Part shown: one piece after another, positions 1 through 36,958 of the stretch | How the letters are laid out: the number at the start of each line of letters is the position of its first letter | Numbering within the stretch: position 1 is the stretch's first letter | Assembly (NCBI GenBank): GCA_017536635.1 | Contig: JAFXHA010000071.1 | Location: 1 to 36,958 of the forward strand | Direction of reading: 5' to 3' | Source of the DNA: Clostridia bacterium | GTDB lineage: Bacteria; Bacillota; Clostridia; Oscillospirales; CAG-272 | DNA: 36,958 nt | Notes under the pieces: generated by a model | The model's database searches: none | The model's input: only the letters and a program-made list of their open reading frames with translations | What the model was told of the DNA's origin: nothing | Made by a program: the position numbers and the translations under genes

Positions 1-120
1 GTTGTACCCTTCCTCACCGCAACAACCATTTTCACCATCGAGTGATAGACTCAAAGCAAACAACAACGTCACACGAGCTTGGAAGTTCTTTTGCTTACCT
101 TTTCTTTCAAGAAAAGTAAG

Positions 121-197
121 TGGCGACCCGAAGGGGACTCGAACCCCTGACCTCTAGCGTGACAGGCTAGCGTTCTAACCAACTGAACTACCGGGCC
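121..197 (-). tRNA. tRNA-Asp (anticodon GTC)
   Basis: On the minus strand this folds as a full cloverleaf. The 7-bp acceptor stem starts GGCCCGG and contains G-U pairs; the anticodon loop CTGTCAC gives GTC; the T loop is TTCGAGT. The 3' CCA is encoded (121-123). It lies three bases downstream of tRNA-Val and is probably co-transcribed with it. Downstream, at 1-120, I see only a weak imperfect hairpin near 97-120 and no gene. Confidence 0.97.
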
Positions 198-200
198 GGA

Positions 201-276
201 TGGTGGGAACAATAGGGCTCGAACCTATGACCCTCTGCTTGTAAGGCAGATGCTCTCCCAGCTGAGCTATGCTCCC
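201..276 (-). tRNA. tRNA-Val (anticodon TAC)
   Basis: Minus-strand cloverleaf with acceptor stem GGGAGCA/TGTTCCC, anticodon loop CTTACAA (anticodon TAC) and encoded CCA (201-203). It is the first gene of a two-tRNA unit with tRNA-Asp, and sits about 27 bases downstream of the nearer sigma-A promoter. Confidence 0.97.
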
Positions 277-302
277 ATTCGTCGTCTTGCGTCGACTTTG
301 AT

Positions 303-331
303 ATTATATCACGCTGAATCGGATTTGTCAA
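303..331 (-). promoter_or_regulatory. sigma-A promoter of the tRNA-Val/Asp unit (proximal)
   Basis: On the minus strand the -35 box TTGACA (326-331) and -10 box TATAAT (303-308) are separated by exactly 17 bases. Both hexamers match consensus perfectly, as expected for a stable-RNA promoter. Confidence 0.9.
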
Positions 332-405
332 TACCTTTTTTAAAAGTTTTTCAAAATTTTTTCAAGTTTTTGAAGCACTCAGGTATTTATCCGTCAGCGT
401 TACCT

Positions 406-434
406 ATTCTAACATAATTTACTATTCTTGTCAA
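406..434 (-). promoter_or_regulatory. second, upstream sigma-A promoter for the tRNA unit
   Basis: On the minus strand, -35 TTGACA (429-434), 17-base spacer, -10 TAGAAT (406-411). It lies about 100 bases upstream of the proximal promoter in the same orientation, just past the hslO stop codon. It could add to tRNA transcription or drive a short leader. No gene is seen in 277-453 other than these promoters and A/T-rich sequence. Confidence 0.7.
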
Positions 435-453
435 GCCATTTTTTAAAATTTTT

Positions 454-1344
454 TTATTTTGTCATCATTCTGTTGACATCTTCCTTGGTAAAATGCTCGA
501 CTCTTCCGCAAAAGCGGCAGCTTACCTCTATTCTCTCTCCGTGTCCCGCTTCTCTTTCCTCGTCTATCATTTTATCAAGCTCTTTTCTTCCGAGGGTAAT
601 AAGCGCCTTTTCAACTCGCTCTCTTGTGCAATTACAGAAATATTCCACCTCGAGCTCATCAAACACGTCATACTCTATTCCCTGCATAGCTATATCGGCG
701 ATAGCCTTATTATCATATCCCTTATCAAAAAGTCTCGAGACATTAGCCAGCAGCGGCACGTTCTTCTCTATTGCATCAACGGTTTTAGGATCTGCAAATG
801 GCAAGAGCTGGACGAAAACTCCGCCTGCCGCACGGCAGGAAAGGTCTGTATCGACAAGCACGCCAAGTGCACAAACGGTAGGCACCTGCTCGCTGTTTGC
901 GTAATAAGACGCAATATCCTCTGCGATCTCTCCGCTGACGAGCGGAATAGATCCGCTATAAGGCTCGCCCGTGCCAAGATCGCGTATAATTGTAAGCATA
1001 CCCTTACCCACTGCTCCGCCTACGTCGAGCTTGCCGTTATGCTTCAGGGGTATATCGACGTCGGGATTTGCTATATATCCCTTTACGTTACCTATATAAT
1101 CCGAGGTCGCAAGCACGCGACCTGCGGGGCCATCTCCACCCACGGTTACGGTTATAGTATCGTTTTTCTCGCCAAGCAGACTGCCCATTACCGATGTGGC
1201 GGTCAAAAGTCTGCCAAGCGTAGCCGTTGCCGTTGCCGATGTATGATGTATGGATATCGCCTTATTGACTATATCGGTAGAATTTATTACGTGTATTCTT
1301 GCGCTTCCATCTGCGGTCATCGCGCGAAGTATAGTACTGCTCAT
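454..1344 (-). CDS. hslO: Hsp33 redox-regulated chaperone HslO
   Basis: A 296-aa cytosolic holdase of the Hsp33 family, normally activated when oxidation releases its zinc. The C-terminal zinc site is visible as C237-x-C239 and C276-x-x-C279, separated by 36 residues, slightly more than in the E. coli protein. The N-terminal half has the family pattern, including the glycine-rich [11 protein letters not shown] segment around residues 66-77. It is the last gene of a minus-strand set with murC and a methyltransferase, starting 15 bases after the methyltransferase stop. No strong hairpin terminator follows before the tRNA promoters. Confidence 0.95.
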
Positions 1345-1359
1345 TTATTTTCAATCTCC

Positions 1360-2118
1360 TTATTTTTTTGCTTTTGCGACAAAGAACCAGCGGTGATCGT
1401 CTTCCTTGGTGCTTGCAAATGCATAATCCGAATATATTCCGCAAAGCTCGAAGCCCTGCGCCGCGAGTGCGCTTCTTATATCGCTCTCATTATAACATCT
1501 TTCACGCTGATGCTCGTCTGAGCGGGTGTACGATCCGTCATCGTTTTCCTCAAAGAGCGACAAGTAAAAATCGCATATATGCGAATCTCTGTCATAAAAA
1601 TTCTGCCAGCCGCAATAAACGCCCTCGTCCTCAAGCACGTAAGCGTTGTCGGCATATACATTCTCAAACTTATACGGGGTATTAACGTCAAAGATGAAAA
1701 GCCCGTCGGGATCAAGATAATTGTGTACGGTAGCGAAGGTCTTTTCAAGGTCGCCGTCGTCTACAAGGTAATTAAGGCTGTCAAGGCAGCACACCACAGC
1801 TCCGACAGTACCGTAAAGCTCAAAGCTTCGCATATCCTGATTGAGATAAAGTATCCGCTCTCCCGATCCGTTGGCATATGCCTCGGAAAGCATATCCGCC
1901 GATGCGTCAACACCTATCATATCATATCCGCGACCGGCAAGCGCGCGCGTCATAGTTCCCGTGCCGCAAGCGAGATCGAGCACAAGCTCGGGCTTAGCGC
2001 TCAAAAAGCGCTCAAAGCATTTTTCAATAAAATCCGCCCACGCACAGTAATCTATCTCTTCCCTATTGAATTTATCGTATACACGCGCGATAGCGCTGTA
2101 ATCATTATATTCGCTCAT
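1360..2118 (-). CDS. class I SAM-dependent methyltransferase
   Basis: A 252-aa Rossmann-fold methyltransferase. Motif I is LDLACGTGTMT near residue 45, followed by the acidic end of strand beta-2 (GVDASADML) and a motif IV-like CCLDSLNYL segment. The substrate cannot be read from the sequence; relatives act on small molecules. I chose the ATG at 2118 because it overlaps the murC stop as ATGA and has AAGGA six bases upstream. An ATG two codons earlier sits directly on that ribosome site. Translational coupling to murC is likely. Confidence 0.85.
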   Translation of the reverse strand: MSEYNDYSAIARVYDKFNREEIDYCAWADFIEKCFERFLSAKPELVLDLACGTGTMTRALAGRGYDMIGVDASADMLSEAYANGSGERILYLNQDMRSFELYGTVGAVVCCLDSLNYLVDDGDLEKTFATVHNYLDPDGLFIFDVNTPYKFENVYADNAYVLEDEGVYCGWQNFYDRDSHICDFYLSLFEENDDGSYTRSDEHQRERCYNESDIRSALAAQGFELCGIYSDYAFASTKEDDHRWFFVAKAKK

Positions 2119-3530
2119 TTGCATTCCTTTTTATCAAAATCAATATAATCGAAGGCTTTATAAATGTCTCCCGCTCCCATAACGATACCTATATCTCCCT
2201 CGGACAGACACTCGCAAAGCTTATTTGCCGCATCGGCAAAGTCAGATGCGCTCGTTGCCTTATAGCCAATTTTTTCGGCTATCTGTGCAGAGCTTACACC
2301 CGACTCGTTTATCTCGCGCGCCGCGTATATCGGTGCAAAAATAACTCTGTCGCAATCCCCGAACGCCTCGGCAAATTCATCAAAGAGAGCGGCGGTTCTC
2401 GAATAGGTATGCGGCTGATAAACGCAGACGAGCTTACCGTCGGTCATCGCACGGGCGCCTGCAAGCGTTGCCTTTATCTCGGTGGGGTGATGTCCGTAAT
2501 CGTCGTATATGTCGGCACCCTTATATTTGCCCTTGAAATCCATTCTGCGCGACACTCCCACAAAGGACGCGAGTCCTTCGGATATCTCTGCGGGCTCAAG
2601 CGAGCAAAGTGTACCTACGGCGGTCGCCGCAAGTGCATTATAAATATTGTGATATCCCGAAACAGACAGAGATATTCTTGTCAACAGACTTCCGTCAAGC
2701 ACTGCGTCAAACGAATATCTTCCCTTTTCGCAGCGTATATTTTCGGCTCTGAGCGAGGCCTTTTCGTTCTCTATTCCAAAGCTCAGCACACGCCCGTCAT
2801 AACCGTCAGCAGCTTTGAGAACGTCCTCGTCATCAGCATTTATAACGGCAACTCCGTCCTTTCCCGCGATAGCCATAAAGTGTCCGAAGGAATCCCTGAT
2901 CTGCTCCATGCTCTTAAAATAGTCTACGTGATCCATTTCTATATTAAGTACAACTGCAATATTGGGATTGAAATCGAGGAAGGAATCCATATACTCGCAC
3001 GCTTCGAAAACAAAATCATCCTTGCCGCCGATATAATATGCGGAATCCACGCTTTTAAGCTCAGCGCCCGAAAGGACAGTAGGCTCTTTCTTATTGTAAA
3101 GAAGCATCTCGGCGCACATCGACGTACACGTGCTTTTACCGTGCATTCCGGATATTCCTATACGCCTTGTATATCCCGTCATTATATATCCGAGATAATC
3201 GGCGCGAGATATGCGAGGGAGACCGAGCTCACCCGCTCTCACGTATTCGGGGTTATCGGCGGATATGGCAACGGTATAAACTATTGCGTCGTATCCCTCT
3301 ACGTTTTCGGCAGCATGGTTATAATTGACCTTGACACCCGCCGCCGCGATCTTTTCTGTAAGCGCGCTTCGAACTCTGTCAGACCCGCCTGTACGATAAC
3401 CGCTCATGCTCGTTATCAAGGCAAGAGACGACATATTTATTCCACCGACGCCGATAAAATATATGCTCTTTTTATCCTTGAGAAGATCGTTTATTTTTTT
3501 CGCTCCGTAGTGCGTATTCTCTATTGACAT
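2115..3530 (-). CDS. murC: UDP-N-acetylmuramate--L-alanine ligase MurC
   Basis: A 471-aa cytosolic Mur ligase that adds L-alanine to UDP-MurNAc, the first peptide step of peptidoglycan synthesis. The N-terminal UDP-binding motif FIGVGGINMSSLA starts near residue 25, the ATP-binding P-loop GMHGKST lies near residue 128, and the ligase C-terminal domain carries DDYGHHPTEI near 345. The length is normal for MurC. It heads the minus-strand unit with the methyltransferase and hslO. It is not inside a division/cell-wall cluster here. Confidence 0.97.
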   Translation of the reverse strand: MSIENTHYGAKKINDLLKDKKSIYFIGVGGINMSSLALITSMSGYRTGGSDRVRSALTEKIAAAGVKVNYNHAAENVEGYDAIVYTVAISADNPEYVRAGELGLPRISRADYLGYIMTGYTRRIGISGMHGKSTCTSMCAEMLLYNKKEPTVLSGAELKSVDSAYYIGGKDDFVFEACEYMDSFLDFNPNIAVVLNIEMDHVDYFKSMEQIRDSFGHFMAIAGKDGVAVINADDEDVLKAADGYDGRVLSFGIENEKASLRAENIRCEKGRYSFDAVLDGSLLTRISLSVSGYHNIYNALAATAVGTLCSLEPAEISEGLASFVGVSRRMDFKGKYKGADIYDDYGHHPTEIKATLAGARAMTDGKLVCVYQPHTYSRTAALFDEFAEAFGDCDRVIFAPIYAAREINESGVSSAQIAEKIGYKATSASDFADAANKLCECLSEGDIGIVMGAGDIYKAFDYIDFDKKECK

Positions 3531-3621
3531 AGCAGTTTCCGCCTTTCGATAAGTTTCGTGTATTATCCGCGTTTTTCCTCAATATTTGTTCATTGATGTT
3601 CACACAAAAAACTTAAAACAA

Positions 3622-3652
3622 TTGAATAACCGTCAAACAAATACTGTATAAT
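3622..3652 (+). promoter_or_regulatory. possible spoVG promoter
   Basis: A TATAAT at 3647-3652 and TTGAAT at 3622-3627 lie on the coding side of spoVG, but the spacer is 19 bases. In Bacillus subtilis spoVG is transcribed by sigma-H; I do not see a convincing sigma-H pair here. The call rests mainly on the -10 box. Confidence 0.4.
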
Positions 3653-3705
3653 ATTATCAGTAAAGTTTAAATTATACATTTTTTATTTTATCAGGGGGTA
3701 TGAAA

Positions 3706-4020
3706 ATGCAAATCACAGACATCAAAATCAGAAAATTTTTCGAAGAAGGTCCTATGAAGGCCATTGTTTCGGTAACCTTTGACGGTCAGCTTGCCGTTCA
3801 CGACATCAAGGTCATAAACGCAAGGGACAAGTTCTTTATAGTTATGCCCAGCCGCAAGAATCCCGATGGAACATATCGCGATATCGTACATCCCATCAAC
3901 GCGCAGTTCAGAGGCGTGCTTGAGGAAAAGGTTATCGCCGCATATCACACCGAATACGAGGCTGCAAAGGCAGCAGGTGCTGAAAACATTGAGACTGTAG
4001 CCTTTGAAGAAAGCTTATAA
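3706..4020 (+). CDS. spoVG: septation/sporulation regulator SpoVG
   Basis: A 104-aa member of the SpoVG family, a small nucleic-acid-binding regulator linked to sporulation and division. The sequence runs MQITDIKIRKF at the start, then VHDIKVIN, and FIVMPSRKNPDGTYRDIVHPI near residues 43-63, the most conserved family block. An ATG two codons upstream (3700) is only two bases from the GGGGG ribosome site. The one at 3706 has a seven-base spacing and matches the usual N-terminus, so I use it. It is a single-gene unit ending in a strong terminator. Confidence 0.95.
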   Translation: MQITDIKIRKFFEEGPMKAIVSVTFDGQLAVHDIKVINARDKFFIVMPSRKNPDGTYRDIVHPINAQFRGVLEEKVIAAYHTEYEAAKAAGAENIETVAFEESL

Positions 4021-4035
4021 GCATAACCGCAACAT

Positions 4036-4063
4036 AAATCTCTTATCGAAAGATAAGAGATTT
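4036..4063 (+). terminator. intrinsic terminator of spoVG
   Basis: A 12-bp perfect stem (4036-4047 with 4052-4063) with GAAA tetraloop, followed by a T-rich tract to about 4077. Confidence 0.9.
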
Positions 4064-4071
4064 TTTGTTTT

Positions 4072-4578
4072 TTATTTAAGAGAACCGTGTGAAAAAAGTA
4101 TATGTCGGTTTTTTATCTGTATAAGTCCGTAGCTTGAAGTGCCGCCCCGCCCTGCGCCGAGGCTTCCCGGATTAAAGAGATACATCGGTCTTTCATTATC
4201 GGAGTTTGCAGGAATATATTTTTCAAGAGGCGTGTGCGTATGCCCGAACAAAAGAACGTCCGCACCCTTTGCAGCCGCATACTCCATCGCACGCTCAAGC
4301 CCGGACTTCACTCCGTGAGAATGTCCGTGCATCATCAGTATATTATATCCATCAAAGCAAAGTGAAAGCTCGTCGGGAGAATAAATATTAGAACCGAGCG
4401 AAAAGGTGTCGCAGTTTCCTCTTACGCAGAACAGCCTACCGATATCCGCGCCACTCCTTGCCATATCCGAAATCCCGTCGCCAAGGAAAAGTATAGCATC
4501 AGCATCTGCGTGAAGCTTCAGCACGCGTATCACTCTATCCGATCTGCCGTGAGTATCAGAGAGTATTAGCAGCTTCAT
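4072..4578 (-). CDS. YfcE/MJ0936-type metallophosphoesterase
   Basis: A 168-aa predicted binuclear-metal phosphodiesterase. The metal-ligand motifs appear in the usual order: ILSDTHG (residues 4-10), FLGDGISD (about 34-41), VRGNCD (about 56-61), MMHGHSHG (about 83-90) and LLFGHTHTP (about 108-116). The natural substrate is not known for most of this family. The start at 4578 overlaps the upstream lipid-kinase gene by 23 bases and gives the typical MKLLILSDTHG N-terminus. A longer reading starts inside the upstream gene with a lysine-rich stretch and is unlikely. Confidence 0.9.
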   Translation of the reverse strand: MKLLILSDTHGRSDRVIRVLKLHADADAILFLGDGISDMARSGADIGRLFCVRGNCDTFSLGSNIYSPDELSLCFDGYNILMMHGHSHGVKSGLERAMEYAAAKGADVLLFGHTHTPLEKYIPANSDNERPMYLFNPGSLGAGRGGTSSYGLIQIKNRHILFSHGSLK

Positions 4579-5527
4579 TTTCTTTTTTTTGCGCTTCTTC
4601 CCTAAGCTTTGGCACAAGTATCTTCAACGCCTTTTTCTTTACCGAAAGAGTGATCTTATCAAAGGTCTTTATCTCTCCGTCGATACAAACGTTAGTGGGA
4701 GAATCGAATTCGATCTCTATAGTCTCGGATTTTCCATTGCTTATAAGAGACTCATTCTCGGGACATATATGCGTTCCCGATTTATAGCTACCGACAAGAG
4801 ACAGAAATTTCGTTCTTCTTATATTATTGATGTACATTGCGTCTATCTTGCCGTCGTTGAGCTCCGCGTAAGGATTTGAATTAAATCCACCGCCGCAGAA
4901 TCTTCCGTTAGCAAATGTAGTCAGAAGATATTCGCAGTTTTCCTTCAATTCGGCTCCGTCAGCCTTGACACTCTTCATTTTGACAGTCGGTTTTTTAACG
5001 AGAGTAAGCACAAGCCCAAAAATATACGCCATTTTGGCAGGAACGAACGGGTGTCTCTTTATTTGAGCGGTCTTGACCACTACCTCGCAATCAAAGCCTA
5101 TATTTATCATATTCGCGGCGCAGAATCCGTTACAATCGATAAGGTCGATCTCGGTCTCAACAGCATCAAGCTGCGCATCAACGTCAAGGAATCTGTCGCT
5201 CGGCGCAAAGCTTTTGACAAAATCGTTGCCCGTGCCGACGGGCATAACTCCAACTCTCACATTTTTATTATTTTCTGCGGAATATACGCCGTTTACGACC
5301 TCGCAAAAGGTGCCGTCTCCACCGCAGGCATAAAAGCTGATATCCTCTCCCGACGTGTTGGCGCTGCAAACGCTGTGTATGTATTCAACTGCGTCCAAGG
5401 GCTTTTTCGTAACGTATATCTCAAACTCCGCGTTTTTCTTTTCGCAGGCGCTCGAAATACTTTCGATCAGCGACTCCTTATTTTTTTCTTTACCTGAGGC
5501 CGGATTGATAATAAAAATGTGTTTCAT
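4556..5527 (-). CDS. diacylglycerol/lipid kinase family protein (DagK/YegS type)
   Basis: A 323-aa cytosolic or membrane-associated lipid kinase. The N-terminus FIINPASGK, the nucleotide motif YACGGDGTFCEVVNG near residues 67-81 and GVMPVGTGNDF near 94-104 are hallmark motifs of the diacylglycerol kinase catalytic domain. The C-terminal half carries FANGRFCGGGF and NVCIDGE, also typical. The substrate is probably diacylglycerol or a related lipid, but cannot be set by sequence alone. The 3' end overlaps the phosphoesterase gene, suggesting an operon. Confidence 0.9.
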   Translation of the reverse strand: MKHIFIINPASGKEKNKESLIESISSACEKKNAEFEIYVTKKPLDAVEYIHSVCSANTSGEDISFYACGGDGTFCEVVNGVYSAENNKNVRVGVMPVGTGNDFVKSFAPSDRFLDVDAQLDAVETEIDLIDCNGFCAANMINIGFDCEVVVKTAQIKRHPFVPAKMAYIFGLVLTLVKKPTVKMKSVKADGAELKENCEYLLTTFANGRFCGGGFNSNPYAELNDGKIDAMYINNIRRTKFLSLVGSYKSGTHICPENESLISNGKSETIEIEFDSPTNVCIDGEIKTFDKITLSVKKKALKILVPKLREEAQKKENEAANTL

Positions 5528-5703
5528 TTAAATTCCCACCTTTGCTTATCCGTTATATTACAGATTTTTATTTCATAATATAAATTATAACATATTTTTT
5601 AGCTTTTGTCTATGAAATACGAATAAATTTATTTATGTAACATTTTATTGTATTTCACATATAATTCTAAAGAAAGCAATATATATTCTGGGAGGAACTA
5701 CAT

Positions 5704-5931
5704 ATGCAAATCGATAGAAAAATGCTCGACAGTCTGCTCTCTTTAAACGACAGACAGCTTCAGGCCTTGTTTGTCCGACTTATAAGCGAAAGCGGCATTG
5801 ATCCCGCGCAGTTCAATATCAATCCGCAGAGTGTTCAAAGCATACGAAGCGCTATCTCAAACGCCACCGACGAGGATCTGACCAAAATCGCCGAGCAATA
5901 CGAGGCTAATAAAAAAGGAGGACGCAGATAA
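5704..5931 (+). CDS. small unknown protein, first of a three-gene set
   Basis: A 75-aa, helix-rich soluble protein of unknown function. A strong ribosome site (GGGAGGA) precedes the ATG, with a TATAAT at 5660-5665 upstream but no clear -35. No signal peptide or membrane segment is present; the C-terminus is basic (KKGGRR). The next gene starts right after its stop codon, so the two are coupled. From memory, spore-forming Clostridia often carry similar sets of small proteins; I could not verify this. Confidence 0.75.
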   Translation: MQIDRKMLDSLLSLNDRQLQALFVRLISESGIDPAQFNINPQSVQSIRSAISNATDEDLTKIAEQYEANKKGGRR

Positions 5932-6300
5932 ATGTCAGACCATCCCGAAAGCTCGGTGCCGTCGGTATCTGCCGAAAACAATCAACTCTCCGATGCTTTT
6001 CAGAAGATACTTGCCAATCCCGAAATAATAAGCACCGTTGCCTCGGTCATCGGAATGCCTGCTCCCAAGGTAAGCCCCGAAGGAGAGCCGGCAGCAGCCG
6101 AGCCAAGCGCCGATGCATTATCCGCCTTTGCGCCGATACTTAATTCACTCTCCAAAAAGGATCCATCACCGCGAATATCGTCAAATCAGGCTTCCCTGCT
6201 TCGTGCGCTCAAGCCATACGTCAATCCGAACAGATGCGAGGCGATAGATTATATCATAAAAATAAGTGAAATATCACAGCTTCTCAAAAAAATAAACTGA
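5932..6300 (+). CDS. unknown protein with conserved-looking C-terminal helix motif
   Basis: A 122-aa protein of unknown function. Residues 1-75 are a low-complexity Pro/Ala/Ser/Glu-rich region. The C-terminal 40 residues look structured: SLLRALKPYVNPNRCEAID followed by a hydrophobic helix ending QLLKKIN. I recall this LLxALKPYxxxxRxxxID pattern in uncharacterised Firmicute proteins, but no function is assigned. It abuts the upstream gene, and the downstream gene begins 13 bases after its stop behind an AAGGAGG ribosome site. Confidence 0.75.
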   Translation: MSDHPESSVPSVSAENNQLSDAFQKILANPEIISTVASVIGMPAPKVSPEGEPAAAEPSADALSAFAPILNSLSKKDPSPRISSNQASLLRALKPYVNPNRCEAIDYIIKISEISQLLKKIN

Positions 6301-6313
6301 CAAGGAGGAAAAA

Positions 6314-6739
6314 ATGTATTTTAAAACACCAGACAGCCGTTCAAAAGCAGACATACGCGTGCCTCTCGGCTATAAGGGCAACGCATTTCCCTCTCCAAGT
6401 CAGCCCAAGCCAAGCACAAGTGATAAAGCTATGCCAATACCGAGCACCACTCCCAAAATGAGTGAGACGGCATTCGAGAAGCTAAAGGAAGCACCGTTAC
6501 CTGCGCCGAGCGAGACCCCGCCGACGTGTGATGTATGTGAGATCTCCGACAAGTGCGAGGTGTGCGAGCTAAAAAAGAACACACCCCCAAAAAAGTCTCT
6601 CCTTGGCGGGATACTATCACCCGAGGGCAGTCTTGACGCTGAGGAGCTTCTGATCCTTGCGCTCGCACTCATAGTTTTTCAGGGCGGCAAGGAAAACGAG
6701 CTTGCGCTTCTGCTTCTCGCCCTACTGTTTATTAAGTAA
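6314..6739 (+). CDS. unknown protein with Cys cluster and C-terminal hydrophobic segment
   Basis: A 141-aa protein, third of the set. Residues 1-70 are Pro/Ser-rich and probably disordered. A cysteine cluster of the form CDVCEISDKCEVCEL lies near residues 74-88 and could bind metal. The C-terminus is a leucine-rich segment (about residues 112-141) broken by a short GGKENE turn, which may be a membrane hairpin. It ends just before a bidirectional terminator. No known family is recognised. Confidence 0.72.
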   Translation: MYFKTPDSRSKADIRVPLGYKGNAFPSPSQPKPSTSDKAMPIPSTTPKMSETAFEKLKEAPLPAPSETPPTCDVCEISDKCEVCELKKNTPPKKSLLGGILSPEGSLDAEELLILALALIVFQGGKENELALLLLALLFIK

Positions 6740-6749
6740 ATCAGATAAA

Positions 6750-6775
6750 AAACGGCGCACCGAGGTGCGCCGTTT
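6750..6775. terminator. bidirectional intrinsic terminator
   Basis: An 11-bp stem AAACGGCGCAC/GTGCGCCGTTT with CGAG loop lies between two convergent genes. The better T-tract is on the minus strand (TTTTTT), so it chiefly ends the long minus-strand run from 13.8 kb. It also serves the plus-strand three-gene set. Confidence 0.88.
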
Positions 6776-6780
6776 GGGTT

Positions 6781-9150
6781 TTATTCAAATGTTTTTCCGT
6801 AAGCCACGCTATAAGAATGTCCAGCACAGGAAGCAAGGTGCTCAAGATATCCCTCGTCGTATCCGCGAATATCATCGTAAGTGACGGTTATATCTCCGTC
6901 AAGCATAGACAGATTCCAGCTTTTCCTTCCCTGGAAGAATATCGTATCATCCGTTAATCCATTCTCAAGGAGCATATTATAGATAATTTTTTGATTATAG
7001 CTCAACTCAGTCTTATCCGCAATATCAAAGGTTGAGAAGAGCGCATATTCTGCGTTTATTGTACTATATACTCTATCAAGTCTGTTGTATCCGTGATGAG
7101 CTACCTGAACTATATCGCACTTGAGCGTTTCTGCCGAGAAGGGTGTCAGAAGAAGATCCATGACCTCTTCTCTCTCACTATTATTTCCCACGTCTCCGAG
7201 GAAGAGTGTCTTTACGCCGTTGGCTTCCATCATAACGACCGCCGTATAGTTATTCAACTCGGCGAAGCTCGGCACGCCCGTAGTAGCGCTAACCGTATCT
7301 TCCTGAGTGTAAAGCGCGGTAAAGGTAGCCCCGCCAAGCTCTATTTTCTGTCCTCTGTGCAACTGTATCATCTTAACATCAGGATATTTGCTCTTGAGCG
7401 AACCTAGGAACTTTACGATAGTTCCCGACCATTTATCATCACCGACGGGTACGTTTTCATTCGGGAAATTACACATCACACGCTCTATCACAAGCTGATC
7501 TCCGTGTCGGGAAACCAGCTTCGGCGACATATTAACGTGGTCGCCGTGTGGGTGCGTATAATAAAGTGCCGCCACTCTTATTTTTTCACCCTCGGGAATT
7601 CCCGTAAGCTCACGAAGATAGTTATATACTCCGTCTGCCGCCGCGTTTGTCGCCTGATCGCCGTTACCGCCGTCGACAAGCACTACGCTGTTATCGGCGA
7701 GCTTGATGACATAAAACATACCGTTAGTGGGCCAGGTTCCGTCGTGAGTACTCATAATACCGTACTGCGTTACGTCGAAGGTTTCGCCCTCCTTTACTTC
7801 ATAGATATATTCAAACTCGTCCTCCGATACGCTTGCGCAGTCATCTATAATACGCGCCTCGGTAAAGCAATGGGTATAGTATGCATAAATGAGGCTATAT
7901 CCCTTTTCATACTGCGCGTAAACGTTATCGTCGATAACTGTTTTGGTTATGAGCTCATATCCGTTATTCTCAAGCTTTGCGAGATACGCGTTGAAATCGG
8001 TAGCGCTCGTCTCGCTGACGAGCATCATATTAGACTCATTGGCAATATTGCCATTATAACGTCCAGTGCCGTTGTTATATACGGGCGCAAGAGTTCCGCC
8101 CTCGTATGCAGGAGCGGCTATCTCCCAACCTTCTCTGTCGTATCCCGTCTTGGTCTCAGTTGCCGAAAGCTCCTTGTCAATGTAAACGAACTCCCCATCA
8201 ACCTGCAAGTACTCCGAGGTGAACATATTTAGCGCATCCGCCAATATCGGCATTGTCGAGCCGTTAATGAATATCTTTTTTCCGTCAAGTGATATTCTCC
8301 AGCCCGAATCTCCCACACTCATTGTATCGGTATCGGAACGGTTAGTATCTCCGATAACTATTTCGAAATCGGACGCCACCGCGCTATCCTTGTTAAGAGA
8401 GAGGCTTATGCCGGTCTTTTCCGTTATCTCGCCAGCAAAGCGCTCTATTATTTTCTTGGCTCCGGAATCGGCATTCTCTGGGTAAACTATACCGTATTTT
8501 GTAGATCCGTTTATGGAAAGGAGCGTAGCATTATCAAGCCCATCGAGATCGATACGTCTGTAAAGGCTGGAATCATCGTCCAACAGGAAGGTAGCGTTAT
8601 CGTTTGAAATACAGTTCTCAAGGAAATACTCGACGGCTTCCACAAGCACGCCGTCCTCGGTGGCGCAAATAGCTATTCTGCCGCCGTCAAACACCTTGAT
8701 AACAAAGGAATATTCTTCGGTAAGAAGCTCCTTAGCTTTTGCGCTTTCGGGATATTTAGTATCTCCAAGCAATATAACGGGACCCGATTCGCCTATCAGG
8801 ACCTCGGACATATATCCGACAGATACCTGCGTGTTGGTTCTGATGCCCGTACACAGCTTTTTAGCTACGTTGGTAACCGACGTAGATTTATTGGGTACTA
8901 TTACGCTATAATCCGACAGATCAAGCTCAGCGATGCTCGGGAGCGGCTCGGTCGGCTTCTCTGTTTCTGACGTAGTATCCGCTGTCGTTTCACTTGAGGT
9001 ATCCTGCGCTTTCGTCGTTGCCTCTGACGTGGTTTCGATCGCCTCGACAGAAGTATCCGAGCTTTCCGCATCCGTGTTGTTCTTTGCGCAAGCAACAAGC
9101 GCAAACAAAAGAACTATGAGTGTTAAAAGAATCAGTAACGACCGTTTCAT
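6781..9150 (-). CDS. lipoprotein with metallo-beta-lactamase-fold C-terminal domain
   Basis: A 789-aa predicted surface lipoprotein. Residues 1-21 form a signal peptide ending in the lipobox LVAC (C21). Residues 22-68 are a Ser/Thr/Glu linker. Two related alpha/beta segments follow (about 70-190 and 205-330), each with a GDTKYPES / GDTNRSDT-like strand. The C-terminal third is a metallo-beta-lactamase fold resembling the ComEC hydrolase domain: VLVDGGNGD, then H533-P-H535-G-D537-H538, FLGDVG and AHHGY. The metal site looks intact, so it is probably an extracellular hydrolase of unknown substrate. It begins 11 bases after the DnaI/DnaC-like gene. Confidence 0.85.
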   Translation of the reverse strand: MKRSLLILLTLIVLLFALVACAKNNTDAESSDTSVEAIETTSEATTKAQDTSSETTADTTSETEKPTEPLPSIAELDLSDYSVIVPNKSTSVTNVAKKLCTGIRTNTQVSVGYMSEVLIGESGPVILLGDTKYPESAKAKELLTEEYSFVIKVFDGGRIAICATEDGVLVEAVEYFLENCISNDNATFLLDDDSSLYRRIDLDGLDNATLLSINGSTKYGIVYPENADSGAKKIIERFAGEITEKTGISLSLNKDSAVASDFEIVIGDTNRSDTDTMSVGDSGWRISLDGKKIFINGSTMPILADALNMFTSEYLQVDGEFVYIDKELSATETKTGYDREGWEIAAPAYEGGTLAPVYNNGTGRYNGNIANESNMMLVSETSATDFNAYLAKLENNGYELITKTVIDDNVYAQYEKGYSLIYAYYTHCFTEARIIDDCASVSEDEFEYIYEVKEGETFDVTQYGIMSTHDGTWPTNGMFYVIKLADNSVVLVDGGNGDQATNAAADGVYNYLRELTGIPEGEKIRVAALYYTHPHGDHVNMSPKLVSRHGDQLVIERVMCNFPNENVPVGDDKWSGTIVKFLGSLKSKYPDVKMIQLHRGQKIELGGATFTALYTQEDTVSATTGVPSFAELNNYTAVVMMEANGVKTLFLGDVGNNSEREEVMDLLLTPFSAETLKCDIVQVAHHGYNRLDRVYSTINAEYALFSTFDIADKTELSYNQKIIYNMLLENGLTDDTIFFQGRKSWNLSMLDGDITVTYDDIRGYDEGYLEHLASCAGHSYSVAYGKTFE

Positions 9151-9161
9151 AATAATCTCCT

Positions 9162-10142
9162 TTATTTTCGGTTATTCAAGCGTTTTTGCTTTCTTATGTC
9201 GGTTCCCGTGAAGACTATTGAATTATACTCGCCGAACAGTCGGCTGGTGATACGCTCGCTGTATCTTGCGTCTATCTCCTTTGCGGTGAGATTTGTGTTC
9301 ACGAAGGTACAAAGACGCTTATTTATTCTCGTATTGATAACGTCGTAAAGGCAGGAAAGCGTAAACTGATTGCTGACCTCGGTGCCGAGGTCATCAATAA
9401 TAAGCAGCTCTGCCTCGTAATATCTTGACGTTTTATTTCTCTGGCGCGTGCCCACGCTATTGCCGAAGCGCTCGGCCTCAAAGTCTCCCGTCATACCCAC
9501 CGAGGTAACGTAAAGCACGTCAAAACCACGGTCTATAACTTCCTTTGCCACGGCGGACGACAGATGAGTTTTTCCGAGTCCCGTAGCACCGAGCATAAGG
9601 AAATTGCAATAGGTATCGCTATCAAAATCCTTGGCGAATCTCTTTAACATATCAACACAGCCCTTCATTCTCGCGTTATCCGCATCAGCGTAATAATCGA
9701 GCGAAAAATTCTCAAAATTCTGTGTTCTGATAAGCTCGGCAATACCCGAGGATTCATATCCGGCAAGTATAAGCTCGCGCTTCATACACTCGCACATCTT
9801 CGTGCCGTCAAAGCCTGTGTCAGAGCATTTTTCGCACTCGTATTTCACGTCGGTATAATCGGGTGCGTATCCGTTTTTAACAAGAAGCGCTCGGCGCTCC
9901 TCGATTATTTTCGCGTTTCGCTCCTTGAGCTCGGCGATCTTCTTTTCGGGATCCGCCTCGCCCGACGCGATTATTTTCATTATCTCCATGCCCGTACCTG
10001 AAAGCAATCCGTCAAGCTCGCGCAGCTCGGGGATGATTCCGTAAAGCTCGAAGCGACGCACCTCGGCACGCTTTTGAGCCTTTGCGTATTTATTTGAAAA
10101 CTCTTCCTTTATACGAACGTAATCGTCTCTGTTATATGCCAT
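9162..10142 (-). CDS. DnaI/DnaC-like AAA+ helicase-loader ATPase
   Basis: A 326-aa AAA+ ATPase of the DnaC/DnaI/IstB group, expected to load the replicative helicase. Walker A is GATGLGKTH near residue 187, Walker B is LLIIDDLGTE near 250, and an arginine-rich sensor region follows (ERITSRLF). An N-terminal zinc-like site is suggested by CEKCSDTGFDGTKMCEC near residues 103-119, as in clostridial DnaI-type loaders. It follows the DnaD-like gene by 17 bases; that pairing supports a replication role rather than an insertion-sequence ATPase. Confidence 0.9.
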   Translation of the reverse strand: MAYNRDDYVRIKEEFSNKYAKAQKRAEVRRFELYGIIPELRELDGLLSGTGMEIMKIIASGEADPEKKIAELKERNAKIIEERRALLVKNGYAPDYTDVKYECEKCSDTGFDGTKMCECMKRELILAGYESSGIAELIRTQNFENFSLDYYADADNARMKGCVDMLKRFAKDFDSDTYCNFLMLGATGLGKTHLSSAVAKEVIDRGFDVLYVTSVGMTGDFEAERFGNSVGTRQRNKTSRYYEAELLIIDDLGTEVSNQFTLSCLYDVINTRINKRLCTFVNTNLTAKEIDARYSERITSRLFGEYNSIVFTGTDIRKQKRLNNRK

Positions 10143-10159
10143 ATCCGATTCCTTTTAAA

Positions 10160-11185
10160 TTAAGTATTTTTATCCGATTCCTCAAAGCCGCGCGCCAGGG
10201 ACGCCTCAAAGAACGCGTCTATGTCGTAGCTTTTTTCCCTCTCGGGCTCTGACTTTTTACGCGCACGAGTGGTCTTTTGAGGCTGAGAGGAATACTCTGT
10301 CTTTCTCTGCTCCTCGTATTTATCAATATCCTCAGGCATCTTTATTCCTGCCTCATACCATTTGGTCAGCACGCCGTTTGTATATTTCGGCTCGGGCTCG
10401 TGAGCGTTGTCGATGGTTATGTCGTAGGCTCTGCGTATTATTTCTATATCGTAGCCATAATCGTTTATCCAATGCTCAAACAGCTTTTTCTCGGTGCTTG
10501 AAAGCGCACGCTCGCCAACGCCGAATAATTTTTTTATCTGTTCGATAACGATAGCATTTTTCTCTATTTTTCTTATTTTATCGTACACCGCATCGCTCGT
10601 GGTGATATCCTCGTCATAAAAGGATATTGCGAGCTTTTCGGCATATCGCATAGTTTTCTTACCCCTCTCGGAGCAGTAAGCGAGTATTGCCAGAACCGCC
10701 TCGGGCTCAAATCCGAGCCTCTCTATAAGACCTGCGGCGATATTGGAATCATACGCATTGAAGGTCTTACCGAAAATTCTCTGCGCTTCGTCTATAAACT
10801 CGCTCGTTACCTTTTTCTTTTCGAGCAAGCCCACAAGAGCCTCGGTATTATAATCGATCTCGGGGTTAGTCTCAAGAACTCCGTCGCGATGCGCGGATCT
10901 TGATATCTTTACATTATTTTCGGTTGCGTTTTTCGGCGCGACGGACGACAGAATGCCTGCCCCGCGCCAGAATTTTATTGCCGCGCCGACCGATTCCTCG
11001 GTCATATCAAGCATCGCGGAAAGCTCGGCAGGCGATACGGTAGCCTTGCTCTCATCATCTGCCGAGAGAAGCAGTACGGACAGCACCGCAAGATCGTTCT
11101 TATCCGCCTCAAGTATGCTATCCGCGCACAGCTCGGCAAGGCTTCCCTGCTTGCGTTTTACGTATATTTTGGTCGTTTTTCCCAT
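10160..11185 (-). CDS. DnaD-domain replication initiation protein
   Basis: A 341-aa protein with a DnaD-like C-terminal domain: the helices around residues 205-290 include EKKLFEHWINDYGYDIEII and end in the diagnostic YTNGVLTKWYEAGI. The N-terminal third has a winged-helix-like region (LSAMLDMTEESVGAAIKFW). The acidic/basic C-terminal tail is probably flexible. I chose the ATG at 11185, which has AAGG nine bases upstream and begins 11 bases after the rex stop. A longer reading would start inside rex. Confidence 0.88.
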   Translation of the reverse strand: MGKTTKIYVKRKQGSLAELCADSILEADKNDLAVLSVLLLSADDESKATVSPAELSAMLDMTEESVGAAIKFWRGAGILSSVAPKNATENNVKISRSAHRDGVLETNPEIDYNTEALVGLLEKKKVTSEFIDEAQRIFGKTFNAYDSNIAAGLIERLGFEPEAVLAILAYCSERGKKTMRYAEKLAISFYDEDITTSDAVYDKIRKIEKNAIVIEQIKKLFGVGERALSSTEKKLFEHWINDYGYDIEIIRRAYDITIDNAHEPEPKYTNGVLTKWYEAGIKMPEDIDKYEEQRKTEYSSQPQKTTRARKKSEPEREKSYDIDAFFEASLARGFEESDKNT

Positions 11186-11196
11186 ATAATAACCTT

Positions 11197-11868
11197 TTAT
11201 TTTTTGTCGTTCAGTGCTATCTCGTAGCAAAGCGTCATCAGCGAGTCGCCGATATGTACGTTCTCAACGGCGATCCCGTGCTCGCTCAGATCAAGATCTA
11301 TACCCGTAAGGTTCCAGATACCGCTGATGTTGGTCTTGGCAAGCCTCTGTGCAGTCTCAAGCGTATATTCCTTATCAAGTGTAAGTATAACTATATCCAC
11401 CGCAAACTCCTCAAGTCTCTCCTCAAGCTCATCTGCCGAATATATTTTTGCGTTAGCTACCTTTTTACCGATGAGCGAAGGTGCAACGTCGAACATTGCG
11501 ACAACGTCAACTCCTCTTTTCTCAAACATCGGGCTCTTTACAAGCGCCGTGCCGAGATTACCCGCGCCGATAACTGCCGCGCGAAATCCGCAGCCGACAC
11601 CGAGTATCTCGCATATCTTGGTATAAAGATAGTTTACGTTATATCCGTATCCCTGCTGACCGAAGCCGCCGAAGCAGTTAAGGTCCTGTCTTATCTGCGA
11701 TGCGGTAACGTTCATCATTTTTGAAAGCTCGGCAGAGCTGACGCGCGTCTTTCCCATTCTGATTATCTCGCGCAGATATCTGAAATACCTGGGAAGTCTT
11801 TTGATTACCGCGGGCGACACCTCGTGGTGCATTTCGTTTTCTATTATAATATCCTTTTCGTCTTTCAT
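11197..11868 (-). CDS. rex: redox-sensing transcriptional repressor Rex
   Basis: A 223-aa Rex repressor that senses the NADH/NAD+ ratio. The N-terminal winged helix (about residues 16-75) includes KRLPRYFRYL and SAELSKMMNVTASQIRQDL. The NAD-binding Rossmann motif is VIGAGNLG (99-106), and the C-terminal swapped helix ends the protein. Its targets in such bacteria are fermentative and NADH-dependent genes. I looked for the usual TTGTGAA-type operator in nearby intergenic regions and saw no clear copy. It sits between tsaD and the replication genes. Confidence 0.97.
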   Translation of the reverse strand: MKDEKDIIIENEMHHEVSPAVIKRLPRYFRYLREIIRMGKTRVSSAELSKMMNVTASQIRQDLNCFGGFGQQGYGYNVNYLYTKICEILGVGCGFRAAVIGAGNLGTALVKSPMFEKRGVDVVAMFDVAPSLIGKKVANAKIYSADELEERLEEFAVDIVILTLDKEYTLETAQRLAKTNISGIWNLTGIDLDLSEHGIAVENVHIGDSLMTLCYEIALNDKK

Positions 11869-11883
11869 ATCTTCTCCTTAGAT

Positions 11884-12894
11884 CTAAAAATTGTCCGCAG
11901 CTGATGCGTTAAGAGAGGTATCGGTAAACCTGCCGTCAAGAAATTCAAAATATCCTGCCGCGGCTACCATTGCCGCGTTGTCGGAGCAAAGCGACATTGA
12001 GGGGCGGTAGAAGCTTACCCTTTTCTTTTTACAAAGCTCCTCGAGTGCACCGCGGATATGCGAGTTTGCCGCAACACCGCCCGCAAGAACGAGCTGCTTT
12101 GTATTCGTTTGCTCGATCGCTGCCGAAGTCTTTTTAACTATTGCGTCGACGATGACCTTGGTATATGACGCCGCTATATCGGCGTGGTTCGGCTCACTTC
12201 CCTTTTGTCTTTCACTGTTGATGTAATTGAGCGCCGCAGTTTTGAGTCCGCTGAAGGAAAAATCAAGATTGTCGCCAACTATTGCGGGGGACGGCAGCTT
12301 TATCGCCTTGCTGTCTCCCTCGTACGCGAGCTTATCTATTGCCGCGCCGCCCGGATACGGCATACCGATGGTTCGTCCGATCTTATCGAACGCCTCGCCC
12401 GCCGCGTCGTCGCGCGTTGTGCCTATCTCGGAAAAATCGGTATAATTTCTGACCGCATATATCGAGGTATGACCGCCCGATACGACAAGCGCGGTAAACG
12501 GGGGCTCAAGCTCGGGCGCTTCAAGATACGCCGCCGCCACGTGCGCCTTTATATGATTTACCGCCACCAACGGTATCTTGTGAGCAAAGGCGAGCGACTT
12601 TGCAAAGTTCACTCCGACAAGCAACGCTCCGATAAGTCCGGGGTTTGCGGTTACCGCAATACATCCGATATCACTTATTTTAAGTCCCGCCTCATCAAGT
12701 GCCTCGTATGTAATCCTCGAAACCGCCTCGATATGCGCGCGGCTTGCTATCTCGGGAACCACTCCGCCGTACAGACGGTGAGTTTCTATCTGAGATGCCA
12801 CTATGTTTGAAAGTATCCTTCTTTTTCCGTCTCCCATTTCGACGATAGCCGCTGAGGTCTCGTCGCAGGAGCTTTCAAGTCCTAATATATACAT
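11884..12894 (-). CDS. tsaD: tRNA t6A37 threonylcarbamoyltransferase TsaD
   Basis: A 336-aa ASKHA-fold enzyme that transfers threonylcarbamoyl to A37 of ANN-decoding tRNAs. Family motifs are clear: ILGLESSCDETSAAIV at the start, the metal ligands in VNHIKAHVAA near 106-115, VVSGGHTSIY near 130, and LAGGVAANSHIR near 266. The ATG at 12894 has GGAAGG six bases upstream; an in-frame TTG upstream overlaps rimI and is less likely. The partners tsaB and tsaE are not in this window. Confidence 0.96.
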   Translation of the reverse strand: MYILGLESSCDETSAAIVEMGDGKRRILSNIVASQIETHRLYGGVVPEIASRAHIEAVSRITYEALDEAGLKISDIGCIAVTANPGLIGALLVGVNFAKSLAFAHKIPLVAVNHIKAHVAAAYLEAPELEPPFTALVVSGGHTSIYAVRNYTDFSEIGTTRDDAAGEAFDKIGRTIGMPYPGGAAIDKLAYEGDSKAIKLPSPAIVGDNLDFSFSGLKTAALNYINSERQKGSEPNHADIAASYTKVIVDAIVKKTSAAIEQTNTKQLVLAGGVAANSHIRGALEELCKKKRVSFYRPSMSLCSDNAAMVAAAGYFEFLDGRFTDTSLNASAADNF

Positions 12895-12911
12895 TTCTTT
12901 CCTTCCGAAAT

Positions 12912-13358
12912 TCAAACGATTTTATAATTCATAAGCACGGCATCCTCGGTCGGACGGCGGTAAAAGCCCTTGCGCACGCCACATTCCTCAAATCCGCAGG
13001 CACGGTAAAGCTCGCGCGCCGCACGATTGGATTCCCGCACTTCCAGATAAAGCACCGAGATCCCTCTTTTTGCCGACTCATAAATCATTTGCTTGACGAT
13101 CTCCATTCCAATGCCACGTCGGCGGTATGCGCCGCTTACGGCTATATCGGTTATCTGTCCCTCGTCGAGCGCTATAATCACGCCGCAGTATCCGACGACC
13201 TTACCGTCAAGAGATGCCGCGATCCCAAATCCACTGTCGGCAAGAAGCATTTCAAGACTTTTCTCCGACCACGGCTCAATAAAGCATTCCTTTTCAAGCA
13301 GGGCTACGTCTCTGAGATGCTCTGCCGAAAGGAGCTCAAGCTTTAAATCACTTGCCAT
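12912..13358 (-). CDS. rimI: ribosomal-protein S18 alanine N-acetyltransferase RimI
   Basis: A 148-aa GNAT acetyltransferase. The acetyl-CoA site is YRRRGIGMEIV near residues 78-88, and the C-terminal block ESNRAARELYRACGFEECGVRKGFY matches RimI proteins, which acetylate the N-terminal alanine of ribosomal protein S18. The common rimI-tsaD pairing supports the assignment over another GNAT. It begins two bases after the dCMP deaminase stop. Confidence 0.92.
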   Translation of the reverse strand: MASDLKLELLSAEHLRDVALLEKECFIEPWSEKSLEMLLADSGFGIAASLDGKVVGYCGVIIALDEGQITDIAVSGAYRRRGIGMEIVKQMIYESAKRGISVLYLEVRESNRAARELYRACGFEECGVRKGFYRRPTEDAVLMNYKIV

Positions 13359-13360
13359 TA

Positions 13361-13849
13361 TCAGTATCCGAAAACGCCGCTGAGCGAGTCGTCGTCATCT
13401 ATCCAATCGGATACGTTTATCACGCGGAATTCGTCCTTGGTATCTCTTACGACTACCTTTTCTATACCCGCATTGATTATCTGTCTCTTACACATCATAC
13501 AGCTCGACGTACCCGAAACGAGCTCGCGCGTCTTTGCATCGATACAAACCATATAAACAGTAGAGCCGAGCATTCTTTCGCGCGATGCGGCGATGATCGC
13601 GTTTGCCTCGGCGTGAACCGAGCGGCAGAGCTCATATCTCTCTCCTCTGGGAATATTGAGCTTATCTCTCATACAAGACATAAGATCATTACAGTTTTTT
13701 CTGCCTCTGGGCGCGCCGTTATAGCCCGTGGAAACGATAACGTCGTCCTTTACGATTATTGCGCCGTACATCTTACGAAGGCAGGTACTTCTCTCTGCGA
13801 CAGTCTGCGCGATATCAAGATAATAATTTTCCTTTGAAACTCTGCTCAT
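13361..13849 (-). CDS. deoxycytidylate (dCMP) deaminase family protein
   Basis: A 162-aa zinc-dependent deaminase that is expected to turn dCMP into dUMP for thymidylate synthesis. The zinc/catalytic residues are in CRSVHAEANAI near 74-84 and in SSCMMCKRQI near 113-122; GYNGAPRG near 41-48 is typical of dCMP deaminases. I chose the ATG at 13849, with AGGGAG nine bases upstream. It is the first gene of the seven-gene minus-strand run ending at 6781. Confidence 0.92.
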   Translation of the reverse strand: MSRVSKENYYLDIAQTVAERSTCLRKMYGAIIVKDDVIVSTGYNGAPRGRKNCNDLMSCMRDKLNIPRGERYELCRSVHAEANAIIAASRERMLGSTVYMVCIDAKTRELVSGTSSCMMCKRQIINAGIEKVVVRDTKDEFRVINVSDWIDDDDSLSGVFGY

Positions 13850-13912
13850 TGTATGTATCTCCCTACTTACGTTATATTGCGGAATAAAAATCCGCACAAT
13901 TATTCATTATTT

Positions 13913-13941
13913 ATTATACACCTACTAAAAAAATAAATCAA
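13913..13941 (-). promoter_or_regulatory. sigma-A promoter of the dCMP deaminase-to-lipoprotein run
   Basis: On the minus strand, -35 TTGATT (13936-13941), 17-base spacer, -10 TATAAT (13913-13918). It is about 64 bases upstream of the first start codon, with a small TGCGGA/TCCGCA hairpin in the leader. Confidence 0.8.
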
Positions 13942-13994
13942 TAGGTTAAAATTATAATTTACAATTATTATTTTATACATTATAGACAAAAAAT

Positions 13995-14017
13995 CTCCGA
14001 CGGTCGATCCGTCGGAG
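13995..14017 (-). terminator. terminator of the four-helix-bundle gene
   Basis: A 9-bp stem CTCCGACGG/CCGTCGGAG with TCGAT loop. On the minus strand it is followed by ATTTTTTG, giving a good T-tract ten bases after the stop codon. Confidence 0.88.
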
Positions 14018-14026
14018 TTCATAATA

Positions 14027-14371
14027 CTATTTCTTATCCTTTGCGGTATTAATAGATGCAATCAAAATACGACGTATTGTTCCGCATTGATTATAAAGGT
14101 CAGCAGAGCATTCTCTGCTCAAGATCTCAGACTTCGCAAAAAGCTCCAACCAATATTCGGTTTCATAGCACTCCTTCAATGCGATCTGCAATTTTGCAAT
14201 AAAATCAGGCTTGCCATGTGCATAGTTTGCTTCGTGAATATTGGCACCAATTGACGTAGCAGAGCGCTCCAACTGATTAACGAGTGAACCGTGTCCTTTG
14301 ACATTTTCACAAAGTTTTATAATTTTAATAGCAAAATCCATAGATAGATCTACAAGCTTGTTCTCTTTCAA
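14027..14371 (-). CDS. four-helix-bundle protein (23S rRNA intervening-sequence family)
   Basis: A 114-aa all-helical protein of the S23/IVP four-helix-bundle family. Diagnostic motifs are RSATSIGANIHEANYAHGKPDF and LKECYETEYWLEL. Family members occur inside 23S rRNA intervening sequences and beside arrays of small palindromes, but their biochemical role is unknown. I favour a TTG start at 14371, because AGAGGTGAT lies just upstream and the resulting MKENKLVDLS N-terminus fits the family. The next ATG is at 14341. Its 5' leader is the hairpin array at 14401-14559. Confidence 0.88.
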   Translation of the reverse strand: MKENKLVDLSMDFAIKIIKLCENVKGHGSLVNQLERSATSIGANIHEANYAHGKPDFIAKLQIALKECYETEYWLELFAKSEILSRECSADLYNQCGTIRRILIASINTAKDKK

Positions 14372-14400
14372 AAATATCACCTCTGAATATGTAAAATGAA

Positions 14401-14559
14401 ATATTGCTGCGCAATATGAAATAATCCTTCGGATTATGAAATATTTTGCCTTACGGCAAAATGTGAAATAAAATAAATCCCTCATACGCCGCAGCGTATT
14501 TCATAGCGTAAGCTATTTCATATGCCGAAGGCATATTTCACAAATCCCGCGAGGGATTT
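14401..14559. repeat. array of seven different small palindromes separated by TGAAAT/ATTTCA
   Basis: Seven short hairpins follow one another: 14401-14417, 14421-14437, 14443-14462, 14484-14499, 14503-14516, 14520-14536 and 14542-14559. Stems are 5-8 bp, loops 3-4 bases. The stem sequences all differ, while the spacers are the same (TGAAAT reading plus in the first half, ATTTCA in the second), so the array is itself roughly palindromic. A longer pair, AATAAATCCCTC near 14472-14483 and GAGGGATTTATT near 14551-14562, could enclose three of the hairpins. It lies between tRNA-Thr and the four-helix-bundle gene and forms that gene's leader. Confidence 0.9.
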
Positions 14560-14568
14560 ATTTCATTG

Positions 14569-14599
14569 AAAAAAGCACTTGCGATGCAAGTGCTTTTTT
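14569..14599 (-). terminator. intrinsic terminator of tRNA-Thr
   Basis: A perfect 14-bp stem AAAAAAGCACTTGC/GCAAGTGCTTTTTT with GAT loop, one base after the tRNA 3' CCA. It can act on both strands, but only the tRNA approaches it closely. Confidence 0.92.
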
Positions 14600-14600
14600 C

Positions 14601-14676
14601 TGGAGCTGGTGATGTGACTCGAACACACGACCTGCTGATTACGAATCAGCTGCACTACCGACTGTGCTACACCAGC
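14601..14676 (-). tRNA. tRNA-Thr (anticodon CGT)
   Basis: Minus-strand cloverleaf with perfect acceptor stem GCTGGTG/CACCAGC, anticodon loop TTCGTAA (anticodon CGT), T loop TTCGAGT and encoded CCA (14601-14603). Confidence 0.96.
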
Positions 14677-14686
14677 AAACATTAAT

Positions 14687-14715
14687 ATTATAAAGCATAG
14701 TTTTCGTTTTGTCAA
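14687..14715 (-). promoter_or_regulatory. sigma-A promoter of tRNA-Thr
   Basis: On the minus strand, -35 TTGACA (14710-14715), 17-base spacer, -10 TATAAT (14687-14692), about 10 bases from the tRNA 5' end. It is divergent from the rsmA promoter. Confidence 0.92.
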
Positions 14716-14727
14716 GTGTTTTTTCTA

Positions 14728-14756
14728 TTGATTTTTTAAATTTTGTGTGGTAAAAT
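14728..14756 (+). promoter_or_regulatory. sigma-A promoter of rsmA
   Basis: TTGATT (14728-14733), 17-base spacer, TAAAAT (14751-14756), some 41 bases before the rsmA start. Confidence 0.75.
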
Positions 14757-14797
14757 AGTATTTGTCAAGAAACGTTATTAAATTTTGGAGTATTTAT

Positions 14798-15667
14798 ATG
14801 AATCTTTGCGATATAAAAACAATAAAGCAGATAATGGCTATGTTTTCACTCAATTTCAGAAAGGAATTCGGACAGAATTTTCTTACCGACATATCGGTCG
14901 TTGAGGATATTTCCGACAACTGCTGCGACGACGCGTCAAGCTCGATACTTGAGATAGGTCCCGGAATCGGCTCTCTCACTGCGTGCCTTGCCGAAAGATA
15001 CGACAGCGTGGTAGCGCTTGAGATAGACCGCGGTCTTATTCCCGTGCTTAAATATACTCTCGGCGACTACCGAAACGTTACCGTTATAAACGAGGACGTT
15101 ATGAAAGCGGATATTGAAGGCATCCTTGCGCCCTATTTTGAAAAGGGCAAGGTCTCGGTATGCGCGAATCTTCCCTATTACATCACGACGCCTATTCTTA
15201 TGCGCCTGCTTGAATGCGGACTTCCCTTTGAGTACATAACAATTATGATACAGTCTGAGGTTGCCGACCGCCTTTGCGCCGCACCCGGTGGCAAGAATTG
15301 CGGTGCTATCACGGCGGTGCTCAATTATTACGGAACGGCGGAAAAGCTCTTTGAGGTAAAGGCTGACAGATTTATCCCCGCGCCCAAGGTGGATTCCGCT
15401 GTGGTACGTATAAAGCTTCATAAGGACAAGCCCTACAAGCCGCTTGACGAGGCGACCTTCTTTAGAACCATCCGCGCGGCGTTTGAGCAGAGGCGCAAGA
15501 CGCTTCCCAATGCGCTTTCCGCCGTATTCGGCGAGCTTTCAAAGGACGAGATAACGGATATTATCGTATCCTGCGGACATAGTGCCGATATTCGCGGCGA
15601 GCGTCTCTCCACCGCCGATTTTGCTACCCTCTCGGATGCGCTTTATCGGGCGATAAAGAAAATTTAA
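14798..15667 (+). CDS. rsmA: 16S rRNA dimethyladenosine transferase RsmA (KsgA)
   Basis: A 289-aa SAM-dependent enzyme that dimethylates two adjacent adenosines near the 3' end of 16S rRNA during small-subunit assembly. Visible blocks: FGQNFL near residue 27, the SAM motif ILEIGPGIGSLT near 51-62, the catalytic NLPYYITTPIL near 128-138, and the C-terminal RRKTLPNAL. The ATG at 14798 has GGAG eight bases upstream; earlier ATGs lack a ribosome site. It is a single-gene unit converging on dpaB. Confidence 0.96.
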   Translation: MNLCDIKTIKQIMAMFSLNFRKEFGQNFLTDISVVEDISDNCCDDASSSILEIGPGIGSLTACLAERYDSVVALEIDRGLIPVLKYTLGDYRNVTVINEDVMKADIEGILAPYFEKGKVSVCANLPYYITTPILMRLLECGLPFEYITIMIQSEVADRLCAAPGGKNCGAITAVLNYYGTAEKLFEVKADRFIPAPKVDSAVVRIKLHKDKPYKPLDEATFFRTIRAAFEQRRKTLPNALSAVFGELSKDEITDIIVSCGHSADIRGERLSTADFATLSDALYRAIKKI

Positions 15668-15673
15668 TGTTCA

Positions 15674-15701
15674 AAAAATCCCCTCTGATGAGGGGATTTT
15701 T
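15674..15701. terminator. bidirectional terminator between rsmA and dpaB
   Basis: A 12-bp stem (15674-15685 with 15690-15701) with TGAT loop and A/T tracts on both sides. It lies just after rsmA and just after the convergent dpaB stop. Confidence 0.92.
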
Positions 15702-15704
15702 ATT

Positions 15705-16265
15705 TCACACAAATATTTTCTGATACTGTTTTCCCTTTACTGCGCACTCAAGGGTGGGCAAAAGCAACGTAAAATCGGCAACGAGCGAATGCGGCTTATT
15801 GATGGGATCATCCTGCGCCATCGGAACGAAATAAACCTGTTTTTTGGTGAGCATCGTTCCGATATTTTTGAGATTTGCGGACAGCGCATCGTTTGAGGCA
15901 AGTGTGATGATAAGCGGTCGGTCGCTCCGCAGATGTGCCTTTGCCGCCATTGTTACCGCCGTATCGGTGATACCCGCGGCAAGCTTTGCCAGAGTATTTC
16001 CCGTGCAGGGGCATATCACAAGCGCGTCGAGCATTGCTTTAGGTCCTATCGGCTCTGCATCCACTATGGTACTGATTATCTCGCGGCCGCAAAGCTCACC
16101 GACCTTTTTTTGCAGGTCCTCTGCTCTGCCGAATCTGGTATCGGTCGAGTATACGTTCTCACTCATTATGGGCAGAATATCATATCCCTTTTCAATTAAC
16201 AGTGTCATTTGCTCCAGAGCCTTTTTATGCGTGCAGAACGAGCCGCACATAGCAAAGCCTATCAT
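15705..16265 (-). CDS. dpaB: dipicolinate synthase subunit B (SpoVFB)
   Basis: A 186-aa flavoprotein-like subunit of dipicolinate synthase, which makes the spore-core solute dipicolinic acid from the lysine-pathway intermediate. The N-terminus GFAMCGSFCTHKKALEQM and the VICPCTGNTLAKLAAGITDTAVTMAAKAH segment (about residues 82-110) are typical of SpoVFB and of the related Dfp/flavodoxin-like fold. Its start codon overlaps the dpaA stop as ATGA, so the two subunits are translationally coupled. Confidence 0.96.
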   Translation of the reverse strand: MIGFAMCGSFCTHKKALEQMTLLIEKGYDILPIMSENVYSTDTRFGRAEDLQKKVGELCGREIISTIVDAEPIGPKAMLDALVICPCTGNTLAKLAAGITDTAVTMAAKAHLRSDRPLIITLASNDALSANLKNIGTMLTKKQVYFVPMAQDDPINKPHSLVADFTLLLPTLECAVKGKQYQKIFV

Positions 16266-17164
16266 AACTCAAGCTCCTCCTCCAAAATATTTCTTACGCA
16301 ATCGGATATTATCTTCCCTGCGCTCTCGTGCGCGTATTTTCCGGGTAACGAGGTCGCCCAAAGAACGTTTGCGGACAACTCCTTTGCGGCGCACACGTCA
16401 ACTCCGCCGGGAGCGGATGCGAGGTCGATTATAAAGGTCTTTTTATCAAGCGCCTCAAGAAAATCTCGATCAAAGAGCCAATTCGGCACGGTATTGAAGA
16501 GAACGTCGTAATCACGCGTTATCGTATCGTACCACTTGCCGCGCTCATTGGCGGCGCGTATTGCCAAGCTGTCGCATCCGATGCACTCGGCGTAAGCACG
16601 GTCGCTTTCCTTTCGCGCCGCGACGGTAACCGATGCGCCAAGCTTTCGCAAAAGAGCGGCAAGCTGTGAGGCTATCCTACCGTATCCCGTTATGACGAAT
16701 CTCGAATCGGCAATGCTTTTTCCGAGGCTGTTCATCGCGATACTGAGTGCCGCCTCGGCGGTAATATAGGCGTTCTTTATCTGAAGCGTCTCACAGTTAA
16801 AGTAATCAAAGCATTTTATCTTTTTGCTTTGCGCGACGTTTATCAGAGCCTCGGGAAGCTTTCCGCCGACAAGAAGCATTCCCTCTCGCATAAGTCCAAC
16901 TATTTTGGCGAGCTTTATGCGATTGCAGGACAGATCGCCAGGGCAATTTAGCGTTATTCCGTCGGTGCTTGACGGAAGCGGCAAAATCACGGCGTCAGCA
17001 TCAGCTATCGCCTGCTCGGGCGCAGCGCAAACGGTTACCCCCTCGATCTCCTGCGTTCCCCACGCGCCCCAGACGCCTACCTCGTATATCTTCGCCAATT
17101 CCCGTGCGACAACGAGCTGACGAAGGTCGCCTCCCATAAGTGCAAGCTTTATTTTTCGTTTCAT
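16262..17164 (-). CDS. dpaA: dipicolinate synthase subunit A (SpoVFA)
   Basis: A 300-aa dehydrogenase-like subunit. The N-terminus LALMGGDLRQLVVARELA is highly characteristic of SpoVFA. A second Rossmann motif, VITGYGRIASQLAALL near residues 157-172, binds the nicotinamide cofactor, and the C-terminal part has DLASAPGGVD. AAAGGA lies about ten bases before the ATG. In Bacillus the operon is made in the mother cell under sigma-K; the promoter seen here is not a clear sigma-K type. The lysine-pathway genes dapA and asd are not adjacent here. Confidence 0.96.
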   Translation of the reverse strand: MKRKIKLALMGGDLRQLVVARELAKIYEVGVWGAWGTQEIEGVTVCAAPEQAIADADAVILPLPSSTDGITLNCPGDLSCNRIKLAKIVGLMREGMLLVGGKLPEALINVAQSKKIKCFDYFNCETLQIKNAYITAEAALSIAMNSLGKSIADSRFVITGYGRIASQLAALLRKLGASVTVAARKESDRAYAECIGCDSLAIRAANERGKWYDTITRDYDVLFNTVPNWLFDRDFLEALDKKTFIIDLASAPGGVDVCAAKELSANVLWATSLPGKYAHESAGKIISDCVRNILEEELEL

Positions 17165-17207
17165 ATATCAAATGTCCTTTCACACAGAAATTGCTATATA
17201 CACTATC

Positions 17208-17237
17208 ATAATATGTAAGCAAAAAAACATTTGACAA
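17208..17237 (-). promoter_or_regulatory. possible dpaAB promoter
   Basis: On the minus strand, TTGTCA (17232-17237), 18-base spacer, TATTAT (17208-17213). A GATAGTGTA just downstream resembles a sigma-K -10 box except for its first base, but no matching -35 is seen. Which sigma factor acts is unresolved. Confidence 0.35.
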
Positions 17238-17240
17238 AGC

Positions 17241-17268
17241 AAAAGGCAACTGTTATCAGTTGCCTTTT
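17241..17268 (-). terminator. intrinsic terminator of comEC
   Basis: A perfect 12-bp stem AAAAGGCAACTG/CAGTTGCCTTTT with TTAT loop. The upstream arm lies inside the last codons of comEC, so the stop codon is in the hairpin. Confidence 0.85.
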
Positions 17269-19532
17269 ATTTTTACTGTTTTCTCAAACGGATACTCGCC
17301 GACGACCTTGGTATTATCAACGGTCATTCCTCTGATTCGCAAAGCAAGCTCCGGAGAAGAAACTATTATATTCATATCCCCAGCATCAATGCTTTGTGCC
17401 GGCAGACCGCCGTGAGCGCCGAAGATCACGGCATCGCACGCCTTGGCGGTGGCGGCATATTTATCCGAATACGCGCACGCCTCGACGTAGGTAACCGTAC
17501 TCTCGTCCGAGAGAGCAAAAACAATATTTTCACTACTTACGAGCAAGAATCTTTCTCCACCATCAAGCTCTACTATCTCACCCGTATCATACAAAACAAC
17601 GCTCGTGCCGCAGCGCTCGGCTACTCTGCACAGCTCTATCGCGATCTCGGCATCGGCGCGGGACGGAATATAAAGAGTTTTCACGTACGCGCGCTGAAGC
17701 AGGTAGCTAACGGCAAATTCGTGTCGGCTATCGATATGCGTCAGCACGAGTGAATCCACGTACGTGCTTCCGACGCGGGATGCTTCATTTATAACCTCCT
17801 TATATGCGCCGTAAGAACCGTTTGAAACGTCGACAATAGTCATTGCCCCGTCATCCGTGCTGCAAAGCAGCTCGTTTTTTGAATCGGCATAAAAGAAGGT
17901 ACTCTGTGAAAATCCTAAAAGGTTAAAGCAGACAACGCACGCGGCAAAGGCTACCAAGCAGACGGCAGGTGCTATAAGAGACAGCCATTTTCGCTTTAAT
18001 CTTACGGCAAGTCCTATCGCAAGTGAAACGGTGAAAGCTATAAGTATCGGAGCGGCGAAATCATACCTGAGCGAGACGTTGGCGAGATCGATCTCGGAGA
18101 AAAATCTGACCGTCCACAAGACCACACGTCCGAAAAAGCCCACGCACGCAGAGACGACCTCTCCGACAAAGGGTATAGGAGCAAGCAGCAAGGCTATCGG
18201 TATACCGCAAAGGAATATAGGAATTACGGGATTGAGAACGAAGTTTACGGGAATGAAAATAATAGAAGTCTCTCCGAAAAAGAGCCACAGAAACGGAATT
18301 ACAAGGGCGGTCGCGCAGATCGAGAGTATCGCACCGTCAATGACGTATCTGCCAAAGCTTTTGAGCTTGGCAAGTACAGTTTCACCCTTTACTCGCGGGA
18401 TTTTTGATATAATGAAACTATAAGCTGTAAGTATTCCGAGCGTTGCCGCAAATGACATCCACAGACCGAGGTCATCTGACGCGGCAGGCCATATTATAAG
18501 TATTATCGCAACGGCGCAAAACAAAGAGGTAAGCGCATCGGGCTCCTCGGACATCAGATAGAACACGTAGGTCAGCAAAAGCATAAGCACCGAGCGAGCA
18601 GCGCACATTGAAAATCCGGTGATAACGAGCAAGCCGAACGAGAAAGCGGATACTGCGACGATCCTTACGTTTTTGGGTATACGCAGCTTTTTCAAAAGCA
18701 GCTCGACGGCGCCTAAAAGCACGGTGATATGCAGACCGCTGACCGAAAGCAGATGAAATCCGCCCGTACGCTTGAAATCTCTCATTGTCTCAAGGCTGAT
18801 CTCGCTCGTGTCTCCGGTAAGTATTCCTTGCGCGATCGGAGCAACGTCCTCTGAAAAGGTATTGAAAACGAGACCTTTGACAAAGCTTCTTATCTTCACC
18901 GACACGGTAGTGAAGGCGTGGTCGTTTTTCAAAAGCTCGGACACGGTCAGCGCCCTGCCGCGCGAGTCGGTAACGGCATCCTTGGCGTCGTAAACTATTA
19001 TTTCGAGCAGGCATTCCTCATCGGTGGGCATATCTCCGATAAAGGAATAATAAGAAGCTCCCGACTCATAAACAGAACAAAATGCGTAGACCTGATCTCC
19101 GAGATAAAGCTCTGTATCAAAGGCGCAGATAAGTCTTGCGCGGATAGAAAGCGGTGTATCGCGCACGCCGTCAAGTATGACCTCGTACGCCGAGTAGGAA
19201 TCGCTGTCCTGCGATATCTCGCCATCCGAGACGACTGTCATATACGCATATCTGTCTCCCGTATACGTCTCTGCCTCGGCTTGCTTTTTATCTATGGCGG
19301 CGTAGGAAAGAAAAAGCGATATGCAAACTGTGATTGCCGAGATAGCAACAAAAAAGCTTTGGGGCTGTTTTTCCTTTTTTATTATTCCGACAATAAGTGC
19401 CGCGCCAAAGCCGACAACCGCCGCCATAGCGAGCACGATTTTAACTCCACCCGCCATAAAAAGAGCGAGGACGGCTGATATCATATATAAAAACGCGAAA
19501 AAGCACAGCGGCCTGCGATAAAATATGCCCAT
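17256..19532 (-). CDS. comEC: ComEC/Rec2-family DNA-uptake channel protein
   Basis: A 758-aa polytopic membrane protein that in competent bacteria carries single-stranded DNA across the membrane. N-terminal hydrophobic segments and an extracellular OB-like region precede the competence domain with the diagnostic GFHLLSVSGLHITVLLG near residue 255, then many helices. The C-terminal metallo-beta-lactamase-like domain (about residues 545-740) is degenerate: THIDSRH replaces the usual HxHxDH and no GDG or HHG motif is seen. The gene starts downstream of the acyl carrier protein with its own promoter. Confidence 0.93.
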   Translation of the reverse strand: MGIFYRRPLCFFAFLYMISAVLALFMAGGVKIVLAMAAVVGFGAALIVGIIKKEKQPQSFFVAISAITVCISLFLSYAAIDKKQAEAETYTGDRYAYMTVVSDGEISQDSDSYSAYEVILDGVRDTPLSIRARLICAFDTELYLGDQVYAFCSVYESGASYYSFIGDMPTDEECLLEIIVYDAKDAVTDSRGRALTVSELLKNDHAFTTVSVKIRSFVKGLVFNTFSEDVAPIAQGILTGDTSEISLETMRDFKRTGGFHLLSVSGLHITVLLGAVELLLKKLRIPKNVRIVAVSAFSFGLLVITGFSMCAARSVLMLLLTYVFYLMSEEPDALTSLFCAVAIILIIWPAASDDLGLWMSFAATLGILTAYSFIISKIPRVKGETVLAKLKSFGRYVIDGAILSICATALVIPFLWLFFGETSIIFIPVNFVLNPVIPIFLCGIPIALLLAPIPFVGEVVSACVGFFGRVVLWTVRFFSEIDLANVSLRYDFAAPILIAFTVSLAIGLAVRLKRKWLSLIAPAVCLVAFAACVVCFNLLGFSQSTFFYADSKNELLCSTDDGAMTIVDVSNGSYGAYKEVINEASRVGSTYVDSLVLTHIDSRHEFAVSYLLQRAYVKTLYIPSRADAEIAIELCRVAERCGTSVVLYDTGEIVELDGGERFLLVSSENIVFALSDESTVTYVEACAYSDKYAATAKACDAVIFGAHGGLPAQSIDAGDMNIIVSSPELALRIRGMTVDNTKVVGEYPFEKTVKIKGN

Positions 19533-19563
19533 ATCTTCCCTCCTCTTACAGTTTTACAGATTT

Positions 19564-19592
19564 ATTATAACACAAAAGCGGCTGCTTGTAAA
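19564..19592 (-). promoter_or_regulatory. comEC promoter embedded in the acpP terminator
   Basis: On the minus strand, -35 TTTACA (19587-19592), 17-base spacer, -10 TATAAT (19564-19569). The -35 lies in the loop of the preceding terminator and the spacer covers its 3' arm. Confidence 0.75.
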
Positions 19593-19603
19593 CAGCCGCT
19601 TTT
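19574..19603 (-). terminator. intrinsic terminator of the acyl carrier protein gene
   Basis: An 11-bp stem AAAAGCGGCTG/CAGCCGCTTTT with an 8-base loop, about 14 bases after the acpP stop on the minus strand. The T-tract is short (TTTTGTG). Confidence 0.85.
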
Positions 19604-19616
19604 ATATAGATTTTAA

Positions 19617-19838
19617 TTAAAGGCTCTCGAGATAATTAACTACGTCGCCTACGGTAGTAAACTTACGGATGTCATCATCCTCAAATTCGATTCCGAACTT
19701 TTCCTCACAGATCATAACAAGGTCAGCAAGCTCAATAGAGTTGATTCCAAGGTCGCCCGAAAGCTCTGCATCCATAGTGATCTCGTCTCTGTCAATCTGA
19801 AGCTCATCAACGAGCAATTCTACAAATTTTTCGTACAT
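19617..19838 (-). CDS. acpP: acyl carrier protein
   Basis: A 73-aa acidic four-helix carrier protein. The phosphopantetheine attachment serine is S34 in GINSIELADLVM; most AcpP proteins have Asp before this serine, whereas here it is Asn33. GGAGGA lies upstream at good spacing, behind a strong promoter. No fatty-acid synthesis genes are nearby, so it may serve fatty-acid synthesis at a distance or a specialised acyl pathway. Confidence 0.92.
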   Translation of the reverse strand: MYEKFVELLVDELQIDRDEITMDAELSGDLGINSIELADLVMICEEKFGIEFEDDDIRKFTTVGDVVNYLESL

Positions 19839-19899
19839 TTTCTATCCTCCAAGAAAAATTTTTACTTAAAATTCTTAATTTTTTATTTTTACCATTGAC

Positions 19900-19928
19900 A
19901 TTATATAATACTTTACGATAAAAGTCAA
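19900..19928 (-). promoter_or_regulatory. sigma-A promoter of acpP
   Basis: On the minus strand, -35 TTGACT (19923-19928), 17-base spacer, -10 TATAAT (19900-19905), with an A/T-rich leader of about 55 bases. Confidence 0.9.
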
Positions 19929-20001
19929 GTAAAATATTCTAAAACTTGATAATTTTTTCTTATGCAACGAATTAAAAAGTTCAATATAGATACTTTGGGG
20001 T

Positions 20002-20363
20002 AAAAAATACCGAGGCTGTTGCCTCGGCCGTAGAAACGGGACATACTTGAACCTGCTACGCTGCGCTTCGCGACGAGTTTGTCTTACGCGGCAATACCGC
20101 GTATTTGCTTCGCAAACCGACAAACGTCGTCCGTCCGCCGCAAGCGGTTGACGTGTTCGGCGTTGTCCGTTTCTCGCACCAATAAAAAATACCGAGGCTG
20201 TTGCCTCGGCCGCAGAAACGGGACATACTTGAACCTGCTACGCTGCGCTTCGCGACGAGTTTGTCTTACGCGGTAATACCGCGCATTTGCTTTGCAAAAC
20301 GACAAACGTCGTCCGTCCGCCGCAAGCGGCTGACGTGTTCGGCGTTGTCCGTTTCGCGTCAAT
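20002..20363. repeat. two tandem 182/180-bp repeats with tRNA-Leu 3'-end fragments
   Basis: Copy A is 20002-20183 and copy B 20184-20363, about 95% identical. Each starts with an AAAAAATACCGAGGC hairpin like the tRNA-Leu terminator. Next comes AGAAACGGGAC-ATA-CTTGAACC, a tRNA-Leu T-arm fragment interrupted by three bases. About 110 GC-rich bases with small hairpins follow, then GTCCGTTTCTCGCACC (copy A), the tRNA 3' end in inverted orientation. The same terminator palindrome follows at 20361. No coding potential is supported; the two roughly 80-90-aa readings here are repeat translations. At 19929-20001 I see only A/T-rich sequence. Confidence 0.9.
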
Positions 20364-20400
20364 AAAAAATACCGAGGCGATTGCCTCGGTATTTTTTATT
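20361..20400 (-). terminator. terminator of tRNA-Leu
   Basis: A perfect 18-bp stem (20361-20378 with 20383-20400) with GATT loop and A/T tracts on both sides; it begins at the last base of the tRNA CCA. It is the third copy of the palindrome that starts each tandem repeat. Confidence 0.92.
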
Positions 20401-20483
20401 GGTGCGAGAAACGGGACTTGAACCCGTACGGTGTAACCACACGCCCCTCAAACGTGCGCGTCTGCCAGTTCCGCCACTCTCGC
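20400..20483 (-). tRNA. tRNA-Leu (anticodon GAG)
   Basis: Minus-strand class II tRNA with a long variable arm. Acceptor stem GCGAGAG/TTCTCGC, anticodon loop TTGAGGG (anticodon GAG), T loop TTCAAGT, encoded CCA. Confidence 0.96.
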
Positions 20484-20510
20484 GTTCGTCGACTCGCGTC
20501 AACATTTGAT

Positions 20511-20539
20511 ATTATACTACGATTCTTTTGAAAAGTCAA
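20511..20539 (-). promoter_or_regulatory. sigma-A promoter of tRNA-Leu
   Basis: On the minus strand, TTGACT (20534-20539), 17-base spacer, TATAAT (20511-20516). The surrounding GGTATTGAC and TATAATATCAAA match the proximal tRNA-Val promoter at 303-331 closely. Confidence 0.9.
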
Positions 20540-20658
20540 TACCTTTTTTCAAATTTTTTTAATTTATTTTTATTTTATTATTTATGCCGAACTCTTTAAA
20601 TAAATATTAAAAATTTTTCATATAAATTGTATAATACGATATCAATTACGGAGCCTAT

Positions 20659-21255
20659 ATGAAAGCCAAGCTTAAAATAAAAACAGGATTCTTCTCTCTT
20701 CTTCTCTCGCTGACGCTTATACTAACTAAGCCGAATTATTTTCCCGCGCTTTTTCTCTCGGTATTTATTCACGAGCTCGGACACCTTTTGGGCGCCAAGC
20801 TTTGCCGCGTTACCATAAAAGAACTAAAGCTTGGAATATTTGGCGCGGGGCTTTCTCCAAAGGATGCGCTGATATCGTATAAAAAAGAGATAGTTTTATG
20901 TCTGCTTGGACCTCTCGCTAATTTTCTGTCAATATTGGCTGCTCATATGATAATTCCCCGCTCTCTTTTAGACAATGAATTTTTCAGCAATTTTCTTATG
21001 TCCTCGCTGGCACTCGGCGTGCTGAATCTGCTCCCTGTTGAAAGCTTTGACGGCGGACGGATATTTCTTTCACTTTTATCTCTGCGGCTCTCTCCAAAGC
21101 TTTCGGGTGCAATTATGAGTACTATATCATTTATTATAATTTTCACTCTCTGGTGTTTGTCTGTGTACTTGCTTCTCAGAATTTCGTCCTCGCTCTCGTT
21201 ATTCGTTTTCAGCTCCTATCTTTTTGCGAAAATATTCATAAAGGATACGCTTTAA
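20659..21255 (+). CDS. M50-family membrane metalloprotease (SpoIVFB-like)
   Basis: A 198-aa polytopic site-2-type zinc protease. The zinc-binding HELGH motif is at about residues 38-42, and the third ligand is in LPVESFDGGRI near residues 124-134. About five hydrophobic segments are visible. SpoIVFB, the protease that activates pro-sigma-K, belongs to this family; in a dipicolinate-making bacterium that role is plausible. The SpoIVFA partner is absent here and the C-terminal CBS domain is missing, so a general M50 protease is equally possible. Confidence 0.82.
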   Translation: MKAKLKIKTGFFSLLLSLTLILTKPNYFPALFLSVFIHELGHLLGAKLCRVTIKELKLGIFGAGLSPKDALISYKKEIVLCLLGPLANFLSILAAHMIIPRSLLDNEFFSNFLMSSLALGVLNLLPVESFDGGRIFLSLLSLRLSPKLSGAIMSTISFIIIFTLWCLSVYLLLRISSSLSLFVFSSYLFAKIFIKDTL

Positions 21256-21404
21256 GCAAAGGCGAGCTTTCGGCAGGATATCAAAGGATACGCAAGAAAT
21301 CGGGAGAAAAGGCAAGATTTTCGGCGCTTAATCGCATTTTTTGCCTATATTTGCCGTTTGATTCAAAAATTCAAGGATATTTACGTATTTTTTTGAAAAA
21401 TATA

Positions 21405-21433
21405 TTGCAATTTCGACACTTTTCTGTTACAAT
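21405..21433 (+). promoter_or_regulatory. sigma-A promoter of the pot operon
   Basis: TTGCAA (21405-21410), 17-base spacer, TACAAT (21428-21433), about 89 bases before the potA start. No gene is supported in 21256-21514. Confidence 0.75.
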
Positions 21434-21514
21434 AATCGCAAGTGGGGTTTAATATCCCATTTTGTGCTTATTTTTTAAAATTGCACGACACATATTTTCT
21501 CAAAAGGAGTTTTT

Positions 21515-21568
21515 ATGCGGAATGAAAAAAAGGCTGATAGAGCTGAAAAATATCTCGAAAGCATTTGA
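21515..21568 (+). other. 17-codon out-of-frame reading overlapping the potA start
   Basis: ATG at 21515 has AGGAG five bases upstream, the best ribosome site here, but opens a frame that ends at TGA 21566-21568. The potA ATG at 21522 is seven bases later in another frame, with 12 bases to the same AGGAG. It could be a leader peptide that tunes potA translation, or a one-base sequence error that hides a longer PotA start. Confidence 0.4.
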
Positions 21569-22643
21569 CGGTGAGGCTGTCCTTTCGAATATTGATCTTT
21601 ATATTCACGACCACGAATTTATGACCTTGCTCGGTCCCTCGGGCTGCGGAAAAACAACAACTCTCCGAATCATCGGTGGCTTTGAGACACCCGATGAGGG
21701 AGACGTATATTTTGAAGGAGAGCGCATAAACGACCTGCCTGCATACAAGCGACACGTCAACACGGTATTCCAGAAATACGCGCTTTTCCCGCATCTCAAC
21801 GTTTTTGATAACATTGCCTTTGGTCTGCGTATCAAAAAGGTAAAAGAGGACGTAATACGTGAAAAGGTAAGCGAGATGCTCTCGCTTGTAAACCTCGTGG
21901 GATTTGAGAAAAAGAACGTTTCTCTGCTCTCTGGCGGTCAGCAGCAGCGAGTTGCTATCGCACGCGCGCTCATCAACGAGCCTGAAGTACTTTTGCTTGA
22001 CGAGCCGCTCGGCGCGCTTGACCTCAAGCTTCGCAAGGACATGCAGGTCGAGCTCAAGAACATACAGACCAAAACAGGTATTACCTTCGTATACGTAACG
22101 CACGATCAGGAAGAGGCACTCTCAATGTCCGACACGGTCGTAGTTATGGCAAACGGAAAAATACAGCAGATAGGCACGCCTATCGACATATACAACGAGC
22201 CCGTAAACGCATTCGTTGCCGACTTTATCGGCGAATCGAACATTCTTGATGGCGTTATGCTGAAAGATTTCTGCGTAAAGTTTGCTTCTCACACCTTTGA
22301 CTGTCTTGACAAGGGCTTTGAGATAAACGAGCCTGTTGACGTTGTGGTTCGTCCCGAGGACGTTGACGTTGTTCCCGTTGAAAAGGGTATGCTTTCGGGT
22401 CTTGTTACCTCGGTTACCTTTAAGGGCGTTCACTACGAGATCATCGTTGACATCGACGGCTTCAAGTGGATGATACAGTCTACCGACTACGTTGCTCCAA
22501 ACTCGGTTATTGGAGTTTACATCGAGCCCGATGCAATACACATAATGAAAAAGTCCGAATTTTCAAATATGTTCGGAGACTACTCTACCTTTTCTGACGA
22601 GATGGACCATCTTTCCGAGGTTCCCGAGGAGGACGAGGAATGA
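21522..22643 (+). CDS. potA: spermidine/putrescine ABC transporter ATPase PotA
   Basis: A 373-aa ABC ATPase that powers polyamine import. Walker A is GPSGCGKTT near residue 38, the signature [15 protein letters not shown] near 136, Walker [13 protein letters not shown] near 157, and the H-loop THDQEEA near 192. The C-terminal TOBE-like regulatory domain (about 240-350) includes VVRPEDVDV. It overlaps potB by four bases (ATGA). Start choice is discussed in the overlapping 17-codon entry; the N-terminus [15 protein letters not shown] is typical. Confidence 0.94.
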
Positions 22644-23497
22644 CCGGGGCGCGCAAATACAACGGGCCGCGTCGCTCGGCATTGCAGCGCTTCGCCGCAG
22701 CTCCGCACATCGCGTGGGCGGTACTGTTCGTGATCGCTCCGCTGATCTTCGTAGCGTACTACGCTTTCACGAACTCGGCTGACGGATCCTTCACGATGGC
22801 TAATATCGCCGCCTTCTTTACCAAGGAATATCTGCTGATATTCTGGCGCTCGGTAAAGCTTGCGTTCTTTGCGACGCTTATCTGCCTTTTGCTCGGATAT
22901 CCCACAGCGTATTTCATTTCGAGATGCAAGCCGGGCACGCAGAAGATACTTATAGTTTTGCTGATGCTTCCGATGTGGACAAACTTTCTCATCAGGACCT
23001 ACTCTATAATGACTCTGCTTCAGGATACGGGAATACTCAATTCCCTGCTCGGAGCAATTGGGATCAAGCCCCTGTCCATTATAGGAACCGAGACGGCGGT
23101 CGTTATCGGAATGGTATACGACTATCTGCCTTATATGATATTACCCATCTACTCGGTAATGTCAAAGATGGATCACCGTCTTATAGAGGCAGCTTCGGAT
23201 CTTGGCTGCAACGGATTTCAGGTGCTCAAAAAGGTTATTATTCCTTTGAGTATATCGGGCGTTATTTCGGGAATCACGATGGTTTTCGTCCCCTCGATAA
23301 GCACCTTCTATATTTCTCAGAAGCTCGGAGGTCCGAGCACTCTCCTTATCGGAGACGTAATTGAGCAGCAGTACACCGCTTCCAATTACAATATGGTAGC
23401 TTCCCTGTCATTCGTGCTTATGGTAATACTTATCGTAGGCCTTGCGATAGTCAACCATTACACCGACAGCGATGACGGAGGAGGTATGCTGATATGA
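22640..23497 (+). CDS. potB: spermidine/putrescine ABC transporter permease PotB
   Basis: A 285-aa inner-membrane permease with about six transmembrane segments. The cytoplasmic EAA loop that contacts PotA is [20 protein letters not shown] near residues 186-205. It overlaps both neighbours by four bases, so the three pot genes are translationally coupled. Confidence 0.94.
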
Positions 23498-25680
23498 AAA
23501 GATTTTCTAAAATTTATATTGCATTCATTCTCCTCATACTTTTTGCTCCGATCGCGGTCATGGCTTTCTTCTCCTTTAATGCGGGAGAAAGCACCGCGGT
23601 GTTCACCGGCTTCTCACTTCGGTGGTACAAGGAACTTTTCCGAAACAGCAATATTCTGAACGCGCTGAAAAATTCGCTTATCCTTGCTCTGACCTCGTCG
23701 GTGCTTGCTACTGTTATAGGCACTATGGCGGCGTTTGGAATACACCACACGAAAAACAAAAAGGTTAAAGGCGCGATAATGGGCATCACTAACGTCCCGC
23801 TTATGAATCCCGAGATAATCACGGGTATTTCAATGATGTTCCTTTTCGTGTTCGTGGGTGGGCTTATCGGTCTTTCGACAAAGCTGAATTTCGGAACGAT
23901 GCTTATAGCACACGTTACCTTCAGCCTTCCTTATGTCATTCTAAACGTTCTGCCGAAATTCAGGCAGATGGACAAATCGCTTCCCGAAGCGGCGCTGGAC
24001 CTCGGCTGCACACCATTGCAATCCTTCTTCAAGGTACAGCTTCCTGCGGTGCTTCCGGGCATCCTCACGGGACTTATAATGTCCTTTACTCTTTCTCTTG
24101 ATGATTTCGTAATAAGCTACTTTACGTCGGGAACAGATTTCCAGACTCTGCCGATACTTATTTACGGTATGACAAAGAAATCGGTAAAGCCAACGCTTTA
24201 CGCACTTTCGGCGCTGATGTTCCTTATAATTCTTGTGCTTCTGCTTATCTCCAACCGTGAAAAATCCACGGCGGAAAGAATGGAAGCAAAGAGGCTTAAG
24301 GCAGAAAAGCGTCGCAAGGAAGCAATTCTTCGCGCGCAGAAGAGCGGAAAAGCACCTCGCAAGGAAAAGGCTGACGAGACAAAAGCAACCGCGCCCTCTC
24401 ACAACAGACCGATATATCTTAACAAGATAATCGCGCTCGTGTGCGTAGTCGCTATAATCATTACCGCTTGCGTAGCGGTAAGCATCACCTCAAGACAGAC
24501 TATAACGCTCAACGTTTACAACTGGGGCGAATATATCTCTGACGGATACGACGGCTCGCTTGACGTAAACCGCGCGTTTGAGGAATACTGCAAAAACGAG
24601 CTCGGAATGAACGTCAAGGTAAATTATCTTACCTACGATTCAAACGAGGACCTTTACGCTAAGCTCTCTACCGAGGCGGTAAGCTACGACGTTATAATCC
24701 CGTCGGATTATATGATAGCGCGTCTCGCGAATGAGGGACTGCTTGAGGAGCTTGACTTCGATAATATTCCCAATTATGAGGAATGCATCGGAGAGGAGTT
24801 CAGAGGTCTTTACTACGATCCCGAAAACAAATATTCAGTTCCCTACACCTACGGTATGGTCGGAGTTATCTACGATGCGAATATCGTTGACGAAGCGGAT
24901 ACGGGCGATTGGGATCTGATGTGGAATTCCAAATATTCCGGCAAGATACTTCAGTTCAACAACTCCCGCGACGCATTTGGCACGGCGATATACAAGCTCG
25001 GACTTGACGTAAACACCACCGATGCTGCCGCCTGGGATGCGGCGCTCACCGAGCTCAAAGCACAAAAGCCGATGCTCAAAAAGCTGGTAATGGACGAGAT
25101 ATACAATATGATGGAGACGGGTGAGGCGGCAATAAGCTCCTACTACGCAGGCGACTATCTGACGATGGTCGATAACCAGGCGGAAAACGTTGACCTTCAG
25201 TTCTACTATCCCGAAAATACCAATCTCTTTATCGATGCTATGTGTATTCCCAAGGGTGCGCAGAACAAGTCTCTCGCCGAGGTATACATCAACTTTATGC
25301 TCAGCCGCGAGGCTGCGGTGGCAAACGCCGAATACATCTGCTATGCTTCTCCCAACTCGCTCGTTCGTAACGACGAGACGTATATCGAGGATATGGGCGA
25401 GGAAGCGATCGAGATACTCTACCCCGAGGATTTCGACTTTGCCAAGGAATATGACGCAAACTGCTACAAGGATCTTGATCCTACAACCAAGGAGTATATA
25501 AATAATCTTTGGAATGATTACAAATTATACCACAATACGATCCCAGCAGAAGGTGAAGAAGAATCAACCTCGCCGAACGTAACATGGCTAAGTATTACTA
25601 TACTAATATTATTTATCATTTGTATTGTTACTATTGTATCCATTATAATTATTAAAAGGCGCAAAAAGCACAAGATTTAA
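23494..25680 (+). CDS. potCD: PotC permease-PotD binding protein fusion
   Basis: A 728-aa fusion. Residues 1-260 are the PotC permease with the EAA loop EAALDLGCTPLQSFFKVQLP near 165-184. Residues 262-305 form a highly charged Lys/Arg/Glu linker; about 311-332 are an extra membrane helix. Residues 338-690 are a PotD-type polyamine-binding domain starting LNVYNWGEYISDGYDG. A final helix near 698-718 ends in the basic tail KRRKKHKI. Topology is consistent: the linker stays inside, the binding domain is outside, and the tail returns inside. The last 60 codons are more A/T-rich than the rest, as if the tail were a later addition. Confidence 0.92.
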   Translation: MKRFSKIYIAFILLILFAPIAVMAFFSFNAGESTAVFTGFSLRWYKELFRNSNILNALKNSLILALTSSVLATVIGTMAAFGIHHTKNKKVKGAIMGITNVPLMNPEIITGISMMFLFVFVGGLIGLSTKLNFGTMLIAHVTFSLPYVILNVLPKFRQMDKSLPEAALDLGCTPLQSFFKVQLPAVLPGILTGLIMSFTLSLDDFVISYFTSGTDFQTLPILIYGMTKKSVKPTLYALSALMFLIILVLLLISNREKSTAERMEAKRLKAEKRRKEAILRAQKSGKAPRKEKADETKATAPSHNRPIYLNKIIALVCVVAIIITACVAVSITSRQTITLNVYNWGEYISDGYDGSLDVNRAFEEYCKNELGMNVKVNYLTYDSNEDLYAKLSTEAVSYDVIIPSDYMIARLANEGLLEELDFDNIPNYEECIGEEFRGLYYDPENKYSVPYTYGMVGVIYDANIVDEADTGDWDLMWNSKYSGKILQFNNSRDAFGTAIYKLGLDVNTTDAAAWDAALTELKAQKPMLKKLVMDEIYNMMETGEAAISSYYAGDYLTMVDNQAENVDLQFYYPENTNLFIDAMCIPKGAQNKSLAEVYINFMLSREAAVANAEYICYASPNSLVRNDETYIEDMGEEAIEILYPEDFDFAKEYDANCYKDLDPTTKEYINNLWNDYKLYHNTIPAEGEEESTSPNVTWLSITILILFIICIVTIVSIIIIKRRKKHKI

Positions 25681-25729
25681 AGCTAAACAATTACTACACC
25701 GTTTAATTAAAATATTCTGTATATTTTTT

Positions 25730-25867
25730 GTAGGGACCGGCGTCCTCGACGGTCCGCAACCTCTATTAAATCATAGCAGAACAAAAGCAACTAAAATATT
25801 TTATAATTAACGTTTTATAAAGTTACACTTGTGTTACTACCGGACCGTCGGGGACGCCGGTCCCTAC
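25730..25867. mobile_element. MITE-like element with 27-bp terminal inverted repeats
   Basis: The ends are GTAGGGACCGGCGTCC... (25730-25756) and its near-perfect inverse (25841-25867), matching at 26 of 27 positions and enclosing 84 A/T-rich bases without a reading frame. The GC-rich ends contrast with A/T-rich flanks. No clear target-site duplication is visible. Elements with similar GTAGGG ends are, to my recollection, dispersed in gut Firmicutes; this was not checked. Confidence 0.75.
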
Positions 25868-25896
25868 GATTACATATGTTACAATATAAAAAAATC

Positions 25897-25921
25897 AAGG
25901 GAATCGCTTTGCGATTCCCTT
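25897..25921. terminator. bidirectional terminator between potCD and mgtC
   Basis: An 11-bp stem AAGGGAATCGC/GCGATTCCCTT with TTT loop, T-tract on the plus side and an A-tract on the other, so it can end both convergent transcripts. Confidence 0.88.
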
Positions 25922-25926
25922 TTATT

Positions 25927-26625
25927 TTACTGATTTATCGGCAGAGCGATAACGACGTCGTCGCTCACCTGCGTTTTGTTCATAAGTGTTTTATACTGAC
26001 TTTCGTTTTCGGTTATGAGCTCCAAGCCGATATGCGTATTTATTCCGCTTTTTGCGGGTATCACCTCTACCTTTGAGACCAAGCCTTTGATCTCATCATA
26101 AAATGTCTTGATATTGCTTATGTCAGATATCTCAACGTAGCACATATACGTATTTTTTATACGTGTGCTTTTATCGAGAAACACGAGTATCGAAAAGGTT
26201 ATTATAACTATGGCAAAGGCTATCAGCGCGGCAAGGTAAAATCCCATTCCGATCGAAAGCCCGATACATGCGGTAGTCCAAAGCCCTGCCGCTGTGGTCA
26301 GTCCCGTTACTCGAGAATGGTCCTTTATCATTATGGTTCCTACGCCGAGGAATCCTATTCCAGATACGACCTGTGCACCCACACGCAAGGGGTCGCTGTT
26401 GAACCCAAGAATTTGTGTAGAATACAGACCGACAAGCGCCGCCATCGTCGCGCCAAGGCACACGAGTATATGCGTTCTGAGTCCTGCCGCACGCCCGTGA
26501 TGCCCCCGTTCAAAGCCGACAAGTCCGCCAAGTATCAAGGACATAACAAGACGAAACAGCACAGACCACGCGTTGAGGCCTTTTAATATTTCAATAATAT
26601 TGTTGATGTTATTCACGGCAATCAT
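25927..26625 (-). CDS. mgtC: MgtC/SapB-family membrane protein
   Basis: A 232-aa protein with an N-terminal membrane domain of about four to five helices. The conserved GGLVGFERGHHGRAAGLRTHILVCLGA near residues 33-59 and GIGFLGVGTIMI near 89-100 define the MgtC family. The C-terminal 70 residues form an ACT-like soluble domain. MgtC proteins have been linked to low-magnesium growth, but the activity in Firmicutes is unclear. The gene overlaps the upstream HTH-membrane regulator by ATGA. Confidence 0.92.
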   Translation of the reverse strand: MIAVNNINNIIEILKGLNAWSVLFRLVMSLILGGLVGFERGHHGRAAGLRTHILVCLGATMAALVGLYSTQILGFNSDPLRVGAQVVSGIGFLGVGTIMIKDHSRVTGLTTAAGLWTTACIGLSIGMGFYLAALIAFAIVIITFSILVFLDKSTRIKNTYMCYVEISDISNIKTFYDEIKGLVSKVEVIPAKSGINTHIGLELITENESQYKTLMNKTQVSDDVVIALPINQ

Positions 26626-27233
26626 TCCATCCCAACAGTAATATTATCCTTCTTTTCCTTCAAGCCTTTAGTCGCGTTAGTTCCCCACACGATAAGCCAT
26701 ACGAGAATGATCCAGCCCGCAACGCCCGTAAATATATAGTTACTTACGCTGGTAACGTTCAAAATACCAAAGCATACTACCGTATATATGATATATATCA
26801 GCGTAGAGCCTGCCAAAACCTTAAAATTGTTGGTAGCAAGCATTGAAACACTCAAAAGCACTATGACCACGGACGAAAGCTCTCCTACGACCTCTCCGAA
26901 GTACAAATGATCTCCCCAAAAGATAGAAAGCAGGAATAATATCATTCCGAAGACAAACATAATTATGCCGATGAGCCATTTAGTCGAAACGTGTCCCGAT
27001 GACTCTATGACCAACATATCCTCTTTTTGCTCCTTTGGCGTATCAAAAACGAGCTCGTCAATTGTAACTCCGAAAAGCTCTCTCATTTTTATGAGCTTAT
27101 CAAGCTCGGGCACCGACGTGCCGTTTTCCCATTTTGATATCGACTGACGCGAAACGTCCAGAGCCTCGGCGAGCTCTGTCTGCGACCAATTTTTCGCGCT
27201 CCGATAGCGGTATATATTTTCTGCCAGGTTCAT
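26622..27233 (-). CDS. XRE-type HTH regulator with C-terminal membrane domain
   Basis: A 203-aa protein. Residues 4-60 are a Cro/C1-type helix-turn-helix: WSQTELAEALDVSRQSISKWENG followed by VPELDKLIKMRELFGVTIDELV. After a short linker come four hydrophobic segments (about 85-107, 117-135, 137-158 and 166-184), making a membrane-bound regulator. It is coupled to mgtC by a four-base overlap, so it probably controls or senses with mgtC. The signal is not apparent. Confidence 0.88.
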   Translation of the reverse strand: MNLAENIYRYRSAKNWSQTELAEALDVSRQSISKWENGTSVPELDKLIKMRELFGVTIDELVFDTPKEQKEDMLVIESSGHVSTKWLIGIIMFVFGMILFLLSIFWGDHLYFGEVVGELSSVVIVLLSVSMLATNNFKVLAGSTLIYIIYTVVCFGILNVTSVSNYIFTGVAGWIILVWLIVWGTNATKGLKEKKDNITVGME

Positions 27234-27264
27234 TTTATTTCCCCCATCCTTGTTCTGTGATGAT

Positions 27265-27293
27265 ATTATACCATATTTCGAATGTAAAGTCTA
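27265..27293 (-). promoter_or_regulatory. promoter of the HTH-mgtC pair
   Basis: On the minus strand, extended -10 TGG-TATAAT (27265-27270), 17-base spacer, weak -35 TAGACT (27288-27293). Confidence 0.65.
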
Positions 27294-27365
27294 TCAATCA
27301 GGCTTTAATTTTTAGCAACTTGCGGTTGCAATCTTCGGTTCTTGAGATAAAAGAGCGATACTCCC

Positions 27366-27394
27366 TTGCATTTATGCGTGGTTTATGTTATAAT
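27366..27394 (+). promoter_or_regulatory. sigma-A promoter of the zinc-ribbon membrane gene
   Basis: TTGCAT (27366-27371), 17-base spacer, TATAAT (27389-27394), 30 bases before the ATG at 27425. Confidence 0.8.
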
Positions 27395-27424
27395 AGATCA
27401 AACAAGGATCTTTGAGGTGTGCAA

Positions 27425-27976
27425 ATGAAAAACATCAGATTACCCGATGATATAAAGAGACTGATCGCGCGTCAGACAGGAATAAAAGCACTGATTTTCA
27501 TAGCATTTCTCGTCGGAGAAGCGATACTTTTCTACGTTGCGGGCGATTATTTGCTAAACGGCTGGGGCACGGTAAACACGGTGGCGATCTTTATGGCGAT
27601 CACAGCGTTCGCGTTCTGGGTCAGCAAGCTTCACACTTTGATACTCGACCGAGCCTGGCAGGGCAAGGTTACTCATATATACGTGGAGACCTTCGAGAGA
27701 CACATCGATTATAAATCAACAACTAATCGCAGGTATCAAACCGTTAATCAAACTAATGCGATCATAAAATGCGAAAACGGAAAAAGCAAGACTATACCGA
27801 TCCCAAAGGGTATTCCCTGTCAGGTCGGCGACACGGTGATCCATATAAAAGGTCTGAAATACGTTTTAATATTACACGAGGGCAATAACAAATACGGAAT
27901 ATGCGTCGTTTGCGGAGCGAAAAATCAAGCGGGCACGCGTTGTGGGCTTTGCGGGCATACGATAATAAAAAAATGA
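27425..27976 (+). CDS. unknown membrane protein with C-terminal zinc ribbon
   Basis: A 183-aa protein of unknown function. Two hydrophobic segments lie at about residues 23-45 and 50-70. A soluble, beta-rich middle part follows, and the C-terminus CVVCGAKNQAGTRCGLCGH has two CxxC pairs typical of a zinc ribbon. The ATG at 27425 has GAGG seven bases upstream. It is a single-gene unit between its own promoter and a bidirectional terminator. Confidence 0.8.
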   Translation: MKNIRLPDDIKRLIARQTGIKALIFIAFLVGEAILFYVAGDYLLNGWGTVNTVAIFMAITAFAFWVSKLHTLILDRAWQGKVTHIYVETFERHIDYKSTTNRRYQTVNQTNAIIKCENGKSKTIPIPKGIPCQVGDTVIHIKGLKYVLILHEGNNKYGICVVCGAKNQAGTRCGLCGHTIIKK

Positions 27977-28003
27977 GCGGTTGAAGATCAACCGCTCATT
28001 TTT
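27969..28003. terminator. bidirectional terminator
   Basis: A roughly 16-bp stem centred on TGAGCGGTTGA/TCAACCGCTCA (about 27969-28003), with AGA loop and A/T tracts on both sides; it also contains the stop codon of the plus-strand gene. Confidence 0.9.
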
Positions 28004-28010
28004 ATTTTGA

Positions 28011-29681
28011 TTATTCTTCCTCGACTGTATACGTCCAAGAATCTAATTTCTTGACCTTTTCGACATCGGTATCGTAATACTCGACCGTTATCTTATCTCC
28101 GCTCTCGATGAGCAGTAAGGTTTCGTCGCTTGCGAGATTCTGCTTATAAAGGCTTCCGTCGCTACCGTTGATATAAACCACAGATTCTCCGCTGACGGTT
28201 GCAAGTCTGATCTCCTTGACGGTGATCTCTGCACTCTTCTTTTCGTCTCCAACAGCCTCATTCGTTTCTTCCTCGTCGATTATTCCCTCTTTTCCGAGGA
28301 GCTCAAGATAAGCGAGCTTTGCCTTTTCCTGCGTGGTATCTGTTGCAACGATGCTGGGATTCTCAACGTTTACAAGCGCATAAAGCTTTACGTATCCTGC
28401 ATTGTCCTTGAGCACCATTATATAAGTTGCCTCGCCCGACACGTTGATAAGCGACGGGAAGGACGCAGTATAGCCCGTTTCCTGAACCTCGCCCTCTGCG
28501 GCAGACATAGCGGAATATTCCTCAGCGCCTATTACCGAATAGAACTTATATTCACCGGTTCTTGCGTTACTGATAATAAATCCGATGTTACTCTCGTCGC
28601 TGCTGACCGAGGTTACACCCGTGAAGAACCATACGTCGTCGCCGAGAATGATATATCCGAAGTCATCGGTGGTTACCTTACAGTCCTTCTTACCGATAAC
28701 GCTGTTCCAGAAGCCGTTGGCAAGTGTTCCGTGCCAATCGTATTTCTGTGCGGCGAGAGTTCCCGTAAAGACGTTATCTACCCAAGCGGGAGTTTCATCC
28801 ACGTCGTAGATATCCGAGCTACCGTCGCAGGGATCAAATATTATGACCTCACTTACGTCCATAGCACCGAAAAGTCCTACCTTGGGAGACATACAGGAAA
28901 CGATATAGTAAGGATTACCGTTGTCGTCAAGCTCAAAGGCATACGATCCGAATATCTTTGTGGGGTATGAGAAGCGAAGCGCACGATGCAGATCCTTGTC
29001 AAAATACGCGCTGTCGACGTATTTCATAGGCTTTTCAAACTCGATATAATCCGCCGAGCTATTTACGGGGTCGACCATAACGAAGCCGGGGATTCCCTTA
29101 TCTCTGTTATTGAACCATCTGAAGAAGTCGACGTATTCAAGGTTTGCGACCTTCTGCGGCGTTCCCTTGTAGTTGATCTGAGAATATGCGCTGCCGATCT
29201 GATACTGCGAAACGACGCTGGAAAGCGCGCCGAGCTTTCTGTTACCAAGTATCGCTGCCGATTCGGAATCCATAAGCGCGATATTGCTTACGACCTCTGC
29301 CTCGGGCATATCATCCTCAAATACCGCTTCGTTGACCTCAATTATCTGCGAATATTTTTCAGCGTTAAAGAACGTAGAGGATATAATTGATCCGACGATC
29401 AGGACAGCCACGGGAATGATAATAAATATCACTCCTATCTTGGCGGGAGTAGGAAGCTTAAACAAGCTCTTGATGCTCTTATGAGAGGTCTTTGTCTCAT
29501 AAGAGCGATTTTTGAATCCGGTGAGCCAATACACAAGACAAAATATGCCTGCGAGCATAGCGAGCAGCACCCAGAATTCCTCGTTGTAAACGTTTATGGC
29601 AGGCACGATAACGTAAAAGCCAAGCGCCGCAACCAACGCGGTTGCAAGTAATGCCAATAACACTCTTGTAGATGTTTTCAT
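28011..29681 (-). CDS. large membrane-anchored protein of unknown function
   Basis: A 556-aa protein. Three hydrophobic segments at the N-terminus (about residues 7-28, 34-53 and 80-102) are followed by some 450 residues with no motif I recognise, probably extracellular. This part includes PAWVDNVFTGTLAAQKYDW and several beta-rich repeats; the C-terminal 50 residues resemble a small beta-barrel (SGDKITVEYYDTDVE). AAGGAG lies seven bases before the ATG at 29681. It starts 17 bases after topB and is probably in the same transcript. Confidence 0.8.
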   Translation of the reverse strand: MKTSTRVLLALLATALVAALGFYVIVPAINVYNEEFWVLLAMLAGIFCLVYWLTGFKNRSYETKTSHKSIKSLFKLPTPAKIGVIFIIIPVAVLIVGSIISSTFFNAEKYSQIIEVNEAVFEDDMPEAEVVSNIALMDSESAAILGNRKLGALSSVVSQYQIGSAYSQINYKGTPQKVANLEYVDFFRWFNNRDKGIPGFVMVDPVNSSADYIEFEKPMKYVDSAYFDKDLHRALRFSYPTKIFGSYAFELDDNGNPYYIVSCMSPKVGLFGAMDVSEVIIFDPCDGSSDIYDVDETPAWVDNVFTGTLAAQKYDWHGTLANGFWNSVIGKKDCKVTTDDFGYIILGDDVWFFTGVTSVSSDESNIGFIISNARTGEYKFYSVIGAEEYSAMSAAEGEVQETGYTASFPSLINVSGEATYIMVLKDNAGYVKLYALVNVENPSIVATDTTQEKAKLAYLELLGKEGIIDEEETNEAVGDEKKSAEITVKEIRLATVSGESVVYINGSDGSLYKQNLASDETLLLIESGDKITVEYYDTDVEKVKKLDSWTYTVEEE

Positions 29682-29698
29682 TGTTTTTCTCCTTATTT

Positions 29699-31810
29699 TT
29701 ACCGTGCGTCGTTGAAATCGAACACGCATTTTCCGTCTTCGATCTTCAAGTACGCATCAAATTTGGTTCCCTTTTGAGACGTAAATCCCTTTATCTTTGA
29801 GCTTCTGCCCGTCTCCAGCAGCAGTCTTGCGTTGCTTACCGACACCGCGCGCTGACAGATATAAGCTCCGATACCAAACCTACAGCCATCCTTGTATCCC
29901 ATACAGCCGTAGGAATACTTTCCGCGCTTGACGTCTTTTTGGCATATCGGACATTTTCCAATGACCTCGCCGAAAAATCCCGTATCGGTATCCTCCTCTA
30001 TCGGCTTTTCAACTCGCTCAAAGCATCTTTTTATCTCCTCGATGGCAAGCCTTGTGCTATCCTCTACGCTTATCTCGTTTCGGTATACCTTTTTGAGTGC
30101 CTTGCCCATCTCGGACGTTTTGAACTTATCCATACTGATATCGAGTCTTGAAATTGCCTCGATAAAGTATATTCCGTCGGGCAAAATGGTATAAACGTCC
30201 TTTTTAAGCTGTATGTATCCGCTCTTGCGGGCGTTATCTATTATTCCCGTTCTGGTCGCCTCCGTGCCAAGCTCAATACCCTCAAACATAGCGCGATATT
30301 CCTCTGCGTCATCAGCGCCGACCGAGTCGTCTATCGCCGCCTTTTCCTCGCGGAATGGATTTTTAAGATAATTGTTGAGAGTCTCTATCGTATAATGCTT
30401 TGGCGGTGTGGTCTCCTTTTCGACGGGGGCGAAATTGATATTTACCGTATCTCCCTTTTTCAGATCGGGAAGCAGCTTGTCCTTTTGCGTGGAGTCGTCG
30501 TATTTCATCCAACCCTTTTGCAATATGGTAATTCCCTTGAGCGTAAACTGCTCGAGCTTGCCCACGTCTATTATTATTTCAACCTTTTCCGCAAGACATT
30601 CCTCAGCACAGAACACCGCGATAAATCTGCGGAACACGATAGAATACACCTGCATCTCACGCTCGGAAAGCCGTGATTTGTCGGGAATCTTATAGGTCGG
30701 GGTTATTGCCGAGTGAGATTCGATCTTGGAGTCGTCGAAGATGCTCTTTTTGTCCTTGAACTCCACGGGATATCCAAGCTTTTTGCAGGACTCGAGAATA
30801 CTTCTGACCTTTCCCTTTTCGGCGGTAGCGAGATACTCCGAGTTGGTTCTCGGGTAGGTAAGATACCCCTGCTCGTAAAGCTTTTGAACTATCTCAAGGC
30901 TTTCCGCCATAGACATTTTATATTTTTTACCGAGCACGTTCTGAAGCTTTGAGAGTGAATACAGCTTGCCCGGCTGCAAGGTATCCTTTTTGCGCTTGAC
31001 ACCGCTGACCACGGCGGTCTCGGCATTATATCTCGCGCACGCCGCCTGCGCCTTGTCGTATTCCTTGCCTGAAAACTTCAGCTTGCTCAAAAGCTCGACG
31101 GTCTCGCCGCCCGTTTTTTCCTTGCTGGCTATCGAATAATACTTTTCGGGGACAAAGTTCTTTATCGCCATATCCCTATCGTATATCGCCTTGACTATCG
31201 GCACGATAACGCGTCCGACGCGAAGCAGAGTTCCTGTACGGAGCGTTGCATAGCGCGTAAGATTTACACCGTAGAGCCAATCCATATAGGTGCGCGCGTA
31301 GCCCTCGTTTGCGAGGCTGTCGTATTCACCGTCGTCCTTCATCTCGTCAAAGGCTTTTTTGACCGTCTGCGGAGTCTGGTCAGGCAACCAAAGCCGCTTT
31401 TGCGGCTTTGGGGATCTCAGCGCCTTTTCGATACAGGTCCGGACTATTATCTCTCCCTCTCGGTCAGCGTCTCCCGCGTTTACTATAAGGTCGACGTCGG
31501 GGCGATTGCAGAGTGTCTCTATTATTTTGAACTGCTTTTCCACTCCGTAATCAACCTTATTATCCTTTCCCGCCTTCAATCGATACTCGAATTTCTGCGG
31601 GAAGCACGGAATATTTTTCATCGTCCAACCACGCTCACCCTCAGGCAACGGATTGTAATTTTCTATATCGGCAAGAGAAAACAAATGTCCAAAAGCCCAA
31701 GTAATGATACAATTCTCACTCTCAAGATATCCATCGCGTTTTTCAAACTCACCGATACCCGCCGCAATATTTCTGCCGAGCGTCGGCTTTTCCGCAATTA
31801 TCAGGATCAT
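29699..31810 (-). CDS. topB: DNA topoisomerase III (TopB)
   Basis: A 703-aa type IA topoisomerase that decatenates DNA. The TOPRIM domain starts MILIIAEKPTLGRNIA and has the acidic motif NAGDADREGEI near residue 110. The catalytic tyrosine is Y319 in TYPRTNSEYL. The C-terminal zinc-finger-like CPICQKDVKRGKYSYGC segment lies near residues 626-642. Such proteins occur both on chromosomes and on integrative elements; nothing else here points to a mobile element, so it is probably chromosomal. Confidence 0.94.
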   Translation of the reverse strand: MILIIAEKPTLGRNIAAGIGEFEKRDGYLESENCIITWAFGHLFSLADIENYNPLPEGERGWTMKNIPCFPQKFEYRLKAGKDNKVDYGVEKQFKIIETLCNRPDVDLIVNAGDADREGEIIVRTCIEKALRSPKPQKRLWLPDQTPQTVKKAFDEMKDDGEYDSLANEGYARTYMDWLYGVNLTRYATLRTGTLLRVGRVIVPIVKAIYDRDMAIKNFVPEKYYSIASKEKTGGETVELLSKLKFSGKEYDKAQAACARYNAETAVVSGVKRKKDTLQPGKLYSLSKLQNVLGKKYKMSMAESLEIVQKLYEQGYLTYPRTNSEYLATAEKGKVRSILESCKKLGYPVEFKDKKSIFDDSKIESHSAITPTYKIPDKSRLSEREMQVYSIVFRRFIAVFCAEECLAEKVEIIIDVGKLEQFTLKGITILQKGWMKYDDSTQKDKLLPDLKKGDTVNINFAPVEKETTPPKHYTIETLNNYLKNPFREEKAAIDDSVGADDAEEYRAMFEGIELGTEATRTGIIDNARKSGYIQLKKDVYTILPDGIYFIEAISRLDISMDKFKTSEMGKALKKVYRNEISVEDSTRLAIEEIKRCFERVEKPIEEDTDTGFFGEVIGKCPICQKDVKRGKYSYGCMGYKDGCRFGIGAYICQRAVSVSNARLLLETGRSSKIKGFTSQKGTKFDAYLKIEDGKCVFDFNDAR

Positions 31811-31841
31811 TTTCTCTCACCTCTCTTTCTTCTGTAATAAT

Positions 31842-31870
31842 AAAGCCTTCGGTAAAATACCGAAGGCTTT
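31842..31870 (-). terminator. terminator after the P-loop gene
   Basis: A 12-13-bp stem AAAGCCTTCGGTA/TACCGAAGGCTTT with AAA loop, between the P-loop gene and topB. The T-tract on the minus strand is interrupted (TTTATTATT), so read-through into topB is possible. Confidence 0.75.
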
Positions 31871-31884
31871 GGCTTAAATTGTTA

Positions 31885-32292
31885 TCAAAGGTATTTCTTT
31901 ACCGTCTCAGACGCTTCTTCAACAGGAATGGAAGAAGTAATTACGATATTTACGCCAAGCTTTTCAGCGATAGCGTTGGTCTCGTCTATGAACTTATCAA
32001 ATGCCTCAAGGTCATTCTGGCAAACCTTAAGCGCAGAGTCGATGTAGAGATCGGTTACGTCGTGGTTGCTTGCAAAAACGCCTGCTACGAAGCCATAAAG
32101 CGTGGTTGCGTCTGCTACGTGATATTCCTCTGTATTTATAAGTCTTACCTTGGATTTTACGTCATAGCGAAGCTTTACGCCCTTCTCTATGCATACTACG
32201 TCTCCGTGTGATTCCTCGGCAGAAGTGTTTACCATATTTATAAGTGTCTTTGTTTTTCCTGTTCCTTTTACGCCGATTATAAGTTTTAACAT
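31885..32292 (-). CDS. small P-loop ATP/GTP-binding protein of unknown role
   Basis: A 135-aa protein with Walker A GVKGTGKTK at residues 7-15 and a possible Walker B strand DLYIDSALKV near residues 80-89. The rest is alpha/beta, without motifs of a known kinase or GTPase that I can name. GGAGG lies just upstream, behind a strong promoter. It is transcribed alone or with topB. Confidence 0.8.
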   Translation of the reverse strand: MLKLIIGVKGTGKTKTLINMVNTSAEESHGDVVCIEKGVKLRYDVKSKVRLINTEEYHVADATTLYGFVAGVFASNHDVTDLYIDSALKVCQNDLEAFDKFIDETNAIAEKLGVNIVITSSIPVEEASETVKKYL

Positions 32293-32336
32293 TATGAACC
32301 TCCAAATTTTTATTGAAGCTCTTGCCTCTTGTTTAT

Positions 32337-32365
32337 ATTATACATCATACAAGCTGTTTTTGCAA
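32337..32365 (-). promoter_or_regulatory. sigma-A promoter of the P-loop gene
   Basis: On the minus strand, TTGCAA (32360-32365), 17-base spacer, TATAAT (32337-32342). Confidence 0.8.
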
Positions 32366-32398
32366 GAGTTTTTTTATATTTTTCCAACTATTTTTTAC

Positions 32399-33739
32399 TT
32401 AATTTAATCTTGCCTCGAGAGCCTTCTTCTGCTCCTCATATCCGGGCTTGCCAAGAAGCGCGAACATATTCTTTTTGTACTCCTCTACACCGGGCTGGTT
32501 GAAGGGATTTACACCGAGAATATATCCCGAAACGCCGCAGGCAAATTCGAAGAAGTAGATAAGTGCACCGAGCGAATAAGCGCTCTTGTCAGCGACTTCG
32601 ATAAGTATATTAGGCGTGCCGCCGTCGATGTGAGCGAGTATCGTTCCCTTCATTGCGGTCTTGTTTACGTCGTTCATATCAACGCCCGCGAGGAAGTTGA
32701 GTCCGTCAACGTTTGCCTCATCATAAGGAATAGCGAGCTTTGCGTCGGCCTCTGCTACCGATACTACGGTCTCAAACATAGTTCTGCTTCCGTCCTGAAC
32801 GAACTGTCCGAGAGAGTGCAGGTCGGTCGAGAAAACTACGGATGCGGGGAAAAGTCCCTTCTTATCCTTACCCTCGCTCTCACCGAAGAGCTGCTTCCAC
32901 CACTCGTTAAAGAGGGTTGCGTAAGGCTCGTAGTTTACGAGAAGCTCCATGCTCTTTCCACTTCTGTACATTACGTTACGGAGTGCTACGTACTTCATAC
33001 AGTCATTCTTTTCAATATCGGACGTTGCGGTATATTCAGCCGCCGCGTCGGACGCGCCCTTCATAAGAGCCGCGATATCGATTCCCGCAACTGCGATAGG
33101 AAGAAGTCCTACTGCGGTGAGCACCGAGAAGCGTCCGCCTACGTTATCCGGAACGACGAAGGTCTCATATCCTGCCTCGTCGGAGAATTTCTTGAGAGTT
33201 CCCTTTGCCTTATCCGTGGTTACGAATATTCTTTCTCTTGCGCCCTCCTTGCCGTATTTCTCCTCAAGGAGATTACGGAACATACGGAAAGCTATTGCGG
33301 GCTCGGTGGTGGTGCCCGACTTTGAAATAACGTTTATGCAAACGTCCTTATCCTTACAAATGGAAAGTATCTCTCCAAGCGACTGAGCGCTGATGCTACA
33401 GCCCGCAAAGTAGATATCGGGCGTATCCTTTTTGAGATTATTGTAAAGCGGAGACCTGAGATACTCTATTACAGCTCTTGCGCCAAGATAGGAGCCTCCG
33501 ATTCCGATAACCACGAACACGTCGCAGCTCTTCTTTATCTTCTCTGCTGCCTTTTCGATTCTTGCGAATTCATCTTTATCATAATCATCGGGAAGCGTTA
33601 CCCAACCGAGAAAATCATTACCCTCGCCGCTTCCGTCCAAAAGCATCTTATGTGCCGCGTCTATCTCGCTCTGCATTGCCTTGACGTCGTCAGGCTTTAC
33701 AGCTTGCATCATATACTTATCGTTTAATTTTACTGTCAT
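32399..33739 (-). CDS. pgi: glucose-6-phosphate isomerase
   Basis: A 446-aa cytosolic enzyme that interconverts glucose-6-phosphate and fructose-6-phosphate. [11 protein letters not shown] near residues 78-88, [15 protein letters not shown] near 138-152, the [15 protein letters not shown] block near 200-214 and the C-terminal [12 protein letters not shown] match the short Gram-positive form. A GGGGGA ribosome site precedes the ATG. No clear terminator follows. Confidence 0.97.
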
Positions 33740-33778
33740 TTTTCAGTCCCCCGATTTGCGTTAGAAATTATATATTAC

Positions 33779-33784
33779 ATTATA
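33779..33784 (-). promoter_or_regulatory. extended -10 promoter of pgi
   Basis: On the minus strand, TGC-TATAAT at 33779-33784 is an extended -10 box; the -35 region (AACACA) is poor. Confidence 0.5.
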
Positions 33785-33856
33785 GCATATTTTAATCGGA
33801 ATGTGTTACTTTTTTTATAATTTTTCGAAAAAATTTGGATTTTCTGCAAGTTTATT

Positions 33857-35020
33857 TTAAAAAATTGCACATTTAGCGAGCAATTTCCCAAAAACGCCCC
33901 AAAAGCCTATTCTTTCCACACCTTCATCGAGCACTATATCGCTCTTTCCCAGCAATGTCTCTCCCGAATAATAGGAGCGCTCGCCTACCTTCTCCCCCTT
34001 ATCCACGGGAGCAGCGACACTTTCCGTCAGGCTGTCGGTAAAGGTTATCTTCCCCGCCTCGCTTTTTTTGACAAGCAAGGATATCTCGCCGCAGGTAGCA
34101 TCAACCGCATCCTTTTCGCCGCCGACCACCCTGATATCGCCAATCTGCTCGGCATCGGCGTGATAAAATGCGTAATTTGCAAAGCCGTAATTAAGAAGCG
34201 TTGTTGCGGCGCTGTTACGCAGATCTCTTGTGGACGAGCCCATTATAACGGCAATGAGGTGCATTCCGTCTCTCTTAGCCGTTGCTGAAATACAAAAGCC
34301 CGCTTTTGCGGTCGAGCCTGTTTTAAGTCCCGTTGCGCCCTCGTAAAATCGCACAAGGCGGTTGGTGTTGGTAAGCCCGAATTCACCGCCACGTATCGTG
34401 GTCATCCAGATCTTTGAATACTCGGTTATCTTTTCGTGCTTCAGAAGCTCCCGCGACATAATTGCGATATCGCGTGCCGAGCAGGTATGATTTGTAACTG
34501 TATCGTCAAGTCCGTTAGTATTCTCAAAATGAGAATTTTTCATTCCGAGCTCCTCAGCTCGCTTATTCATAAGTGCAACGAAAGCCTCCTCACTGCCCGC
34601 TATCTGCTCGGCAAGCGCGACCGCGGCATCGTTTGCTGAGGCAATTACCACGCTTTTGAGCAGATCGTCAACGCTCATCTGCTCGCCTTCCTTGAGATAT
34701 ATCTGGCTGCCGCCCATAGAGCAGGCGTGGGCGCTTGCACTTACCATATCGTCATAGCCTATCTTGCCTGCGTCGATCGCTTCCATAACGAGAAGCAAGG
34801 TCATAATCTTTGTTACAGATGCAGGCGGGAGTGGGATATCGGCATCCTTTTCGTAAAGGATCTCCCCCGTCCCCGCCTCCATAAGTATAGCCGACTTACA
34901 GTCGATATCAAATGACGGGGTATCTGCCTGCACGTCAGCGCCAACGCATATCGGTGTTACTCCCACAAAGATCAAAATTGACATTATCAGCGATATCAAT
35001 CTTTTTTTCGTATTTTTCAT
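33857..35020 (-). CDS. dacF: serine-type D-Ala-D-Ala carboxypeptidase (DacF/PBP5-like)
   Basis: A 387-aa exported penicillin-binding protein that trims the terminal D-Ala from peptidoglycan stems. Residues 1-27 form a signal peptide. The active-site motifs are S68-V-T-K71, S128-A-N130 and a KTG near residue 240. A C-terminal PBP5-like beta domain follows. The family in sporulating Firmicutes includes DacF, which adjusts spore cortex cross-linking, and the vegetative DacA; sequence alone does not decide between them. The gene stands alone. Confidence 0.93.
   Translation of the reverse strand: MKNTKKRLISLIMSILIFVGVTPICVGADVQADTPSFDIDCKSAILMEAGTGEILYEKDADIPLPPASVTKIMTLLLVMEAIDAGKIGYDDMVSASAHACSMGGSQIYLKEGEQMSVDDLLKSVVIASANDAAVALAEQIAGSEEAFVALMNKRAEELGMKNSHFENTNGLDDTVTNHTCSARDIAIMSRELLKHEKITEYSKIWMTTIRGGEFGLTNTNRLVRFYEGATGLKTGSTAKAGFCISATAKRDGMHLIAVIMGSSTRDLRNSAATTLLNYGFANYAFYHADAEQIGDIRVVGGEKDAVDATCGEISLLVKKSEAGKITFTDSLTESVAAPVDKGEKVGERSYYSGETLLGKSDIVLDEGVERIGFWGVFGKLLAKCAIF
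33862..33886 (-). terminator. possible terminator overlapping the carboxypeptidase 3' end
   Basis: A 7-bp stem AAATTGC/GCAATTT with an 11-base loop covers the last codons, and the stop codon is in the T-rich tract (TTTTTTAAAA). It is weak because the stem is short and A/T-rich. Confidence 0.45.
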
Positions 35021-35124
35021 AAAATTTCCTCCGTTTTAAAAGCATATTCAAGAAAATATATGCTTTGGGGAGAAAAATAATTCTCGCTTTTACATCACTT
35101 TAAAAATTACTGTCCAAATATAAG

Positions 35125-35153
35125 TTGACAACAACAAAAAAATATGTTACAAT
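35125..35153 (+). promoter_or_regulatory. strong sigma-A promoter of the candidate ncRNA
   Basis: TTGACA (35125-35130), 17-base spacer, TACAAT (35148-35153). The expected start at 35160-35161 is exactly where the closing stem of the downstream inverted repeat begins. Confidence 0.88.
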
Positions 35154-35159
35154 AACCTT

Positions 35160-35375
35160 GCCAAACAAATTTAATCGTTAGAATCAAAGGTATCTTTTTC
35201 TTTATGGGATAGTTATACCTTTTTTTAGCCATAATCATTTTAGAATTTGGTAAAAACGCAAATTCCACTTAAATAATGATTATGGTATAGATACCCTGAT
35301 TCTATTTAAATTTGTTTGGCGACAATCGGGGTTTGCGTTTTTCGTGCGTCGGCTTCGGTTGGCGCACTTTTTATT
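35160..35375 (+). ncRNA. candidate roughly 215-nt structured RNA
   Basis: No reading frame fits, but the sequence folds into one long interrupted stem. Pairs are 35160-35174 with 35306-35320 (15 bp, perfect), 35180-35186 with 35297-35303, 35189-35195 with 35289-35295, 35229-35239 with 35275-35285 (11 bp) and 35243-35249 with 35259-35265. A 33-base bulge sits on the 5' side (35196-35228). A terminator ends it at 35344-35372. The closed ends, long rod shape and side bubble recall 6S RNA, but I do not recognise conserved 6S sequences. A MITE with terminal inverted repeats is the main alternative. Confidence 0.65.
35344..35372 (+). terminator. UUCG-capped terminator of the candidate ncRNA
   Basis: A 10-bp stem GTGCGTCGGC/GTTGGCGCAC (35344-35353 with 35358-35367, including three G-U pairs) around a TTCG tetraloop, followed by TTTTTATTTTA. 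It separates the RNA from the HTH gene, so the gene would be expressed only by read-through or an unseen promoter. Confidence 0.85.
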
Positions 35376-35405
35376 TTATCAAATTCTTCACAAGGAAATA
35401 ATTTT

Positions 35406-35636
35406 ATGAAATCACTCAAACACAGCATATCTATATCAATAAAAATAAAAGAACACAGAGAAAAATCGGGATTAACGCAAGCTGAATTTGGCAAATTATT
35501 AGGGGTTTCGGCACAAGCAGTTTATAAATGGGAGCAAGACTTATGCTATCCCGATATTACTATACTTCCCTTGCTTGCAAATATCCTTGGGTGCTCGATA
35601 GACGAATTCTTTCAAAATGAATATAATAAATTTTAA
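35406..35636 (+). CDS. small XRE-type HTH regulator
   Basis: A 76-aa protein that is almost only a Cro/C1-type helix-turn-helix. Residues 12-66 include KEHREKSGLTQAEFGKLLG and VSAQAVYKWEQDLCYPDI, and a short tail ends at NKF. AAGGA lies nine bases before the ATG at 35406. It follows the candidate ncRNA by about 30 bases and has no obvious promoter of its own. It has no effector domain, so it probably binds DNA as a dimer; its target is unknown. Confidence 0.88.
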   Translation: MKSLKHSISISIKIKEHREKSGLTQAEFGKLLGVSAQAVYKWEQDLCYPDITILPLLANILGCSIDEFFQNEYNKF

Positions 35637-35660
35637 GCCACGCTACTCGCGTGGCTTTTT
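35636..35660 (+). terminator. terminator of the small HTH gene
   Basis: An 8-bp stem AGCCACGC/GCGTGGCT with TACTC loop and a TTTT tract, starting at the last base of the stop codon. Confidence 0.85.
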
Positions 35661-35670
35661 GTATCGAAAA

Positions 35671-35696
35671 GCTCCCATCGGAGAACCGATGGGAGC
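35671..35696 (-). terminator. terminator of upp
   Basis: An 11-bp stem GCTCCCATCGG/CCGATGGGAGC with AGAA loop; on the minus strand it is followed by TTTTC, 12 bases after the upp stop. Confidence 0.85.
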
Positions 35697-35707
35697 TCGA
35701 AAACAAA

Positions 35708-36349
35708 TTATTTCGTTCCGAAAAGTCTATCGCCTGCGTCGCCGAGACCGGGAAGAATATATCCGTTCTCGTTAAGGCATCTGTCAAGCGTGGAAACGTA
35801 AATATCTACGTCGGGGTGCGACTCTGCAACCTTAGAAACACCCTCGGGAGCACCGATTATTGCCATAAACTTTATCTGCTTACAGCCACGCGCCTTGAGA
35901 AGCTTTATAGCATCACAAGCGCTTCCGCCCGTTGCGAGCATCGGGTCTACCAGAAGCACGAGCTTGTTTTCAATGCCCTCAGGCAGCTTGCAGTAATAAG
36001 ACTGCGGCTCGAGAGTCTCCTCGTCTCTGTACATTCCAATATGTCCTACTCTTGCCGAGGGAAAGAGAACGTGGATTCCGTTTACCATTCCGAGTCCTGC
36101 ACGGAGTATGGGAACGATAACTACCGAATTGTCGGAAACCACCTGCTGCTTGCAGGTCTCAAGAGGAGTCTTTACCTCTATCTCGGTAGTTGCAACGCCT
36201 TCTTTAAGGCTTTCGTAAGTCATAAGCGTAGTGATCTCCTCAACGAGCTCACGGAACTCCTTCATGCTGGTTTTTTCATCACGAAGAATAGCGATCTTAT
36301 GTCTTATAAGGGGATGGTCGAAAATGACCACGTTATCGTAATTTTTCAT
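35708..36349 (-). CDS. upp: uracil phosphoribosyltransferase
   Basis: A 213-aa cytosolic salvage enzyme that turns uracil and PRPP into UMP. The family motifs are VIFDHPLIRHKIA at the start, VPILRAGLGMVNG near residues 79-91, LLVDPMLATGGSA near 131-143 (the PRPP loop), and the uracil-binding C-terminal GYILPGLGDAGDRLFGT. It starts 17 bases after the uracil permease stop and is probably co-transcribed with it. Confidence 0.97.
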   Translation of the reverse strand: MKNYDNVVIFDHPLIRHKIAILRDEKTSMKEFRELVEEITTLMTYESLKEGVATTEIEVKTPLETCKQQVVSDNSVVIVPILRAGLGMVNGIHVLFPSARVGHIGMYRDEETLEPQSYYCKLPEGIENKLVLLVDPMLATGGSACDAIKLLKARGCKQIKFMAIIGAPEGVSKVAESHPDVDIYVSTLDRCLNENGYILPGLGDAGDRLFGTK

Positions 36350-36366
36350 TATTGGATACCTCTTTA

Positions 36367-36958
36367 TTATTCTGCTTTATCCTTGTTTCTGTTAAGAAGA
36401 ATATTGGCAATGATACCGAGAATAAGCGCGCAAGCGATGGTAGTGATAGTAACCTTACCAAAGGTAACGCTGAGTCCACCGATACCGGGAATAAGTATAG
36501 CCGATACAACGAACAGATTTCTGCTATCGCCAAGGTCTACCTTCTGGATCATCTTAAGTCCCGAAACGGCAATAAATCCGTAAAGCGCTACGCAAACACC
36601 GCCCATTACGCAGTTAGGAATGGAAGAAAGGAAGGTAACGAAGGGACCGAAGAAGGAGATCACCATACACATAATAGCAGTAGTTGTGATAGTAACAACA
36701 GATGCGTTGCGGGTGATAGCTACGCAACCAACAGACTCACCGTAGGTGGTGTTGGGGCATCCGCCGAAGAATGCGCCTGCCATAGAGCCGACACCGTCTC
36801 CGAGAAGAGTGCGATGGAGACCGGGCTCCTCAAGGAGATCCTTTTCGATAATAGAGGAAAGATTCTTATGGTCAGCGATGTGCTCTGCGAACACAACGAA
36901 AGCAACGGGAACGTAAGCTACGGCAATTGTAGCAATGTAAGCGGGAGTAATTTCCTTA
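36367..36958 (-). CDS. uraA: uracil permease (UraA/PyrP family), 5' end outside the window
   Basis: The last 197 or so codons of a nucleobase/cation symporter; the frame stays open to the window edge, so the start is missing. Visible motifs are FAEHIADHKNLSSII, LGDGVGSMAGAFFGGCPNTTYGE (the family signature around the substrate site) and AITRNASVV. The remaining hydrophobic segments match the C-terminal half of UraA. Together with upp it forms a uracil uptake and salvage unit. Confidence 0.95.
   Translation of the reverse strand, partial: KEITPAYIATIAVAYVPVAFVVFAEHIADHKNLSSIIEKDLLEEPGLHRTLLGDGVGSMAGAFFGGCPNTTYGESVGCVAITRNASVVTITTTAIMCMVISFFGPFVTFLSSIPNCVMGGVCVALYGFIAVSGLKMIQKVDLGDSRNLFVVSAILIPGIGGLSVTFGKVTITTIACALILGIIANILLNRNKDKAE

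Follow-up and report, generated by a model that had tools for sequence, protein, structure and literature searches.

Riboswitch leaders that act by terminating transcription have their own promoter, a compact conserved fold and a terminator and an antiterminator that share bases, and they occur in several copies per genome. In trp-type attenuators, alternating partners choose between terminator and antiterminator. MITEs are short dispersed units bounded by an inverted repeat. In the HMP-PP and guanidine-IV riboswitches, conserved bases at the terminator tip join the sensor (PMC8632094).

The DNA analysed here (the window) is a stretch of 36,958 nucleotides from a Clostridia bacterium, in which a structured RNA is predicted immediately before a gene for a small HTH protein. 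Comparison of sequences leads us to read this RNA, with a probability of about 0.7, as a cis-acting transcription attenuator that serves as 5' leader to the HTH gene and belongs to a family not described so far. The openly accessible literature consulted does not name this RNA.

Promoter, fold and competing pairings of the window copy

The first-pass annotation of the window had placed a near-consensus promoter ahead of a 15-bp perfect stem starting at 35160, and direct reading bore this out to the base. The sigma-A-type promoter, TTGACA-N17-TACAAT, occupies 35125-35153 on the forward strand (-35 element 35125-35130, -10 element 35148-35153). Six nucleotides separate TACAAT from G35160, which opens the closing stem (P1) and is the predicted transcription start. 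All 15 base pairs of P1 (35160-35174 with 35306-35320) are part of the minimum-energy fold. The four nested blocks that had been described inside P1 were recovered as stems in the same fold. The two outermost of these (35179-35186/35297-35304 and 35189-35195/35289-35295) have 5' strands, within 35179-35195 and paired to 35289-35304, that vary in sequence and length among copies; they are followed by 35228-35239/35275-35286 and by an apical hairpin, 35243-35249/35259-35265. The unit closes, as annotated, with a UUCG-capped intrinsic terminator (35344-35367) and a U-run (35368-35372), the whole spanning 35344-35372. No forward-strand open reading frame of at least 60 amino acids lies wholly within the element, in agreement with the earlier view that no coding frame fits. 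The segment 35155-35380 folds at -71.2 kcal/mol compared to -40.9 kcal/mol (sd 3.9) for dinucleotide shuffles (z -7.7), and none of 200 shuffles was as good.

Two further pairings had been overlooked in the first reading. The apical A-rich strand AAAAACGCAAATTCC (35252-35266) is complementary over 15 nt to the tail GGGGTTTGCGTTTTT (35328-35342), with a duplex energy of -17.6 kcal/mol; the two strands are the 5' and 3' halves of a predicted pseudoknot. The linker and the start of the tail (35321-35333) contain a strand, 35323-35333, that can pair with 35351-35361 inside the terminator and would thereby form an antiterminator in place of the terminator. The antiterminator and pseudoknot strands have six bases in common. 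The apical hairpin, whose 5' strand (35243-35249) rivals the tail for 35259-35265, has an energy of only -5.7 kcal/mol alone. Folds of the whole RNA with the terminator (-69.5 kcal/mol) and with the antiterminator (-70.0 kcal/mol) differed by 0.5 kcal/mol in a calculation restricted to pairings other than the pseudoknot. The pairings thus make up a chain: the apical hairpin competes with the pseudoknot, the pseudoknot with the antiterminator, and the antiterminator with the terminator.

Since the tail and the terminator each have two competing partners, the most plausible reading of the RNA is a leader of the riboswitch type that works by transcription attenuation. Transcription would begin at the base of P1, and as the RNA grew the apical hairpin would form, P1 would close and the linker and tail would then emerge. 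The pseudoknot is assigned to the OFF state on the strength of the chain of alternative partners. In that predicted state, pairing of the tail with the apical strand would block the antiterminator, and the terminator would stop the transcript at about 213 nt. In the putative ON state the tail would be free, the linker and tail would pair with the loop and arm of the terminator, and polymerase would continue into the gene; the downstream genes would be expressed by read-through only. The deciding signal would most likely be bound by the fold of the pseudoknot and P1 junction itself and be common to the copies of a genome. We put direct sensing by the RNA itself, rather than by a protein, a little short of even odds.

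Conservation of the helices and distribution of the copies

Copies were collected as loci with a tail-like motif (at most three substitutions), a U-run and a -10-like hexamer 5-8 nt before a P1-type strand, defined as 12 nt complementary to the segment preceding the tail. This yielded 187 copies, while 278 motif places, mostly chance places, failed the stem test. A filter on 5' end and length passed 164 copies and dropped 23, and removal of near-duplicates left 143. Because P1 complementarity and the -10 box were used in picking the copies, the percent pairing of P1 is partly selected. The tail motif was likewise a selection criterion, whereas neither the apical strand nor the antiterminator entered the selection. 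When the distance between the -10 box and the base of P1 was left unscored (4 to 10 nt allowed), it was 6 nt in 59 of 65 copies, 7 nt in five and 11 nt in one; eight loci with a candidate yielded no kept copy in that set.

Comparison of the copies supports four helices: P1, a pseudoknot of 12-15 bp between the apical loop and the 3' tail, the terminator, and an antiterminator made from the linker and tail. Among 48 aligned copies (alignment A1), compensatory changes were found in four of the seven outer and all seven inner pairs of P1. These 48 copies paired in 98.0% of cells of the pseudoknot, with both sides changed in five of its 15 pairs, and in 97.7% of cells of the terminator. Sliding the partners by 1-3 columns lowered pairing from 96.9% to at most 48.4%. 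The match between the tail and the interior was reached by none of 50 shuffles in 133 of the 143 non-redundant copies, and in the other 10 at least one shuffle scored as high. Visual inspection of the listed rows showed the tail to match the apical A-rich strand best in each of them except L061, where a gapped search recovered this partner. The copies fall into two size classes, a long one of about 190-245 nt and a short one of about 150-195 nt, and the pseudoknot was retained in the short class with other sequences. For the apical hairpin, the competitor of the pseudoknot, pairing was seen in 91.1% of cells, and the case for it is weaker.

The antiterminator paired in 96.4% of cells (48 copies) and has one strongly covarying position (AU in 27 copies, UG in 11, UA in six, GC in two, with two misses). 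Two of five covariation measures did not exceed shuffles (double-change pairs, 156 of 500; further types, 133 of 500). The duplex of linker and terminator was better with a copy's own terminator than the mean obtained with the terminators of 40 sampled copies in 122 of 143 cases (mean -11.5 vs. -9.7 kcal/mol). In the short class, own pairing exceeded the mean of others in 20 of 24 RNAs (-14.4 vs. -11.9 kcal/mol), counts that include L204 as given although the script mis-parsed it. Antiterminator pairing in these 24 RNAs extended further, reaching 15 pairs in L202, and was quite different in sequence in distant copies such as L210-L213. The terminator hairpin was on average 4.1 kcal/mol stabler than a proxy for the antiterminator, namely the 3' domain folded while the base of the terminator arm was held unpaired; the two were within 3 kcal/mol in 49 of 143 copies and the order was reversed in 11. 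The lowest fold of the 3' domain was antiterminator-like in 78 of the 143. The first-pass annotation had proposed a structured RNA equipped with a promoter and a terminator of its own and had named covariation among homologues as a check. Compensatory changes were seen in P1, pseudoknot and antiterminator, and the proposal stands, with helices conserved through such changes. At the level of sequence, the comparison shows P1, the pseudoknot, the antiterminator, the terminator, the promoter spacing and the gene adjacency as features of the family.

The genome of the window contains four copies of the RNA. A BLAST search of 40 genomes, including this one, found matches in 28: itself, all 24 others of the genus and three of 15 others of the order. 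With a covariance model built from the 48 copies (R1, in which only P1 and terminator pairs were modelled), all 30 genomes of the genus, own included, matched at E 0.001 with 1 to 12 copies each. Under stricter filters, at which weak matches are lost, R1 matched 66 of 197 genomes in a draw from the order (1e-6), 63 of 291 from the class (1e-9) and one of 299 from the phylum (1e-9), the first two counts including the genome of the window and the last consisting of it. Since the phylum-wide draw gave this genome alone, the family looks confined to its class at E 1e-9 with those filters. A search of named genomes with a motif pattern gave at least 118 stretches. The 80 matches listed came from metagenome-assembled genomes titled Clostridia, Oscillospiraceae, Clostridiales, Ruminococcus or Ruminococcaceae, plus one Christensenella and one Bacillota, and the class is called Clostridia here on the strength of these record titles. 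The body sites recognisable in the titles of those 80 were gut. The first-pass annotation had proposed the element as a candidate for an undescribed one and had missed the other copies; it has no Rfam family and is one of many. If the attenuator reading is right, a family present in about a fifth of the class genomes sampled is absent from Rfam, and the signal to which its copies jointly respond would be a physiological cue shared among uncultured gut bacteria.

The exact pattern was present in no stretch of the viral contigs searched, and a plasmid search gave no match. One match (132.9 bits) lies in an unverified fecal phage scaffold. This copy, L238 (phage record MT835503.1, 338-531), precedes an ORF whose first residues, by eye, resemble those of the ORF behind L179, and a further ORF after it is HNH/DUF262-like by eye. 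Tandem leaders about 50-230 nt apart were seen at L009, L026, L035, L043, L083, L096 and L181. In some of these a short ORF start lies between the two leaders, which suggests duplication of a leader plus gene start.

Downstream genes and exchange of leader bodies

In the window, the gene behind the RNA encodes a 76-amino-acid HTH_3 (XRE-type) protein (35406-35636, forward strand), with its ATG 33 nt past the U-run and AAGGA upstream. Among the 164 copies, a same-strand ORF start preceded by a ribosome-binding site followed the U-run within 40 nt in 110, within 100 nt in 129 and within 400 nt in 147; part of these ORF calls are in the wrong frame, for example at L045. The remaining 17 had no qualifying ORF within 400 nt, and some of them reach the contig end or precede a second copy. 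At random control positions the corresponding counts were 241 of 2928 (40 nt) and 1085 of 2928 (400 nt), and on the antisense side of the promoter 2 of 157 and 54 of 157. The RNA had been described as autonomous. It is probably a leader instead, because most copies directly precede a same-strand ORF and carry a competing antiterminator.

The leader also precedes genes for BspA-type surface proteins, lipoprotein-like ORFs, zinc-ribbon proteins, SLOG proteins and a DNA methylase. By simple ad hoc rules, 62 of 136 distinct downstream ORFs had a hydrophobic N-terminus compared to 60 of 235 background ORFs, and 25 of 136 had a lipobox-like pattern compared to 16 of 235; background ORFs were at least 100 amino acids long, a limit not applied to the downstream ORFs. 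Pfam searches of 126 of the 136 ORFs gave, among the best 25 of 78 families, 13 BspA-type LRR proteins, zinc ribbons, SHOCT, MazE-like, SLOG families, Big_2, dockerin and one EcoRI-type methylase. No common pathway was apparent among these best 25 families. A small cysteine-rich protein family (MSKNI...GFECCCDECDYYLLC) lies behind leaders L002, L003, L017, L028, L034, L041, L094, L106 and L145 and was traced to none of the best 25 of 78 Pfam families.

The locus of the RNA and the HTH gene was compared with sibling loci. Among 22 sibling dacA places listed, dacA and PGI were adjacent in all 11 loci examined, and none of these 11 stretches contained the RNA or the HTH gene or had upp beside dacA. 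Eleven sibling upp loci were also without a copy of the RNA. The junction at which the RNA-HTH pair sits is therefore peculiar to this genome among those seen.

Similar leaders often stood before dissimilar genes. Copies from different loci formed 78 pairs with at least 85% identity, 77 of them with at least 150 nt of downstream sequence. Downstream similarity was absent in every forward frame and in DNA in 64 of the 77 and present in 13; among pairs at least 90% identical, 13 of 22 lacked it. A cruder earlier count, in which the ORF caller was partly wrong-framed, gave the same picture, with related genes in 6 of 45 similar-leader pairs. Identity of the promoter spacer was 51% in the 64 pairs with unrelated genes, 48% in 200 pairs of distant copies and 67% in the 13 pairs with related genes; for the -35 region the values were 66%, 57% and 75%, respectively. 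With the spacer near background and a slight excess at -35, the RNA is shared in such pairs and the promoter spacer is not.

The converse pattern was also observed. At L006, L033 and L039, all in genome G013, the 60-nt upstream flanks are 88-95% identical and the genes match, and the RNAs are 68-75% identical. L008 and L009 compared to L065 are 85-88% identical upstream, 60-62% in the RNA and 88-89% downstream, with the same terminator. Divergence in such mismatched-leader pairs starts between the -10 box and about 20 nt into the RNA. Exceptions were seen: L008 and L009 agree throughout, and many pairs with homologous genes have diverged in both the upstream region and the RNA. We infer that different rates alone do not account for both patterns, and recombination at conserved ends could account for them. 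The sensor behaves as an exchangeable module, because leaders of high similarity front unrelated genes and some matching pairs of promoter and gene carry different leaders. A more ambitious proposal, which we consider unlikely, is a class-wide riboswitch-type sensor of gut Clostridia whose module from P1 to the pseudoknot tail is swapped among resident promoters and genes, with a 5' edge at or just after the transcription start and possibly through conversion by an RNA-derived copy. Exchange of leader bodies, if it is what occurs, would be a natural experiment on regulatory RNAs passing from gene to gene.

Alternative explanations and described systems

At gathering score, Rfam matched only a tRNA and Gut-1 in the window, both away from the RNA. 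The two Gut-1 RNAs (RF01706) lie on opposite strands at 14369-14447 (+) and 14493-14568 (-), with 50.6 and 66.8 bits, and adjoin a tRNA at 14604-14676. When 12 loci (E of at most 5) and 17 loci (E of at most 2) were searched against Rfam 15, a single hit overlapped the RNA, to a miRNA model that scored 23 bits where the cut-off is 54. Nothing in the scan reached cut-off over the RNA, consistent with the earlier statement that no known class could be assigned. The T-box model had no match in the window or the sampled loci. An integron attC site, suggested by the GCCAAAC...GTTTGGC ends, was rejected because other copies have covarying ends of different sequence and because a promoter and a terminator persist. 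A U-A-U triple helix involving the U-run ahead of the apical loop was considered as a further, hypothetical element. A candidate leader peptide encoded in the loop, AUGGGAUA, is judged unlikely, since by eye copies such as L006 and L012 do not keep it.

The likeness to 6S RNA raised in the first-pass annotation did not hold up. A rod that is closed at its ends and contains an internal bubble is what a polymerase-binding RNA of that kind would present, yet RF00013 does not match here; its only match in this genome is below cut-off and elsewhere (G000:C46:6626-6846 (-), 33.9 bits vs. 46.4) and is possibly the genome's 6S RNA. To our knowledge, neither a pseudoknot nor an antiterminator nor adjacency to genes is typical of 6S RNA, and we regard a 6S-like function as extremely improbable. 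In a MITE-like mobile element, P1 would be the terminal inverted repeat, and promoter and terminator would be carried along as passengers. In favour of this, the element is bounded by such a repeat and occurs in dispersed copies (1 to 12 in each genome of the genus), close copies sit at unrelated places, and the RNA is missing beside dacA-PGI in the 11 sibling loci. Dispersal together with target-site duplications had been named in advance as pointing to a MITE. The dispersal was found, but the copies differ by compensatory changes in their helices, which a plain MITE does not predict. The fixed distance to the -10 box, the fixed orientation to ORFs and the several cases of a different RNA between the same flanking promoter and gene also argue against mobility of this kind, which we judge quite improbable.

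A trans-acting small RNA with a fixed terminator, behind which the genes would be passengers on read-through noise, fits the self-contained promoter and terminator, the on average greater strength of the terminator over the antiterminator, the retention of the RNA while the genes behind it differ, and the 17 copies lacking a qualifying ORF. The bias of strand and distance toward ORF starts speaks against it, as does the covarying pairing of linker and terminator, needless for a plain small RNA, and we find it improbable. The protein-controlled attenuator is a more serious candidate, though still doubtful; it overlaps the preferred reading and differs only in the sensor. Here an RNA-binding terminator or antiterminator protein would read the pseudoknot, and the copies would be the regulon of one regulator. 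The diversity of the downstream genes, with many exported proteins, is consistent with this, as is the weak conservation inside P1 compared to the strict sequence of the apical strand and tail; the apical strand covaries, however, so that base identity there can change. Under the preferred reading as a riboswitch-type leader, the RNA lies in cis before an ORF, a position from which regulation is predicted, and its terminator and antiterminator appear mutually exclusive on comparative and energetic grounds.

The RNA shares with 6S RNA (RF00013) a rod-like, closed form of about 200 nt, and differs in having no match to that family, a leader position and a pseudoknot. Like a MITE, it is short, dispersed and enclosed by an inverted repeat, but it shows compensatory evolution, a fixed promoter distance and a fixed gene orientation. 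Alternating partners are common to this RNA and trp-type attenuators; here, no leader peptide was seen and one of the alternatives is a pseudoknot that reaches out from inside a closed stem. In the HMP-PP and guanidine-IV riboswitches (PMC8632094), conserved bases in the terminator tip are also engaged by a competing structure, whereas in this RNA they pair with the linker after P1, and it has no Rfam match. Most metabolite riboswitches control genes of a shared pathway, in contrast to the genes found here, which belong to no obvious one. The resemblance to riboswitch leaders nevertheless extends to the 5' leader position, the RNA's own promoter, the compact fold, the terminator and antiterminator with shared bases, and the multiple copies; what sets it apart is a leader with no Rfam class that stands before genes of no obvious common pathway and appears to be swapped between unrelated ones.
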